Assembly: GCF_003987065.1 (NCBI RefSeq)
Contig: NZ_PIPY01000014.1
Span: 1 to 55,043 of the forward strand
Origin: Pseudidiomarina insulisalsae
Lineage (GTDB): Bacteria; Pseudomonadota; Gammaproteobacteria; Enterobacterales; Alteromonadaceae
DNA: 55,043 nt
Reading direction: 5' to 3'
The position numbers and the translations under genes were made by a program. Numbering within the stretch: position 1 is the first letter of the stretch; each line of letters opens with the position of its first letter. Below are positions 1 through 55,043 of the stretch, piece after piece. The notes under the pieces are model-generated. The model ran no database searches. It was not told where the DNA came from and worked only from the letters and a program-made list of their open reading frames with translations.

Positions 1-8
1 ACCAGTTT

Positions 9-126
9 TGCCTGGCGGCCATAGCGAAGTGGAACCACCTGACCCATTCCGAACTCAGTAGTGAAACGCTTCAGCGCCGATGGTAGTGTGGGGTCTCCCC
101 ATGTGAGAGTAGGACACCGCCAGGCT
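9..126 (+). rRNA. rrf: 5S ribosomal RNA
   Basis: The segment begins with the typical TGCCTGGCGGCC 5' strand and ends with CGCCAGGC, which pair to form the closing helix I. The conserved loop block containing CCGAACTCAG and the GAGAGTAGG segment near the 3' end are both visible. The length of about 118 bases fits a bacterial 5S rRNA. It sits at the very start of the window, so it is presumably the last gene of an rRNA operon whose 16S and 23S lie upstream. A strong terminator follows immediately. The exact ends could be off by one or two bases. Confidence 0.95.
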
Positions 127-136
127 TCAAATAGAG

Positions 137-168
137 AACCCCAGTCCCGATGGACTGGGGTTTTTTTA
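137..168 (+). terminator. Rho-independent terminator after 5S rRNA
   Basis: A ten-base-pair stem (AACCCCAGTC paired with GACTGGGGTT) has a short loop and is followed by a run of Ts. It lies 11 bases after the 5S rRNA and is the expected end of the rRNA operon transcript. Confidence 0.92.
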
Positions 169-178
169 TGCCTGTAAA

Positions 179-206
179 ACAGCAAACAGCAAACAGCGAA
201 TAGCGA
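179..206 (+). repeat. Short tandem 7-mer repeat
   Basis: Four consecutive 7-base units are visible: ACAGCAA, ACAGCAA, ACAGCGA and ATAGCGA. They lie between the rRNA terminator and the TonB-dependent receptor gene. No function is evident. The rest of the 170-322 gap shows no gene and no convincing promoter, only an AT-rich tract. Confidence 0.6.
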
Positions 207-322
207 ATTCCCTCTTCACGCAAAAATAAATACCTTAGACTAAAGTCAACTAAGCAATTAAATGATCCATTGCTATGCTTAAGTGCTTATAACGAGCTAT
301 TGACCCAGGAGAGGTATTTTTC

Positions 323-2725
323 ATGAATAAGAACAAGGTATTACTAGCATTAGCCAGCGTAGGGGCATTTAGCAGCTCTGCTGCAGTGGCACAGCAGCAA
401 GAGGGTGCAGAAGTTCAGGCGGAAGAGCGCATTCAGGTGATTGGCTCACGCTTGTCGATGCGTACCGCAACCGATGGTACTGCTCCTGTTGATATTATCT
501 CAGCAGAAGAACTGAGCGCGAGCGGCATCACTGAAACCGCGCGTGCGCTACAATATGCAGTACCTAGCTTTAACTTCCCCAGCTCCTCCATTACCGACGG
601 CTCTGATGCCGTGCGTCCGGCATCTTTACGTGGTTTATCGCCAGATCACACCTTGGTCCTTGTCAATGGCAAACGCCGCCATATGAGTGCTTTGGTGCAT
701 CTTAACGGCACCACCGGCCGCGGTAGCTCAAACGTTGATCTTAACGCCATTCCGATCTCAGCTATCAAGCGTATTGAGGTGCTGCGTGACGGTGCGGCAG
801 CACTCTACGGCTCAGATGCCATTGCAGGTGTTATTAACATCGTGCTCAAAGATCAGGATGAAGGTGGCTCATTGACCGCCAATGCCGGACAAACCTACGA
901 GGGCGATGGCGAGCAATACAAACTACACGGTAGCACCGGTTTTGAGTTAGGTGACAATGGCCACTTTACCGTCGCCGCCGAGTATCACCACAAAAATAAA
1001 ACCAACCGTGCGGGTCTTGATCCACGCCAGCAGTATCCATTGGTCGATGGCGAGCTGGATCCGCGTGAGGCAACCTTCGATCGCCTGAACCACCACGTTG
1101 GCGACGCCGAGTTTGAAAACGCCGCGGTATTTGTGAATGCTGCTATGCAAGTTGGTGAAGGCGAGTTTTATGCTTTTGGTGGTGTAAGTGATCGCTCCTC
1201 ACAGTCTGGCGCGTTTTCTCGCCGCGCCCTGGATAACCGTAATATCATTGAGATTTACCCGGATGGCTTTTTACCACTGCTGAGCCCGGAAACTCAGGAC
1301 GTTTCCGGCTATGTCGGCTATCGTTTTGAGCATTCAGGCTGGGACGTTGATGCGAGCGTTGGCTACGGCGAAAGTGAATTTCAGTACCGCGTAGAGAACT
1401 CACTTAACGCCTCGATTGGCCCGAGCTCTCAGACCGAATTCGATGCCGGCACACTGACCACCGATGAACTTAATGTCACACTCGACTTTCAGCGTTTCTT
1501 CCCATTTGTGAATAACTCAGATCTCGCAGTTGCTTTCGGTGTGAGTTATCGCGAGAACAGCTATCAGATCGATGCTGGCGAGCCTGCATCTTATATTAAT
1601 GGTGGCTACCAGGGCCGTCCTGCTGGCAGCCAGGGTTTTACCGGCTTTAAACCTGAGTCAGAAGTTGACGAGTCGCGTGACAATACAGGTTTCTATGTGG
1701 AAGTAGAAAACATGCTGACCGCTGATTTTCAGTGGGGCGCGGCAATGCGTTACGAGGACTATTCTGACTTTGGCAGCAATACCAGCTGGAAACTTTCGGG
1801 ACGCTATGATCTGAATGATCAGTGGGCTTTGCGCGCAACCGCGAATACTGGTTTTCGGGCACCCAGCGTGCAGCAGCTGTACTTCTCGAATATCTCAACC
1901 TTGTTTGTTGACCGCGGCAATGGGCTACAACCTGAGCAAAGCGGTACCTTTAACAACATCAGCGACGTCGCCCGCGCATTAGGTGTCGACGGCCTTGAGC
2001 CAGAAGAGTCGCAGAGCTTCAGTGCGGGTCTGGTCTTTAATGGCTACGAGGGTTTTACGCTGACCATTGATGCCTACCAGATTGCAATCGACGACCGCAT
2101 TATATTGTCAGGCGACTTAAGCCCAGCAGACTCACCTGCGGTGGCTGAGGCGCTGGCAATGAGTGGTGCCGATAACGCGCGTTTCTTTGTGAATGCAGTC
2201 GATACCACCACACAGGGTATTGATATTGTTGCCGCGCAAGAGTTTAACCTGGATAGCTTGGGCTCGTTGCGCGCGCAACTCGCTTATGGCTATAACAAGA
2301 CCGAGATTGATGATGTGAACCTGCCTGAACTGTTAGGCGGGCTGGAAGAGAATCTGTTTGATGGCGTCGAGCGCACACGGATGACACGTTCTGTCCCACG
2401 TAATAACGGTAGCGTCGTATTCACTCATTCTCTTGGTGACTTGCAGAGTCGCGTGGCATTTAACTACTTCGGCGACTACGTGCTAGAGAACAACCAGGGG
2501 GTTCAGACCGAGTTCAGTGGTAAGTGGACGACCGATATCTCTGCACGCTATCAGCTGAATGAGCAAATGATTGTCAGTGCCGGGGTACAGAACCTGTTTG
2601 ACGTTTATCCTGATAAACAACGTCCGGCCAGCCAGTTCAACGGCATTTTCATGTACCCTAACACCAACGCGCCATTTGGCTTTAACGGTGGCTACTACTA
2701 CGCAGAGTTTACCTATAACTTCTAA
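323..2725 (+). CDS. TonB-dependent outer-membrane receptor
   Basis: An outer-membrane active transporter of 800 residues that should take up a scarce ligand using energy from TonB-ExbB-ExbD. The first 23 residues form a Sec signal peptide ending SSAAVA. A TonB-box-like segment (ERIQVIG) follows, then a plug domain at roughly residues 45-170 with the typical ALYGSDAIAGVINIVLKD signature. The remainder is a 22-strand type beta-barrel that ends with an aromatic residue (YTYNF), as expected for BAM-dependent insertion. GAGAGG lies upstream of the ATG. The ligand cannot be named: no Fur box, B12 riboswitch or partner transporter gene is visible nearby. It is a single-gene transcription unit with its own terminator. 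Confidence 0.9.
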   Translation: MNKNKVLLALASVGAFSSSAAVAQQQEGAEVQAEERIQVIGSRLSMRTATDGTAPVDIISAEELSASGITETARALQYAVPSFNFPSSSITDGSDAVRPASLRGLSPDHTLVLVNGKRRHMSALVHLNGTTGRGSSNVDLNAIPISAIKRIEVLRDGAAALYGSDAIAGVINIVLKDQDEGGSLTANAGQTYEGDGEQYKLHGSTGFELGDNGHFTVAAEYHHKNKTNRAGLDPRQQYPLVDGELDPREATFDRLNHHVGDAEFENAAVFVNAAMQVGEGEFYAFGGVSDRSSQSGAFSRRALDNRNIIEIYPDGFLPLLSPETQDVSGYVGYRFEHSGWDVDASVGYGESEFQYRVENSLNASIGPSSQTEFDAGTLTTDELNVTLDFQRFFPFVNNSDLAVAFGVSYRENSYQIDAGEPASYINGGYQGRPAGSQGFTGFKPESEVDESRDNTGFYVEVENMLTADFQWGAAMRYEDYSDFGSNTSWKLSGRYDLNDQWALRATANTGFRAPSVQQLYFSNISTLFVDRGNGLQPEQSGTFNNISDVARALGVDGLEPEESQSFSAGLVFNGYEGFTLTIDAYQIAIDDRIILSGDLSPADSPAVAEALAMSGADNARFFVNAVDTTTQGIDIVAAQEFNLDSLGSLRAQLAYGYNKTEIDDVNLPELLGGLEENLFDGVERTRMTRSVPRNNGSVVFTHSLGDLQSRVAFNYFGDYVLENNQGVQTEFSGKWTTDISARYQLNEQMIVSAGVQNLFDVYPDKQRPASQFNGIFMYPNTNAPFGFNGGYYYAEFTYNF

Positions 2726-2749
2726 CTCAGTGCGTCTTAGCTAGTTGTA

Positions 2750-2777
2750 AAAACCGCCACTTGTTGGCGGTTTTTTT
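2750..2777 (+). terminator. Terminator after TonB-dependent receptor
   Basis: The stem AACCGCCA paired with TGGCGGTT, with a five-base loop, is followed by seven Ts. It lies 25 bases after the receptor stop codon. Confidence 0.9.
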
Positions 2778-2833
2778 ATAGCAGCACCAAGGTCTGGAAT
2801 GCTAAGTCTATGAAATAACGTTTAAATAATAGA

Positions 2834-2849
2834 TGGCATGATTCTTGTA
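2834..2849 (+). promoter_or_regulatory. Sigma-54-like promoter upstream of PspG-like gene
   Basis: TGGCATGATTCTTGTA resembles the sigma-54 element TGGCACGNNNNTTGCA. The GG of the -24 element (2835-2836) and the -12 dinucleotide (2847-2848) are separated by exactly ten bases. Two positions deviate, including GT in place of the usually invariant GC at -12, so the call is tentative. The downstream gene encodes a small membrane protein resembling PspG, and psp genes are classically sigma-54/PspF controlled, which supports the reading. Confidence 0.35.
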
Positions 2850-2898
2850 TGTATCTCTGTAGCAACGCAATCTTGAAGTAGCAACGATGGAGAACAAC

Positions 2899-3210
2899 AT
2901 GCGTAAACAGTCAACCTGGCTTTGGGTTATCGCAGCGGTGTTAGCATTTTTCTTATTTGGTGATGAAATTCTGGGCCTGCTAGGTGCCATTATCGGCCTG
3001 GTCATTAGTATCGGCGTCACCGGTCTTGTCATGCTGGCCATTGCGGTGGGCGCATTCGGGTTAGTGGTCGCTGTTGGCGGTAGCATCGCAGTGGCGATGG
3101 TTGTAGCCGCAGTCGCCCTTGCTGCTGTGCTATTTAGCTGGCTATGGCCGTATTTATTGCTGGCCGGCATTATTTATTTACTGGTGCGAAAACGTCCAAA
3201 AGCAGTGTAG
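2899..3210 (+). CDS. Small hydrophobic membrane protein, possibly PspG-like
   Basis: This 103-residue protein is almost entirely hydrophobic, with three or four transmembrane segments rich in Gly, Ala and Val. It ends in a short basic tail (RKRPKAV). The ending WLWPYLLLAGIIYLLVRKRPK resembles the end of the phage-shock protein PspG in layout, but the protein is longer than the roughly 80-residue E. coli PspG and the match is weak. I chose the start at 2899 because GGAG sits six bases upstream of it. The in-frame ATG at 2887 has a poorer ribosome site and would add four residues. A sigma-54-like site lies about 50 bases upstream. If it is PspG, it would act in inner-membrane stress response; otherwise it is an uncharacterised membrane protein. 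Confidence 0.6.
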   Translation: MRKQSTWLWVIAAVLAFFLFGDEILGLLGAIIGLVISIGVTGLVMLAIAVGAFGLVVAVGGSIAVAMVVAAVALAAVLFSWLWPYLLLAGIIYLLVRKRPKAV

Positions 3211-3245
3211 ACTAGCTCCATAACTTTTCGTTAAGGAGCATTACA

Positions 3246-3674
3246 ATGCGGCGTTTATTACAGAGCCTGAGTTTCGCCATGCTGCTTTTGCCAATGAGCA
3301 CCATGGCGGAAGTGATCGTTGAGGATGCCTGGGTCAAGCCGACGATACCGGGTACCGAAAATGGTGCCGGTTATTTTGTGCTGCGCAACCTCGGACCGGA
3401 ACCCGTTAAGTTGGTAGCTGTGGCCACCAATGCGGCGCGGGCAAGTGAGGTGCATCAACATACCATGGACGAGCAAGGCATGATGCGTATGCGGCGTGTA
3501 CCTGAGCTCTCTATCGCTGCTGGGGAGACAGTTACCTTTCAGCCCGGCAGCTATCATGTCATGTTCTTTGGTGTAAAAAAACCGTTTAAAGTCGGCGAAA
3601 GCGTTGCTTTTCAACTGCAATTCGCCGATGCTGACGCGCTCGATGTGGTGGCCGAGGTTCGGCCACTGAAGTAA
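3246..3674 (+). CDS. Periplasmic copper chaperone, PCu(A)C family
   Basis: A 142-residue secreted protein of the PCu(A)C family, which carries Cu(I) in the periplasm and helps deliver it to cytochrome oxidase. Residues 1-21 are a signal peptide ending STMA. The mature part shows the family hallmarks: DAWVKPTIPGTENGAGYF near the start, a His/Met-rich segment HQHTMDEQGMMRM, and GSYHVMFFG near the end, which supplies the remaining copper ligands. AAGGAG lies upstream of the ATG. The gene follows the small membrane-protein gene by 35 bases and precedes an outer-membrane protein gene by 27 bases, so the three may be cotranscribed. No Sco gene is adjacent. Confidence 0.9.
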   Translation: MRRLLQSLSFAMLLLPMSTMAEVIVEDAWVKPTIPGTENGAGYFVLRNLGPEPVKLVAVATNAARASEVHQHTMDEQGMMRMRRVPELSIAAGETVTFQPGSYHVMFFGVKKPFKVGESVAFQLQFADADALDVVAEVRPLK

Positions 3675-3701
3675 ACGCCTGAACGGTAGTAAAGGAATCC
3701 T

Positions 3702-4463
3702 ATGCAAATGAAAGCTCAATGCTTACGCGCCGCTGCAGCACTAGGCTGTATCCTGCTCGCACCCACAGCCGCAGCCGACACCGTTTTTGGTGTCTATGCC
3801 GGTGCTCAGGTATGGCAAACAGATGTTAGCGGCGGTTTTGGCTCAGACGCATCGCTGGAGAACTTTCACTTTGACGACGAACAGCAACAGAGCGCCTATC
3901 TGGCGTTTGAGCACCCGATCCCGCTGTTTCCTAATGTCAAAGTGCGCCATAACGATCTGATCACCAACGGCTCGCAGTTGCTGGATCAGCAATTTAGCTT
4001 TTTCGGTACCGATTTTGCAGCCAATAGTCGGGTGAATTACACCGCTGATCTCAGCCATACTGATTACACCTTTTACTACGAACTTTTCGACAATGACTTA
4101 CTGACCTTTGATCTGGGTGTCACCGCAAAACGTGTCGATGGTAGTGTCGAGGTGCGTGGCGAGCAGACCCTGCAAGGCACGACGACTGACGGTTGGGTGC
4201 CCACCTTATACAGTCAGCTACGGGTTGGAATTCCGGCCACGCCCATTACGTTTTATGGGGTAGCCAATGCGGTGAGCATTGAAGACTCAAAGCTGGAAGA
4301 CTATGAGTTTGGCGTTGAATACCGGCCGGTCGAAAATCTGGCCGTCGATGTAAACCTGCAATTGGGTTATCGGGTTTTCACTATTGAGCTCGACGATCTG
4401 GATAACGTCTACACCAATCTCGAATACAAAGGGCCCTATCTGGGCATTGAATTACACTTCTAA
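3702..4463 (+). CDS. TIGR04219-family outer-membrane beta-barrel protein
   Basis: This 253-residue protein has a signal peptide (about residues 1-25, ending TAAA before DTVFGVYAG). Its mature part alternates polar and hydrophobic residues, as in an outer-membrane beta-barrel. It ends in LGIELHF, with a terminal Phe typical of BAM substrates. The start GVYAGAQVWQTDVSGGFG matches my memory of the TIGR04219 family found in marine gammaproteobacteria, whose function is unknown. AAAGGA lies upstream of the ATG. It converges on the DUF3299 gene with only 30 bases between stop codons. Confidence 0.78.
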   Translation: MQMKAQCLRAAAALGCILLAPTAAADTVFGVYAGAQVWQTDVSGGFGSDASLENFHFDDEQQQSAYLAFEHPIPLFPNVKVRHNDLITNGSQLLDQQFSFFGTDFAANSRVNYTADLSHTDYTFYYELFDNDLLTFDLGVTAKRVDGSVEVRGEQTLQGTTTDGWVPTLYSQLRVGIPATPITFYGVANAVSIEDSKLEDYEFGVEYRPVENLAVDVNLQLGYRVFTIELDDLDNVYTNLEYKGPYLGIELHF

Positions 4464-4484
4464 CCGTCGTGAACGTCGCTAAGC

Positions 4485-4511
4485 GTCGTGCCGTTATTGA
4501 TACGGCACGAC
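4485..4511. repeat. Inverted repeat between convergent genes
   Basis: GTCGTGCCG and CGGCACGAC are perfect nine-base inverted arms around a nine-base loop. The loop covers the stop codon of the DUF3299 gene. No T-run follows on either strand, so it is not a classical intrinsic terminator. It may protect mRNA ends or assist termination in both directions. Confidence 0.55.
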
Positions 4512-4979
4512 ATTGACGGCATCCATCTGATAGGCAACCACGGCTAAGTCTCCTTCCGCGCGCTCAACCGCGATGGTGCCTTCAACCCAGATCGGGTTAA
4601 ACGCCTGACGGATGGGGTAGCCCTCAGGAAAACGAACTAAAATAACCTGATTCGGTGGTGGCGGCGGCACATGAATACAGGCGCCCTCGTAAGGCACTAA
4701 CAGGAATTCTGTGACCTTGCTGTCCTCAGCCTGTAGTTGCACGACAAATCCCGGAATACGGATCTTGGTGCCATCTAACGCCTCAACCACAGGTGCGTTC
4801 AGCTCTGGTTGTCCCATAGCTTCAGGGTTCATGTCGTAATAGGCCTGACTGCGCACTGGCGGTGGCGTGTAGCCCTCCGGTACCAGATCTTTCCACTGGA
4901 TTTCAGTGTAGCTTTGGGCGCTCGTAAGCGGACTCAACGTCAATCCCAGAACTGTTAACAAACTAACTAACCACTTCAT
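4494..4979 (-). CDS. DUF3299 periplasmic protein
   Basis: A 161-residue secreted protein with a signal peptide (residues 1-21, ending LTSA) and the hallmark PYEGACIHVPPPPPNQ of DUF3299. The family has no assigned enzymatic activity. Its members are commonly encoded next to an FtsX-type permease and an ABC ATPase, and in Vibrio one belongs to the zinc-related Zrg system. Here its ATG overlaps the permease stop (ATGA), so it is translationally coupled as the last gene of a three-gene operon. A role as a periplasmic accessory to that transporter is inferred from context only. Confidence 0.85.
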   Translation of the reverse strand: MKWLVSLLTVLGLTLSPLTSAQSYTEIQWKDLVPEGYTPPPVRSQAYYDMNPEAMGQPELNAPVVEALDGTKIRIPGFVVQLQAEDSKVTEFLLVPYEGACIHVPPPPPNQVILVRFPEGYPIRQAFNPIWVEGTIAVERAEGDLAVVAYQMDAVNVVPYQ

Positions 4980-6292
4980 ATTTTCACCGTTAATCCGTCG
5001 GCCAGGGCATTGCGATACGCACGCCAGGCCGGGTACAAACTTAACAAGGTTGCCGCGACAAGTATCGCCGCGAGTAAATAGAGTTCACGCAGGGTCAGCA
5101 CACTGGCAGTGACCTGAATACCTAAGCTTTCATGTAATACATCGGCGCCGAAGAACAGCACCGCATAAAGCCCGGCAGTACCAAGCAGCACGCCCAGCAG
5201 GGTCACCGCAAAGGCCTCAACCACCAATAACCCCAGTATTGTCATGGGGCCCGCGCCGATAGAACGTAAGACCGCCATTTCCCGTCGGCGTTCACGTAAA
5301 CTTGCCAGCAAGGTGGTGAGCATACCTAATAACCCGGTGATTACCACTAATACTGAGATTGCCACCAGGGCACGCTCAAACAGGCTCAGCGTACGCCAGA
5401 AATTCTGTAACGCCAGGCCTGGCATAATGGCTGACAGAGCTTCTTGTTTGTAAGTATTGATGACGCGCTGTAAACGCAAGGCCAGAGCTGGGTTTTCCAG
5501 CCCGAGCAGCACTGCGCTTATGGTATAGACTGGTGGGTTGGCGTCGCCATGGTCGTGCGTAGGGCCATGCTGATGGCTATGACCGTGATCGTGATCATGA
5601 CCATGCTCATGGTCGTGCTCATGACCTTCAGCTGTTGCGGGCTCCGGCAGGTAATCGCCATGTACCAGAGCCTGTGCTGCAAGCGGGATGAATACACCGC
5701 GATCAATGGGCGTGCCTGTGCGCGCTAAAATACCACTGACCAGAAACGGATGTGCGTCGTGTTGCGTGAAGCTGATTTCACCGGTGCCATGTGCGATCAC
5801 CAGCTCATCATCGACACTTAACTGCAACTCGGCTGCGGCATCCGCACCAAGTACTGCATAAGTCAGCGCTTCGTGTTCAGCAAAACTCTTCCCGGTAGCA
5901 AAAGCAAGCGGACGTTTATTACCATATTGAAAGTTATGAAAGAGTGCATCGGTCGTGGCAATCACCGGGAAGCCGCGCACACTGTCACCCATTGCCATGG
6001 GAATGTGCCACTGCACACCGGGTAGGTTCTGCAAATAGTCATAGCTTTGCCAGCTCATGGTATTCGAGAGATTACCGATGTGAAAAACACTGCTTAGTAA
6101 CAACTCGGTTGAGCCGGTGCGTGCACCGACAATTAAATCGGTACCTGAAATGGTATTGGCGAAGTTTTCCTGGGTTTGCACACGAATACGTTCCACGCCG
6201 AGTAGCAATAAGCTACTCACGGCAATCGCGACGATGGTTAGCCAGACACTGCCACGACGATTCCATAAACTGGCCAGTGCTAATTTAAACAT
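4976..6292 (-). CDS. FtsX/MacB-type ABC transporter permease with His-rich loop
   Basis: An inner-membrane permease of 438 residues with one N-terminal transmembrane helix (about residues 15-35), a large periplasmic domain, and three C-terminal helices (about 305-430). This is the FtsX/MacB topology. The periplasmic domain contains, near residues 220-248, a tract with 12 histidines alternating with Asp, Glu and Gly, a plausible metal-binding loop. I chose the ATG at 6292, which overlaps the ATPase stop by eight bases (ATGTTTAA) and has a G-rich ribosome site. An upstream ATG at 6310 would add six residues. With the ATPase and DUF3299 genes it resembles the Vibrio Zrg zinc-related system, but no ZrgA-like (DUF2796) gene is visible here. 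The substrate is unproven. Confidence 0.88.
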   Translation of the reverse strand: MFKLALASLWNRRGSVWLTIVAIAVSSLLLLGVERIRVQTQENFANTISGTDLIVGARTGSTELLLSSVFHIGNLSNTMSWQSYDYLQNLPGVQWHIPMAMGDSVRGFPVIATTDALFHNFQYGNKRPLAFATGKSFAEHEALTYAVLGADAAAELQLSVDDELVIAHGTGEISFTQHDAHPFLVSGILARTGTPIDRGVFIPLAAQALVHGDYLPEPATAEGHEHDHEHGHDHDHGHSHQHGPTHDHGDANPPVYTISAVLLGLENPALALRLQRVINTYKQEALSAIMPGLALQNFWRTLSLFERALVAISVLVVITGLLGMLTTLLASLRERRREMAVLRSIGAGPMTILGLLVVEAFAVTLLGVLLGTAGLYAVLFFGADVLHESLGIQVTASVLTLRELYLLAAILVAATLLSLYPAWRAYRNALADGLTVKI

Positions 6293-6983
6293 TTGCGGCC
6301 CCCGCTTCATTTATTTCGCTAAGCTCAATACTGCGCGGGAACAGAGGTGCGAGTGTGGCGTCGTGGGTCACAAATAACAGCGTAGTTTGCTGCGCATCGC
6401 AGGCTTCGAATAATAACTTAATAAAGTCGTCGCGGTGTGCCTGATCTAAGGCTGACGTTGGCTCATCGGCAATGATCAGCGCCGGGCTGCCTAACAATGC
6501 GCGAGCAGCCGCCACGCGCTGCTGTTGACCGACACTTAACTGATGCGCGGGCTGTTGCTGCTGCTCCGGCGTCAGCCCCAGACGGGTAAGTAACATTGCG
6601 GCCTGTTGGTCAATATCGTGCTGTTGCAGACGTTCCCGACGCGCGGGGGCGAACTGACACGCCAGGGTTACGTTGGCGCTGGCAGAAAGATAGGGGAGTA
6701 AATTAAATTGCTGAAAAATATAGCCAATCTCATTGGCGCGCAGACGGTCGCGACGGTGTTGGCTTAAGTTGGCAAGATCTTGCCCCAATACCTGGACTTG
6801 TCCGGGGCCACTGGTATGTATACCCGCAATAAGCCCCAGCAAGGTGGACTTGCCACTACCGCTGGCACCACGCAGCAACACCCGCTCGCCGCGGGTGACG
6901 GTTAAGCTGGGGATGCTCAGCAGCGGTGACTGAGCACCCGGCCAGCTAAACTGAAGCCGGTTCAGTTCAACGCAGGTGCTCAT
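6285..6983 (-). CDS. ABC transporter ATP-binding protein, LolD/MacB type
   Basis: A 232-residue cytoplasmic ATPase that powers the adjacent permease. It shows a Walker A motif GASGSGKST, Q-loop FQQFNLLPYLSA, ABC signature LSVGQQQR, Walker B LIIADEPTSALD and switch histidine FVTHD. The layout and length fit the LolD/MacB/FtsE class that pairs with FtsX-type permeases. It is the first gene of a tightly overlapping operon with the permease and DUF3299 genes. The ppa gene ends only five bases upstream of its start on the same strand, so read-through from ppa is possible. Confidence 0.93.
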   Translation of the reverse strand: MSTCVELNRLQFSWPGAQSPLLSIPSLTVTRGERVLLRGASGSGKSTLLGLIAGIHTSGPGQVQVLGQDLANLSQHRRDRLRANEIGYIFQQFNLLPYLSASANVTLACQFAPARRERLQQHDIDQQAAMLLTRLGLTPEQQQQPAHQLSVGQQQRVAAARALLGSPALIIADEPTSALDQAHRDDFIKLLFEACDAQQTTLLFVTHDATLAPLFPRSIELSEINEAGAANV

Positions 6984-6988
6984 AAGGC

Positions 6989-7519
6989 TTAGTTCGACTG
7001 CGCGCGCTCAAATGAAGAAACGATTTCTTCTTTGGCTTCGTTAATATCGCCCCAGCCTTCAACTTTCACCCACTTGCCTTTTTCCAGCTCTTTGTAGCGC
7101 TCGAAGAAGTGAGTAATCTGCGCCTTCAGTAATTCTGGCAGGTCGTTCACGTCCTGAATGTGATCATATTCTTTGCTCAGCTTGCTGACAGGCACCGCAA
7201 TAACTTTGGCGTCTTCGCCTGACTCGTCGGTCATTTTCAGAACGCCTACCGGACGGCACTTGATCACCGAGCCAGCTTGCAGCGGGTAGGGAGTAGGAAC
7301 CAGAACATCGACCGGGTCGCCATCAAGCGACAGGGTGTTATTTACAAAGCCGTAGTTGCACGGGTAAAACATCGGAGTGGCCATAAAGCGGTCAACCCAC
7401 AAGGTACCGGTGTCTTTATCGACTTCATATTTAATCGGATCTGCATTCGCAGGAATTTCGATAATGACATTGACTTCATCTGGCAGGTTCTTGCCCGCGC
7501 TTACATCACTTAAGCTCAT
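6989..7519 (-). CDS. ppa: Inorganic pyrophosphatase
   Basis: A 176-residue soluble family I pyrophosphatase that hydrolyses pyrophosphate to phosphate and pulls biosynthetic reactions forward. The family signature is clear: [18 protein letters not shown] near the start, [13 protein letters not shown], and the metal-binding block [15 protein letters not shown]. The length matches the E. coli enzyme. AGGAAAC precedes the ATG and a likely sigma-70 promoter lies just upstream. fbp ends about 60 bases upstream on the same strand. The ppa-fbp-mpl neighbourhood also exists in E. coli. Confidence 0.97.
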
Positions 7520-7540
7520 GGTGTTTCCTATTCATCACAT

Positions 7541-7568
7541 ATATAAATAAACGAAATACAATTGTTAA
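7541..7568 (-). promoter_or_regulatory. Probable sigma-70 promoter of ppa
   Basis: On the minus strand, TTAACA (7563-7568) is separated by 16 bases from TTATAT (7541-7546), about 20 bases upstream of the ppa ATG. The region is strongly AT-rich and lies between the fbp stop and ppa. The boxes were read by eye, and other registers in this AT-rich tract are possible. Confidence 0.4.
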
Positions 7569-7580
7569 AACTGCAAAATA

Positions 7581-8576
7581 TTATACGTCTGTGGCGCCGT
7601 TTTGCGAGTCCTGTTGTAAGTAGCGCAAGCAGGTCTCAACTTCATTTGCCGATCCCAAAATGACACCTACCCGCTGATGAATATCCGTTGGCTCGATATC
7701 CATAATGCGTTGCTCGCCACTATGCGCCCGGCCGCCAGCTTGCTCGACCAGCATTGCCATCGGGTTGCCTTCATACATCAGTCGAAGTTTATATGGCTTG
7801 TTCGCTTTGCGGCTATCCCACGGGTAGGTGAATAAGCCACCGCGGCAAAGTACACGATGCACGTCAGCCACCATGGCAGCAATCCAACGCATATTGAAGT
7901 TCTTGCAGCGTGGGCCGGTGTCGCCGGCAAGTAAATCATCGATATAGGCGCGCATTTGCGGCTGCCAGTGGCGGTAATTCGACATATTGATGGCGAATTC
8001 ACAGGTCTCTGTGGGAATCTCAAGGTCTTCGTCGGTGAGCAGGAATTCGCCGACCATATGGTCAAGGGTGAAAACGCGTACGCCTTTACCGGTGGTGAAC
8101 ACCAGCATGGTTGACGGCCCGTAAAGGACATAGCCTGCCATGACCTGGTCGCGGCCAGGCTGCAGGAACATGTCGGTGCCGGTGCGGCCATCCTGGGGCG
8201 CCCGCAGCACTGAGAAAATGGTGCCGACCATGCTATTGATATCAATGTTGGAGCTGCCATCGAGCGGGTCAAAGGCAATCAGATATTTACCGTCAGCGAA
8301 ACCTTCAACAATGCCTTCTTCTTCTTCCGAAGCAACTGCGCGGACAAACTTATTCTCAAGCAAAATATCTTTTAATAACTGATTGGCAAGCACATCAAGT
8401 TTCTTTTGTGTTTCGCCCTGAATATTTTCATCAAGCGTGGAGCCAAGTACACCAGCGAGTTCGCCCTGATGAAGTCGGTGAGAAATTTCCTTGGCGCAAA
8501 TCTGCAGGGTGTTGATAACCGAGATAAGGCCTTCTTCGACATGATCACGACGTAACGTTGGAATAAAACGCTGCAT
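7581..8576 (-). CDS. fbp: Fructose-1,6-bisphosphatase, class I
   Basis: A 331-residue gluconeogenic enzyme that converts fructose-1,6-bisphosphate to fructose-6-phosphate. The metal and substrate motif [10 protein letters not shown], the EEEEG loop near residue 90 and the C-terminal [10 protein letters not shown] block identify class I FBPase. I chose the start at 8576 ([11 protein letters not shown]) because GAGGAT lies just upstream and the length then matches the E. coli enzyme. A longer in-frame reading from 8603 would add nine residues with no good ribosome site. It is divergent from mpl. Confidence 0.96.
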
Positions 8577-8718
8577 AACATCCTCATTTGGTGGGCTGCT
8601 CAAAATCGCGGCTAAGTTTACCGTAAAAATAGGTAAAATGCCTGCAAGAATCGCCGGAAAAGTTCACTGCGTGATACACTAAGCGCATTTTTTCGTGCTT
8701 CAATAGGTAGAAATCTAT

Positions 8719-10068
8719 ATGCACATTCATATTTTAGGTATTTGCGGCACTTTCATGGGTGGCATAGCCGCGTTGGCTAAAGCCATGGGCCATCATGTGA
8801 CCGGTAGTGATGCGCATGTTTATCCGCCCATGAGCGATCAGTTGGCAGCACTCGGCATCGAAGTTTACCAGGGCTATGATGCTGCACAATTAGAGCCGCA
8901 GCCTGATCTGGTGATTATAGGTAATGTTCTTAGCCGCGGGAATGAGGCGGTTGAGGCAGTTTTAAACCGGCGTATTCCTTATCGTTCCGGTGCGCAGTGG
9001 TTGCACGACGCGTTGTTACAGGACAAGTGGGTGCTGGCTGTTGCTGGTACCCATGGCAAGACCACCACTTCAAGTATGCTGACCTGGATTCTTGCGTTTG
9101 CCGGTTATCAGCCGGGCTTTTTAGTGGGTGGCGTTTTGGCTAATTTTGGCTGTTCCGCACAGCTGGGGAACAGTGATTTTTTTGTCATTGAAGCCGACGA
9201 GTATGACACGGCGTTCTTTGATAAACGCTCGAAGTTTGTGCATTACCAGCCCTCAACACTTGTTCTCAATAATCTTGAGTACGACCACGCTGATATCTTT
9301 CCGGACCTGGCGGCAATCGAAACGCAGTTTCATCATTTGGTGCGCATTATTCCGGGCCATGGGCAGATTATTTATCCGTCGGCTGATGAAAACCTGCAGC
9401 GGGTGCTGGCAAAAGGCTGCTGGAGTGAGCTGAAAACCTTAGGCGGCGACTGGCGCTATCGTTTAATCAGCGACGATGCGACGCATTTCGTGGTGCAACA
9501 CGGCGATGACGAAGCCGAGGTTCACTGGCAGGTGGTCGGCGAACATAACGCCAGTAATGCGGTGATGGCAATCGCCGCGGCGCATCATGTGGGCGTGCCG
9601 CTGACGGTGGCAGCTGAAGCTTTGGCGGATTTTAAAAATACCAAACGGCGCCTGGAGCTATTAGGTGAACCTGCAAATATTGCGGTGTACGACGACTTCG
9701 CGCACCATCCGACCGCCATTCGTAAGACGCTGGATGCCTTGCGCGCCAAAGTCGGTCAACAGCGTATCATTGCGGTGTTAGAGCCGCGTTCGAATACGAT
9801 GAAACAGGGCGTACACGCTGCCGACCTGGCGCCGGCGCTCGCGGGAGCTGACGCCTGCTACATGTTGCAGCCTGAAGGACTGCGCTGGCTGATTAAAGAT
9901 CAGGTGCCACAGGCTGATATCAGCCACAGCACTGATGAACTTCTCACTAAGCTGTTACGTAACTTAGCGCCGGGTGATCAGGTACTGATTATGAGTAACG
10001 GCGGGTTTGGCGGATTACACCGCAACCTGTTAAACGCATTGCAGGAGGGACAACATGGCCGTAGCTGA
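8719..10068 (+). CDS. mpl: UDP-MurNAc:L-Ala-gamma-D-Glu-meso-DAP ligase
   Basis: A 449-residue Mur-ligase paralogue that reattaches recycled murein tripeptide to UDP-MurNAc, bypassing MurC, MurD and MurE. It begins with the Rossmann-like [12 protein letters not shown], has the ATP-binding P-loop [11 protein letters not shown] near residue 110, and shows the Mur-ligase middle and C-terminal domain motifs EADEYDTAF and [11 protein letters not shown]. The length fits Mpl. It overlaps ubiX by 14 bases and should be cotranscribed with it. Peptidoglycan recycling genes anmK and an amgK-like gene lie elsewhere in this window. Confidence 0.96.
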
Positions 10069-10678
10069 CAACGCAATTACCTTAGCGATTACCGGTGCCT
10101 CTGGTGCACCTTATGCCATGCGTTTGTTAGAATGCCTGTTGCAACAACAGCAGCAGGTGCATTTGCTGATGTCCAGCGCCGCACGCGTAGTGTTTGCGAC
10201 CGAGCTCGACTGGCAATTGCCGGCGGCGCCAAAGGCTATGGGCGATGCATTACGGTCGCGCTTCAATGTGAGCGAAACACAGCTTCAGGTCTATGGCAAA
10301 GAGCAGTGGTTTTCACCGGTGGCATCGGGGTCAGCCGCACCCAAACGCATGATTATCTGCCCCTGCTCGACCGGAACCTTGTCGGCCATTGCCTGCGGAG
10401 CGAGTAACACCTTGCTCGAGCGCGCTGCCGATGTGGTTATAAAAGAGCGCGGTCAACTGATCGTAGTGCCACGCGAGATGCCGCTGTCGGCGCTACATCT
10501 GGAAAATATGCTGAAGCTGGCGCAACTAGGAGTGACGGTGATGCCCGCTGCGCCGGGTTTTTATCATCAACCGCAAAGTATTGATGACCTGATCGATTTT
10601 GTGGTCGCGCGGTTATTAGATCATCTTAATCTGGAGCAGAAGCTACAGCCTCGCTGGGGTTATGGAGAGGAGTCCTGA
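10055..10678 (+). CDS. ubiX: Flavin prenyltransferase UbiX
   Basis: A 207-residue flavoprotein that prenylates FMN to make the cofactor for the UbiD decarboxylase in ubiquinone synthesis. The N-terminal [17 protein letters not shown]-binding motif, the central [26 protein letters not shown] block and [17 protein letters not shown] are diagnostic. A strong AGGAGG sits seven bases before the ATG, inside the end of mpl. The two genes overlap by 14 bases, suggesting translational coupling. The yadG-like gene starts six bases after the stop. Confidence 0.96.
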
Positions 10679-10684
10679 AACCAT

Positions 10685-11629
10685 ATGAAAGCGTTATCGA
10701 TTAAGAACTTACGCAAAACCTATAAAGGTGGCTTTGAAGCACTGAAAGGCATTGATCTGGAAGTTGCTGAGGGCGACTTTTTTGCACTGCTTGGCCCCAA
10801 CGGCGCCGGCAAGTCAACCACGATTGGCATTATCTCGTCGCTGGTCAATAAAACCTCAGGTGAGGTGAGTGTATTTGGTTATGACCTGGATACCCAACTG
10901 GTGGAGTTAAAGCGCCAAATCGGCCTGGTGCCTCAGGAATTTAATTTCAATCAGTTTGAGACAGTGCGTCAGATCGTCGTGAATCAGGCCGGGTATTACG
11001 GCGTACCGCGGGAAGTTGCGCATGAGCGTGCCGAGCACTACCTGAAGCAACTTGGGCTTTGGGATAAACGTGACGCTGCGGCGCGTATGCTCTCTGGCGG
11101 TATGAAGCGCCGACTGATGATCGCCCGCGCGCTGTTGCACGAACCCCGCCTGTTGATATTGGATGAACCTACTGCCGGGGTCGATATTGAGCTGCGTCGC
11201 AGTATGTGGGACTACCTGATTGAGATTAACAAGCAGGGGATTACCATTATCCTGACCACGCACTATCTCGAAGAGGCCGAAACCTTGTGCCGTAATATCG
11301 CTATTATCGATCAAGGCGCCATTGTCGAGAATACATCGGTGAAACGCCTGCTGACGACCTTGAACCGTGAGACGTTTGTGCTTGATATGAGTCGTAATGA
11401 CGAGCAGCGCATTGAGCCGCAGCTCGAGGGCTTTACCATGCGTCAGACCGACGATCACACCATTGAAGTAGATGTCGAGAAATCGCAGGGACTGAACAAA
11501 GTCTTTGAGCAACTTAGCGCGCAAGATATCAAAGTTATATCGATGCGGAACAAAGCGAACCGTCTGGAAGAACTTTTTGTCGATTTGGTTGAGCGCGGAC
11601 GCGCCAATAAACCCGCAGCAGGAGCATAA
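10685..11629 (+). CDS. yadG: ABC-2 type transporter ATP-binding protein, YadG-like
   Basis: A 314-residue ABC ATPase with Walker A GPNGAGKST, Q-loop VPQEFNFNQFETV, signature LSGGMKRR, Walker B LLILDEPTAGVD and H-loop LTTHYLEEAE. A C-terminal extension of about 90 residues is typical of ABC-2 exporters. Together with the next gene it forms the YadGH pair, whose substrate is not established. As in E. coli the pair lies close to the pan-folK-pcnB block, which is why I use the symbol. GAGGAG lies upstream of the ATG. Confidence 0.9.
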   Translation: MKALSIKNLRKTYKGGFEALKGIDLEVAEGDFFALLGPNGAGKSTTIGIISSLVNKTSGEVSVFGYDLDTQLVELKRQIGLVPQEFNFNQFETVRQIVVNQAGYYGVPREVAHERAEHYLKQLGLWDKRDAAARMLSGGMKRRLMIARALLHEPRLLILDEPTAGVDIELRRSMWDYLIEINKQGITIILTTHYLEEAETLCRNIAIIDQGAIVENTSVKRLLTTLNRETFVLDMSRNDEQRIEPQLEGFTMRQTDDHTIEVDVEKSQGLNKVFEQLSAQDIKVISMRNKANRLEELFVDLVERGRANKPAAGA

Positions 11630-11632
11630 GCT

Positions 11633-12409
11633 ATGGCATCGTCGTACAGTGCGATTGCGCTGAAAACTATCTGGATTAAAGAATGCACGCGATTCCTACG
11701 GATTTGGGTGCAAACGCTGGTGCCACCGGCGATTACCATGACTTTGTATTTTATCATTTTTGGTAGCATCGTCGGTGAGCGCATTGGTGATATGAGCGGC
11801 CGTCCGTATATGGAGTTTATTGTGCCGGGTCTTATCATGATGTCGGTGATTACCAACTCCTATTCCAATGTCGCCTCGTCGTTCTTTAGCGCCAAGTTTC
11901 AACGCAACATTGAAGAAATGTTAGTCGCGCCGGTATCTACGCCGGTTATTATTGCCGGTTATGTCGGTGGTGGTCTGGCGCGTGCGTTAATTGTGGCGGT
12001 CATTGTCACGCTGGTGTCTTTTGCCTTTGTTGAGAATGTCAGTATTAACCACGCCGGCATACTGGTGTTAACGGTCATCCTGACCTCCACATTATTCTCT
12101 CTGGCGGGATTAATTAATGCGGTCTATGCCAAGACCTTTGATGATATTTCCATCGTGCCGACCTTTGTACTTACCCCGTTGACCTACCTCGGTGGGGTAT
12201 TCTTCAGTGTCAGCCTGTTACCGGGTATTTGGGAAACCGTTGCCCGCTTCAACCCGATCCTCTACATGGTCAATGCTTTTCGTTATGGCTTTCTCGGCGT
12301 TTCTGACGTTGACGTCGGTGTGGCGCTGGGCGTTATCATTGTGTTCAACCTGGCATTCTTTGCCACCGCCTATACGCTGCTGCAGCGCGGCGTGGGGATC
12401 CGTTCGTGA
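11633..12409 (+). CDS. yadH: ABC-2 type transporter permease, YadH-like
   Basis: A 258-residue inner-membrane permease with six predicted helices and the ABC2_membrane arrangement. It shows the YFIIFGSIVGERIGDM segment after helix 1 and the conserved PLTYLGGVFFSVSLLPGIW near the C-terminus. It starts three bases after yadG with AGGAG upstream, and should form the membrane half of the transporter with YadG. Its stop overlaps the GTG start of the next gene, so the methyltransferase gene is part of the same transcript. Confidence 0.92.
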   Translation: MASSYSAIALKTIWIKECTRFLRIWVQTLVPPAITMTLYFIIFGSIVGERIGDMSGRPYMEFIVPGLIMMSVITNSYSNVASSFFSAKFQRNIEEMLVAPVSTPVIIAGYVGGGLARALIVAVIVTLVSFAFVENVSINHAGILVLTVILTSTLFSLAGLINAVYAKTFDDISIVPTFVLTPLTYLGGVFFSVSLLPGIWETVARFNPILYMVNAFRYGFLGVSDVDVGVALGVIIVFNLAFFATAYTLLQRGVGIRS

Positions 12410-13113
12410 GTGCTAACGAATCACGCCCGGTAACGACCAATCAGCACGGCAATCATGAGGACTTAACGCAAGTTGTCATGCGGCATTTGCGCTCGCCGTT
12501 TAAAAAGCCGATACAGGAACATAACCGTGAGGCTTTTGAACAGGCTGCGCAGGCAGTAGCTCAGTGGCAGGGGCCGGTAATTCTCGACTCCTGTTGTGGC
12601 GTGGGAGAGAGCACTGCCTGGCTGGCGCAACAGCACCCGGACGCGTTGGTCATCGGAGTCGACAAGTCGGCCCACCGATTGCAACGGCATGCAAATTACC
12701 AGACCTCTGAGCAGGGCCAGCGCTATTTGCTGGTGCGTGCTGATCTGCAGGATTTCTGGCGCCTGGCGGTCGAGCATCACTGGCAGTTAGAGAAGCACTA
12801 CCTTTTGTACCCTAACCCCTGGCCAAAAGCGGCACATCTGAGCCGGCGCTGGCATGGCAGTCCGGTATGGCCTTATGTACTGGGGCTGGGGGGCGAGCTG
12901 GTGATGCGCTCAAACTGGTTGATATACTTAACCGAGGTGGCCAGCAGTCTGGCATTGGTCAACTGTGTTGCGACCTTGCAGCCGCTGCTGGCGAAACATC
13001 AGCCAGTTACCCCCTTTGAGCGCAAGTATCAGCGCAGCGGGCAGCAACTTTGGCAGCTGGTTGCTAACCTTCCGGAAGATGGTCGCTATTTTTCAGCGAT
13101 CGAGGCAGAATAG
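12406..13113 (+). CDS. TrmB-like SAM-dependent methyltransferase
   Basis: A 235-residue Rossmann methyltransferase. The SAM-binding region LDSCCGVGESTAWLA is visible near residues 60-75, with VIGVDKS as the following acidic loop. The segment LLYPNPWPKAAHLSRRWHG corresponds to the FPDPWxKxxHxKRR block of the tRNA (guanine-N7)-methyltransferase TrmB, so it belongs to the TrmB superfamily but is clearly divergent from the canonical enzyme. The start is GTG, overlapping the yadH stop by four bases (GTGA). It may modify tRNA or another substrate; the sequence does not say which. Confidence 0.82.
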   Translation: MSANESRPVTTNQHGNHEDLTQVVMRHLRSPFKKPIQEHNREAFEQAAQAVAQWQGPVILDSCCGVGESTAWLAQQHPDALVIGVDKSAHRLQRHANYQTSEQGQRYLLVRADLQDFWRLAVEHHWQLEKHYLLYPNPWPKAAHLSRRWHGSPVWPYVLGLGGELVMRSNWLIYLTEVASSLALVNCVATLQPLLAKHQPVTPFERKYQRSGQQLWQLVANLPEDGRYFSAIEAE

Positions 13114-13153
13114 CAGCTGCCTTCAGGTGTCATGTCAGAAAAAGGATAACGCG

Positions 13154-14809
13154 TTGAGTGACAAAGTTTTTGCGGAAGTAAGTGAAGAAGCATTACTGAA
13201 GATCTTCACCTTACCCGAGGCTCCGGACTCGACCTTAGGTCGAATCGAAAAAGATCTTTCTGAGAACCTGATGGGGTTTCTTGGCGAGCATATTGTCGCG
13301 CGCGAAAAACCGCTGCATGAGATCGAGCAGAACTTCTCAGCCAGTGAAGTGCCGGAGCAGCCGCGTTATGTTTCTGACCACACCGAGTTTTTATTGAATA
13401 ACCTGGTCGCGCACTCGGTCCACACCTCGTCACCACGCTTTATCGGCCACATGACCTCGGCATTGCCGTATTTTTTGTTGCCGCTCGCCAAGCTCATGGT
13501 CGGTCTGAACCAGAATCTGGTAAAAATTGAGACATCAAAAGCCTTCACGCCGCTGGAACGTAATGTGCTGGGTATGCTGCATAATCTGGTCTACCGTCGT
13601 GACGAGAGTTTTTACCGGCGCTGGATGCACAGTGCGCAGCATTCACTCGGCGCGATGTGCTCGGGCGGTACGGTAGCGAATATCACTGCGCTGTGGGTGG
13701 CCCGCAACCTGCTGCTTAAGCCCGATAATGGTTTCGCTGGTGTCGCTGCCGAGGGCATTGCCGCAGGCTTGCAACACTACGGCTATAAGCGTTTAACGAT
13801 TATGGTGTCAGAGCGGGGTCACTATTCCCTGGCCAAAGCCGCCGATGTACTTGGCATTGGCCGTAAGAACCTGATAGGCGTCGCCACCGACGATCATAAC
13901 CGTATCCGGATGGATAAATTACGTGAGGCCTGCGAGCAGGTCGCCGCTGACGGTGGCAAAGTGCTGGCCATTGTCGGTGTGGGCGGAACCACTGAAACCG
14001 GTCATATTGACCCGTTAGCCGAGCTGGCTGACTATGCCGCTGAAATCCAGGCCCATTTCCATGTCGACGCCGCCTGGGGTGGCGCCACGCTGATGTCTGA
14101 GCAGCATCGGCAGTTGTTGGCCGGGGTGGAGCGCGCCGACAGTGTCACTATTGATGCCCATAAACAAATGTATGTGCCGATGGGCGCGGGCATGGTGCTG
14201 TTTAAAGAGCCGGGAATGGTACGAGCGATTGAACACCATGCCGAATACGTCATCCGCCACGGCTCGAAAGATTTGGGTGCGCATACGATGGAGGGCTCAC
14301 GCCCCGGTATGGCCATGCTGGTCTACTCAGCGATGCATGTGATGGGAAGGTGCGGCTACGAATTACTGATTGATAAAAGTATTGAGAAGGCCCGGTTGTT
14401 TGCCCGCTTGATTGCGGCGCAGGATGACTTTGAAGTCGTCACTGAGCCACAGTTGTGTTTGCTCACTTATCGCTTTGTTCCCAGTCAGGTAAAACAAGCG
14501 CTGGCCGATGCCACGCCGGAGCAGGTGCGGCGGTTAACCCCTCATCTGAACGCGTTAACGCGGTTTATCCAGAAGCGGCAACGGGAAGCAGGGCGCTCTT
14601 TTGTTTCGCGTACCAAGCTGAACCCGGCGCATTACGGCCGCGAACCGACCGTGGTTTTTCGTGTCGTGCTGGCGAATCCACTCACCACTGAGCAGATGTT
14701 GCGCGAGGTGCTGGAAGAGCAGCGTGAAATTGCCAGCCAGGCAGTCAGTCTGCGTGGCGCGCTGCATACTGAAATGCGGGAGCTTGGCCTACTGTCGCGC
14801 AACTATTAG
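13154..14809 (+). CDS. panP: PLP-dependent aspartate 1-decarboxylase PanP
   Basis: A 551-residue pyridoxal-phosphate decarboxylase of the glutamate decarboxylase fold, fitting the PanP group (TIGR03799-like) that makes beta-alanine from aspartate for pantothenate. The PLP lysine lies in TIDAHKQMYVPMGAG (Lys337). The HVDAAWGG motif that binds the cofactor is about 30 residues before it. I chose the TTG at 13154 because AAGGA lies seven bases upstream and the product begins MSDKVFAEVSEE. An in-frame ATG at 12965 lies inside the preceding methyltransferase gene and is unlikely. The gene points at panC, its stop overlaps the panC stop, and no panD is present in the window. Confidence 0.88.
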   Translation: MSDKVFAEVSEEALLKIFTLPEAPDSTLGRIEKDLSENLMGFLGEHIVAREKPLHEIEQNFSASEVPEQPRYVSDHTEFLLNNLVAHSVHTSSPRFIGHMTSALPYFLLPLAKLMVGLNQNLVKIETSKAFTPLERNVLGMLHNLVYRRDESFYRRWMHSAQHSLGAMCSGGTVANITALWVARNLLLKPDNGFAGVAAEGIAAGLQHYGYKRLTIMVSERGHYSLAKAADVLGIGRKNLIGVATDDHNRIRMDKLREACEQVAADGGKVLAIVGVGGTTETGHIDPLAELADYAAEIQAHFHVDAAWGGATLMSEQHRQLLAGVERADSVTIDAHKQMYVPMGAGMVLFKEPGMVRAIEHHAEYVIRHGSKDLGAHTMEGSRPGMAMLVYSAMHVMGRCGYELLIDKSIEKARLFARLIAAQDDFEVVTEPQLCLLTYRFVPSQVKQALADATPEQVRRLTPHLNALTRFIQKRQREAGRSFVSRTKLNPAHYGREPTVVFRVVLANPLTTEQMLREVLEEQREIASQAVSLRGALHTEMRELGLLSRNY

Positions 14810-15651
14810 TAGTTACGCGTAAAGGTTAGGTTGTCGATTAAGCGGGTGCGCCCTAAAAAGGCGGCAGCCAGTACCACCAGCTCTGTGTCTTCCGGGGTCG
14901 CCGGCTGCAAATCCTGCTGTCGGCGCAGTTCAAGATAATCAACCCGGAAGCCTTTATCAGCTAGCTGTTGCCGCGCTTCAGCAACCGCGATATCCGGCGC
15001 TAAGGTACCAGCGCCAACAGCATTGGCCAGCTGTTGCAATGTTGCGTACAGCGCGGGTGCCAACGCCCGCTCGGACGTCGACAAATAACCGTTACGTGAG
15101 CTAAGCGCTAGGCCGTCTTCCGCGCGCTCGGTCGGCATACCGATAATATCCACAGGCAGACTAAGGTCCAGTGTCATCAGGCGAATGACCTGTAACTGCT
15201 GATAATCTTTTTCCCCAAAAATGGCGACCTGCGGTTGTACCATGTTGAATAACTTGGCAACAATTGTGGCTACGCCGCGAAAATGTCCGGGTCGGCTGGC
15301 GCCACAAAGCAGTTCGGAGATACCGGGCACTTCAATAAAGGTTTGTGCATGTAAGCCGCGCGGGTAGACGTCGCTGACCTGCGGCGCGAAGACGGCGTCG
15401 GCACCACGTTCTGCCAGCGCCTGACAGTCTGCTTCGAGCGTACGCGGATAGCTGTCGAGATCCTCATTGGCGCCAAATTGTAATGGGTTAATGAAAATAC
15501 TGACCACCACCTGATCGCCGTGGAGCTTAGCCAGATCAACCAGTTTCAGGTGGCCTTCATGGAGGTTCCCCATGGTCGGCACCAGCACAACACGGCCACT
15601 TTGCTGACCACGCCAGCCGCGCAGTTCTTCCAGGTTCTTGAATAACTGCAT
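14806..15651 (-). CDS. panC: Pantothenate synthetase
   Basis: A 281-residue cytoplasmic enzyme that joins pantoate and beta-alanine using ATP to form pantothenate. Diagnostic motifs are VPTMGNLHEGHLKLV (the HxGH nucleotidyl-transfer signature), FINPLQFG, FGEKDYQQLQVIR and LALSSRNGYL (KMSKS-like region). The length matches the E. coli protein. It starts three bases after panB and ends overlapping the panP stop, so the beta-alanine-producing and beta-alanine-using genes are convergent neighbours. Confidence 0.97.
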   Translation of the reverse strand: MQLFKNLEELRGWRGQQSGRVVLVPTMGNLHEGHLKLVDLAKLHGDQVVVSIFINPLQFGANEDLDSYPRTLEADCQALAERGADAVFAPQVSDVYPRGLHAQTFIEVPGISELLCGASRPGHFRGVATIVAKLFNMVQPQVAIFGEKDYQQLQVIRLMTLDLSLPVDIIGMPTERAEDGLALSSRNGYLSTSERALAPALYATLQQLANAVGAGTLAPDIAVAEARQQLADKGFRVDYLELRRQQDLQPATPEDTELVVLAAAFLGRTRLIDNLTFTRNY

Positions 15652-15654
15652 TGG

Positions 15655-16452
15655 TTACCCCTTAAAGCTGTGTTCGGGACCCGGAAAGCTGCCATCTTTG
15701 ACCTGTCGTACATAAAGCTCTACGGCAGCGGCAAGATCGCCCGCTTCGGCAAGAAAGTCTTTGACGAATTTAGGCAGATAGTCGCTGTTCAGGCCAAGCA
15801 TGTCGTGCATGACCAGAATCTGACCGTCACAGTCCTTACCGGCGCCGATGCCAATGGTCGGAATCGATAGCTGCTCGGTGATGCGCTTGGCTAAAGAGGC
15901 AGGAACACACTCCAGCACTAACATCTGCGCGCCGGCTTCTTGTAAGGCCAGTGCCTGACGCAAGGTATTTTCCGCAGCGCTGGCTTCCTTTCCCTGCACC
16001 TTATAGCCGCCAAGTACATTCACCGACTGTGGTAATAACCCCAAATGCGCACAAACCGGAACGCCGTGTGTCACCAGTTGCCGGATAGTGTCCAGCAACC
16101 AGTCGCCGCCCTCCAGTTTGACCATATTCGCTCCGGCCCGCATGAGTGTTGCAGCTTCCTGACAGGCCTGCTCAGGTGTGGCATAACTCATAAACGGCAT
16201 GTCAGCAATGACAAAGGCTTCGGGCGCGCCGTTACGCACGGCACGGGTATGATAGGCGATATTTTCGGTGGTCACCGGCAATGTACTTGAAGCGCCAAGC
16301 ACGACATTGCCCAGCGAGTCACCCACCAGCATAAAGTCGACGCCATGTTGGCTGAATAACTTGGAAAATGAAGCGTCATAGGCCGTAAGAGAGGCAATTT
16401 TGTCGCCCTCAGCTTTCATTTTTGCGAGTTTGGCGATGGTCATTGCAGCCAT
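15655..16452 (-). CDS. panB: 3-methyl-2-oxobutanoate hydroxymethyltransferase
   Basis: A 265-residue enzyme that forms ketopantoate from ketoisovalerate and methylene-tetrahydrofolate, the first committed step of pantothenate synthesis. [27 protein letters not shown] at the N-terminus, [18 protein letters not shown] and [21 protein letters not shown] are family signatures. The Mg-binding acidic residues are present. AAGGA lies six bases upstream of the chosen ATG. It sits between folK and panC in the E. coli order. Confidence 0.97.
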
Positions 16453-16492
16453 GTTCAGTCCTTACCGCAGTGCTAAAGATGCTTCGATTGTA

Positions 16493-16972
16493 TCAGGTAA
16501 TTTTTACTAGGTCATGATTGGGGAGATCGGCGACCAACTGCTTCACCTGACGGCCATTGGGCAGCACCAGATCATTGGCAATTTCAGCCAGCGGCACCAG
16601 CACAAAATCGCGTTGACTCAGGCCCGGATGGGGAATGGTCAGACGTGGCAACGCCAGCTCTAATTCGGCAAACAACAGCAGGTCGAGGTCGAGGGTACGC
16701 TCGCCCCAACGCCGGTTACGCACACGGCCAAACTGCTTCTCGAGCGCTTGCAGATGATCCAGTAAATCCAGTGGGGCCAGCGAAGTCTGCGCGCGTAGCA
16801 CAGCGTTCACATAATCGGGCTGATCCTGAGGACCCATCGGCTTACTCCGATAAAAACTGGAACACTCAACCTGCGCCAGATGAGGGTCATCACGCAGTTG
16901 TTGCAACAATTGGGTCAGGGTAGCCACCGGCTCACCCAGATTGGCACCTAACGCAATAAACACGGTTTTCAT
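16493..16972 (-). CDS. folK: 6-hydroxymethyl-7,8-dihydropterin pyrophosphokinase
   Basis: A 159-residue kinase of folate synthesis that transfers pyrophosphate from ATP to hydroxymethyl-dihydropterin. It opens with FIALGANLGEP. The catalytic segment RNRRWGERTLDLDLLLF contains the DLDLL metal-binding aspartates, and IPHPGLSQRDFVLVPLAEIA follows. Its ATG overlaps the pcnB stop (ATGA), so translation is probably coupled to pcnB as in E. coli. Confidence 0.97.
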   Translation of the reverse strand: MKTVFIALGANLGEPVATLTQLLQQLRDDPHLAQVECSSFYRSKPMGPQDQPDYVNAVLRAQTSLAPLDLLDHLQALEKQFGRVRNRRWGERTLDLDLLLFAELELALPRLTIPHPGLSQRDFVLVPLAEIANDLVLPNGRQVKQLVADLPNHDLVKIT

Positions 16973-18378
16973 GACGCTGAGCTATCGTCTTTCCCGCGTT
17001 TCGCGTTACCACCGCGGCGGCGTCGACCCCCGCGACGACCACGTTTTTTGCCAGGCTTGTGAGACTCCGTTGCTGGCGCTTGCTGTTGCTGCTCGGTCCA
17101 GAACTGCGCTTGCGGGTTGAGTTGCTTGCGCTCCAGTGGCGTGGCGGTAGCGGTACGCAATAATAAAAAGTCATAGGCGGCACGAAAACGTGGATGGCCC
17201 AGTAAACTTTGTACGCGCTTACCTTTCGCGCGCTCAAAGCGTTGCTGAAGTTGCCAGATTTCGCGCGCCGGGATGGTAAAGCGTTTCGGAATGGCGACGG
17301 TCTGTACCTGGCGACCAAAAACATCGGCGGCAGCAATATTCATCGCATCGACCGGTGGCAGACCACTCTCTGCCATCAGCTGTTCCATACGCGCCTGTAA
17401 CGGCCACCAGAGCAGCGCGGCAAACAAATATGCCGGGGTAATACTCAGGCCCTGGTTAATACGGCTGTCAGTGTCGGCGAAGGTTTGCCGGAGCATCTGA
17501 TAGGGGGCTTCGTCAGGCGCTTGCAAATAGCTTTTCAGCATTGGGAACAGCTGTTGGAATAAGTGATATTCCGACAGCAGCTCGAAATTCGCCAGCGCTT
17601 TGCCGGCGGTAAATAACTTCAGGCATTCTTCGAATAAGCGTGCCGGGGGAATATTCTGCAGCAGCGACGCATGCTCGGCGATCGGCTTCGCAACACTGTC
17701 GTCCATGCGCATCGATAGCTTGGTGGCGAATCGTATTGCGCGCAGCATACGCACCGGGTCTTCACGATAGCGGTTTTCGGCGTCGCCGATCATTCGCAGT
17801 ACGCCCGCTTCGATATCGCGCATACCGTTGGCAAAATCGTAAATGGCAAAGTCGGCAATATTGTAATAGAGGGCGTTAACGGTAAAGTCGCGCCGCTGCG
17901 CATCTTCTTCAATAGAGCCATACACATTGTCACGCACCAGCATGCCCTGAGCGTCACGCTTGGCATGCTTGGTAGCATCGTCGTTGTCGTCGTCGTGGTG
18001 ACCGCGGAAAGTCGCGACTTCAATGACCTCGCGGCCAAACATAATATGCGCAAGGCGGAAGCGGCGGCCTACCAGCCGGCAATTACGGAACAGTTTCTGC
18101 ACCTGCTCCGGCCGCGCGCTGGTCGCGACGTCAAAATCTTTGGGCTGAATTCCCAATAACAAATCACGCACGCAGCCGCCCACCAGATAGGCATCAAAGC
18201 CGGCCTTATGCAGCCGATAGAGAACTTTAAGCGCAGGTTCGGCAATATCTTTGCGTGAAATGGGGTGCTGATCGCGGGAGATGACCAGAGGCTTAGCAAG
18301 AATATTTGCCGGCAGTGAGGCTGCCTCTTCGCTGGAACCAAGCGCTTTGCGCGCGAGAGCTTTGATGCGTTTGATAAT
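16969..18378 (-). CDS. pcnB: Poly(A) polymerase I, AUU start
   Basis: A 469-residue nucleotidyltransferase that adds poly(A) tails to RNA and promotes decay. The family signature GGCVRDLLLG with PKDFDVAT (the catalytic DxD) and VGRRFRLAHIMFGREVIEVATFRGHHDDD are clear. The C-terminus is strongly basic and RNA-binding in character. The first GTG in frame (18183) lies inside the conserved LVGGCVRD motif and cannot be the start. The frame stays open upstream with E. coli-like sequence (ISRKDIAEPALKVLYRLHKAG), and the only start-like site with a ribosome site is ATT at 18378, with GGAG eight bases before it. E. coli pcnB is known to use AUU, which limits its expression. The gene lies between gluQ and folK as in E. 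coli. Confidence 0.9.
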   Translation of the reverse strand: MIKRIKALARKALGSSEEAASLPANILAKPLVISRDQHPISRKDIAEPALKVLYRLHKAGFDAYLVGGCVRDLLLGIQPKDFDVATSARPEQVQKLFRNCRLVGRRFRLAHIMFGREVIEVATFRGHHDDDNDDATKHAKRDAQGMLVRDNVYGSIEEDAQRRDFTVNALYYNIADFAIYDFANGMRDIEAGVLRMIGDAENRYREDPVRMLRAIRFATKLSMRMDDSVAKPIAEHASLLQNIPPARLFEECLKLFTAGKALANFELLSEYHLFQQLFPMLKSYLQAPDEAPYQMLRQTFADTDSRINQGLSITPAYLFAALLWWPLQARMEQLMAESGLPPVDAMNIAAADVFGRQVQTVAIPKRFTIPAREIWQLQQRFERAKGKRVQSLLGHPRFRAAYDFLLLRTATATPLERKQLNPQAQFWTEQQQQAPATESHKPGKKRGRRGGRRRRGGNAKRGKDDSSAS

Positions 18379-18391
18379 GGTCGTGTCTCCT
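18376..18391 (-). promoter_or_regulatory. Ribosome site and AUU start codon of pcnB
   Basis: On the minus strand AGGAG (18391-18387) is followed after eight bases by ATT (18378-18376). The codons after it encode IKRIKALARKAL, similar in character to the start of E. coli PcnB. No ATG, GTG or TTG occurs in frame between this site and the conserved domain. AUU is normally initiated poorly, so the site would keep PcnB levels low. Confidence 0.72.
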
Positions 18392-18440
18392 AATCGACAA
18401 CTGCGGTAAAAACAGTCGTATTGTAGCCAATCCTTTACGT

Positions 18441-19292
18441 TCAGGAAAGATACTTTGTGCGCCAGCTCGCGGTGGCCTGCTGTAGCATTACGCTCGGGTC
18501 GTCAGTTGCAACTACTTCTGGCAGCTGTAAAAAGCGAAATGCGGCCTGTAGTTGCTCAGCAACCTGATGCTCAGTTAAGGGGGGCGCATGATTTTGCTTA
18601 CTCAGCTTCTGTCCTTGGGCGTCGAGCGCTAAAGGAACATGCAGCAAGCGCGGCGTACGCTTGCTAAGTTGTTGCCAGAGGGTGAGCTGCCAGGCGGTGG
18701 GCGTCAGTAAATCGGCGCCGCGCACCAGATCGGTCACCCCCTGCTCCAGATCGTCAACCACCACTGCCAGCTGATAGGTGTACAGTTGATCACGGCGATA
18801 TAAAACAAAGTCTTCACTGGCGAAGGCAGGCTCAATAGTGACCTGGCCTTGCCAGCGGTCGCTGAAGCTACAGATGGGAGTGTCGTTACGAAAACGAATG
18901 GCGGAGCCTTGCGGCGGACGCTGCTTATCGCGGCAGTAGCCGGTGTAATAGGGCCCGCGCGCTTTAACCTGCTTGCGAGTGCAGGTGCAGTAATAACTTA
19001 ATTGCCGGCGTTGCAGTTCATCCAGAGCTGCCTGATATGCCGCGTCGCGTTGAGACTGCAACAGCACCTCACCGTCCCAGTGCAGGCCGTGTGCTTCGAG
19101 CTGGCGCAGAATGACATCAGCGGCACCAGGCACTGCCCGCGGCTTATCAACATCTTCAATGCGGACCAGCCAGCGGCCCTGATGCGCCTGTGCGTCCAGA
19201 TAGCTGGCCACTGCAGCAACCAACGAGCCAAAATGTAGCGGCCCCGACGGGGTCGGGGCGAAGCGTCCACAATAAGGCTGAGGCGTCGCCAT
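18441..19292 (-). CDS. gluQ: Glutamyl-Q tRNA(Asp) synthetase
   Basis: A 283-residue paralogue of the glutamyl-tRNA synthetase catalytic core that glutamylates queuosine at the wobble position of tRNA(Asp). It has the HIGH-like motif TPSGPLHFGSL, the IEDVDKPR block, a zinc site around YYCTCTRKQVKARGPYYTGYC and the KMSKS-like QKLSKQNHAP. The anticodon-binding domain of true GluRS is absent, as expected. It starts one base after the dksA stop, the same operon link as in E. coli. Its stop is 62 bases from the proposed pcnB start. Confidence 0.96.
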   Translation of the reverse strand: MATPQPYCGRFAPTPSGPLHFGSLVAAVASYLDAQAHQGRWLVRIEDVDKPRAVPGAADVILRQLEAHGLHWDGEVLLQSQRDAAYQAALDELQRRQLSYYCTCTRKQVKARGPYYTGYCRDKQRPPQGSAIRFRNDTPICSFSDRWQGQVTIEPAFASEDFVLYRRDQLYTYQLAVVVDDLEQGVTDLVRGADLLTPTAWQLTLWQQLSKRTPRLLHVPLALDAQGQKLSKQNHAPPLTEHQVAEQLQAAFRFLQLPEVVATDDPSVMLQQATASWRTKYLS

Positions 19293-19293
19293 A

Positions 19294-19746
19294 TCAGGCG
19301 CCGGTTAATTGCTTCTCTTTAATTTCAGCAAGTGTTTTGCAGTCGACACATAAGTCGGCAGTCGGTCGCGCTTCTAAGCGGCGGATACCAATTTCAATGC
19401 CACACTGGTCACAAAAGCCAAAATCGTCTGCTTCGATTTGCTGCAGCGTCTTCTCAATTTTCTTGATCAGCTTACGCTCGCGGTCGCGGGTACGCAGCTC
19501 GAGACTGAATTCTTCTTCCTGTGCAGCACGATCGACCGGATCAGGAAAGTTCGCGGCCTCATCTTTCATGTGGTGCACGGTGCGGTCCACTTCCTCACGC
19601 AGCTGATTACGCCAGACTTCCAGAATTTTGCGGAAGTGCGCGCGCTGCTTCTCGTTCATATACTCTTCGTTCGGCTGTTCCTGATAAGGTTCCAGGCCAG
19701 CTTGTGCCAAAATGCCATGAGCTTTTTTCGGCGTTCCTTGAGGCAT
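19294..19746 (-). CDS. dksA: RNA polymerase-binding transcription factor DksA
   Basis: A 150-residue regulator that enters the RNA polymerase secondary channel and works with ppGpp in the stringent response. The coiled-coil tip carries DPVDRA (the DxxDxA motif). The C-terminal zinc finger shows the spacing CDQC...CVDC. Length and sequence agree closely with E. coli DksA. GGAGAT precedes the ATG. The dksA-gluQ pair is a conserved operon. Confidence 0.98.
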
Positions 19747-19819
19747 TGTGGATCTCCTGTATGAGATGGTTCTTCAAAAAGGTCGGTACATATACCAGAA
19801 AGCAAACAGCTGCGCAATT

Positions 19820-20554
19820 TTATTTATTGCGGGTTTGCACCGGTAATTCACCCACCACAGTAATGCCCTCAGCGCTGATTGCACACTGAACAGCATAGAA
19901 TTCAACACCTTGTTGTCTGGCTTGCACTGCGGTACGCGCATACTCAGGGTCACAGTGGTCAGCTGCGCTGACCTGTTCAACCGCACTATGGAAGACACAA
20001 TACACGACGACGGCGCGATGGCCCTCATTGGCCATCGTCATTAAACTTTTCAGATGTTCACTGGCGCGTTTACTCACGGTATCAGGAAAATAGCCCTGGC
20101 TGCCCTCAGCCAGGGTGACGCTTTTCACTTCAATAAAGACCTTACGGCCGCAGGAGTCTGTGGCCAGCCAGTCAATGCGCCGGTTGTCATAGCCATAGCG
20201 TTGCTCTGGTTGTAGTGCGCTGAGATCGCTCAGTGCTGCCAATTTGCCGGTGAGTAAGGCCTCGCCAACCACGGTGTTAGCGCGGTGGGTGTTAATGCAA
20301 ATTCGGTTTCCCGCCTGGGTTTGCGCCAACTCCCAGGTGTAGCGGTACTTGCGCTTGGGGTTCTCAGATGCACTTAGCCACACTTTCATGTCCGCTTCGG
20401 CACAACCGGTCATAGCGCCGGTATTAGGGCAGTGCACGGTCAGCGGCTGCTCTGGTGTACTATGTTCAGGCCAGTCCGGATGATAGACGTCAGCCAGAAA
20501 GCGTTTGTAGCGGCGCACTAAAAAAGCTTGCTGCAAGGGGTTGTCAAACTGCAT
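19820..20554 (-). CDS. sfsA: SfsA family protein
   Basis: A 244-residue protein of the SfsA family, first described as a stimulator of maltose fermentation and related to nuclease-like or DNA-binding folds. Its exact function is unsettled. The characteristic sequences VRRYKRFLADV, HCPNTGAMTGC, KRKYRYTWEL and FIEVKSVTLAEGSQGYFPDTVSKRASEHL are all present. I chose the start at 20554 (MQFDNPLQQ) because GAGG lies six bases upstream; four extra residues are possible from 20566. It is upstream of dksA on the same strand, as in E. coli, and divergent from pepB. Confidence 0.93.
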   Translation of the reverse strand: MQFDNPLQQAFLVRRYKRFLADVYHPDWPEHSTPEQPLTVHCPNTGAMTGCAEADMKVWLSASENPKRKYRYTWELAQTQAGNRICINTHRANTVVGEALLTGKLAALSDLSALQPEQRYGYDNRRIDWLATDSCGRKVFIEVKSVTLAEGSQGYFPDTVSKRASEHLKSLMTMANEGHRAVVVYCVFHSAVEQVSAADHCDPEYARTAVQARQQGVEFYAVQCAISAEGITVVGELPVQTRNK

Positions 20555-20622
20555 TGTCAGCCTCATGTAGCTTAGATACGATTACGTTAAATGATTCGCA
20601 ACCTTAATGGGAGCTGTTTACC

Positions 20623-21909
20623 ATGTCTACTGCACTAGCTGTTTTTGTTGTTCAACAAGAGTTTTCCGACGCAAGCTGGAAAAAATCTGCACCAGTTATC
20701 GTCAACGAAAACGGCGCGACCATCTATTTGAGCGCCAATGAAGGCGAAAATTTGCGCAAGGTTCAAAAAGCCGGACGCCAATTGGACAATCTCGGTATCG
20801 CCTCGGTACAGCTAAGCGGTGAAGGATGGGACTTTGAGCGCCAATGGGCCTTTGCCAATGGCTACACCGACACCCGTAGTAAGAATAAACTGCAATGGGC
20901 CAGCAATGCGGAGGCACTAAGTCAGACCCGTAATATCGTTAACTGGACCCGGGAACTTATTAACCTGCCACCGGCTGACATCTATCCTGAGTCGCTGGCC
21001 AAGCGCGTGGCGGAAAAGCTTGAGTCCATTGCGCCTGATCAGGTAAGCAGTAAAGTCATTATGGGCGACGACCTGAAGCAAGAAGGTTGGATGGGCATTC
21101 ACACTGTAGGTCGCGCCAGTAAACACGCACCCTGCATGTTGGTGCTTGATTATAACCCCACTAACAATGCTGATGCTGAAGTTGATACCGTACTGATCGG
21201 TAAAGGCATCACCTTTGACTCGGGTGGTTACAGCCTGAAGTCCAGTGAAGGTATGCTGGCGATGAAATGTGACATGGGCGGCGCGGCAACCGTGGCCGGC
21301 GCACTGGCATTGGCGGTCGAGCAAGGCCTGCAGAAGCGCGTACAACTGGTTCTGTGTTGTGCCGAAAACCTGGTGGACGGCACTGCCTATAAACTCGGTG
21401 ATGTGATTACCTATAAAAACGGTACCACCGTCGAAGTGGTCAATACCGATGCTGAGGGCCGTCTGGTGCTGGCCGATGGCCTGCTTTATGCGGGTGAGAC
21501 CGGTGCTAAACGTATTATTGACGCAGCCACCTTAACCGGTGCCGCGCAGGTTGCGGTGGGTAACGAGTACAATGCCCTGTTCAGTGTCGACGATGAGCTG
21601 GCCAATAAAGCACTGAGTACCGCAGCCGCGCAGCGCGAAAACCTATGGCGCCTGCCGCTGCAACCCTGGCATAAAGAAAATACCCCGTCAGCCTTCGCCG
21701 ATTGCGCCAATAGCCGCCCGCAAAAAGGCGGTGGTAGCGGTGGTGCCAGTAATGCCGCGGGTTTCTTACTGCGCTTTGCCCCGCGCGATGGTCAGGGCTG
21801 GTTACACTTTGATATTGCCGGCGCTTATCATAACAGCGCGAATGCAATGTGGGCGACAGGGGCAACCGCACTTGGCGTACGCACCATTGCGGCGCTGCTG
21901 AACGACTAA
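20623..21909 (+). CDS. pepB: Aminopeptidase B, M17 family
   Basis: A 428-residue manganese- or zinc-dependent leucyl-aminopeptidase-type enzyme that trims N-terminal residues from peptides. Metal ligands and the catalytic region are clear in GKGITFDSGGYSLKSSEGM, KCDMGGAATV and the family signature NTDAEGRLVLADGL. The length of about 428 and the short N-terminal domain fit PepB rather than PepA. It lies alone between sfsA and hrpB, a position where E. coli has a different gene. GGGAG is upstream of the ATG. Confidence 0.93.
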   Translation: MSTALAVFVVQQEFSDASWKKSAPVIVNENGATIYLSANEGENLRKVQKAGRQLDNLGIASVQLSGEGWDFERQWAFANGYTDTRSKNKLQWASNAEALSQTRNIVNWTRELINLPPADIYPESLAKRVAEKLESIAPDQVSSKVIMGDDLKQEGWMGIHTVGRASKHAPCMLVLDYNPTNNADAEVDTVLIGKGITFDSGGYSLKSSEGMLAMKCDMGGAATVAGALALAVEQGLQKRVQLVLCCAENLVDGTAYKLGDVITYKNGTTVEVVNTDAEGRLVLADGLLYAGETGAKRIIDAATLTGAAQVAVGNEYNALFSVDDELANKALSTAAAQRENLWRLPLQPWHKENTPSAFADCANSRPQKGGGSGGASNAAGFLLRFAPRDGQGWLHFDIAGAYHNSANAMWATGATALGVRTIAALLND

Positions 21910-21924
21910 CCCCGGAAACTTTAC

Positions 21925-24390
21925 GTGACAAGCGGTCAGGACTTACCAGTTGTTGCCTTACTGCCTGAGCTGATTGCCCAGTTACCGGGGCACAAACTGG
22001 TGTTGCAGGCGCCGCCCGGCGCCGGCAAGTCGACCGCTCTGCCATTGGCTTTGCTGCAGGCTGAAGCCTGGCAACAGCAGCGCATCTTGCTATTGCAGCC
22101 ACGTCGCGTGGCTGCCTTATCGATTGCTCACTTTCTCGCCCGCCAGTTGGGTGAAAAGGTAGGCGCCACCGTTGGCTATCATGTGCGCGGCGACGCCCGC
22201 TATGACTCCAACACCCGCTTACTGATTGTTACTGAAGGCACCTTCACTCAGTATCTGCAACAAGACCCTGAGCTCAGCGGCGTCGGTGTGGTCATTTTTG
22301 ACGAATTCCACGAACGTAATCTTTATAGTGATCTTGGTTTGGCGATGCTGCAAGAAGCGCTGGCGTTGCGGCCTGATCTGGCGGTGCTGGTCATGTCTGC
22401 AACCTTGCCCGCACAAGCTATCGCCGACTGGCTGGGTGACGCCCGGGTGCTGAGCAGCGCGGGTCGTCAGCACCCGATTAGCATTGAGCATCATCCGGTG
22501 CCCTTACAAACCGACTGGCTGCGCCATGCCGTCGATGTTGTGCAGCGTGCTGCGCGTCAGGCGGAGCAGGGCGTGTTGGTGTTTTTACCCGGTTGGCGCG
22601 AAATCAGTTACCTGAGTGAGCGCCTTGAGCTAAGTCATGAATGCGATATCTTGCCACTGCACCGGCAACTGCCGCTGGCGGCACAACAGGCGGCGCTCGC
22701 GCCCGCGGCGGACGGCCGCAAAAAAGTAGTGTTGGCGACTAATATTGCCGAGACCAGTCTGACTATTCCGGGTATCGACGTGGTCGTCGACAGTGGTTGG
22801 GAGCGCCGCTCAGAATTTTCACCCCGGCACGGGGTTTCACGTTTACTTACCAAACGGATCAGTAAAGCTTCCGCCACCCAGCGCGCCGGTCGCGCGGGAC
22901 GACTGGGGCCGGGACGCTGCCTGCGTTTATGGGCCAGCAACGATGAGCCGGGCATGCGTGAGTTCGACGCGCCGGCAATTGCTACCGATGATCTTTCCGG
23001 CCTGCTACTGGAGGCGAAACGCTGGGGGAGTTCGGTTGCTGAACTCAGGTTCTTTAGTGAGCCGAACCCGGTGCACCTGCAGGTGGCAGATGACCTGCTA
23101 CAACAACTGGGCGTGCTGGACGAACAGGGGCAACTCACCGTTGTTGGCCAGCAGGTCGCAGCCTATGGCAATGACCCGCGTTTGGCGCGGATTGCCGTCG
23201 CCGCCCGTAAGGCGGCCCAACCAGAGCGCGCGCAGGCGGCTTTGTTGCTGGCGCAACTGGAGGCCAGCGGCCATCGCGGGCAGTCATTTCCACTGACCGC
23301 GTCACAGCTTAAGGGTGAGCAACGCCAACGCCTGCAATGGTGGCGCAGCAAGCTGCAAGTCACCGAAGCCTGCGAGCAACTTGACCTTAGCCAGGCTACC
23401 AGGTTGGCACTGTGGGGGTATCCGGATCGGGTCGCCCGACGCCGCAGCGCCACGGGTGGTTATCTGGTTGCTTATGGCGGTGGTGCGCAACTACACCATC
23501 AGGACGCCCGCGCGGCCGATGCGCTTATTTTGCTGCTAAGCATGAGCTTTACTGATCGCCAGCCCGACGCCATCATTGGCGATTTCATCAATTTAACCGA
23601 AGCGGACTTACGCCACCCGGCGCTGTCGCTTGCCTGGCGCACTGAATTTGAGCTCAGCGGACCCAAACAACGCCTGCAGGCTATCGAAAGTCAACGCCTG
23701 GGTGCCTTAGTCTTAGCAAAACGGCCGGCCAGCCAGCAGCCCGATGCAACAGAGCGGGTACAGCTGCTGGTTGAGTGGGTGCAACGCCGTGGCACCGAAC
23801 TACTGGCTGAGCTGCTCGCTGCTGAACCGGTACAGAGTTACCTGAGCCGGGTACGCCTGGCGGCACAACACCTTGCTGCGCAGGAGAGACGCGACTGGCC
23901 TGATTTCAGCGCCCCGGCGCTACAGCAACAACTGGCGGAGTGGGCAGCGCCCTACTGGACTCAGATCAGCAGTCTTGCAGAACTGCGTCAGTGGTCGCCT
24001 TTGCCAGCGTTACAGGCGCGTCTTAATTTTTCCCAGCAGCAGCTGCTGAATGAGTATTGCCCGACCCACTGGCAGGCTCCCAGCGGTCTGCGACATCGCA
24101 TTGATTACAGTCAGCCCGCGCCGCTGGTGGCATTAAAACTACAGGAAGTCTTCGGCGAGCCGGTATCGCCCAGCCTCTGTCGTGGCCGGGTCATCCTGGT
24201 GCTGGAATTGCTGTCACCGGCGCAGCGGCCGCTGCAGCGCACCGCCGATTTAGCAAGTTTTTGGCAAAATGCTTATCAACAGGTAAAAAAAGAAATGAAA
24301 GGGCGCTATCCTAAGCACCCCTGGCCCGATGATCCGCTGCAGGCGCAGGCAACGCAAAAAACCAAGCGGATGTTAAACAACGAGAATTAA
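21925..24390 (+). CDS. hrpB: ATP-dependent helicase HrpB
   Basis: An 821-residue DEAH-family helicase. It has the nucleotide-binding motif APPGAGKST near residue 33, DEFHERN as motif II, VMSATLP as motif III, the second RecA domain with TNIAETSLTIPGIDVVVDSG and QRAGRAGRLGPGRCLRLW, and a long HrpB-specific C-terminal domain. E. coli HrpB has no clear phenotype. The start is GTG with only a weak ribosome site. mrcB follows after 18 bases, the same gene pair as in E. coli. Confidence 0.95.
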   Translation: MTSGQDLPVVALLPELIAQLPGHKLVLQAPPGAGKSTALPLALLQAEAWQQQRILLLQPRRVAALSIAHFLARQLGEKVGATVGYHVRGDARYDSNTRLLIVTEGTFTQYLQQDPELSGVGVVIFDEFHERNLYSDLGLAMLQEALALRPDLAVLVMSATLPAQAIADWLGDARVLSSAGRQHPISIEHHPVPLQTDWLRHAVDVVQRAARQAEQGVLVFLPGWREISYLSERLELSHECDILPLHRQLPLAAQQAALAPAADGRKKVVLATNIAETSLTIPGIDVVVDSGWERRSEFSPRHGVSRLLTKRISKASATQRAGRAGRLGPGRCLRLWASNDEPGMREFDAPAIATDDLSGLLLEAKRWGSSVAELRFFSEPNPVHLQVADDLLQQLGVLDEQGQLTVVGQQVAAYGNDPRLARIAVAARKAAQPERAQAALLLAQLEASGHRGQSFPLTASQLKGEQRQRLQWWRSKLQVTEACEQLDLSQATRLALWGYPDRVARRRSATGGYLVAYGGGAQLHHQDARAADALILLLSMSFTDRQPDAIIGDFINLTEADLRHPALSLAWRTEFELSGPKQRLQAIESQRLGALVLAKRPASQQPDATERVQLLVEWVQRRGTELLAELLAAEPVQSYLSRVRLAAQHLAAQERRDWPDFSAPALQQQLAEWAAPYWTQISSLAELRQWSPLPALQARLNFSQQQLLNEYCPTHWQAPSGLRHRIDYSQPAPLVALKLQEVFGEPVSPSLCRGRVILVLELLSPAQRPLQRTADLASFWQNAYQQVKKEMKGRYPKHPWPDDPLQAQATQKTKRMLNNEN

Positions 24391-24408
24391 CTTCTGACTG
24401 GAAGGTGT

Positions 24409-26655
24409 ATGCGTTATTTGTTGGTTACTCTCACCAAGCTAGGTATTGCCCTCATTGCGCTTCTGGGCTTTTATGCGATTTACCTGGACAGCTCGCTGAC
24501 GCAGCGTTTTGCCACTGAGCGCTACGAGGCGTCCGCGATTGTTTACGCGCGTCCGCTTACGCTACAACCACTGGCACCGCTACGCCCTCAGCAACTGATC
24601 GAAGAGCTGCAGCAACTGCGCTACCGCGAGAGCGCGGCGTTACATCAGAGCGGCACCTTTCAGCAACAGGGCAGCAGTATTGTTATCCATCGCCGTCCGT
24701 TTGACTTTGCTGATGGTCCGCAAATGGCACGCAAAGTGCGCGTGGGTTTTAACCAGGGGCGTATCGACCAGGTCGTCAGTCTGCCGGAGGAACGCCTGCT
24801 GAGTCAGTTTCAGCTTGATCCGCTGGTACTGGGCCAGGTGACCGGTGACAACGGTGAAGACCGGCTGCTGTTGGGACTGGAACGCTTACCAAGCCTACTG
24901 ATTGAAACACTGCTGCTGGTCGAAGATCGTGACTTTTACCATCACGCCGGCGTGTCCTTGTCATCGATCGGCCGCGCGGCACTTGCGAATCTGGCGGCAA
25001 TGGATACGGTACAGGGCGGCAGCACGCTCACCCAACAACTGGTCAAAAACCTTTACCTGAGTCGTGAACAAACCTTGTGGCGAAAAGCCAATGAGGCGCT
25101 GATGGCGCTGATTATCGACTTTCGCTTTAGCAAAGATGAAATTTTAGAAACTTACTTTAACGAAATTTACTTCGGGCAGGACGGCGGACGGGCTATTCAC
25201 GGCGTCGGGCTGGCCAGCCGTTATTACTTTGGTAAGCAAGTCGAAGAGTTAACGCCCGCGGAAATTGCCATGCTGGTGGCCATTGTCAAAGGGCCTTCGT
25301 ATTACAATCCGCATCGTTATCCCGAACGCGTGCAGCAACGCCGCGATATGATTTTGCAGCTAATGTTTGCCCAGCAGCTGATCAGTCAGCCTGCTTATCT
25401 GGCCGCGTTAGATGAGCGTCTGGTACCGCCAAAACCTGAGCGCCAGGGCCGCAGCTGGGCCCCTCATTATCTGGCGCAGGTAAAGAAAGATCTTGCTGAA
25501 TTGCAGCTGACGGGCGCTACTGAGCCGCAGGGACTCAGAGTCTTTACCTATTTCGACCCGTTGGCACAACAGGCGGTTGAGAGCAGCATTGCCGAGCAGC
25601 TTCCACGCTTTAAGCAAAGTGATGCGCTGCAGGTGGCAGCAGTGATTGCCGATCATCAGCGGGCCAGCCTGGTAGCATTAGTGGGTGATCGTAACCGGCA
25701 ACAGGTCGGCTTTAACCGCGCTACCGGCGCCATGCGCCAGGTCGGGTCGCTAATTAAACCGGTTATTTACGGCTTAGCGCTGGCGCAACCCGGCAGCTAT
25801 CACCTGGGCACCATCATCACTGACGCGCCGATTGAGCTGGAAAGTGTCAACGGCCAGCGCTGGCAGCCGGAGAATTATGATGGCGAATATGTCGGCAGCA
25901 TTATGCTGTACGATGCGTTAGCGCAGTCGCGCAATATACCTGCAGTGCGACTTGGACTTGAAGCCGGCATCGAAAATGTGGTGGCGAAACTGCGTCGTGC
26001 CGGCGTCACTTCACCCATTCCTGCAGTGCCGTCACTGACCCTTGGCTCGGTCGAGTTGTCGCCGCTGCAGGTCAGTGAACTTTATGGTGTCTGGGCGCAC
26101 TATGGCCGTTATCGTCGGTACACGACCATTGCCGCGCTGACCGATCATTCCGGACTACGTTTTTATCAGCATCAGCCCGGCGCGGGCGTTGAGGTGTTCG
26201 ATCCGTTGACGGCGGCGCTGGTGAATTACGGTTTACGCGGTGTTGTGAATGAGGGAACCGGCAAGCATCTGGCACAACTTTTCGGTCGTGATGCTCTGGC
26301 CGGTAAAAGTGGCACCACCAATGACTATCGCGACAGCTGGTTTGTCGCTTATGACCATGAACGCCTCGTCACCGTATGGCTCGGCCGCGACGATAATCAA
26401 CCGATTGGGCTGACCGGCGCCAGTGGGGCATTACCTGTGGTGGCGAACACCTTTAGCCAGCTGGGCGTGGTTCCGTTAGCGACGACACCACCGTCACCGT
26501 TACAGGAGCAGGCGTTTCATCCACAAACAGGAGTGCCGATACCCATGCATTGTGATGAAAAACGGGTATTCCCGGCTTTTCCACAACAGCTTCCGGAAGA
26601 TACCAACTGTGAAGGAATGATTGAAGAGAAATCATGGTGGCAGAAACTATTCTGA
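24409..26655 (+). CDS. mrcB: Penicillin-binding protein 1B
   Basis: A 748-residue bifunctional peptidoglycan synthase anchored by one N-terminal helix (about residues 5-27). A UB2H-like region that would bind the LpoB activator comes first. The GT51 glycosyltransferase domain follows, with LLVEDRDFYHHAGVS and QGGSTLTQQLVKNLYLS. The transpeptidase domain carries GSLIKP (the SxxK serine), SRN and GKSGTTND. It is somewhat shorter than the 844-residue E. coli protein, mainly at the termini. It is probably transcribed with hrpB and ends 24 bases from the convergent hemL gene. Confidence 0.96.
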   Translation: MRYLLVTLTKLGIALIALLGFYAIYLDSSLTQRFATERYEASAIVYARPLTLQPLAPLRPQQLIEELQQLRYRESAALHQSGTFQQQGSSIVIHRRPFDFADGPQMARKVRVGFNQGRIDQVVSLPEERLLSQFQLDPLVLGQVTGDNGEDRLLLGLERLPSLLIETLLLVEDRDFYHHAGVSLSSIGRAALANLAAMDTVQGGSTLTQQLVKNLYLSREQTLWRKANEALMALIIDFRFSKDEILETYFNEIYFGQDGGRAIHGVGLASRYYFGKQVEELTPAEIAMLVAIVKGPSYYNPHRYPERVQQRRDMILQLMFAQQLISQPAYLAALDERLVPPKPERQGRSWAPHYLAQVKKDLAELQLTGATEPQGLRVFTYFDPLAQQAVESSIAEQLPRFKQSDALQVAAVIADHQRASLVALVGDRNRQQVGFNRATGAMRQVGSLIKPVIYGLALAQPGSYHLGTIITDAPIELESVNGQRWQPENYDGEYVGSIMLYDALAQSRNIPAVRLGLEAGIENVVAKLRRAGVTSPIPAVPSLTLGSVELSPLQVSELYGVWAHYGRYRRYTTIAALTDHSGLRFYQHQPGAGVEVFDPLTAALVNYGLRGVVNEGTGKHLAQLFGRDALAGKSGTTNDYRDSWFVAYDHERLVTVWLGRDDNQPIGLTGASGALPVVANTFSQLGVVPLATTPPSPLQEQAFHPQTGVPIPMHCDEKRVFPAFPQQLPEDTNCEGMIEEKSWWQKLF

Positions 26656-26679
26656 CCACCATGACAGTGTCGCTGCGAG

Positions 26680-27969
26680 TTAAGCTTTCAACTCGGCAAA
26701 GGCTGTTTTTGCTGCCGCCAGAGTCGCCTCAATGTCGGCATCGCTGTGTGCCGCTGACATAAAGCCTGCTTCAAAAGCAGAAGGTGCCAGATAAACGCCC
26801 TGGCGCAACATACTGTGATAGAACTTCCGGAAATGTTCCATATTGCACTGGGTCGCCTGTTGGTAAGTGGTCACTTCGTCGGCATCAGTAAAGAAGAAGC
26901 CAAACATCGAAGCGCCGGCGCGATTGGTCGTGAATGGTATGCCGGCTTCATCAGCCAACTGCTGCATGCCATCTAACAGACGGGTGACCTTGGCGTTTAG
27001 TTGTGGGTAAAGCTTTTCGTCATCTAACTGATTCAGTGCCGCCAGACCCGCTGCCATGGCCACCGGATTACCGGACAAGGTGCCTGCCTGATAAACCGGA
27101 CCTACCGGTGCAATGTAATCCATAATTTCGCGTTTACCGCCAAAGGCGCCCACCGGCATACCGCCGCCGATGACTTTACCTAACGTGGTCAGGTCTGGTG
27201 TTACCTGGTAATACTCCTGGGCGCCACCACGGGCGACACGAAAACCGGACATCACCTCGTCAAAAATCAACACGCTACCATACTCGTCACAGATGTCGCG
27301 CAGACCTTCCAGAAAGCCGGGCGCCGGAGGAATACAGTTCATGTTACCGGCCACAGGCTCGACGATGATAGTGGCAATTTCGTCGCCAACTTCAGCAAAG
27401 ACTTTACGTACCGATTCAAGATCGTTAAAGGTGACCGTTAGCGTATGCTTGGCGAAATCCTCAGGGATACCGGGAGAGTTTGGTACGCCAAGGGTCAGCG
27501 CACCAGAGCCCGCTTTTACCAATAAGGCATCAGCATGACCGTGATAACAACCTTCAAATTTGAGAATCTTATCGCGCCCGGTGTAACCACGTGCCAGCCG
27601 GATAGCGGTCATTGTCGCTTCTGTGCCTGAATTGACCATCCGGACCTTTTCGATAGACGGCACCAGCGCTTTAATTTTTTCCGCCATCGTAATTTCGCTG
27701 GCGGTGGGGGTGCCAAAGCTCAGGCCACGCTCGACCGCAGCATGCGTTGCTTCGCGGATGGCGGCGTTATTATGACCAAGGATCATCGGGCCCCATGAGC
27801 CAACGTAATCAATGTAGCGCTGACCGTCAGCGTCATACATGTAGGCACCGTCGGCGCGCTCAATAAAAATCGGTGAACCGCCTACGCCGTTAAACGCGCG
27901 CACCGGTGAGTTCACGCCACCGGGAATGGTCAGTTGTGCTTGGGCAAATAAGTCTTCAGATCGAGACAT
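26680..27969 (-). CDS. hemL: Glutamate-1-semialdehyde 2,1-aminomutase
   Basis: A 429-residue PLP enzyme that makes 5-aminolevulinate for heme by the C5 pathway. N-terminal [16 protein letters not shown], the [10 protein letters not shown] metal/cofactor block and [16 protein letters not shown] with the PLP lysine are diagnostic. The length equals the E. coli enzyme. GAGGAT precedes the ATG. It follows pyrB by 23 bases on the same strand. In E. coli hemL also lies close to mrcB, with the fhu genes between them that are absent here. Confidence 0.97.
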
Positions 27970-27992
27970 CGTGATCCTCTTTTTCGATGGTG

Positions 27993-29006
27993 TTAAACGT
28001 TGCGCTTGTCACTGTACCAGTTAACTTCGCATTCGTATTTTTCGACTTGATCGGCAACCCCAAGAGTCAGCGCAAATAACGCCATCCGGATCAACACACC
28101 GTTGTCGGCCTGGCGGAAAATAGCCAGGTTCGGGTGCTGATTCAGGTCGTTATCCAGCTCATTGGCCTCTGCCCGCGAGTCACGCGGCAAGGGGTGCATG
28201 ATGACCGTGTTGGGTTTGTAGTGCCGGGTATAAATTTCACTATTTAAACGAAATTTACCGCGATATTGATCAGCTTCGGCGGGCGATGTGAAGCGCTCTT
28301 GCTGAATCCGGGTCTGATAGACGATATCGGCATCGGAGCTGCCGCTGACCTGGTCGGTGACAGTGACTTCGTGACCGGCCTTCTCAATGACCGCCAGAAC
28401 GCTGTCAGGCATCATTAGTTCGCGTGGCGAAATCAGGGTAAACCGAATGTTGTCGTAAAGGGCGAGCAAGCGTGACAACGAGTGCACGGTACGGCCGAAT
28501 TTCAGATCGCCCATCATACAGATGTGCATGCCATCGACACTGTGGCCGTGGTACGCAAGTTCTTTTTTGATGGTGTATAAATCGAGCAGCGCCTGGGTTG
28601 GGTGCTCATTGGCACCATCCCCGCCATTAATCACCGGAACCCGACTCCCCTGGGCGAATTCTGCGACCGAACCGGACTTGGGGTGACGCATGGCAATCAC
28701 ATCACTGTAACTACTCAGCACCCGGGCGGTGTCGTATAGCGACTCGCCTTTTGCCAGAGCTGAGCTTTCCATACCAGTGGTTTCGCGAACTTCGCCGCCG
28801 AGCAGGTTAAAGGCGGTACCAAAACTTACGCGCGTACGGGTCGAGGGTTCGAAAAACAGGTTGCCGAGAATAGCTCCGTCAAGTACCCGAGTGCGCTTTT
28901 GGCGGCGGGCATAGGGCAGCATTCGGTCAGCGACCTCAAAAATCTGCTCAATACTATCGCGATGAAATTGTTCGACAGAAAGAATGTTGGCGCCAGTGAA
29001 ATTCAT
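27993..29006 (-). CDS. pyrB: Aspartate carbamoyltransferase catalytic chain
   Basis: A 337-residue catalytic subunit that condenses carbamoyl phosphate with aspartate in pyrimidine synthesis. [16 protein letters not shown] is the carbamoyl-phosphate site, and [34 protein letters not shown] and [13 protein letters not shown] complete the signature. No pyrI regulatory gene is adjacent, and no dihydroorotase-like partner is present. It sits between the heme genes hemJ and hemL on the same strand. Confidence 0.96.
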
Positions 29007-29094
29007 GTCGTGCGGCCTCAGTGAGTTGAGAAATGGTGTTCAAACACTGGGCCGTTATCTTAGCAGAGATGACGGCCAAAAAGAATGTTGCTGA

Positions 29095-29523
29095 TTAAAA
29101 GGGCTTTACCACTGCCAGCAGAACGATCGCAAACAGTGCCAGTACCGGAACCTCGTTGAACACGCGATAAAATTTGTGGCTGCGGCGATTGCGATCATGA
29201 GCGAAGTCCGCGAGTAATTTAAAGCAGTAGATATGATAGCCGTACAGCAGGGCGACCAACACCAGCTTTACGTGCATCCAACCGCTGGCAGCGAGCCACG
29301 CGCTGCCATAGGCAATCATCAGCCAGAGGCCAAAAACCAGGGTCAGAATGGCGAAAGGAGTGACGAAATACAGTAGCCGGCGCTCCATCACTTTCAGTTG
29401 CGCGCTGACTTCAGCGGACTGGGTCTGGGCATGGTAAACGAACAGCCGCGGCAGGTAGAAAATTCCGGCGAACCAGGCCACCATAAAGGTGATGTGAAGA
29501 CCTTTGATCCAAAGTAATGTCAT
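29095..29523 (-). CDS. hemJ: Protoporphyrinogen IX oxidase HemJ
   Basis: A 142-residue inner-membrane protein with four transmembrane segments. The start LLWIKGLHITFMVAWFAGIFYLPRLFVYH contains the conserved histidine and is typical of HemJ, which oxidises protoporphyrinogen IX in heme synthesis in organisms lacking HemG or HemY. A conserved lysine-bearing segment WMHVKLVLV and GYH follow. AAGGA lies six bases upstream of the ATG. It precedes pyrB and hemL on the same strand, so two heme-pathway genes flank pyrB. Confidence 0.92.
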   Translation of the reverse strand: MTLLWIKGLHITFMVAWFAGIFYLPRLFVYHAQTQSAEVSAQLKVMERRLLYFVTPFAILTLVFGLWLMIAYGSAWLAASGWMHVKLVLVALLYGYHIYCFKLLADFAHDRNRRSHKFYRVFNEVPVLALFAIVLLAVVKPF

Positions 29524-29597
29524 TGCAAATCCTTGTTCTTGCCTCAGGGGTCAATGCTGCGTAGCATGGCGTTTCTGCCATGATAAGAATATCCATT

Positions 29598-30281
29598 ATG
29601 AATGAGAAGCAAAAATACATCCGCGTCGGCATTATTGCGAGTCTGGCACTGGCTGTCGGTTACCTGCTGGGCATGGGCCAGAACTGGTATCTGCATGATC
29701 ACGTCAGTGAGCTTGAAACGCAGGTGGAGCGCCTGTATGAACAGGCAGAGACGGCGGATTATCAGCAGCATATTGCCGAGGTTGAATTGGGCATTGAGCA
29801 GGCCGCTGGTGAGCAGTTGCAGCAGCAATTAGCGGCCAGCCAGGACGAGATTCTGGCGCTGCGTCGTGAGCTAAGTTTTTATCAGAAGATTATGGCGCCC
29901 GAGTTGGCCGCAGAAGGCGTTGTTATTGACGAATTCGAGCTGAAGTCGCTGGCGCAGGAAGGGCACTACCAGTTTCGTCTGGCGGTACTGCAAACCAATC
30001 GTCAGCGCGGTTATGTCAAAGGGACAGTGAGCGCCCGATTGGAAGGACGCGGCCCTGACGGTGAAGCGCTGAGTTTTGATCTGTACGAGCTGGCCGCTCT
30101 GGACCCGGCTGAAAAAGAGTTCAGCATGCGTTACTTTAAGGTGCAGACCGGAAGTTTTCAGTTACCCACCGACTTTGCGCCGGAACAGGTGCGCTTAGTT
30201 GTCGAACTGGAAGAAGGCAGCAACAAAACCCTTGAGCGCCTATTTTTATGGAGTGAGCTTGTCGGGGGGCGCAATACTTGA
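29598..30281 (+). CDS. DUF6776-like membrane-anchored coiled-coil protein
   Basis: A 227-residue protein with a single N-terminal transmembrane helix (about residues 9-27). A periplasmic coiled-coil region (about 30-100) rich in Glu, Gln and Leu follows, then a C-terminal beta-rich domain ending FLWSELVGG. It resembles the DUF6776 family that often precedes erpA in gammaproteobacteria; no function is known. The start is uncertain. ATG at 29598 ([11 protein letters not shown]) has a weak AAGA upstream. An ATG at 29580 would add six residues but has no ribosome site. Confidence 0.72.
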
Positions 30282-30336
30282 CCCTTTTAGTCAGGTACGA
30301 GAAAATAGCGGCTCTATTAGTGGAGGTAGTAAGCGA

Positions 30337-30684
30337 ATGACTGATGCAGCGCAAGCGATGCCGATCCAATTTACGGAAGCGGCCGCAAATAAGGTAAAGA
30401 CCCTGATCGCAGACGAAGAGAATCCTGCGTTGAAGTTACGTGTGTACGTAACTGGTGGCGGTTGCTCAGGCTTTCAATATGGTTTTACTTTTGACGAAAA
30501 AGTGAACCCCGGTGACATGGAAATTGAGAAAAATGGTGTCACCCTGGTCGTTGACCCAATGAGTTTACAATACCTGGTCGGCGGCACCGTCAATTATGAA
30601 GAAGGCCTGCAAGGGGCGCGTTTCTTCGTTGATAACCCGAATGCCACAACCACCTGCGGTTGTGGTGCCAGCTTCTCGGTTTAA
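30337..30684 (+). CDS. erpA: Iron-sulfur cluster insertion protein ErpA
   Basis: A 115-residue A-type carrier that delivers iron-sulfur clusters to apoproteins such as IspG. The three cluster-binding cysteines are visible: one in [11 protein letters not shown] and two in the C-terminal CGCGASF. I chose the ATG at 30337, preceded by GGAGGT, because the product then matches E. coli ErpA in length. The same frame is open further upstream into the preceding gene, which explains longer readings. It is followed by pepQ after about 56 bases. Confidence 0.95.
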
Positions 30685-30740
30685 CATCCATTCTCTCACT
30701 CGCTGGTGAGGCGAGTGAGTACTCGCAAGCGAGGTAGTTC

Positions 30741-32057
30741 ATGAGTTCATATGCGGCGCATATCGCGACGGTTCAGGCACGTTTTGATGCAGCTTTAACC
30801 GCCACCGGCTTTGATTCAGCGTTCATTTATGCGGGCCAGCCGCGGGTGGCGTTTCTTGACGATAATCCAGCGCCTTTTAAGGTCAATCCACTGTTTAAAT
30901 ACTGGATTCCGGTCACCGACAGCCCGAAAAGTGCGATTTTCTATGAGCGCGGCGCGCGCCCTGTGGTATTTCTCTTCCAACCACGGGACTTCTGGCATGC
31001 AGCGGTAAAAATTGCCCCTGCGGAATGGCAGGAGCACGTTGAACTGGTCGTGGTCGACAGCCTTGAAAAAGTGACCAGGTACCTGGGCGATAAGCTTAAA
31101 GCGACCGCATTCCTTGGTGAGCACTTTGCTGAGCCAGTGGCCAGTTGGCCAGTGCGCGCACATAATCCTGATGCGCTGATTGACCATCTGCATTTTCACC
31201 GGGCGATTAAAACGGACTGGGAAGTTGAAAACCTGCGCGTCGCCAACGATCGTGCGGCAAAAGCGCATCTGGCCGCAAAGGACGCCTTCTTTGCCGGCAA
31301 AAGCGAGCTTGAAATTCACCATGCCTATCTGGCCGCCATTAACTTCCGCGAGAGCGAACTGCCGTATAACAGCATTGTCGGGCTCAATGAGCACGGCGCG
31401 ATTCTGCATTACGACGTATACGAAACCAGCGCACCACGCGAAAGCCGCTCATTCCTGATTGATGCCGGCGCGACCTACCGTGGTTACTGTGCCGACATTA
31501 CCCGCACCTACAGTCGCGAGCAAAGCGGTTTCTTTGCCGAGCTGGTAGAGGCGGTGGATAACGCGCAGCAGGCTTTGCTGGGCGAAATTGAGCCAGGCGT
31601 TGATTATTATCAGCTGCATGTTTCTCAACACCTTAAAATTGCGCAGATTCTGAGTGATTTTGAGTTCGTGCGCGGCTCTGCCGAGAGCATTTATGAGCAA
31701 GGGTTCAGCAGTGCCTTCTTCCCGCATGGTCTGGGTCACTTTATCGGCTTACAGGTGCACGATGTGGGTGGTTTCTTGCGCAATGACCGTGGTGATCAGT
31801 TTGATCGCGACCCACGGCACCCATTCCTGCGCTTATTACGGCCGGTTGAAGAGGGGCAGGTGTTTACGATTGAGCCGGGCCTGTATGTCGTCGATCAGTT
31901 ACTTGAAGCCCATGCCAACGCCAAAGAGCTGAACTGGCAGCGGATTGACGAGTTACGCCCCTACGGTGGCGTGCGGATTGAAGACAGTATTGTGGTCGGT
32001 AAAGCGGGTAACAACGAAAACCTCACCCGCGACGCATTCGCACGGCTTGAGAATTAA
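30741..32057 (+). CDS. pepQ: Xaa-Pro dipeptidase PepQ
   Basis: A 438-residue M24 metallopeptidase that cleaves X-Pro dipeptides. The pita-bread fold metal ligands are recognisable in LIDAGATYRGYCADITRTY, HGLGHFIGLQVHDVGG, FTIEPGLYVVDQL and VRIEDSIVV. The length and N-terminal domain match E. coli PepQ. GCGAGGTAG precedes the ATG. Its stop lies nine bases from the convergent anmK stop, and no terminator is visible between them. Confidence 0.95.
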   Translation: MSSYAAHIATVQARFDAALTATGFDSAFIYAGQPRVAFLDDNPAPFKVNPLFKYWIPVTDSPKSAIFYERGARPVVFLFQPRDFWHAAVKIAPAEWQEHVELVVVDSLEKVTRYLGDKLKATAFLGEHFAEPVASWPVRAHNPDALIDHLHFHRAIKTDWEVENLRVANDRAAKAHLAAKDAFFAGKSELEIHHAYLAAINFRESELPYNSIVGLNEHGAILHYDVYETSAPRESRSFLIDAGATYRGYCADITRTYSREQSGFFAELVEAVDNAQQALLGEIEPGVDYYQLHVSQHLKIAQILSDFEFVRGSAESIYEQGFSSAFFPHGLGHFIGLQVHDVGGFLRNDRGDQFDRDPRHPFLRLLRPVEEGQVFTIEPGLYVVDQLLEAHANAKELNWQRIDELRPYGGVRIEDSIVVGKAGNNENLTRDAFARLEN

Positions 32058-32066
32058 GGCCGGCGG

Positions 32067-33194
32067 TCAGGGTAAATACAGACCGCCTAATACGGTGGCG
32101 CGGCTGGCGCCCGTCACCGCGGGCAAATTACCGGGCTGACGGCGCATAAACTGACGTGCAAGCCAGGCAAAGGCCATCGCTTCCAGATGTTGTGGATCGA
32201 TACCCAGCTCTTTGACGGTGGTCCAGCTTGCCGCCGGATAATTCCTCGCCAACCGTGCCATCAAATCCTGATTAAACGCGCCGCCACCGGCAACAAAAAC
32301 CTTTTCAACAGGGTTGGGTCCACTTGCCAGCCCCTGCGCGACAGAACGCGCGGTAAACTCAGCCAGCGTCGCCTGAATATCGGCACCGCGCCATTTCTCC
32401 AGCGCTTTAAGGTGCTGTTCCAGCCAGCCATAATTAAAATATTCGCGACCGGTACTTTTCGGCGCCGGTTGTTGAACATAGGGGTCGGCCATCATGGCTT
32501 CTAAAAGCGCGTCGATGACCTCGCCCTGTGCGGCAAAGGCGCCGCTTTTGTCGTAGTCATGCTCAGCGTCAGGGTGCTGCATGCGAAACCAGAGATCTAA
32601 CAGGGTATTCGCCGGCCCGGTGTCAAAGCCATACACTTGCGAGCTTGCTTGTTCAAGAACGGTAATATTGGCGATGCCGCCCAGATTCAGTACGGCGGCG
32701 CTGTTCGTACCTTGCAGCTGCTGGCGAAATAATGCGTCGTGAAATGCCGGGACCAGAGGCGCGCCTTGCCCGCCCAGCGCCATATCTTTGCGACGGAAAT
32801 CGGCCACCACGGCAATACCGGTCAAGGCCGCTAAGGTATTCGGATCGCCCAGTTGCACTGTGTAAGGCGTAAGCGCGTCAGGCATATGGCGTACGGTCTG
32901 GCCATGACTGCCGATGGCCTGCACCTGGTCCGCCGTGACGTCGCTGTGCTGCAATATGCGCAGCACCAATTCAGCAGAGAGCTCGGCAAATTGACGATCA
33001 GCTGTTGCCTGGCGATGTAATTCGTTATGGCCCGGACTGCAAAGTTGTATTAATTCACTGCGCAGCGCATCTGGCAACGGGGTATCAAGGTGGCGGAGAA
33101 GTTGCGGCCGGGCGCCGGAAAAGTCGACCAGCACGGCGTCTAATCCGTCCATGCTGGTGCCCGACATTAAACCAATATAAAGGTCGTTACTCAT
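32067..33194 (-). CDS. anmK: Anhydro-N-acetylmuramic acid kinase
   Basis: A 375-residue recycling enzyme that phosphorylates and opens 1,6-anhydro-MurNAc to MurNAc-6-phosphate. LYIGLMSGTSMDGLDAVLVDF is the AnmK N-terminal signature. AIGSHGQTVRHMP contains catalytic-site residues, and LNLGGIANITVL, GFDTGPANTLLD and VFVAGGGAFNQDLM follow. It is 19 bases downstream of the mepM-like gene on the same strand, a common pairing. It works in the same recycling route as Mpl, which is also encoded in this window. Confidence 0.96.
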   Translation of the reverse strand: MSNDLYIGLMSGTSMDGLDAVLVDFSGARPQLLRHLDTPLPDALRSELIQLCSPGHNELHRQATADRQFAELSAELVLRILQHSDVTADQVQAIGSHGQTVRHMPDALTPYTVQLGDPNTLAALTGIAVVADFRRKDMALGGQGAPLVPAFHDALFRQQLQGTNSAAVLNLGGIANITVLEQASSQVYGFDTGPANTLLDLWFRMQHPDAEHDYDKSGAFAAQGEVIDALLEAMMADPYVQQPAPKSTGREYFNYGWLEQHLKALEKWRGADIQATLAEFTARSVAQGLASGPNPVEKVFVAGGGAFNQDLMARLARNYPAASWTTVKELGIDPQHLEAMAFAWLARQFMRRQPGNLPAVTGASRATVLGGLYLP

Positions 33195-33213
33195 TCAGGA
33201 GAGCCTCGCCTGC

Positions 33214-34611
33214 TTAGCGCATAGCGAGTAGCACACGTTTTTGATTTTCCAGCATCGCCAAACGTGTTGCGGCAATTTTATTAAACTCCGGCATTTCCTG
33301 AGCCGTCAGTGACTCTGCTTGTGGCAGCTCAACCGTACGAGGGTTGCGATGGACGCCGTCGACTAAGAATTCATAGTGCAAGTGCGCGCCGGTCACACGT
33401 CCTGTGGCACCGACACGACCAATCAACTGGCCCTGCTTCACACGGTCACCACGCTTCACCATACGCTTACTTAAGTGCAGGTATTTGGTGACGTAACGTT
33501 CGCCATGCTGAATGAATACATAGTTACCGTTGAGGTTATTGTAAGCACTGGCAATGACTTTGCCGCTACCCGAAGACATGACCGGCGTGCCAACATTGGC
33601 TGCATAGTCGATGCCATTGTGCGGTCGCACGCGGCCGGTCACCGGATGTAAACGACGCGGATTGAAGTTGGAACTGATATAAGTGAACTTCACCGGTGAG
33701 CGCAAAAACGATTTACGCATGGCTTTACCATCGGCGGCGTAGTACTCACCGTTGCTATGCAGAATCGCCTGGTATTTACGGCCCTGGTTCACAAATTCAG
33801 CCGCCAGCACCTTACCGTAGCCGGCAAACTCACCGTCGACATATTCTTTTTCATAAATGACGGAAAACTCGTCACCCTTACGCAGGTCGAGGGCGAAGTC
33901 GATATCCCAGCCAAAAATGCTGGCGATACCCATGATCTGATTATCGGTCAGGCCAGCATTAATCCCCGCATTCCAGAAGTTAGAGTCGATTTCAGCGTAA
34001 GCGAAGGCTTCCTGAATCTCTACTTCTTTAGTAGCGATTTCACTGACGTAGCCGTCTTCGGTATGACTGACAATCAGCGTATCAATCGGGCTGATCTGAT
34101 AGGCCAGCTGAATCAGTTCACCTTCGGCATTTTTGGCAAAGCGCAGGGTGTCGCCAGGATGAATTTTCAACAGGTATTTGTTGGCCTGCTTGTCCTGCGT
34201 CAGCTTATACAGTTGCTGGGGGGTGAAGCCCATGACATCAAAAATGCGCGCCAGGCTGTCGCCCGACTTGACCTCATAACCGCTCCAGTCAACGGTTGGC
34301 TGCACGGGCTCGGTAATTGCTTCGCTTGCTGCGGTTGCTACTTCGTCGACAGGTTGTGCCGATAGCAGTGGTGCGGTTACGCCACTGCTTTTCACGTCAG
34401 GTTTCACCTTGACAGGAATTTCGAGGCGCTCGCCCAGAATCAGTTGCTTGTCAGCAAGGCTGGGATCTGACGTATTACGTGACGCGGTCGCTGGCTCAGA
34501 GGGCAGCAAGACCAGCGTCAGCGTTGTGACCGCAACGGCTGACAGTAGAATTTGGTGACGGCGCGGTAACTGCGCAAGCAGACCCGCCATTCGTTGAGTT
34601 AATACCTTCAT
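33214..34611 (-). CDS. mepM: M23 murein DD-endopeptidase, MepM-like
   Basis: A 465-residue envelope protein with an N-terminal membrane anchor (about residues 20-37). A LysM/OapA-like region follows (VDWSGYEVKSGDSLARIFDVMGF, near residue 108). The C-terminal M23 LytM peptidase domain carries the zinc ligands H...D in RPHNGIDYAAN and HLHYEF. Such enzymes cut peptide cross-links to allow peptidoglycan growth. The length is close to E. coli MepM (440). It is divergent from tyrS and upstream of anmK, a conserved neighbourhood in gammaproteobacteria. Confidence 0.9.
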   Translation of the reverse strand: MKVLTQRMAGLLAQLPRRHQILLSAVAVTTLTLVLLPSEPATASRNTSDPSLADKQLILGERLEIPVKVKPDVKSSGVTAPLLSAQPVDEVATAASEAITEPVQPTVDWSGYEVKSGDSLARIFDVMGFTPQQLYKLTQDKQANKYLLKIHPGDTLRFAKNAEGELIQLAYQISPIDTLIVSHTEDGYVSEIATKEVEIQEAFAYAEIDSNFWNAGINAGLTDNQIMGIASIFGWDIDFALDLRKGDEFSVIYEKEYVDGEFAGYGKVLAAEFVNQGRKYQAILHSNGEYYAADGKAMRKSFLRSPVKFTYISSNFNPRRLHPVTGRVRPHNGIDYAANVGTPVMSSGSGKVIASAYNNLNGNYVFIQHGERYVTKYLHLSKRMVKRGDRVKQGQLIGRVGATGRVTGAHLHYEFLVDGVHRNPRTVELPQAESLTAQEMPEFNKIAATRLAMLENQKRVLLAMR

Positions 34612-34803
34612 AAACTTCCTGAGGTTAGCGCACTTATTGACCTAATGTACCCTAGGTGTTTTTTGCAGAATAATACGAAGTGTGATTATTTTCCAGTCGC
34701 TTTACCTTTATTTACGCTTAAAACCCTGCGGTAAATAGCATACAATGCAACGTTTCAGTCTGGTTTTGTGTCCCGGTGGGTAGTATTCAGGAGTAAAAGA
34801 AGC

Positions 34804-36006
34804 ATGACAAGTTCAGTGGCGGATGCGTTAGCAGAAATTGCGCGTGGTACCGAAGAAATTCTGATTGCAGAAGAGCTTAAAGAGAAGCTTGAGAAAGGTA
34901 AGCCATTAGTTATTAAAGCTGGCTTTGATCCGACCGCTCCTGATTTGCATCTGGGCCATACCGTTTTAATTAATAAATTACGGGTGTTCCAGGATCTTGG
35001 CCACAAAGTGGTGTTTTTGATTGGTGACTTCACTGGCATGATCGGTGACCCGACGGGCAAAAATGTGACGCGCAAGCCGTTATCGCCAGATGACGTTGCC
35101 GCAAACGCCCAAACCTATAAAGAGCAGGTTTTCAAAATACTGGATCCGGCAAAAACCGAAGTTCGCTTTAACTCAGAATGGATGGCCAAGTTGGGTGCCG
35201 ATGACATGATCAAGCTCGCCGCCCGTCAAACCGTGGCACGCATGCTCGAGCGTGACGATTTTAAAAAGCGTTACAGTAGCGGCCAGCCCATTGCGATTCA
35301 TGAATTCCTTTATCCACTGGTGCAAGGCTGGGACTCGGTGGAGTTACGTGCCGATGTTGAGCTCGGTGGCACCGACCAGCGCTTTAACCTGCTGATGGGC
35401 CGCGAGTTGCAAAAAGAAGAAGGCCAGACGCCACAGACGGTCATTATGGTGCCGTTGCTCGAAGGACTTGATGGCGTGCAGAAGATGTCAAAGTCACTGG
35501 GTAATTATGTCGGTATTACCGAACCTGCCAATGACATGTTTGGTAAGCTGATGTCGGTGTCTGACGAGCTGATGTGGCGTTATTACGAGCTGCTGAGCTT
35601 CCGCCCGCTGGATGAGATTGCCAGCTTTAAGCAGGCGGTTGCTGATGGCGCGAATCCGCGTGATTACAAAGTGTTGCTGGCGAAAGAAATCATTAGCCGC
35701 TTTCATGATGAAGCTGCAGCACAGGCGGCCGAGCAGGACTTTGTGCAGCGCTTCAGCAAAAATGCCATCCCTGATGAGATGCCTGAGCTGACGCTAAGCA
35801 GTGACGGTGGAGAAATCGGTATTTGTCACTTGCTGAAAGAAGCCGCGCTGGTGAATTCCACCTCAGATGCCATGCGCATGATCAAGCAAAACGCGGTGAA
35901 GATTGATGGCGACAAAGTGACCGACACCAAGTTGCAGGTGGCCGCGGGCACGACCGCCGTGTATCAGGTCGGCAAACGCAAGTTTGCCCGCGTCACCGTT
36001 AACTAA
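34804..36006 (+). CDS. tyrS: Tyrosyl-tRNA synthetase
   Basis: A 400-residue class I aminoacyl-tRNA synthetase. [14 protein letters not shown] contains the HIGH-like motif and MSKS is in [15 protein letters not shown]-terminal S4-like RNA-binding domain follows (residues about 335-400). The length and motifs fit the TyrZ-like group also found in Haemophilus. The chosen ATG (34804) follows AGGAG and starts MTSSVADAL; a longer reading from 34768 is less likely. A -10-like TACAAT lies at 34741-34746 but has no good -35. Its stop abuts the apaH stop with no gap. Confidence 0.95.
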
Positions 36007-36834
36007 TCAGTCCGTTTTATTTTCTGCTATCCAGCGTTGGCCGTCCGGCCAGCGCTGCAACGTCATATGTTCCCCCCAGACACAGCCGGTATCGAGTCCA
36101 ATGACATCATCGCGGGCGGTGTTGCCCTGTAACGCTGCCCAATGACCAAATACGAGGGTCTTTTCTGCCGGTGACCAGTGGTGAAACCACGGGCGTAATC
36201 CCTGAGCGGCAGTAGCGTCGTCGGGCGCGCCTTTTTCAGTCAGGTTCAGGCACAAGTTCGCATCGACAAAGCGCATGCGGGTAAAGCTATTAATGATAAA
36301 GCGAATACGTTCAGGCCCCTGCAGGTTCTCTGACCAGCACGCCGGTTCATTACCGTACATGCGGTCCAGCCAGGCGCCAAGCTTATCGTAGCGCCAGGCG
36401 CGCTGTAAGCTGGTACTTACTTCATCGGCAAGCTGCTGGGCCTGTTCAATGGACCAGCCAGGATAAATACCGGCATGGGTCATCACCAGGTCGTCGGCCT
36501 GACGCAGCAAAGGTTGTTTTACCAGAAACTCAATCCACTGCTGTTTTTGCGTAGGAGTTAGCGCGAGAATGGCGTCTAGTTTGTCTTTCGGGTTGGCCTC
36601 GCGTACACCGGTCAGTACCGCAAGCAAGTTAAGATCGTGGTTGCCGAGCACACATTTTACTGTCGCGCCCAAGCCCGCGAGCCGCTGCAGGCAAGCAAGC
36701 GAGTGCGGACCGCGGGCGACGATATCACCGACGCACCACAGCTCGTCAAATTGCGGATCAAAAGCGACCCGCTGTAGTAAGTCATCGAGCTGCGTATAGC
36801 AGCCTTGCAGATCGCCAATAAGATAACGTGCCAT
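36007..36834 (-). CDS. apaH: Bis(5'-nucleosyl)-tetraphosphatase, symmetrical
   Basis: A 275-residue metallophosphatase that cleaves Ap4A to two ADP. The calcineurin-like motifs are visible: GDLQGCYTQLDDLL, VGDIVARGPHS, LGNHDLNLLA and a histidine in FGHWAALQG. The length matches E. coli ApaH. It is downstream of apaG by 12 bases, in the conserved order surA-pdxA-rsmA-apaG-apaH. The stop directly abuts the tyrS stop. Confidence 0.96.
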   Translation of the reverse strand: MARYLIGDLQGCYTQLDDLLQRVAFDPQFDELWCVGDIVARGPHSLACLQRLAGLGATVKCVLGNHDLNLLAVLTGVREANPKDKLDAILALTPTQKQQWIEFLVKQPLLRQADDLVMTHAGIYPGWSIEQAQQLADEVSTSLQRAWRYDKLGAWLDRMYGNEPACWSENLQGPERIRFIINSFTRMRFVDANLCLNLTEKGAPDDATAAQGLRPWFHHWSPAEKTLVFGHWAALQGNTARDDVIGLDTGCVWGEHMTLQRWPDGQRWIAENKTD

Positions 36835-36846
36835 AAGCGTTGCAGC

Positions 36847-37215
36847 TTAGTGCAAAATGTTCGGTACCGCCAGGCGGAACGAGGGGATGGTGACGTCAAA
36901 CTTATGACCCTTTGCATCGACCATGCCGTAATGTCCCTCCATGGTACCAATAGGTGTCGCTAACACGGTTCCGCTGGTGTAACTAAAGGACTCGCCCGGG
37001 GTAATATGAGGCTGTTCACCGACCACTCCTTCGCCGGCCACCCGGGTAATTTTATGGTCCGCGTCGGTGATACGCCAGGCGCGGTTCAGTAACTGTACCG
37101 CAACGTCACCGTTATTGGTGATGGTAATGGTATACGCGAACACATACTGGCCATTGTCAGGGTCGGACTGTGCGCCAAGGTAATGGGTTTTCACGGCAAT
37201 GGAAATGTTACTCAT
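36847..37215 (-). CDS. apaG: ApaG domain protein
   Basis: A 122-residue protein with the immunoglobulin-like ApaG fold ([28 protein letters not shown], and the glycine-rich [20 protein letters not shown]). E. coli ApaG is linked genetically to ApaH, but its biochemical role is not settled. Its ATG overlaps the rsmA stop (ATGA), so its translation is probably coupled to rsmA. Confidence 0.95.
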
Positions 37216-38021
37216 AAGGCTTCCTGCTGTTCGTAGTACCAGTTTGCCAAGCGGCAGTAATCGGCGACCGTAAGTGTTTCAGGCCGCGCGCCGGGGTCGA
37301 TTCCGAGCGCTTCAAGCTGCTCGGCAGGAATATGATTTTTAAGATTATTACGAATCGTTTTGCGGCGCTGATTAAAGGCCACCAGACACAACTGTTGTAA
37401 AGTTTTACGATCGTGAACCGGGTGGGGGGGCTCGGTATAGGGGGTCAACCGCACCACCGCGGATTCCACCTTGGGTGGGGGCGTAAAGGCGCCCGGCGGC
37501 ACCGTCAGTACCGGTTCTACCGCGCAAGCCTGTTGCACCGACACGGTAAGACGACCGTAGGCCTTGCTGCCAGGTTCGGCGGCTAAGCGATCAACCACTT
37601 CTTTTTGCAGCATAAAGTGCATGTCGGCAATGCTGTCGACCTGCTCCAGCAAGTGAAAAATAATCGGTGTCGAAATATTGTAAGGCAGATTACCAAAGAC
37701 GCGCAGTTTGCGTGCATCGGTCTGAAACTGGCTAAAATCAGTTTTTAGCGCGTCGCCCCGGTAAACAGTTAACTTTTGCTGTAAAAACGGGTGTTGCTCG
37801 AGCCGATCGGCAAGATCGCGATCCAGTTCCACCACGGTCAGATGCTCAATACGGTCACAAACCGGCTCGGTCAGCGCCGCCAGGCCGGGACCAATTTCCA
37901 CCAGTTGCTCATCGGCCTGCGGATTGATGGCATCGACAATGGCATCAATGACAAAGGTGTCATGTAAAAAGTTTTGGCCGAAACGCTTACGGGCGCGGTG
38001 GCCAAGATGCGTCTTACTCAT
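37212..38021 (-). CDS. rsmA: 16S rRNA dimethyladenosine transferase RsmA
   Basis: A 269-residue methyltransferase that dimethylates two adenosines at the 3' end of 16S rRNA during 30S maturation. [11 protein letters not shown] at the start, the SAM site [13 protein letters not shown] and the catalytic NLPYNIST motif are diagnostic. I chose the ATG at 38021 ([16 protein letters not shown]), seven bases after the pdxA stop. An upstream in-frame ATG at 38066 lies inside pdxA and is not preferred. It overlaps apaG. Confidence 0.96.
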
Positions 38022-38028
38022 GCTGCTC

Positions 38029-39027
38029 TCAATCTTCCTGTTGTTGACTGCGCTGCGCCATCTCAATGGCAGTCATTAATGCAAAGCGGGCACTACCGGT
38101 GTCGATGGTACCTGAGCCTGCTTTATCGAGGGCGGTACCATGGTCGACCGAGGTGCGAATAAATGGTAACCCCAGGGTAATATTCACTGCGTTACCAAAA
38201 CCCCGGTATTTTAACACGGGTAAGCCCTGATCATGGTACATCGCCACCACAGTATCGGCATTTTCCAGATAGTGCGGCTGAAAAACGGTATCAGCAGGCC
38301 AGGGGCCAGTTATTTGCATGCCTTCATTTTGCAGCTTCTGCAGTACCGGATTAATTTCATCGATCTCTTCACGCCCCAGGTGGCCTTGCTCGCCGGCATG
38401 CGGATTCAGGCCACAGACCAGAATTCGCGGTGATTCACAGGCAAACTTATTGCGCAGGTCGGCGTCAACAATACGCATAACACTTTCAACCAGTGGCTGC
38501 TTGATTGCCGCCGAAACTTCACTCAGCGGTAAGTGAGTTGTTACTAACGCTACCCGCAGACCTTCGGTTGCCAACATCATCACCACTTGCGGGGTTTGGC
38601 TCAGAGCGGCAAAAAACTCGGTATGGCCGCTAAAGGCAATGCCGGCATCGTTAATAATGCCTTTGTGCACCGGGCCTGTCATCACTGCGGCGAACTCGCC
38701 TTGTATGCAACCTTTGCCGGCATGTTCCAGCAACTCCAGCACGTACGAGCTATTCTTCGGGTTCAACTGACCGGCCTGTACCGGCGCCGGGGTGGCGTGG
38801 TCAGCGACCACCAATGTGCCGGCCGGCCATTGTTGCGACGCGCGTTGCGGGTCATAGGCCACAATAGAAACGGCAAGACCGAGCTGTTGAGCCCGGTCTT
38901 GTAATACTTGCTTGTTACCTAGTACCACCATTTCACAGGGGAGTTGTTCCTGTGCCAGCAGTACGGCGATATCAGGGCCGATGCCTGCAGGTTCGCCGGT
39001 GCTGTAAGCGATACGGGGAATGATCAT
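38029..39027 (-). CDS. pdxA: 4-hydroxythreonine-4-phosphate dehydrogenase
   Basis: A 332-residue NAD-dependent dehydrogenase of pyridoxal-5-phosphate synthesis. [43 protein letters not shown] (with a zinc-ligand histidine), [14 protein letters not shown] and [16 protein letters not shown] are typical PdxA blocks. Its ATG overlaps the surA stop, so translation is coupled. PLP made by this pathway is a cofactor for HemL and PanP, both encoded in the window. Confidence 0.97.
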
Positions 39028-40316
39028 TCAACGACCTGTTCAATATAAGCCTGGTCGCGCATTTCCTGCTGCCAGTTTTCCAGTTCTTCCTGGTACTTAC
39101 GGCGGTACAGTAGTTGATAGGCGCGGTTTTGCTTGCTGCGCTCGGTGGCGTCCTGCACGCGACGATCAAGCACTTCAACAATGTGCCAACCAAACTGTGA
39201 GCGGAACGGTTCACTGATCACGCCAATTTCGGCGGTTTCAACAGCTTCTTTAAATGCCGGATCAAAGATTTCCGTTTCACTCCAGCCCAGGTCGCCACCC
39301 TGACTGGCAGAGCCGGTGTCGTCAGAATGTTCACGGGCAAGTTCGGCAAACTCAGCTTCACCGCTTTGCAACTGCTGACGGAATTCGCGCAGTTGCTCCT
39401 GAGCGCGTTTATCAGAAAGAATAACCGACGGACGCAATAAGATATGACGCGCTTTAACTTCTTGTACTTCAACGGTTTCCATGCCGCGGGTATCGGCAAC
39501 TTTCAGAATATGGAAACCGACACCGCTTTTAATGGGACCAATTAGCTCGCCTTCGCGCTTACCGCGCACGGCCTCGGCAAACAATGTCGGCATGGCGTTA
39601 ATGTTCATCCAGCCCATGTCGCCTCCCTCAAGCGCGCGCTGACCAGAAGATGAGGTAATCGCTGTCTCAGCAAAGTCACGCCCGTCGCGTAACGATTGCA
39701 GAATCTTTTCTGCACGTTGCCGTGCTTCCTGCACTTCATCGCCGCTACTGCCATCGCGCAAGCCAATCAGAATGTGGCTTAGGCGGTATTCAACTTCCTC
39801 ACTCGACATCTCTTCCATCATTTCAGTTAATGACTGAATTTCTTGCGGTGAGATGTAAACACGGTCACGTACCGCGTTACGCTGCAGCTCGCCGATGATC
39901 ATTTCGCGGCGAATCGACTCGCGGTAGTTCGGCCAGCTGGAGCCCAGACTGGTAATTTCCTGGCGCAGACCATCAACGGACATGCCAGCCTCGCGGGCAA
40001 TCGAAGCAATGGTTTGCTCCAGTTGCGCGTCACTGACCTCAATGCCGTTGCGGCGGGCAATCTGCAACTGAATTTCCTGCAGGACCAGGCGGTCAATGGC
40101 TTGTACGCGCAGCACATCGTCGCTGGGCAGGTTAATATTCTGCTCGGCAGCATTGCGCTTGATCTGGGCCAGCATGGTTTCGACTTCGCTTTGTAAAATA
40201 ACACCGTCATTGACGATGACAGCGACGCGGTCGAGTACTTCATTGGCTTGCACAGAGACGCCAAGGCTGGCGATGGTTAGCCATGCAATGCTCACTACTT
40301 TCAACATCTTATTCAT
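39024..40316 (-). CDS. surA: Periplasmic chaperone and prolyl isomerase SurA
   Basis: A 430-residue periplasmic chaperone for outer-membrane proteins. A signal peptide occupies residues 1-24 (ending VQA). An N-terminal chaperone domain follows (DRVAVIVNDGVILQSEV), then two parvulin PPIase domains (EYRLSHILIG near 175 and KARHILLRPS near 285) and a C-terminal helix. The length matches E. coli SurA (428). It lies nine bases after lptD, which encodes one of its clients. Confidence 0.97.
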   Translation of the reverse strand: MNKMLKVVSIAWLTIASLGVSVQANEVLDRVAVIVNDGVILQSEVETMLAQIKRNAAEQNINLPSDDVLRVQAIDRLVLQEIQLQIARRNGIEVSDAQLEQTIASIAREAGMSVDGLRQEITSLGSSWPNYRESIRREMIIGELQRNAVRDRVYISPQEIQSLTEMMEEMSSEEVEYRLSHILIGLRDGSSGDEVQEARQRAEKILQSLRDGRDFAETAITSSSGQRALEGGDMGWMNINAMPTLFAEAVRGKREGELIGPIKSGVGFHILKVADTRGMETVEVQEVKARHILLRPSVILSDKRAQEQLREFRQQLQSGEAEFAELAREHSDDTGSASQGGDLGWSETEIFDPAFKEAVETAEIGVISEPFRSQFGWHIVEVLDRRVQDATERSKQNRAYQLLYRRKYQEELENWQQEMRDQAYIEQVVE

Positions 40317-40325
40317 GAAAACTAC

Positions 40326-42629
40326 CTAGTTGCTTAAATAGAACGGGTGGCGATAACCGAACAGACTCTGTTCAATCAGGTCGAATAAGTTGCCGTTATC
40401 GGACCCTAGCCCCTTAATTATAAATTGTACGCTGATGCCATTATCGAATTCAGGATCGCGATTCATGGGATCTGTATTCAGGCTCTCCAGATTGCGGTTG
40501 ATACGGCGATAGGCACTCACCCGTATCGCCCAGCAACAGTCGTTGTACTGTAACGCAAGAAGTGCGTCGTTGGTACGCTTCTGTTCCAAATCGTAATACC
40601 AGTTACTGGCAATTTGCCAGTTGGCCTGAACCTGATAGACCGCTTGTAAACCTAATTGTTCGATGTCGTCGTCAAGAATATTGGTGACCTGACGGTGACT
40701 GAACTGGATGAGGTTACGCTCATCTACACGATATTCAATAGCAGTCTGACTTTTGCGGGTATTGTTTTGTTCCATGTCGTACTGCATGGCGCCATTAAAA
40801 AACCAGCGCTCGCCAAAGCGAAAGCGGGTGTCAAAGGCAAGATCTGAACGGTCATCGGCAATCTGGCTGGCACCATCGAATAAGCTAACCTGGCTTTCAT
40901 CAAAGTAATAGATCTGGCCAGCACTGAAGCGTAATAGTTCGCGTGCATTCTCGGAAAAGACACTGGTGGAGGCACCCACCGTGACCTGGTTGGCATCCGC
41001 AATACGGTCGAGTCCCGAAAAGCGCCGGGCACGGAACAGGCCCTGATAATCGTCCTGCATCAGCGTTGAGTCATAAATGCCAATATCGGACTGGTCGCGG
41101 TACGGCACATACAGGTACTGAATCTGCGGCTGCAAAATCTGCTGGTAGTTTTGTCCCTGCCAGGCGAAGTTGCGTTCCAGGTTGACCCGGCCGCGCAGAC
41201 GAAACTGCGGCAACGATCGTGACGGGTTTTCAGACAGCTCGCTGACGGGCTGCATGGGGTCCGTGCTGGTACGCAAAGTCTGGTCGTAATAGGTATAGCT
41301 ATAACGTAACTCGCTTAGTACATCATAGCTGGGTTGTTCCAGCGTATACTGCAGTGTCGGTTCAATATGAAAACGCGTGGCCTGATCGTTACTGTCTTCC
41401 TGATTACGGAACTGGGTAAATTCCGAGAACAGGCTGAGCCCCAATGGCTGGTTGTCCTGCCAATTAAGCCAGCTGGCCAATTGCGGTGCAGTACGATAAG
41501 GCGGGCGGTAATCACCGAGAATTTCAAAGTCTTCTGCACGCAACATGACCCGGGCGTGCTCGCTGTAATAGTCGACCCGCGCGTGACGATAAAGCTGCGC
41601 GTCGGCGCGACCGGCGAAGTCACTGCCAAAATCATTCAGATAGTCATCGTCACTAATGTCCAGAGCATTAATATAGGAGCGCCAGTTCGGACTCCAGTTT
41701 TGTTGATGCTCCACGCGCCATAAATAACGTGCGTCATCACTTTCAAGGCTGTCGTCTTCGTTGAGATAGGCCACATTTGCCTGGCCAGAACCGCTGTCGG
41801 TCAGAATACGGTACTCGCCCTGCAACTGCAGGCCACGCTCAGCCATGTAACGCGGTGTTAGCGTCGCGTCCTGATTGGGCGCAATATTTATGTAGTAAGG
41901 GATTTCAAATTCAAAGCCATTTTTCTGTGACGAGCGTACCGTAGGGAACAAAAAGCCTGACTTGCGCTCATCGGTAATCGGAAAGTTCATATAAGGAACA
42001 TATAAAACCGGCACGCCAAAGAGTTCAAATTTTGCATGCCAGGCCTCGCCCCAGGCTTCATCTTCGTTAATAATTATTTCATCGGCACTTAGTTGCCAGG
42101 CCGGTTGCTCCGTGGGGCAAGTGGTAAAGGTAGAGCCGGCCAGTAATACCTGCTCTGGGGCAATCGATAACAGCTCGGCGGTACCATGCGCACCGGTATC
42201 CTGCAATTGATAGGAAGCGCCGGCCAGGTAGGCGCGGTTTTCGCCCGAGTTAAGCCGGAAGTTCTCACTGGCAACCTGCACGTAGCCGTCGGTAAAACTG
42301 GTGGCACCACTGGCGTTAATATTACCCGAGTCCTGATTGACGGTGGCTTGCTCGGTCAATAGGAACTGCTTATCAAGCTGCACCTGAACGTTGCCGGTGA
42401 AGGACGCAATGGAGGTGGCGGAGTCAATATTGGCAGCATCAGCGCGTACGCCAATGGCACCCGCAGCAAGGTTTTCAATCGGATCGAGGGCCGCCATCGT
42501 AAAAAGTGGCGCACGGACGGGGCACTGCTGCAAAAACTCTGTGTTATCTTGGGCATGCGCGGTGCCGGAAAAACTGGCAAGTAGCGCAAGACTGATGCCC
42601 AGGCAGGCTCCATTAGTGATGTAATGCAT
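40326..42629 (-). CDS. lptD: LPS-assembly protein LptD
   Basis: A 767-residue outer-membrane protein that, with LptE, inserts lipopolysaccharide into the outer leaflet. The signal peptide (about 1-26, ending AHA) is followed by an OstA-type beta-jellyroll (GVRADAANIDSATSIASFTGNVQVQL) and a large beta-barrel containing the conserved PYYINIAPNQDATLTPRYM. Cysteines in QQCPVR and TTCPTE, plus the adjacent pair in NDCCWAIR, match the four residues that form the non-consecutive disulfides of E. coli LptD. surA follows after nine bases. Confidence 0.96.
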   Translation of the reverse strand: MHYITNGACLGISLALLASFSGTAHAQDNTEFLQQCPVRAPLFTMAALDPIENLAAGAIGVRADAANIDSATSIASFTGNVQVQLDKQFLLTEQATVNQDSGNINASGATSFTDGYVQVASENFRLNSGENRAYLAGASYQLQDTGAHGTAELLSIAPEQVLLAGSTFTTCPTEQPAWQLSADEIIINEDEAWGEAWHAKFELFGVPVLYVPYMNFPITDERKSGFLFPTVRSSQKNGFEFEIPYYINIAPNQDATLTPRYMAERGLQLQGEYRILTDSGSGQANVAYLNEDDSLESDDARYLWRVEHQQNWSPNWRSYINALDISDDDYLNDFGSDFAGRADAQLYRHARVDYYSEHARVMLRAEDFEILGDYRPPYRTAPQLASWLNWQDNQPLGLSLFSEFTQFRNQEDSNDQATRFHIEPTLQYTLEQPSYDVLSELRYSYTYYDQTLRTSTDPMQPVSELSENPSRSLPQFRLRGRVNLERNFAWQGQNYQQILQPQIQYLYVPYRDQSDIGIYDSTLMQDDYQGLFRARRFSGLDRIADANQVTVGASTSVFSENARELLRFSAGQIYYFDESQVSLFDGASQIADDRSDLAFDTRFRFGERWFFNGAMQYDMEQNNTRKSQTAIEYRVDERNLIQFSHRQVTNILDDDIEQLGLQAVYQVQANWQIASNWYYDLEQKRTNDALLALQYNDCCWAIRVSAYRRINRNLESLNTDPMNRDPEFDNGISVQFIIKGLGSDNGNLFDLIEQSLFGYRHPFYLSN

Positions 42630-42647
42630 GCGGTCGCTGACTCAACG

Positions 42648-42675
42648 TTGTCCTTTCTTATGTGAAAGGTATGAT
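42648..42675 (+). promoter_or_regulatory. Probable sigma-70 promoter of the AmgK-like gene
   Basis: TTGTCC (42648-42653) and TATGAT (42670-42675), separated by 16 bases, lie 45 bases upstream of the plus-strand start in the 90-base divergent gap with lptD. The boxes are good by eye. Confidence 0.5.
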
Positions 42676-42719
42676 AAAGCAAAATAACTAAGCCTGCCAT
42701 TTGTGAGCGAGGAATTAGC

Positions 42720-43724
42720 GTGGAAAATAAACGAGAGCTGCAGCTACAGGCCTGGTGCGAGTCGGTGATTGGCCAGTCACAACAAGATTTACAGCCAGTT
42801 TTTGGCGATGCCAGGCCCTGGCGCTATTACCGGATCACCGACGGTGTACGCAGTTTTATTGCGGTCGACACCAAAAATACCGCCATTGCCATGGATAATT
42901 ACCGGGCCGTGGCTGATGCCTATCGCGAGCACGGCATGCAGGTGCCCGGACTGATTGCTGAGCATCAGCAACATGGCTTTATGCTGATGACTGATTTGGG
43001 CTCAAGTTTGTTATTAAGCCATTTGCGCGAGTCAACGTTAACGCAATGGTACCCGAAGGTTTATCCGCAAATGGCCGAAATTATGCAGGTTCGCGAGACC
43101 GCACGGGGCCCACTGCCCGAGTTTAACGAAGCGCTGTTGCGTGAGGAACTGGCACTGATGGCCGACTGGTTGTTTCGCGAGCACCTGCAACTGATGCTTA
43201 CTACCGCGGAGCAACAAATCTGGCGCGACTTTTGCGATGCGCTGGTGGCCAATGCGCTGGCCCAGCCGCAAGTGGGCGTGCATCGCAAGTTTCATGCGCG
43301 TAATATTCTGGTGCAACCCGATGAAAGTCTCGCGGTGACCGGGTTTCATGATGCCGCCATTGGCCCCATTACTTATGATGCGGTGAGTTTACTCAGGGAC
43401 TGCTACGTGAGCTGGCCCGCGCAGATTGTCGCGCAGCTGAGTACCGCCTGTTACGATTACCTGCGTCAGATACGTGAGGACGTGGCGGTGTCACCGGCAG
43501 TCTGGCAGCGTTGGTTTGATCTGATGGGTCTGCAGCGTCACTGCTATGTCTGCGGTTTGTTCGCGCGCCGCTGCGAACGTGATGGTAACCCCGGGTATTT
43601 ACAAGATATTCCGCGAAATTTGGCTTATCTTCAGGAAGTTGCGGTGAACTACGCGGAGTTCGACGAATTTCGTGAATTTTTAACTGAACGCGTCATGCCC
43701 GCTGTGGCAGCCGTCAATAAATAA
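42720..43724 (+). CDS. AmgK-family sugar kinase homologue, catalytic aspartates replaced
   Basis: A 334-residue protein of the aminoglycoside phosphotransferase fold. It resembles the cell-wall recycling kinase AmgK (MurNAc/GlcNAc 1-kinase), which in Pseudomonas also lies next to lptD. The flanking sequence is well conserved (GPITYDAVSLLRDCY, LMGLQRH, FARRCERDGNPGYLQDIPR). However, the catalytic motif normally HRDY/FxxRN reads HRKFHARN (Lys190), and the metal-binding DFQDA reads GFHDA (Gly208). Asn195 and the second aspartate remain. The reading frame is intact and has a promoter-like sequence, so it is not an obvious decaying pseudogene. The usual partner murU is absent and djlA follows directly. 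It is best described as a possible pseudokinase. Confidence 0.85.
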   Translation: MENKRELQLQAWCESVIGQSQQDLQPVFGDARPWRYYRITDGVRSFIAVDTKNTAIAMDNYRAVADAYREHGMQVPGLIAEHQQHGFMLMTDLGSSLLLSHLRESTLTQWYPKVYPQMAEIMQVRETARGPLPEFNEALLREELALMADWLFREHLQLMLTTAEQQIWRDFCDALVANALAQPQVGVHRKFHARNILVQPDESLAVTGFHDAAIGPITYDAVSLLRDCYVSWPAQIVAQLSTACYDYLRQIREDVAVSPAVWQRWFDLMGLQRHCYVCGLFARRCERDGNPGYLQDIPRNLAYLQEVAVNYAEFDEFREFLTERVMPAVAAVNK

Positions 43725-43741
43725 AATAATTAGGAGTAGGC

Positions 43742-44548
43742 ATGGTTTGGGGAAAGGTGCTCGGCGGGTTCTTTGGCTTTTTATTATTACGCTGGCCTGG
43801 AATCTTTCTGGGCGTGCTGATCGGCCATTGGTTTGATCGCGCGCTCGAGCAAAATATGCGGCAAGGCGGTGGGCCCGCCACGCAGCAGTTGTTTATCGAA
43901 ACGCTGTTTGCCGTGCTTGGGCATTTAGCCAAGTCAAAAGGACGCGTGACAGAGCAGGACATTGGTTATGTTTCTGCACTGATGCAGCACCTCAAGCTGA
44001 GCGATGATGCCAAAGAGCGCGCGCAGGAAGCTTTTCGGGAGGGGAAAAACGCCGATTACCCACTGGTGACCAAAGTTTCTGCGTTCCGGCGCCAGGTGGC
44101 CTGGCGCCGTGACTTGCTGCAGTTTTTTGTGGAGCAGATTCTGGTGCTGGCGCTGCACGATGGCAAACTGGAGCAAGCTGAGTATGACGTGCTGCTGCGC
44201 ATTACCCAGGCGCTGGGTTTTCGCCGCGAGCAGCTTGATTTGTGGCTGCAGATGGCACAGGCTGGGCAACGTTTTCGTGGTGGTCAGGGCGGCGGCTACC
44301 AGGGCGGCACCTCAGGTGTCAGCGCGGCGCAGCGACTGGATGACGCCTACGCGGTCTTAGGTGTAAGCCGTCAGGCAAGTTTCGCTGAGGTTAAAAAAGC
44401 CTACCGTAAACTAATGGCCAAACACCATCCGGATAAACTTGCAGCGCAGGGCTTACCACCGGAAATGCGTGAGTCGGCGCAACAAAAAGCGCAGGAAATT
44501 CAGGCTGCGTATGAACTTATTAAAAGTCAGCAGGGCAATGGAAGTTAA
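43742..44548 (+). CDS. djlA: Co-chaperone DjlA
   Basis: A 268-residue inner-membrane DnaK co-chaperone. It has an N-terminal glycine-rich transmembrane segment (GKVLGGFFGFLLLRWPGIFLGVLIG), a TerB-like central domain (about residues 50-180), a Gly/Gln-rich linker (GGQGGGYQGGTSG), and a C-terminal J domain with the HPD motif in MAKHHPDKLAAQG. The length matches E. coli DjlA. It begins 17 bases after the AmgK-like gene and overlaps the convergent rluA gene by 29 bases. Confidence 0.95.
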   Translation: MVWGKVLGGFFGFLLLRWPGIFLGVLIGHWFDRALEQNMRQGGGPATQQLFIETLFAVLGHLAKSKGRVTEQDIGYVSALMQHLKLSDDAKERAQEAFREGKNADYPLVTKVSAFRRQVAWRRDLLQFFVEQILVLALHDGKLEQAEYDVLLRITQALGFRREQLDLWLQMAQAGQRFRGGQGGGYQGGTSGVSAAQRLDDAYAVLGVSRQASFAEVKKAYRKLMAKHHPDKLAAQGLPPEMRESAQQKAQEIQAAYELIKSQQGNGS

Positions 44549-45176
44549 TTGCCTGGCCGCTAAGCGGATGCTCAAACCCTATTTCTTCGGCATGTAATAG
44601 AAGTCGAGGTGCTGCGGCATAGGCCGCAGCATCAGCGTAAAATTTATCGCCTAAAATAGGTGTGCCAAGCAGCTGCATATGCACCCGTAACTGATGCGAG
44701 CGACCGGTGATCGGAAACAGCAACACCTCTGTTGTAGCGTCGCTCGTGCTGATCACCTGATAACGGGTCTGCGCATGCTTTCCGGCCATAAGATCAATCA
44801 TCTGCCGCGGCCGGTTGGGCCAATCGCAGCGCATGGGCAGGTCGATCACCCCACGCTGGGCCGGTAAATGCCCGGCGACCACTGCGCGATAATGCTTGCG
44901 CACGACGCGTCGCTCGAACTGGCGCTGCAGATGTGCCTGCGCCGCTTTCCCCAATGCCAGTACAATCAGACCTGAGGTGGCCATATCCAGCCGGTGTACC
45001 ACCCGGGCATCGGGGAAAACCCGTGTCACCCGCCACCATACCGAGTCGCGGTGCGCCGGGTCTTTGCCCGGCACGCTGAGCAGCCCCGAAGGCTTATTCA
45101 CCACTACCAGCGCTTCGTCCTGATAGACAATCTCCAGGTAAGGTGAGGTGGGTGGCGTGTAGTGCAGTAACGTCAT
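44520..45176 (-). CDS. rluA: RluA-family pseudouridine synthase
   Basis: A 218-residue synthase with the catalytic aspartate in VVHRLDMATSGL and the family blocks VVNKPSGLLSVPG, KHYRAVV and ITGRSHQLRVHMQLLGTPILGD. The short length without an S4 domain and the position between djlA and rapA match E. coli RluA, which modifies 23S rRNA position 746 and tRNA position 32. Its ATG overlaps the rapA stop (ATGA). Its 3' end overlaps djlA by 29 bases on the opposite strand. Confidence 0.93.
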   Translation of the reverse strand: MTLLHYTPPTSPYLEIVYQDEALVVVNKPSGLLSVPGKDPAHRDSVWWRVTRVFPDARVVHRLDMATSGLIVLALGKAAQAHLQRQFERRVVRKHYRAVVAGHLPAQRGVIDLPMRCDWPNRPRQMIDLMAGKHAQTRYQVISTSDATTEVLLFPITGRSHQLRVHMQLLGTPILGDKFYADAAAYAAAPRLLLHAEEIGFEHPLSGQAINFHCPADF

Positions 45177-47866
45177 GCGGGCAAGTTGACCATCACACGT
45201 ACGCTGTCCAGCTGCAGTAATGGCTGTTTCAGCGCCTGTGTCAGCTGTTGCTGACGTTCATCCAGGGCATCAATCTCCGATTGTCGTACCGCAGGGTTAC
45301 GTTGCTTGAGTTCGTGTAAGCGCTGTCGGGCGCGTCCCATTTCCGTTGTCAGCCGATCATCAGCAGCGGCCAGCAGGGCTTGCTGCTGTTGCTCGGCCGG
45401 TGCCCAGGCAGCCTGAATATGCTGCTGCAGGTTCTGGCGCAGCTGTTGCAATAGCTTACGGGCCTGCTTCTTATCGACAAACTGTAATTGCTGATCCAGC
45501 GCTTTAGCGGGCACCCGGGTGGTGAGGTCGCGGCCTTGACTATCGAGCAGTACCCGCACGTTCTGTTGCGGATAAAACTCATGAGCAACCATTGCTGGCG
45601 CAGCGGTTAGCTGGGTGCTGAAATTCAGTTCAACAAACCAGGCACCCGCAGGCAGCGCGCGGTTCTGCATTAACGCCACACAAGTCGAGCCAAAGCTGTC
45701 GCGGGTGAGCAGCTCGAGGGCGTGTTGCACCTGCGGATGATCCCAACTCAGGAACTCTACCTGTTCGTGCTCCAGCGCATAACGACGCGAGAAGGTAACA
45801 GTCAAGCCTTCGTCGGGCAGCCCTGGCAGACTCACGCGCATATGTTCGGTGGGGCGCACCCAGCCGCTGTGCTCGTTAAGCTCGTCATAGTCCACCCCAA
45901 AACGGGCCCAGAACTCCTGCATGAAACTTTCCAGCTCAGCACTGCCTTCACTTGCCTCTACTGCGGCCAGAACCGCATTAGCCTGCGCTGGGCGATAGGC
46001 GTTTAATTCCTGCAGTTTGTCACGCCCGGCACTGATTTGTTGCCGTAACTGCGCGGCGCGCTCGGCGGTGGCCTGAAGTAGTTCTGAGAACGCGAGTTCG
46101 TCATGTGACTCGCCAGTTAAATAGGGTTGCAATTGCTCCGCAAACTCATCGTAAAGCATTGCCCCGACGGCATTTGGAGACGCAAATGCGTCCATGGCGT
46201 CGTACCACTGGTACAGGTAGTCATCGCGGCTGTCGAGCGAGAACGGCACGTGGATCATGACCTTGTGCTGTTGCCCGATGCGATCAAGGCGACCAATACG
46301 CTGCTCTAACAAGTCGGGGTGGGCAGGTAAATCAAACAGCACCAGATGATGCGCGAACTGGAAATTACGTCCTTCGCTGCCAATTTCGGAGCACAGTAGA
46401 ATAGGGCAGCCGTCTTCAGGACTGGCAAAAAACTCTGCGGCGCGGTCGCGCTCAAGCAATGACATGCCTTCATGAAATACTGCGGCGTGGATACCATGCT
46501 CAACACGTAAAAAGTCGGACAACTCCTGCACGGTCAGCGCCGAGCGGCAAATCAGTACCATTTTTTCGTGTTTATGCTGCTGTAACAAACCGTGCAGCCA
46601 ACTGCTTTTCTCAGCAAAGTCTTCTTCATGACTCAACTGTACGCCATCAAGCTCATAGCTGATGGCCTGACGTTCAGGAAAGCCCCCCACATGCGCGCGG
46701 CTGTTGCGGAACATCAGGCGCCCGGTGCCGTAATGGTCAAGCAAACGGTCAAGCAGTTTCTCGGCGCCAACCCGCGCTAATACCTCGGCCAGGGGAGTAA
46801 GTTGCTGGTATTCCTGTTGCTCTTGCTGAAACTGGGCGAAGTCATGAAAGCGGTCAGGGTCGAGCAACTGCAATCGTGCAAAGTGAGCTTCCAGTCCGGC
46901 CTGCTCCGGGGTCGCGGTGAGCAATAATACGGCAGGGATCGCTTCACACAACTGTTGCAAGTGAGCAAAGTCAGTGGTGTGCGGAGCAATCCGGTGCGCC
47001 TCATCAACAATGAAGAGATCAAACTGAGCTGCCGCTAATTGCGCCTGCCAGGTCGGTTGCGCGACCAGGCTTTGCGGAATGACCACCAGCTGCTCTGCTT
47101 CAAAAACATTTTCCAGCTCATCCTGCAACGCTTCGCAGCGCTCCTGATCAAACAGACTGAAGGCAAGAGCAAAACGGCGTTTGAGCTCGACCAGCCATTG
47201 ATGACACAGGCTGTCAGGAACCATAATGACGACGCGCTGACTGCGTCCGGTTAACAGGCGACGTTGCAGAATCATGCCCGCTTCAATGGTTTTACCTAAG
47301 CCGACCTCGTCAGCCAGCAACACCCGCGGCTGATAGCGGTCGGCGACGGTATGCGCAATATACAGCTGATGAGGTAATAGCTGCGCGCGCGCACCCAGCA
47401 AACCAGCGACAGAGTTTTGCTGCCAGGCCTGCAGATGTTGTTGTGCCTGGCGACGCAGACGATACATATCGAGGCGGTCGGTTTTGCCAGCAAGAATGCG
47501 GGTCAGCGGATGCTGGGTGGCGACCTGGGCCGCCAGTTGTGCCTCGGGCACTTTTACCTGAGTTTCATTGTCTTCACGCAGGCCGTCGTAGCTGACAACG
47601 TCGCCTTGTTCGGTCACTTCGGTCACGCGGAACCACCAGCCTTCAGCGTGCTGGCCGCGATCATCAGGTAACAGGCGGTAACGGGCCAAAGGAGCCTGCT
47701 GGCTGGCATACTGACGCACTTCGCCGGTGGCCGGGAATAAAACGGTGACCATACGGCCTTCGACCTGAGTCAGGATACCAAGCCCCTGCTCCAATTCCGT
47801 CTCACTCAACCAGCGCTGACCGGCAGCAAATGTTTGTCCGTTGGCAGATGCCATGCTTTGTCCCAT
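45173..47866 (-). CDS. rapA: RNA polymerase-associated ATPase RapA
   Basis: An 897-residue Swi2/Snf2-type ATPase that helps recycle stalled RNA polymerase. It begins with the Tudor-like region GQRWLSETELEQGLGILTQVEGRMVTVLFPATGEVRQYA. The helicase domain has DEVGLGKTIEAGM (motif I), VDEAHRIAP (motif II) and LTATPEQ (motif III). The second RecA domain has LFDLPAHPDLLEQRIGRLDRIGQ (motif VI). The C-terminal RapA_C domain is present, and the protein is about 70 residues shorter than in E. coli. AGAGGA is well placed before the ATG. rluA overlaps its stop. Confidence 0.96.
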   Translation of the reverse strand: MGQSMASANGQTFAAGQRWLSETELEQGLGILTQVEGRMVTVLFPATGEVRQYASQQAPLARYRLLPDDRGQHAEGWWFRVTEVTEQGDVVSYDGLREDNETQVKVPEAQLAAQVATQHPLTRILAGKTDRLDMYRLRRQAQQHLQAWQQNSVAGLLGARAQLLPHQLYIAHTVADRYQPRVLLADEVGLGKTIEAGMILQRRLLTGRSQRVVIMVPDSLCHQWLVELKRRFALAFSLFDQERCEALQDELENVFEAEQLVVIPQSLVAQPTWQAQLAAAQFDLFIVDEAHRIAPHTTDFAHLQQLCEAIPAVLLLTATPEQAGLEAHFARLQLLDPDRFHDFAQFQQEQQEYQQLTPLAEVLARVGAEKLLDRLLDHYGTGRLMFRNSRAHVGGFPERQAISYELDGVQLSHEEDFAEKSSWLHGLLQQHKHEKMVLICRSALTVQELSDFLRVEHGIHAAVFHEGMSLLERDRAAEFFASPEDGCPILLCSEIGSEGRNFQFAHHLVLFDLPAHPDLLEQRIGRLDRIGQQHKVMIHVPFSLDSRDDYLYQWYDAMDAFASPNAVGAMLYDEFAEQLQPYLTGESHDELAFSELLQATAERAAQLRQQISAGRDKLQELNAYRPAQANAVLAAVEASEGSAELESFMQEFWARFGVDYDELNEHSGWVRPTEHMRVSLPGLPDEGLTVTFSRRYALEHEQVEFLSWDHPQVQHALELLTRDSFGSTCVALMQNRALPAGAWFVELNFSTQLTAAPAMVAHEFYPQQNVRVLLDSQGRDLTTRVPAKALDQQLQFVDKKQARKLLQQLRQNLQQHIQAAWAPAEQQQQALLAAADDRLTTEMGRARQRLHELKQRNPAVRQSEIDALDERQQQLTQALKQPLLQLDSVRVMVNLPA

Positions 47867-48024
47867 GCAAGATTCCTCTACAACTTAGGTGCACGCTAAA
47901 AAGGGCGCACATGGTAGCGAAATTTTTTTAAATCTTCACACCATTTTCATGAAAACTGCGCTAGTCTTAAAACTGTAAGGCAAGCAAAAATTATAATTAA
48001 ACATCCTGCTGCTTGAGGTCGCGC

Positions 48025-49410
48025 ATGACAGAAACAACGCCCAAATACTATCTGTTAGACACCAACATTCTACTCCACGAACCCCTCGCTTTCCTGAACT
48101 TTGATGAACATAACGTTGTCATTCCCATGGTCGTGCTGGAAGAGCTCGACAATATTAAAGACCGCCATAAAGATGTCAGCCGTGAGGCAAGGGTCGCCAT
48201 CCGTTCGCTGGAAGACGCATTAAAAGATGCCAGCCCTGAAGAAATTATAGCTGGTGTGCCCTTAAGTCGTGTGCAAGGCGCGCATCAGGCCGGAGGCACC
48301 CTTGCGATCTTTCCCGACTACCAGCTGAAACAAACCGAGTCAGCGTTAAATTTATCGGAAAACGATCACCGTATTATTCAGGCCGCAATTGAGCTGCAAA
48401 AGAAGCATAGCAACACCAAAGTCGTGCTGGTTACCAAAGACATTAATATGCGACTAAAGGCCAAAGGCGCCGGGGTGAAGTGTGTCGAGGACTACCGTAC
48501 CGACCAGTTGATTGACGACATCCGCTTTTTATCGAAGGGCTTTGTTGAGCTAGAGGGTGACTTCTGGGAACACGTTGGCGAGGTGACCAGTGTGCAAGAA
48601 GGTCGCGAAACCTTTCACGAGGTCGAACGTGAAGTATTGCCCACAGTGTTTCGTAATCAGTACCTGATTGATGAGACCGAGCATTTTGCCGCCAAGGTCG
48701 TCGGCTACGATCAGAAGCAGGTGCGTATTCATGACTTGGGCTTTGAACGCATGATGAGCTATCACGCCTGGGGCATTCACCCGAAGAACATTTATCAGGC
48801 CATGGCCATGAATGCCTTGCTTGACCCGAGTATTGACCTGGTGATTCTGACCGGCCCGGCGGGCAGCGGTAAGACCTTGCTGGCGCTGGCATCAGCACTT
48901 GAAATGGTGATTGAGCAGGGCATTTACGAAAAGATTATCGTCACTCGTAATACCCCCGAAATTGCCGAGTCCATTGGTTATCTGCCAGGTACAGAAGAAG
49001 AGAAAATGGCGCCCTGGCTGGCTGCTATCACCGACTCGCTGGAGGTTTTGCATAAGCACGACGAAAGCATGGACTCGAGTCTCAATTACATCATGACCAA
49101 AGCCAATATTCAGTTTAAGTCGCTGAACTTTATGCGTGGACGCAGCATTCAAAACGCCATTGTATTGCTTGACGAGTCACAAAACCTGACGGCATCACAG
49201 CTGAAAACCATCATCACTCGCTGTGGCACCGGCACCAAAATTATCTGCTCGGGTAACCTGGCGCAAATCGACAGTTATTATCTGACTGCGGTGACCTCTG
49301 GCCTGACCTATATCGTCGAGCGTTTTAAAGATTATCCCGGCAGTGCCACGGTGAATTTAAACGGAGTGGTGCGCAGTAATCTGGCGCAATATGCCGAAGA
49401 GAATCTATGA
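48025..49410 (+). CDS. PIN domain plus PhoH-type ATPase
   Basis: A 461-residue protein. The N-terminal PIN domain (about 1-140) has LLDTNILLHEP and a second acidic motif LEELDNIK, fitting an RNA-cleaving nuclease fold. The C-terminal PhoH ATPase domain (about 225-460) has Walker A TGPAGSGKTLLAL and Walker B IVLLDESQN. PIN-PhoH fusions are thought to act in RNA processing, possibly as helicase-nucleases; E. coli YbeZ-type PhoH lacks the PIN part. I chose the ATG at 48025 because GAGG lies six bases upstream. An in-frame TTG at 48013 is less likely. A perfect -10-like TATAAT lies at 47992-47997, with a weak -35. Confidence 0.92.
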   Translation: MTETTPKYYLLDTNILLHEPLAFLNFDEHNVVIPMVVLEELDNIKDRHKDVSREARVAIRSLEDALKDASPEEIIAGVPLSRVQGAHQAGGTLAIFPDYQLKQTESALNLSENDHRIIQAAIELQKKHSNTKVVLVTKDINMRLKAKGAGVKCVEDYRTDQLIDDIRFLSKGFVELEGDFWEHVGEVTSVQEGRETFHEVEREVLPTVFRNQYLIDETEHFAAKVVGYDQKQVRIHDLGFERMMSYHAWGIHPKNIYQAMAMNALLDPSIDLVILTGPAGSGKTLLALASALEMVIEQGIYEKIIVTRNTPEIAESIGYLPGTEEEKMAPWLAAITDSLEVLHKHDESMDSSLNYIMTKANIQFKSLNFMRGRSIQNAIVLLDESQNLTASQLKTIITRCGTGTKIICSGNLAQIDSYYLTAVTSGLTYIVERFKDYPGSATVNLNGVVRSNLAQYAEENL

Positions 49411-49559
49411 CGGCCGGCAAGAAGTGAATCGAGCCATTTATCGCTCTCGCCTTACTAGCGTGGTCGTTAATTTTGCATACCCGAAATAGCAGTCATGCCG
49501 TTTATTTGAGCCTGTGACTTTTACTCCTTTAGAGGCAGTCACCCGATACGGAATGGAAT

Positions 49560-49592
49560 CGTTTAAGGTTGGCCTAGCTGGGGGCTTAAACG
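49560..49592. repeat. Inverted repeat in the Rhs leader
   Basis: CGTTTAAG (49560-49567) and CTTAAACG (49585-49592) are perfect eight-base inverted arms with a 17-base G-rich loop. No T-run follows directly. It may be a regulator-binding site or a chance repeat. Confidence 0.4.
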
Positions 49593-49781
49593 CTGTTGTT
49601 GTTCGCCTTTCCCGAATTAAACATCCGCAATTTTGTGACTTTTTAACAATAAAGTTTATCTCAGAACAAAGTTGCAAAAAAAATCTGCATTTTGAAATGG
49701 AAAAAATCTCACCGCTTAGACTTGAGTCTCACATGAAAGTGATAGCGAAAGTAAAGTATAGGTTGATTTGTTTTTTTTTGT

Positions 49782-49811
49782 GGTGTTATTTGTAAAAAAA
49801 TAAATAACATC
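49782..49811 (+). promoter_or_regulatory. Hairpin directly upstream of the Rhs ribosome site
   Basis: GGTGTTATTT (49782-49791) pairs with AAATAACATC (49802-49811) with one G-T wobble and a ten-base A-rich loop. AAGGAAAA and the Rhs start codon follow within 17 bases. A T-rich run precedes it. The hairpin could affect translation or be part of a leader; there is no direct evidence of function. Confidence 0.35.
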
Positions 49812-49827
49812 TTTAAAAGGAAAAGTC

Positions 49828-52800
49828 ATGGCATGGACGCATTCTGTTGCGCTATCTGCGCTCACAATCCAGTTGTTGTCGATAACACCAGCAGTAGCTG
49901 AGGATGAGCAACAATCCGCGCTCACGGAGCGCACTGTGGAGTCACAAAGCTTCACGCGAGACAGAGGCGATCTATCCGATGTGGAGCTCTCGCCTGCGAT
50001 TGAGTGGGACAGGCGCAGTGATATTGGCGAGCGCCTGTCTGAGCATGGCTCGGATTTGCTCGGCGATACGATTGACACGCATATGGGAAGTTTGTCGTTT
50101 TCTCATACCGATATATCCTTACCCGGAAATTCGGATTTGCCAGTCACGCTGATCCGTGAGCTGACGCAGGGGTACTTCCATAACTTCGATGAAGATGTGG
50201 AATTTGGCGACTGGAATTATTCGGTCCCTCGTTTACACGTTATTACTTCAACGCAGTCGGGCACCTACACAACGGATTGGGCAGGGGCTCGTTGCACCGA
50301 CCCCTCATCAGCATTTGCTGTATCCATTTATTCGGGGGCGAATGCTTCCGACGTCCAAAGCTATGTTTACCCAGTGGAATACAGCAACGGCTTGCAGCTT
50401 GCTATACCTGGGCAGGGCACGCAACAAGTGCTTAGTATGTCGCCGAACGTCAGCCAACCGTTCCCCTCCGCAGCGCAATTTGTTACACCCGCTGGCTGGT
50501 ACTTTATTTGTGGCTCCGCAAATGACGGAGGTGAAGGGTTTGTCGGCATCGCGCCAAATGGTGATCAGTATCGCTTCGACCGTTATGCGCAGTTCAAACA
50601 TCGAAACTTCGGTGCCATTACACCGACCGGCGGTAACGCCGGCCCGTCACGCATTATTGAGCGGGTACGTGCAATGTTGCTGGCCACCGAGGTGACCGAT
50701 GTGCATGGGAATTGGGTGCGCTATGACTATGATGCGTCCGGTCGATTGACCCGTATTTACGCCAACGACGGCCGCTCGATTACCTTAAGCTATAACGCAG
50801 ACGGCGTGGTGTCCTCGGCGACCGCCAATGGCAGAACCTGGACTTATGGGTATGTCAGTGCCGAGGTCGGCGATATGATGCGCGGCGATTACGCAGCGGC
50901 TAAACAGATCTTAAATAGCGTAACGCGGCCTGATGGCACGTCGTGGTCATTTGATTTGGTCGCCATGCATCACCGCCCGCAAACGGGGACTTATTGTACT
51001 AACATTGGCGGAAGCTTAAGCCTTACGCACCCCAACGGTGTGACCGGCACCTTCACGGTCTCTGAACTCAAACATCGGCGTGGCTGGGCGGAATGGATGA
51101 CTGAAACCACCATTCGTTGCTCCGGTGCCTTTATCAATCCGCGCCAATCGACCTATTACGATATTTATCATTCTCCCACCGAGACCATGTCGGTGACCCA
51201 GAAAACGGTGAGCGGCCCCGACATGCCGACATCACAGTGGACGTACACCTATGAGCAGGATGTCGAAGAGGAACGCTACCCGGTAGGCCATGAATACGAA
51301 GGGCATCCCATTGCGACGTCGGAGAACGACCCCACAAACTGGACTAAAGTAGTGAATCCGGATGGCTCGGAAACGACCTATGTGCATTACTGGTCGGAGC
51401 TATCGCAAGTGTCAGTTGACTATAAACATGTAGGTAAGCTGGTACGAAAAGAGGTTCGTTCTTCGCCGGGTGGTAGTTTGCTTGAGGTGGTTGATTATAG
51501 CTATTTAACTGCTGGAAGCTTTGGGCCTTCGTATTTACCTAATGACTATCAATATGCACCATTACGCTCATTAGTCTCGTCGGCGTCCTCAACCGCCAAT
51601 GTGCAGCCAGCAAAGCAAGTTCAGTCTCGCGATGGCGATACCTTTACCACCGAATACGTTTATAACACCACACAGTCGTCTGGCGCTTATTCCTACGGCA
51701 AACCCATTCAGACGAAAGTCTGGTCTAATGTCTCGACAACGCCACGTACAACGGACATTACGTACGAGCATAATACGACGCGCTGGGTCTTAGGGTTGAC
51801 CAAAACCGTGACGGTGAACTCTCGCCTGACCGATAGCTACAATTACACGAGCAAAGGCGATATCTATCAGCACTGGAAGTATGGGCAAAAAATTGCTGAG
51901 TACAGTTACAACAGTTCGGGAACCCTGAACGCAATTACCGATGCACGCGGACAGGTAACGACGTTACAAAACTGGAAGCGTGGTATGCCGCAGCAACTAA
52001 CGCGCCCAGACAACACTGTCATTTACCAGTACGTTGATAATAACGGTTGGTTGACGAGCACGCGCGATGGCCGCGGTAATACCACGAGCTACTCGCGGGA
52101 CGCGATGGGAAGGTTGACGGCGATAGACTATCCAGGCAGTTGGTTGAACACCACTATCAGTTATGACTTCTCGCAAGGTGGCGCGAAGCAGACTATTTTA
52201 CGAGGCAACGCGCTGACCGAAATCGACTACGATGGTATGTTCCGCCCGGTGTTGGAGAAACGCCAGGCGTTGGATACCGGCTGGGTGGCGTACGTGAAGA
52301 CCAACTACAACAACACCGGTCACGTCGCGTTTAAGTCGCTCCCGGCAACCAGCGCGTCGCCTGCGGCTGGAACTAATTACACGTATGACAGCCTCGGTCG
52401 AGTGCTTACGGAAACCGAAACCGTTGCGCCGTACGCTCAGGTGAGCCATCAGTACATGAGCTCACATCGGCACCGTGTCTACGACCCGTCTAATGCGTAT
52501 ACTGATTATTATGCCTATGGCTATGATGGCCCGGGCTCGGACGATTATCGCGCGATTTATCATAGCTCCGGCACCAAGACCGACCTCGTGAAAAACGTGT
52601 GGGGTGAGCTAACACAACTGCGCCAATGGGGTACGCAAAACGGCTATTATGCCGACCAAAGCCAGTATTATTATTACGACGCGAAGCGCCGCGTGTGTCG
52701 ACATTACACACCGGAGACCGGTGCCACGCTGTATGCCTACAACGCGGCGGGGCAAGTGACCGCCTACGCGCAAGGGCAGGCGAACAGCGGTTGTACGGTG

Positions 52801-54615
52801 CCTGGTTCAACGGCGCGTGTGGATTTATCCTACGATGCCATGGGGCGCTTAACCGTCACCGATTATGACGATGGCATCACCCCGAATATCAGTCGCAGCT
52901 ACGATGCCGATGGAAATCTTCTCAGCGTCAGCCGCGGTGGCGTCAATTGGGATTACAGTTACAACAACTTAAGTCAGCCCACCGCCGAAACCTTAACGCT
53001 CGATAGTCGCACTTATGCACTGTCGTATAGCTATAACAGTGCCGGACAACTCACGCAAAAGACGCTGCCGTCAGGGCGCAGCATTACCTATAGCAACGAT
53101 GGCTTGGGTCGCCCTTTAACGGTGCGCAATAACGGCGCACTGTTGGCTTCAAGTATGAGTTATCATGCGAACGGCAGTCTGGCTCAGGCCGCTTACGCGA
53201 ACGGTCATCAGTTTACACAAGCGCTGAATGCACGCGGCTTACCCCAGCAGCTTTATGTAAGCGATGGCGCACAGGTCGCGCTTGACCAGTCCATGACGTA
53301 CGATGCGCGAGGCAACTTAACCCAACTGACCGACGCCGCGGTGCCGAGCAATTCGCGCGCCAATAGCTATGACGGACTCAGTCGTCTGGTCAGCGCCAGT
53401 GGTCCGTGGGGAAGTGGCAGCTACACCTACGATGCCTTAGGTAACCTGCGCCAGAAACAGCTCGGTTCGCGCACGGTCGGCTTGAGTTACAATAGCGTGA
53501 ACCGCTTAGTGACAAGTGATGATTCGGGCGCTTCTGGCTTGCGCAGCTTTAGCTACGACAGTCGTGGTAATGTCACCGCCGCCGGCGCCTTGCAGTTCAA
53601 TTACGACGCCGAGAACCAGCCAGTTAGCGTGAGTGGCAGCAGTAGTGGTACCTACGTTTATGACGGGAATCTCAAACGCGTCAAGCAAAGCGTGAATGGT
53701 GCCACGATTTACAACGTGTACGACCAGGCTGGTCAGCTGGTGCATGTCGATGCGCTCGATGCCGGCAAGTCCACTGATTATATTCACGGAGCACAGGGCA
53801 CGCTGGCCCGTATTACCAATAACGTTGTGACGTTCTTACATCACGATAGCCTCGGCAGTGCACAAAGTGGAACCGATAGTAATGGTTCTGTTATTTGGCA
53901 GGAATCGTACACTCCTTATGGCGAAGCAATTAACGATATCGCTGCGAATAAAAACTTAGCTGGTTTTACTGGACATATTACGGATGATGCGACCGACTTA
54001 AGTTATATGCAGGCACGATACTATGATCCAGTTATAGGGCGGTTCTACTCAAATGATCCTGTAGGTGCGATTCGACACTTAAGTACACCGAATGGCATAC
54101 ATGGCTTTAACCGATATGCTTATGGCAACAACAACCCATACCGATATAAAGACCCAACAGGTAAGTCTTCAGAAGAAGCTAATATGTGGGCTAACATGTT
54201 TGGGTTTTCCTCGGCAGATCAAGCTACTACAAGAATAAATAATTCAATTGAGAGTGGCCGACAAGCGGTGGTAAATTCAACGTCTCCTGAAAACTTAAGT
54301 GCTGTTTCCGATACACTTGCTGGTGCAACGGTTGTCGCTTTAGTTGCCGGCCAACCAGAAGTCGCTGCGGTGACAGGGATGGGATCATTTGTAGCGGGGC
54401 TAGCAGCTGCCGTTCAAGGTGACGATCCTGTAGCGGGTGTAGTTACAGAAACTGCACTACAAGTTACGGGTACTAAATCAGTTGGAACCGCAGCCAAAAT
54501 CGTTAACGAAGCGTTAGACAGTACTCCAGCAGTGAGAAATGGAATTGACGCTGCGTCTGATGCGACTCAGACTATTATCAAAAATGAGTTAAAAGAAGAG
54601 ATCAATAATGAGTAA
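49828..54615 (+). CDS. Secreted Rhs/YD-repeat protein with variable C-terminal tip
   Basis: A 1595-residue protein. Residues 1-24 look like a Sec signal peptide ending ITPAVA before EDEQQ, so export by the general pathway is likely. An N-terminal region (about 60-280) is followed by many YD repeats (about 290-1380), such as YDASGRLTRIY and YDAMGRLTVTDYDDG, which should form a large beta-cage. The Rhs core lies at about 1340-1446 and includes YMQARYYDPVIGRFYSNDP and ends at DPTGK (1442-1446). The last 149 residues form a tip with no recognised motif, rich in Gly, Ala and Val in its middle. From about 53870 the DNA becomes more AT-rich and codon use changes. A small membrane protein gene overlaps the stop by eight bases. 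A polymorphic toxin is inferred; the activity is unknown. Confidence 0.9.
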   Translation: MAWTHSVALSALTIQLLSITPAVAEDEQQSALTERTVESQSFTRDRGDLSDVELSPAIEWDRRSDIGERLSEHGSDLLGDTIDTHMGSLSFSHTDISLPGNSDLPVTLIRELTQGYFHNFDEDVEFGDWNYSVPRLHVITSTQSGTYTTDWAGARCTDPSSAFAVSIYSGANASDVQSYVYPVEYSNGLQLAIPGQGTQQVLSMSPNVSQPFPSAAQFVTPAGWYFICGSANDGGEGFVGIAPNGDQYRFDRYAQFKHRNFGAITPTGGNAGPSRIIERVRAMLLATEVTDVHGNWVRYDYDASGRLTRIYANDGRSITLSYNADGVVSSATANGRTWTYGYVSAEVGDMMRGDYAAAKQILNSVTRPDGTSWSFDLVAMHHRPQTGTYCTNIGGSLSLTHPNGVTGTFTVSELKHRRGWAEWMTETTIRCSGAFINPRQSTYYDIYHSPTETMSVTQKTVSGPDMPTSQWTYTYEQDVEEERYPVGHEYEGHPIATSENDPTNWTKVVNPDGSETTYVHYWSELSQVSVDYKHVGKLVRKEVRSSPGGSLLEVVDYSYLTAGSFGPSYLPNDYQYAPLRSLVSSASSTANVQPAKQVQSRDGDTFTTEYVYNTTQSSGAYSYGKPIQTKVWSNVSTTPRTTDITYEHNTTRWVLGLTKTVTVNSRLTDSYNYTSKGDIYQHWKYGQKIAEYSYNSSGTLNAITDARGQVTTLQNWKRGMPQQLTRPDNTVIYQYVDNNGWLTSTRDGRGNTTSYSRDAMGRLTAIDYPGSWLNTTISYDFSQGGAKQTILRGNALTEIDYDGMFRPVLEKRQALDTGWVAYVKTNYNNTGHVAFKSLPATSASPAAGTNYTYDSLGRVLTETETVAPYAQVSHQYMSSHRHRVYDPSNAYTDYYAYGYDGPGSDDYRAIYHSSGTKTDLVKNVWGELTQLRQWGTQNGYYADQSQYYYYDAKRRVCRHYTPETGATLYAYNAAGQVTAYAQGQANSGCTVPGSTARVDLSYDAMGRLTVTDYDDGITPNISRSYDADGNLLSVSRGGVNWDYSYNNLSQPTAETLTLDSRTYALSYSYNSAGQLTQKTLPSGRSITYSNDGLGRPLTVRNNGALLASSMSYHANGSLAQAAYANGHQFTQALNARGLPQQLYVSDGAQVALDQSMTYDARGNLTQLTDAAVPSNSRANSYDGLSRLVSASGPWGSGSYTYDALGNLRQKQLGSRTVGLSYNSVNRLVTSDDSGASGLRSFSYDSRGNVTAAGALQFNYDAENQPVSVSGSSSGTYVYDGNLKRVKQSVNGATIYNVYDQAGQLVHVDALDAGKSTDYIHGAQGTLARITNNVVTFLHHDSLGSAQSGTDSNGSVIWQESYTPYGEAINDIAANKNLAGFTGHITDDATDLSYMQARYYDPVIGRFYSNDPVGAIRHLSTPNGIHGFNRYAYGNNNPYRYKDPTGKSSEEANMWANMFGFSSADQATTRINNSIESGRQAVVNSTSPENLSAVSDTLAGATVVALVAGQPEVAAVTGMGSFVAGLAAAVQGDDPVAGVVTETALQVTGTKSVGTAAKIVNEALDSTPAVRNGIDAASDATQTIIKNELKEEINNE

Positions 54616-54880
54616 TAGAACTCCACTAGTAGTTTATTTGGAAAAAAAATACTTACTGGCTTTTAGAATTATAATGCTCATGGCATCACTTCCATTTCTA
54701 CATGATGTTTACTTGATAATGGCTTCGGGTATCGCTGACTCTGGCGAATATATAGTTCAGCGTGGTGACGGATGGGGATACTATGCGTATTTATTTAAAA
54801 AATCAGCGTTCGCATTTCTGTTCATTTGGTTAGCAACCCTGGGGACAAAGGAAAAATCCGACACTCCCAAAAGTGAATAA
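54608..54880 (+). CDS. Small membrane protein, candidate immunity protein
   Basis: A 90-residue AT-rich gene encoding a protein with two likely transmembrane helices (about residues 14-38 and 63-81), separated by a short acidic and aromatic loop, and a charged C-terminus. I do not recognise the family. Its ATG overlaps the Rhs stop (ATGAGTAA) and AAGAG lies seven bases upstream, so it is translated together with the Rhs tip. Small genes immediately after Rhs tips usually encode the cognate immunity protein. A membrane location would fit a membrane-acting toxin, but this is inference only. Confidence 0.7.
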   Translation: MSNRTPLVVYLEKKYLLAFRIIMLMASLPFLHDVYLIMASGIADSGEYIVQRGDGWGYYAYLFKKSAFAFLFIWLATLGTKEKSDTPKSE

Positions 54881-54897
54881 TTTTTGAATCCAATGCC

Positions 54898-54941
54898 TCA
54901 CGCTAGCAGATCTAAGCAGGGCAAGAGCGTGAACGTTTTTT
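54898..54941 (+). terminator. Possible terminator after the candidate immunity gene
   Basis: TCACGCT (54898-54904) and AGCGTGA (54926-54932) form a seven-base stem with a 21-base loop. Three bases later a run of six Ts follows (54936-54941). The long loop makes this weak. The second arm can also pair with CATTCACG to its right, so the structure may serve both strands. Confidence 0.35.
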
Positions 54942-55043
54942 AAGCATTCACGATTAAGTCCAGCACTTCTTCGCTCATGGTGGCCATCTTCTGTTTGCGA
55001 TTGACGCTGGCATCTATCGTCTTCTCGCGCCGTATCTGATTCA
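54940..55043 (-). CDS. 3' end of an unidentified minus-strand gene
   Basis: An open frame enters from the right edge of the window and ends at a TAA at 54940-54942. The 33 visible residues include REKTIDASVNRKQKMATMSE and end LDLIVNA. They are charged and helical in character, and codon use resembles the housekeeping genes more than the Rhs tip. The frame is too short to identify; it could be the C-terminus of any gene flanking the Rhs locus. It is reported as a partial gene because it is open across the whole visible stretch. Confidence 0.4.
   Translation of the reverse strand, partial: NQIRREKTIDASVNRKQKMATMSEEVLDLIVNA

Follow-up and report, generated by a model that had tools for sequence, protein, structure and literature searches.

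An Rhs toxin with a membrane-acting C-terminus has been described before. Tse5, which is loaded on VgrG4 of the P. aeruginosa H1-T6SS (from portions of PMC9637101 and PMC10684867), ends in a 149-residue piece, Tse5-CT, for which no enzyme activity is predicted and which enters membranes to form ion-selective pores; the depolarisation is cured by the immunity protein Tsi5, which has two predicted transmembrane (TM) regions (portions of PMC9637101). The Rhs cleavage motif is given as DPXG-X18-DPXG, with X19 in Tse5 (an excerpt of PMC10684867). Zhang and others list polymorphic toxins that have RHS repeats and are exported by Sec/T2SS, and with the same repeats and export in proteobacteria stands Tox-WTIP, a pore-forming tip with two membrane helices (excerpts of PMC3482391). 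Further, EsxX, Ssp6, Ssp4, and Tse4 are, judging by titles and abstracts, also non-enzymatic membrane-depolarising antibacterial toxins, but their carriers differ, being T7SS LXG proteins or T6SS cargo with no Rhs tip.

The window, that is, the whole stretch of DNA analysed here, is one entire contig (C6, 55043 bases); the genome it belongs to measures 2.56 Mb and is split into 19 contigs. The penultimate gene of the window encodes an Rhs protein and is followed by a small gene; the contig ends 163 bases past the latter, so the window stops there. The first-pass annotation had placed the DPTGK motif at Rhs residues 1442–1446, a 149-residue tip beyond it and an overlapping 90-residue gene, and all these open reading frames and motifs were recovered at those positions, with 8 bases shared between the 3′-end of the Rhs gene and the small gene (Table 1). 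As in Rhs polymorphic toxin systems, the Rhs/YD repeats end in an Rhs-associated core with DPxG. To give a background rate, 51 mechanical ORFs of ≥250 aa were collected from both strands of the window, three further stretches of its genome and one stretch of a congener, and a 60–130 aa ORF with two hydrophobic segments, starting between −60 and +70 of the large ORF's stop, was found beside only one of them, the Rhs gene itself.

Table 1. Features of the Rhs gene and its small neighbour (positions in the window).
Feature	Positions	Strand	Basis
Rhs protein (1595 aa; positions include the stop codon)	49828..54615	+	ORF; Pfam RHS_repeat E 1.8e-30; NCBIfam Rhs_assc_core E 5.7e-20 (residues 1361-1445)
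Putative Sec-type signal peptide (residues 1-24), perhaps cleaved after AVA	49828..49899	+	by eye
Rhs core end, DPVG-X28-DPTG	54055..54162	+	two-DPxG self-cleavage arrangement, longer spacing; spacing counted
Variable tip (residues 1446-1595), the proposed toxin domain	54163..54612	+	no Pfam/NCBIfam model above cut-off; homologues in eight other genomes
Tip hydrophobic helical hairpin (residues 1490-1508 and 1511-1529), proposed to insert into the membrane	54295..54414	+	hydrophobicity; helices in low-confidence model; conservation
Tip C-terminal helical part	54481..54609	+	helices 111-121 and 126-153 in low-confidence model; conserved in truncated and interrupted relatives
Small gene (90 aa) for a two-helix membrane protein, the proposed immunity protein	54608..54880	+	ORF; AlphaFold2; nine-member alignment
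Small protein, predicted transmembrane helix 1, residues 13-40	54644..54727	+	AlphaFold2 model, hydrophobicity
Small protein, predicted transmembrane helix 2, residues 57-77	54776..54838	+	AlphaFold2 model, hydrophobicity

Similar to Tse5/Tsi5 as partially described in its reports, the locus combines a two-DPxG Rhs shell, a C-terminal piece of ~150 residues without predicted enzyme activity and a small two-TM neighbour. The counted DPxG spacing was X28 in the window and in the related genome G266, and X19 in G088 and G024. Read by eye, the N-terminus of the Rhs protein is a hydrophobic stretch followed by AVA-ED, and the G024, G266, and G071 Rhs proteins likewise have hydrophobic N-termini; with such a putative signal, the Rhs protein is probably exported by Sec. 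The T6SS sheath families VipB (PF05943) and VipA (PF05591), the two searched, gave no match in this 99.66% complete genome, while the same searches were positive in E. coli among 14 control genomes. Since these two sheath families were not found and the Rhs protein has a Sec-like start, its delivery is probably unlike the T6SS route of Tse5. The carrier also differs from that of the CDI ionophore toxins, being of the Rhs/DPxG and not the CdiA/VENN type portrayed in parts of PMC11630599. Those toxins and their CdiI proteins nevertheless resemble the pair studied here, as polymorphic helical domains that end a large carrier and have diverse small hydrophobic immunity proteins in specific pairs (parts of PMC11630599).

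The absence of a recognised toxin motif in the tip, claimed from the letters alone, held in the searches, as no toxin model scored above its cut-off. In detail, the tip gave nothing above cut-off in Pfam, where up to E 1 just ssDNA_TraI_N appeared (E 0.32) and was discarded as a tip domain for lying below the cut-off, and no match in NCBIfam and PADLOC. A tip profile searched against a PDB set hit nothing convincing (best E 0.27), the Tse5 chain in that set (8cp6_B, 1121 aa) being of shell length only. The RxxR and Wx[ST]IP motifs of Tox-WTIP, as given in the available part of its description, were by eye both absent from the tip, which also distinguishes it from that toxin in having no Pfam match above cut-off. 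Cys, His and Tyr are absent from the window tip, which contains a single Trp; the four relatives' tips that were counted have no Cys, 0–2 His, 0–4 Tyr, and 0–1 Trp; no invariant acid, base or nucleophile, or catalytic set, was found in the tip alignments.

Two hydrophobic 19-mers, each with a Kyte-Doolittle mean of 1.57, lie in the tip. Of 2000 residue shuffles, 12 equalled the second segment and 377 the strongest one, so that one segment alone is unremarkable. A rough sum on a biological hydrophobicity scale was positive for both tip segments and both segments of the small protein, and does not discriminate. At a mean-1.3 threshold, two segments were counted in two of the six complete family tips and one in the other four. 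The AlphaFold2 model of the tip, made from an alignment of five, consists of helices only, with a hairpin at 46–65/69–89, at a mean pLDDT of only 55, and it is too poor to be compared closely with the five-helix ionophore bundle of CDI toxins presented in part of PMC11630599. The hairpin region is relatively well conserved among the three closest tips, and the C-terminal part of the tip is kept in truncated and interrupted relatives.

The small protein was claimed to have two membrane segments, and AlphaFold2 indeed folded it as a two-helix hairpin with a short strand pair between the helices (mean pLDDT 83.9, alignment of eight); this is the predicted counterpart of the two-TM immunity protein of the Tse5/Tsi5 type. 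Its hydrophobic segments have Kyte-Doolittle values of 1.82 and 1.40. By eye, Lys/Arg residues stand ahead of helix 1 and behind helix 2 and the loop between them is acidic overall, a charge pattern which suggests that both termini are in the cytoplasm. In the nine-member alignment 16 columns are invariant, among them loop residues that form a GW.YY.YL-like pattern. An RG occurs in the loop of several relatives, and Imm17, similarly a protein of two TM helices, has a conserved Arg between them (excerpts of PMC3482391); however, the WxW of Imm17, as given there, is absent in the nine closest members, and neither the window protein nor ten relatives matched the Imm17 model of Pfam. Searches of the small protein against Pfam, NCBIfam, and PADLOC gave none above cut-off; Wzy (Pfam E 0.0023, 17.1 bits) was discarded, lying below the cut-off of 26.6, and a role in anti-phage defence was rejected for want of a PADLOC match. 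Its profile found nothing among PDB sequences, and Foldseek with the model returned 24 matches, the best at E 3.1, none useful.

Homologous tips were found in eight further genomes: five are complete (G112, G088, G266, G071, and G024, making six with the window), one has an in-frame stop (G005) and two are fragments (G034 and G261). When 295 genomes of the family were scanned, 15 matched at E≤0.1, and the seven at E≤2e-8 were counted (the window, G034, G071, G088, G112, G261, and G266); 26 genomes of the genus yielded two more tips, G005 and G024, so that nine loci resulted. The eight matches at E 0.0019–0.073 were excluded from the count, G160 and G276 alone of these having been inspected; the G276 tip aligned to the family with an hhalign probability of 6.8, at which kinship is not established. 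In an order-wide scan (394 genomes) nine genomes matched, three of them convincingly (G000, G088, and G034), and the other six and a weak second match in G034 were left out. The tip had no match in a set of genome contigs, and neither tip nor small protein had one in plasmids, nor the small-protein profile in viral contigs.

A small membrane-protein gene stands directly 3′ of the tip in all nine loci, which is the position and co-occurrence of the immunity gene in Rhs polymorphic toxin systems, and the situation that would have spoken against the pair, homologous tips without such a gene, occurred in none of the nine. In seven of these the partner belongs to one two-helix family in the wide sense, and in two it is of another kind. 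The close partner group (alignment A4) has 37–74% identity to the window protein; it and a second group (A3; G005/G160/G061/G111) match each other at E 4e-9, and the G071 partner matches the joint A3/A4 profile at E 1e-18. The other kind, in G024 and G261, is a 105-residue protein that looks similar in both by eye, with three hydrophobic segments counted for G024. In G005 the tip is interrupted and the partner gene still present. A scan with the small protein across 369 genomes of the class had the window's own as its sole convincing match, with two others at E ~0.005, and the broad scan had matches in 21 of 295 genomes at E≤0.001, several of the weakest uninspected. As the pair recurs in other genera, a chance pairing was rejected; the pairing proposed from the sequence was supported, since tip and small membrane gene occur together across genera and behind different cores.

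To quantify the exchange, identities of tips, partners, and cores (last 150 core residues) were compared for the ten pairs that five systems give, which are non-independent. Tip identity was correlated with partner identity (r 0.84) and not with core identity (r −0.43). The window shares 62% of tip but 43% of core with G112, and 52% of tip but 36% of core with G088, whose DPxG spacing also differs (28 vs. 19). Conversely, G112/G266 are 27% identical in the tip and 58% in the core, and G088/G024 25% and 65%, respectively; the pair window/G266, with 40% and 55%, displays no discordance. As these identities tell it, tips have moved between Rhs cores, an exchange of the variable tip that is characteristic of Rhs polymorphic toxins. 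Several Rhs tip cassettes lie in a row in G034 (L026), each with its own small gene, and adjacent cassettes of the same islands carry a different small gene each (L026, L023, and L032). Swapped tips, orphan partner genes, and cassette rows are habits of polymorphic toxins.

Whether hydrophobicity is diagnostic was evaluated on 15 Rhs-bearing stretches, a biased sample in which several had been chosen for carrying a two-helix gene. They hold 22 tips, seven of the window tip's family and 15 others, and eight of the latter have a small ORF with ≥2 hydrophobic segments in the next 250 bases while seven do not. At least one hydrophobic tip segment was present in 8/8 tips with such a membrane-type neighbour and in 4/7 without, so a hydrophobic stretch alone is no marker of a membrane toxin; in the L102 tip, such a stretch continues by eye into an HNH-like domain. 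The argument for a membrane toxin is carried by the membrane partner and by the absence of a further domain.

Taken at the level of sequence, tip and small protein very probably form a toxin-immunity cassette at the 3′-end of the Rhs gene, on balance a membrane-acting one. A tip with a weakly hydrophobic middle part, without Cys or His in the window copy and with no conserved catalytic set, most likely depolarises the inner membrane of the target, like Tse5. We therefore consider it likely that the locus is a polymorphic cassette in which an Rhs-released tip depolarises a rival's inner membrane and the 90-residue partner blocks it, where toxicity, membrane target, protection, export, and cleavage are what we infer. 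The Rhs shell would be exported via Sec and would cut the tip free at the DPxG motif, the tip being released at or inside a neighbouring bacterium. Its hydrophobic hairpin, with amphipathic C-terminal helices, would then enter the inner membrane, and the resulting ion leak would abolish the membrane potential of the target cell. In the producer, the 90-residue protein would sit as a two-helix hairpin in the inner membrane and block either the insertion or the channel opening of its own tip. Counting against this explanation are the weak tip segments, the tip model at pLDDT 55, the concordant pair window/G266, the two of nine loci with other partners, and the restriction of the identity comparison to five systems. 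The original toxin/immunity reading is thus upheld in part, namely by the lack of a toxin model, the two-helix partner and the co-inheritance of tip and partner.

Enzymes are common among Rhs tips (an excerpt of PMC10684867), and a tip that matches no model could be an enzyme toxin of an unrecognised family, to which the membrane partner would bind at the membrane or whose entry it would block. The lack of Cys, His and Tyr in the window tip and their low number in relatives, the alignments with no invariant acid, base or nucleophile set, and a partner that is mostly membrane make such an enzyme improbable. Gly/Ala-rich hydrophobic stretches precede recognisable toxin domains elsewhere, as in L102, and even the best tip segments are weak, as would be expected if the tip were a pre-toxin or entry segment that had lost its toxin part and the small gene a leftover. 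However, the tips of the five complete relatives end at a similar place (146–160 residues) beside the partner gene, their C-terminal part is conserved, and a partner is retained with the tip in 9/9 loci, so we regard a lost toxin part as unlikely.

The toxicity of the tip is itself deduced, and the overlapping gene does encode a membrane protein, so the two could also form a membrane-linked pair with another function, such as an anchor of Rhs at the surface or an aid to its export. An anchor or export aid would hardly be expected to vary as observed, tips and partners together and cores not, nor to leave solitary partner genes in other genomes or a different small gene behind each neighbouring cassette of one island, and only a slim chance is given to it. 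The depolarising tip with a blocking partner remains the preferred reading.

The tip/partner sequence family appears unnamed in Pfam, NCBIfam, and the literature searched; judged by titles, the papers on Rhs with Idiomarina, Pseudoalteromonas or polymorphic toxin immunity included none on it, and wider literature searches gave only other toxins. To call the pair an undescribed system, as was done at first, was too strong, because a pore-forming Rhs tip with a two-TM immunity protein is known from Tse5/Tsi5 (in part of PMC9637101). Novelty seems to lie in the sequence family, and probably in the delivery route of the tip, while Rhs membrane toxins paired with two-TM immunity proteins are a known kind. 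If the reading is true, an unnamed tip-immunity family joins the few known membrane-acting Rhs toxins and offers small pairs (~150 and ~90 residues) for studying how two helices disarm a membrane toxin. Two missing sheath genes and a shell that is apparently Sec-exported raise the further question of how Rhs proteins of this type are delivered to other cells. A wider proposal, which we hold to be speculative and rather doubtful, is that in marine bacteria of the Alteromonadales type the Sec-exported Rhs proteins have diversified non-enzymatic membrane-depolarising tips, the window tip representing one family, that a matching superfamily of two-helix immunity proteins also spreads as orphans, and that rivals are reached without T6SS or CDI, along a path yet to be described for Rhs pore formers.

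Close-group partner genes with no tip directly before them were seen in G172 and G134, two of the seven genomes with a close relative. Tipless partner genes are also present on two MAG contigs, L049 and L055, the former offering only ~1 kb upstream. Apart from these two contigs, tip or partner was confined to the window's family in the samples searched. L049 is labelled Flavobacteriaceae and may be mis-binned.

The genome of the window, G000, carries two further Rhs loci, on contigs C14 and C17, whose tips are unrelated. The Rhs protein of the C14 locus is 1676 aa long, and the next gene encodes a 168-aa protein without hydrophobic segments. The same sequence ends C14 and the window contig, C6, with identity starting from about window position 54919, and in both contigs this shared end lies shortly past the gene located 3′ of an Rhs gene. 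By eye, an ORF adjoining the C14 copy of the repeat resembles part of a transposase. The assembly breaks at the C6 and C14 ends were probably caused by this repeated, perhaps mobile, element, which lies beside the Rhs locus of the window and that of C14.

In L022, a stretch of G005, an in-frame stop breaks the homologous tip, and the two-helix gene downstream is still open. The G034 stretch carries several headless Rhs tip cassettes in an array, most of them followed by a small membrane-protein gene, the kind of which differs from cassette to cassette.

In the G172 stretch, an Rhs tip rich in Gly and Ser has an 88-aa two-helix neighbour containing two zinc-finger-like CxxC pairs, and a second, headless copy of this tip together with its gene is found upstream; the tip and its 88-aa neighbour are possibly another membrane pair. 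G061 encodes two copies of a distant small-gene relative, identical in protein sequence, spaced about 1 kb apart and separated by an acetyltransferase-like gene, with a nearby Rhs gene absent. This arrangement might represent a cassette array.

Positions of the additional loci and of the shared contig end
Feature	Stretch	Positions	Strand
Rhs locus	L063 (G000:C14)	2353-7380	
Rhs locus	L062 (G000:C17)	725-1315	
Shared end, C6	Window	54919-55043	
Shared end, C14	L063 (G000:C14)	8194-8318	
Headless tip cassettes	L026 (G034)	Entire stretch	
Gly/Ser-rich tip and 88-aa neighbour	L025 (G172)	9565-10447	Reversed
Small-gene relative	L031 (G061)	5169-5432	Minus
Small-gene relative	L031 (G061)	6171-6434	Minus
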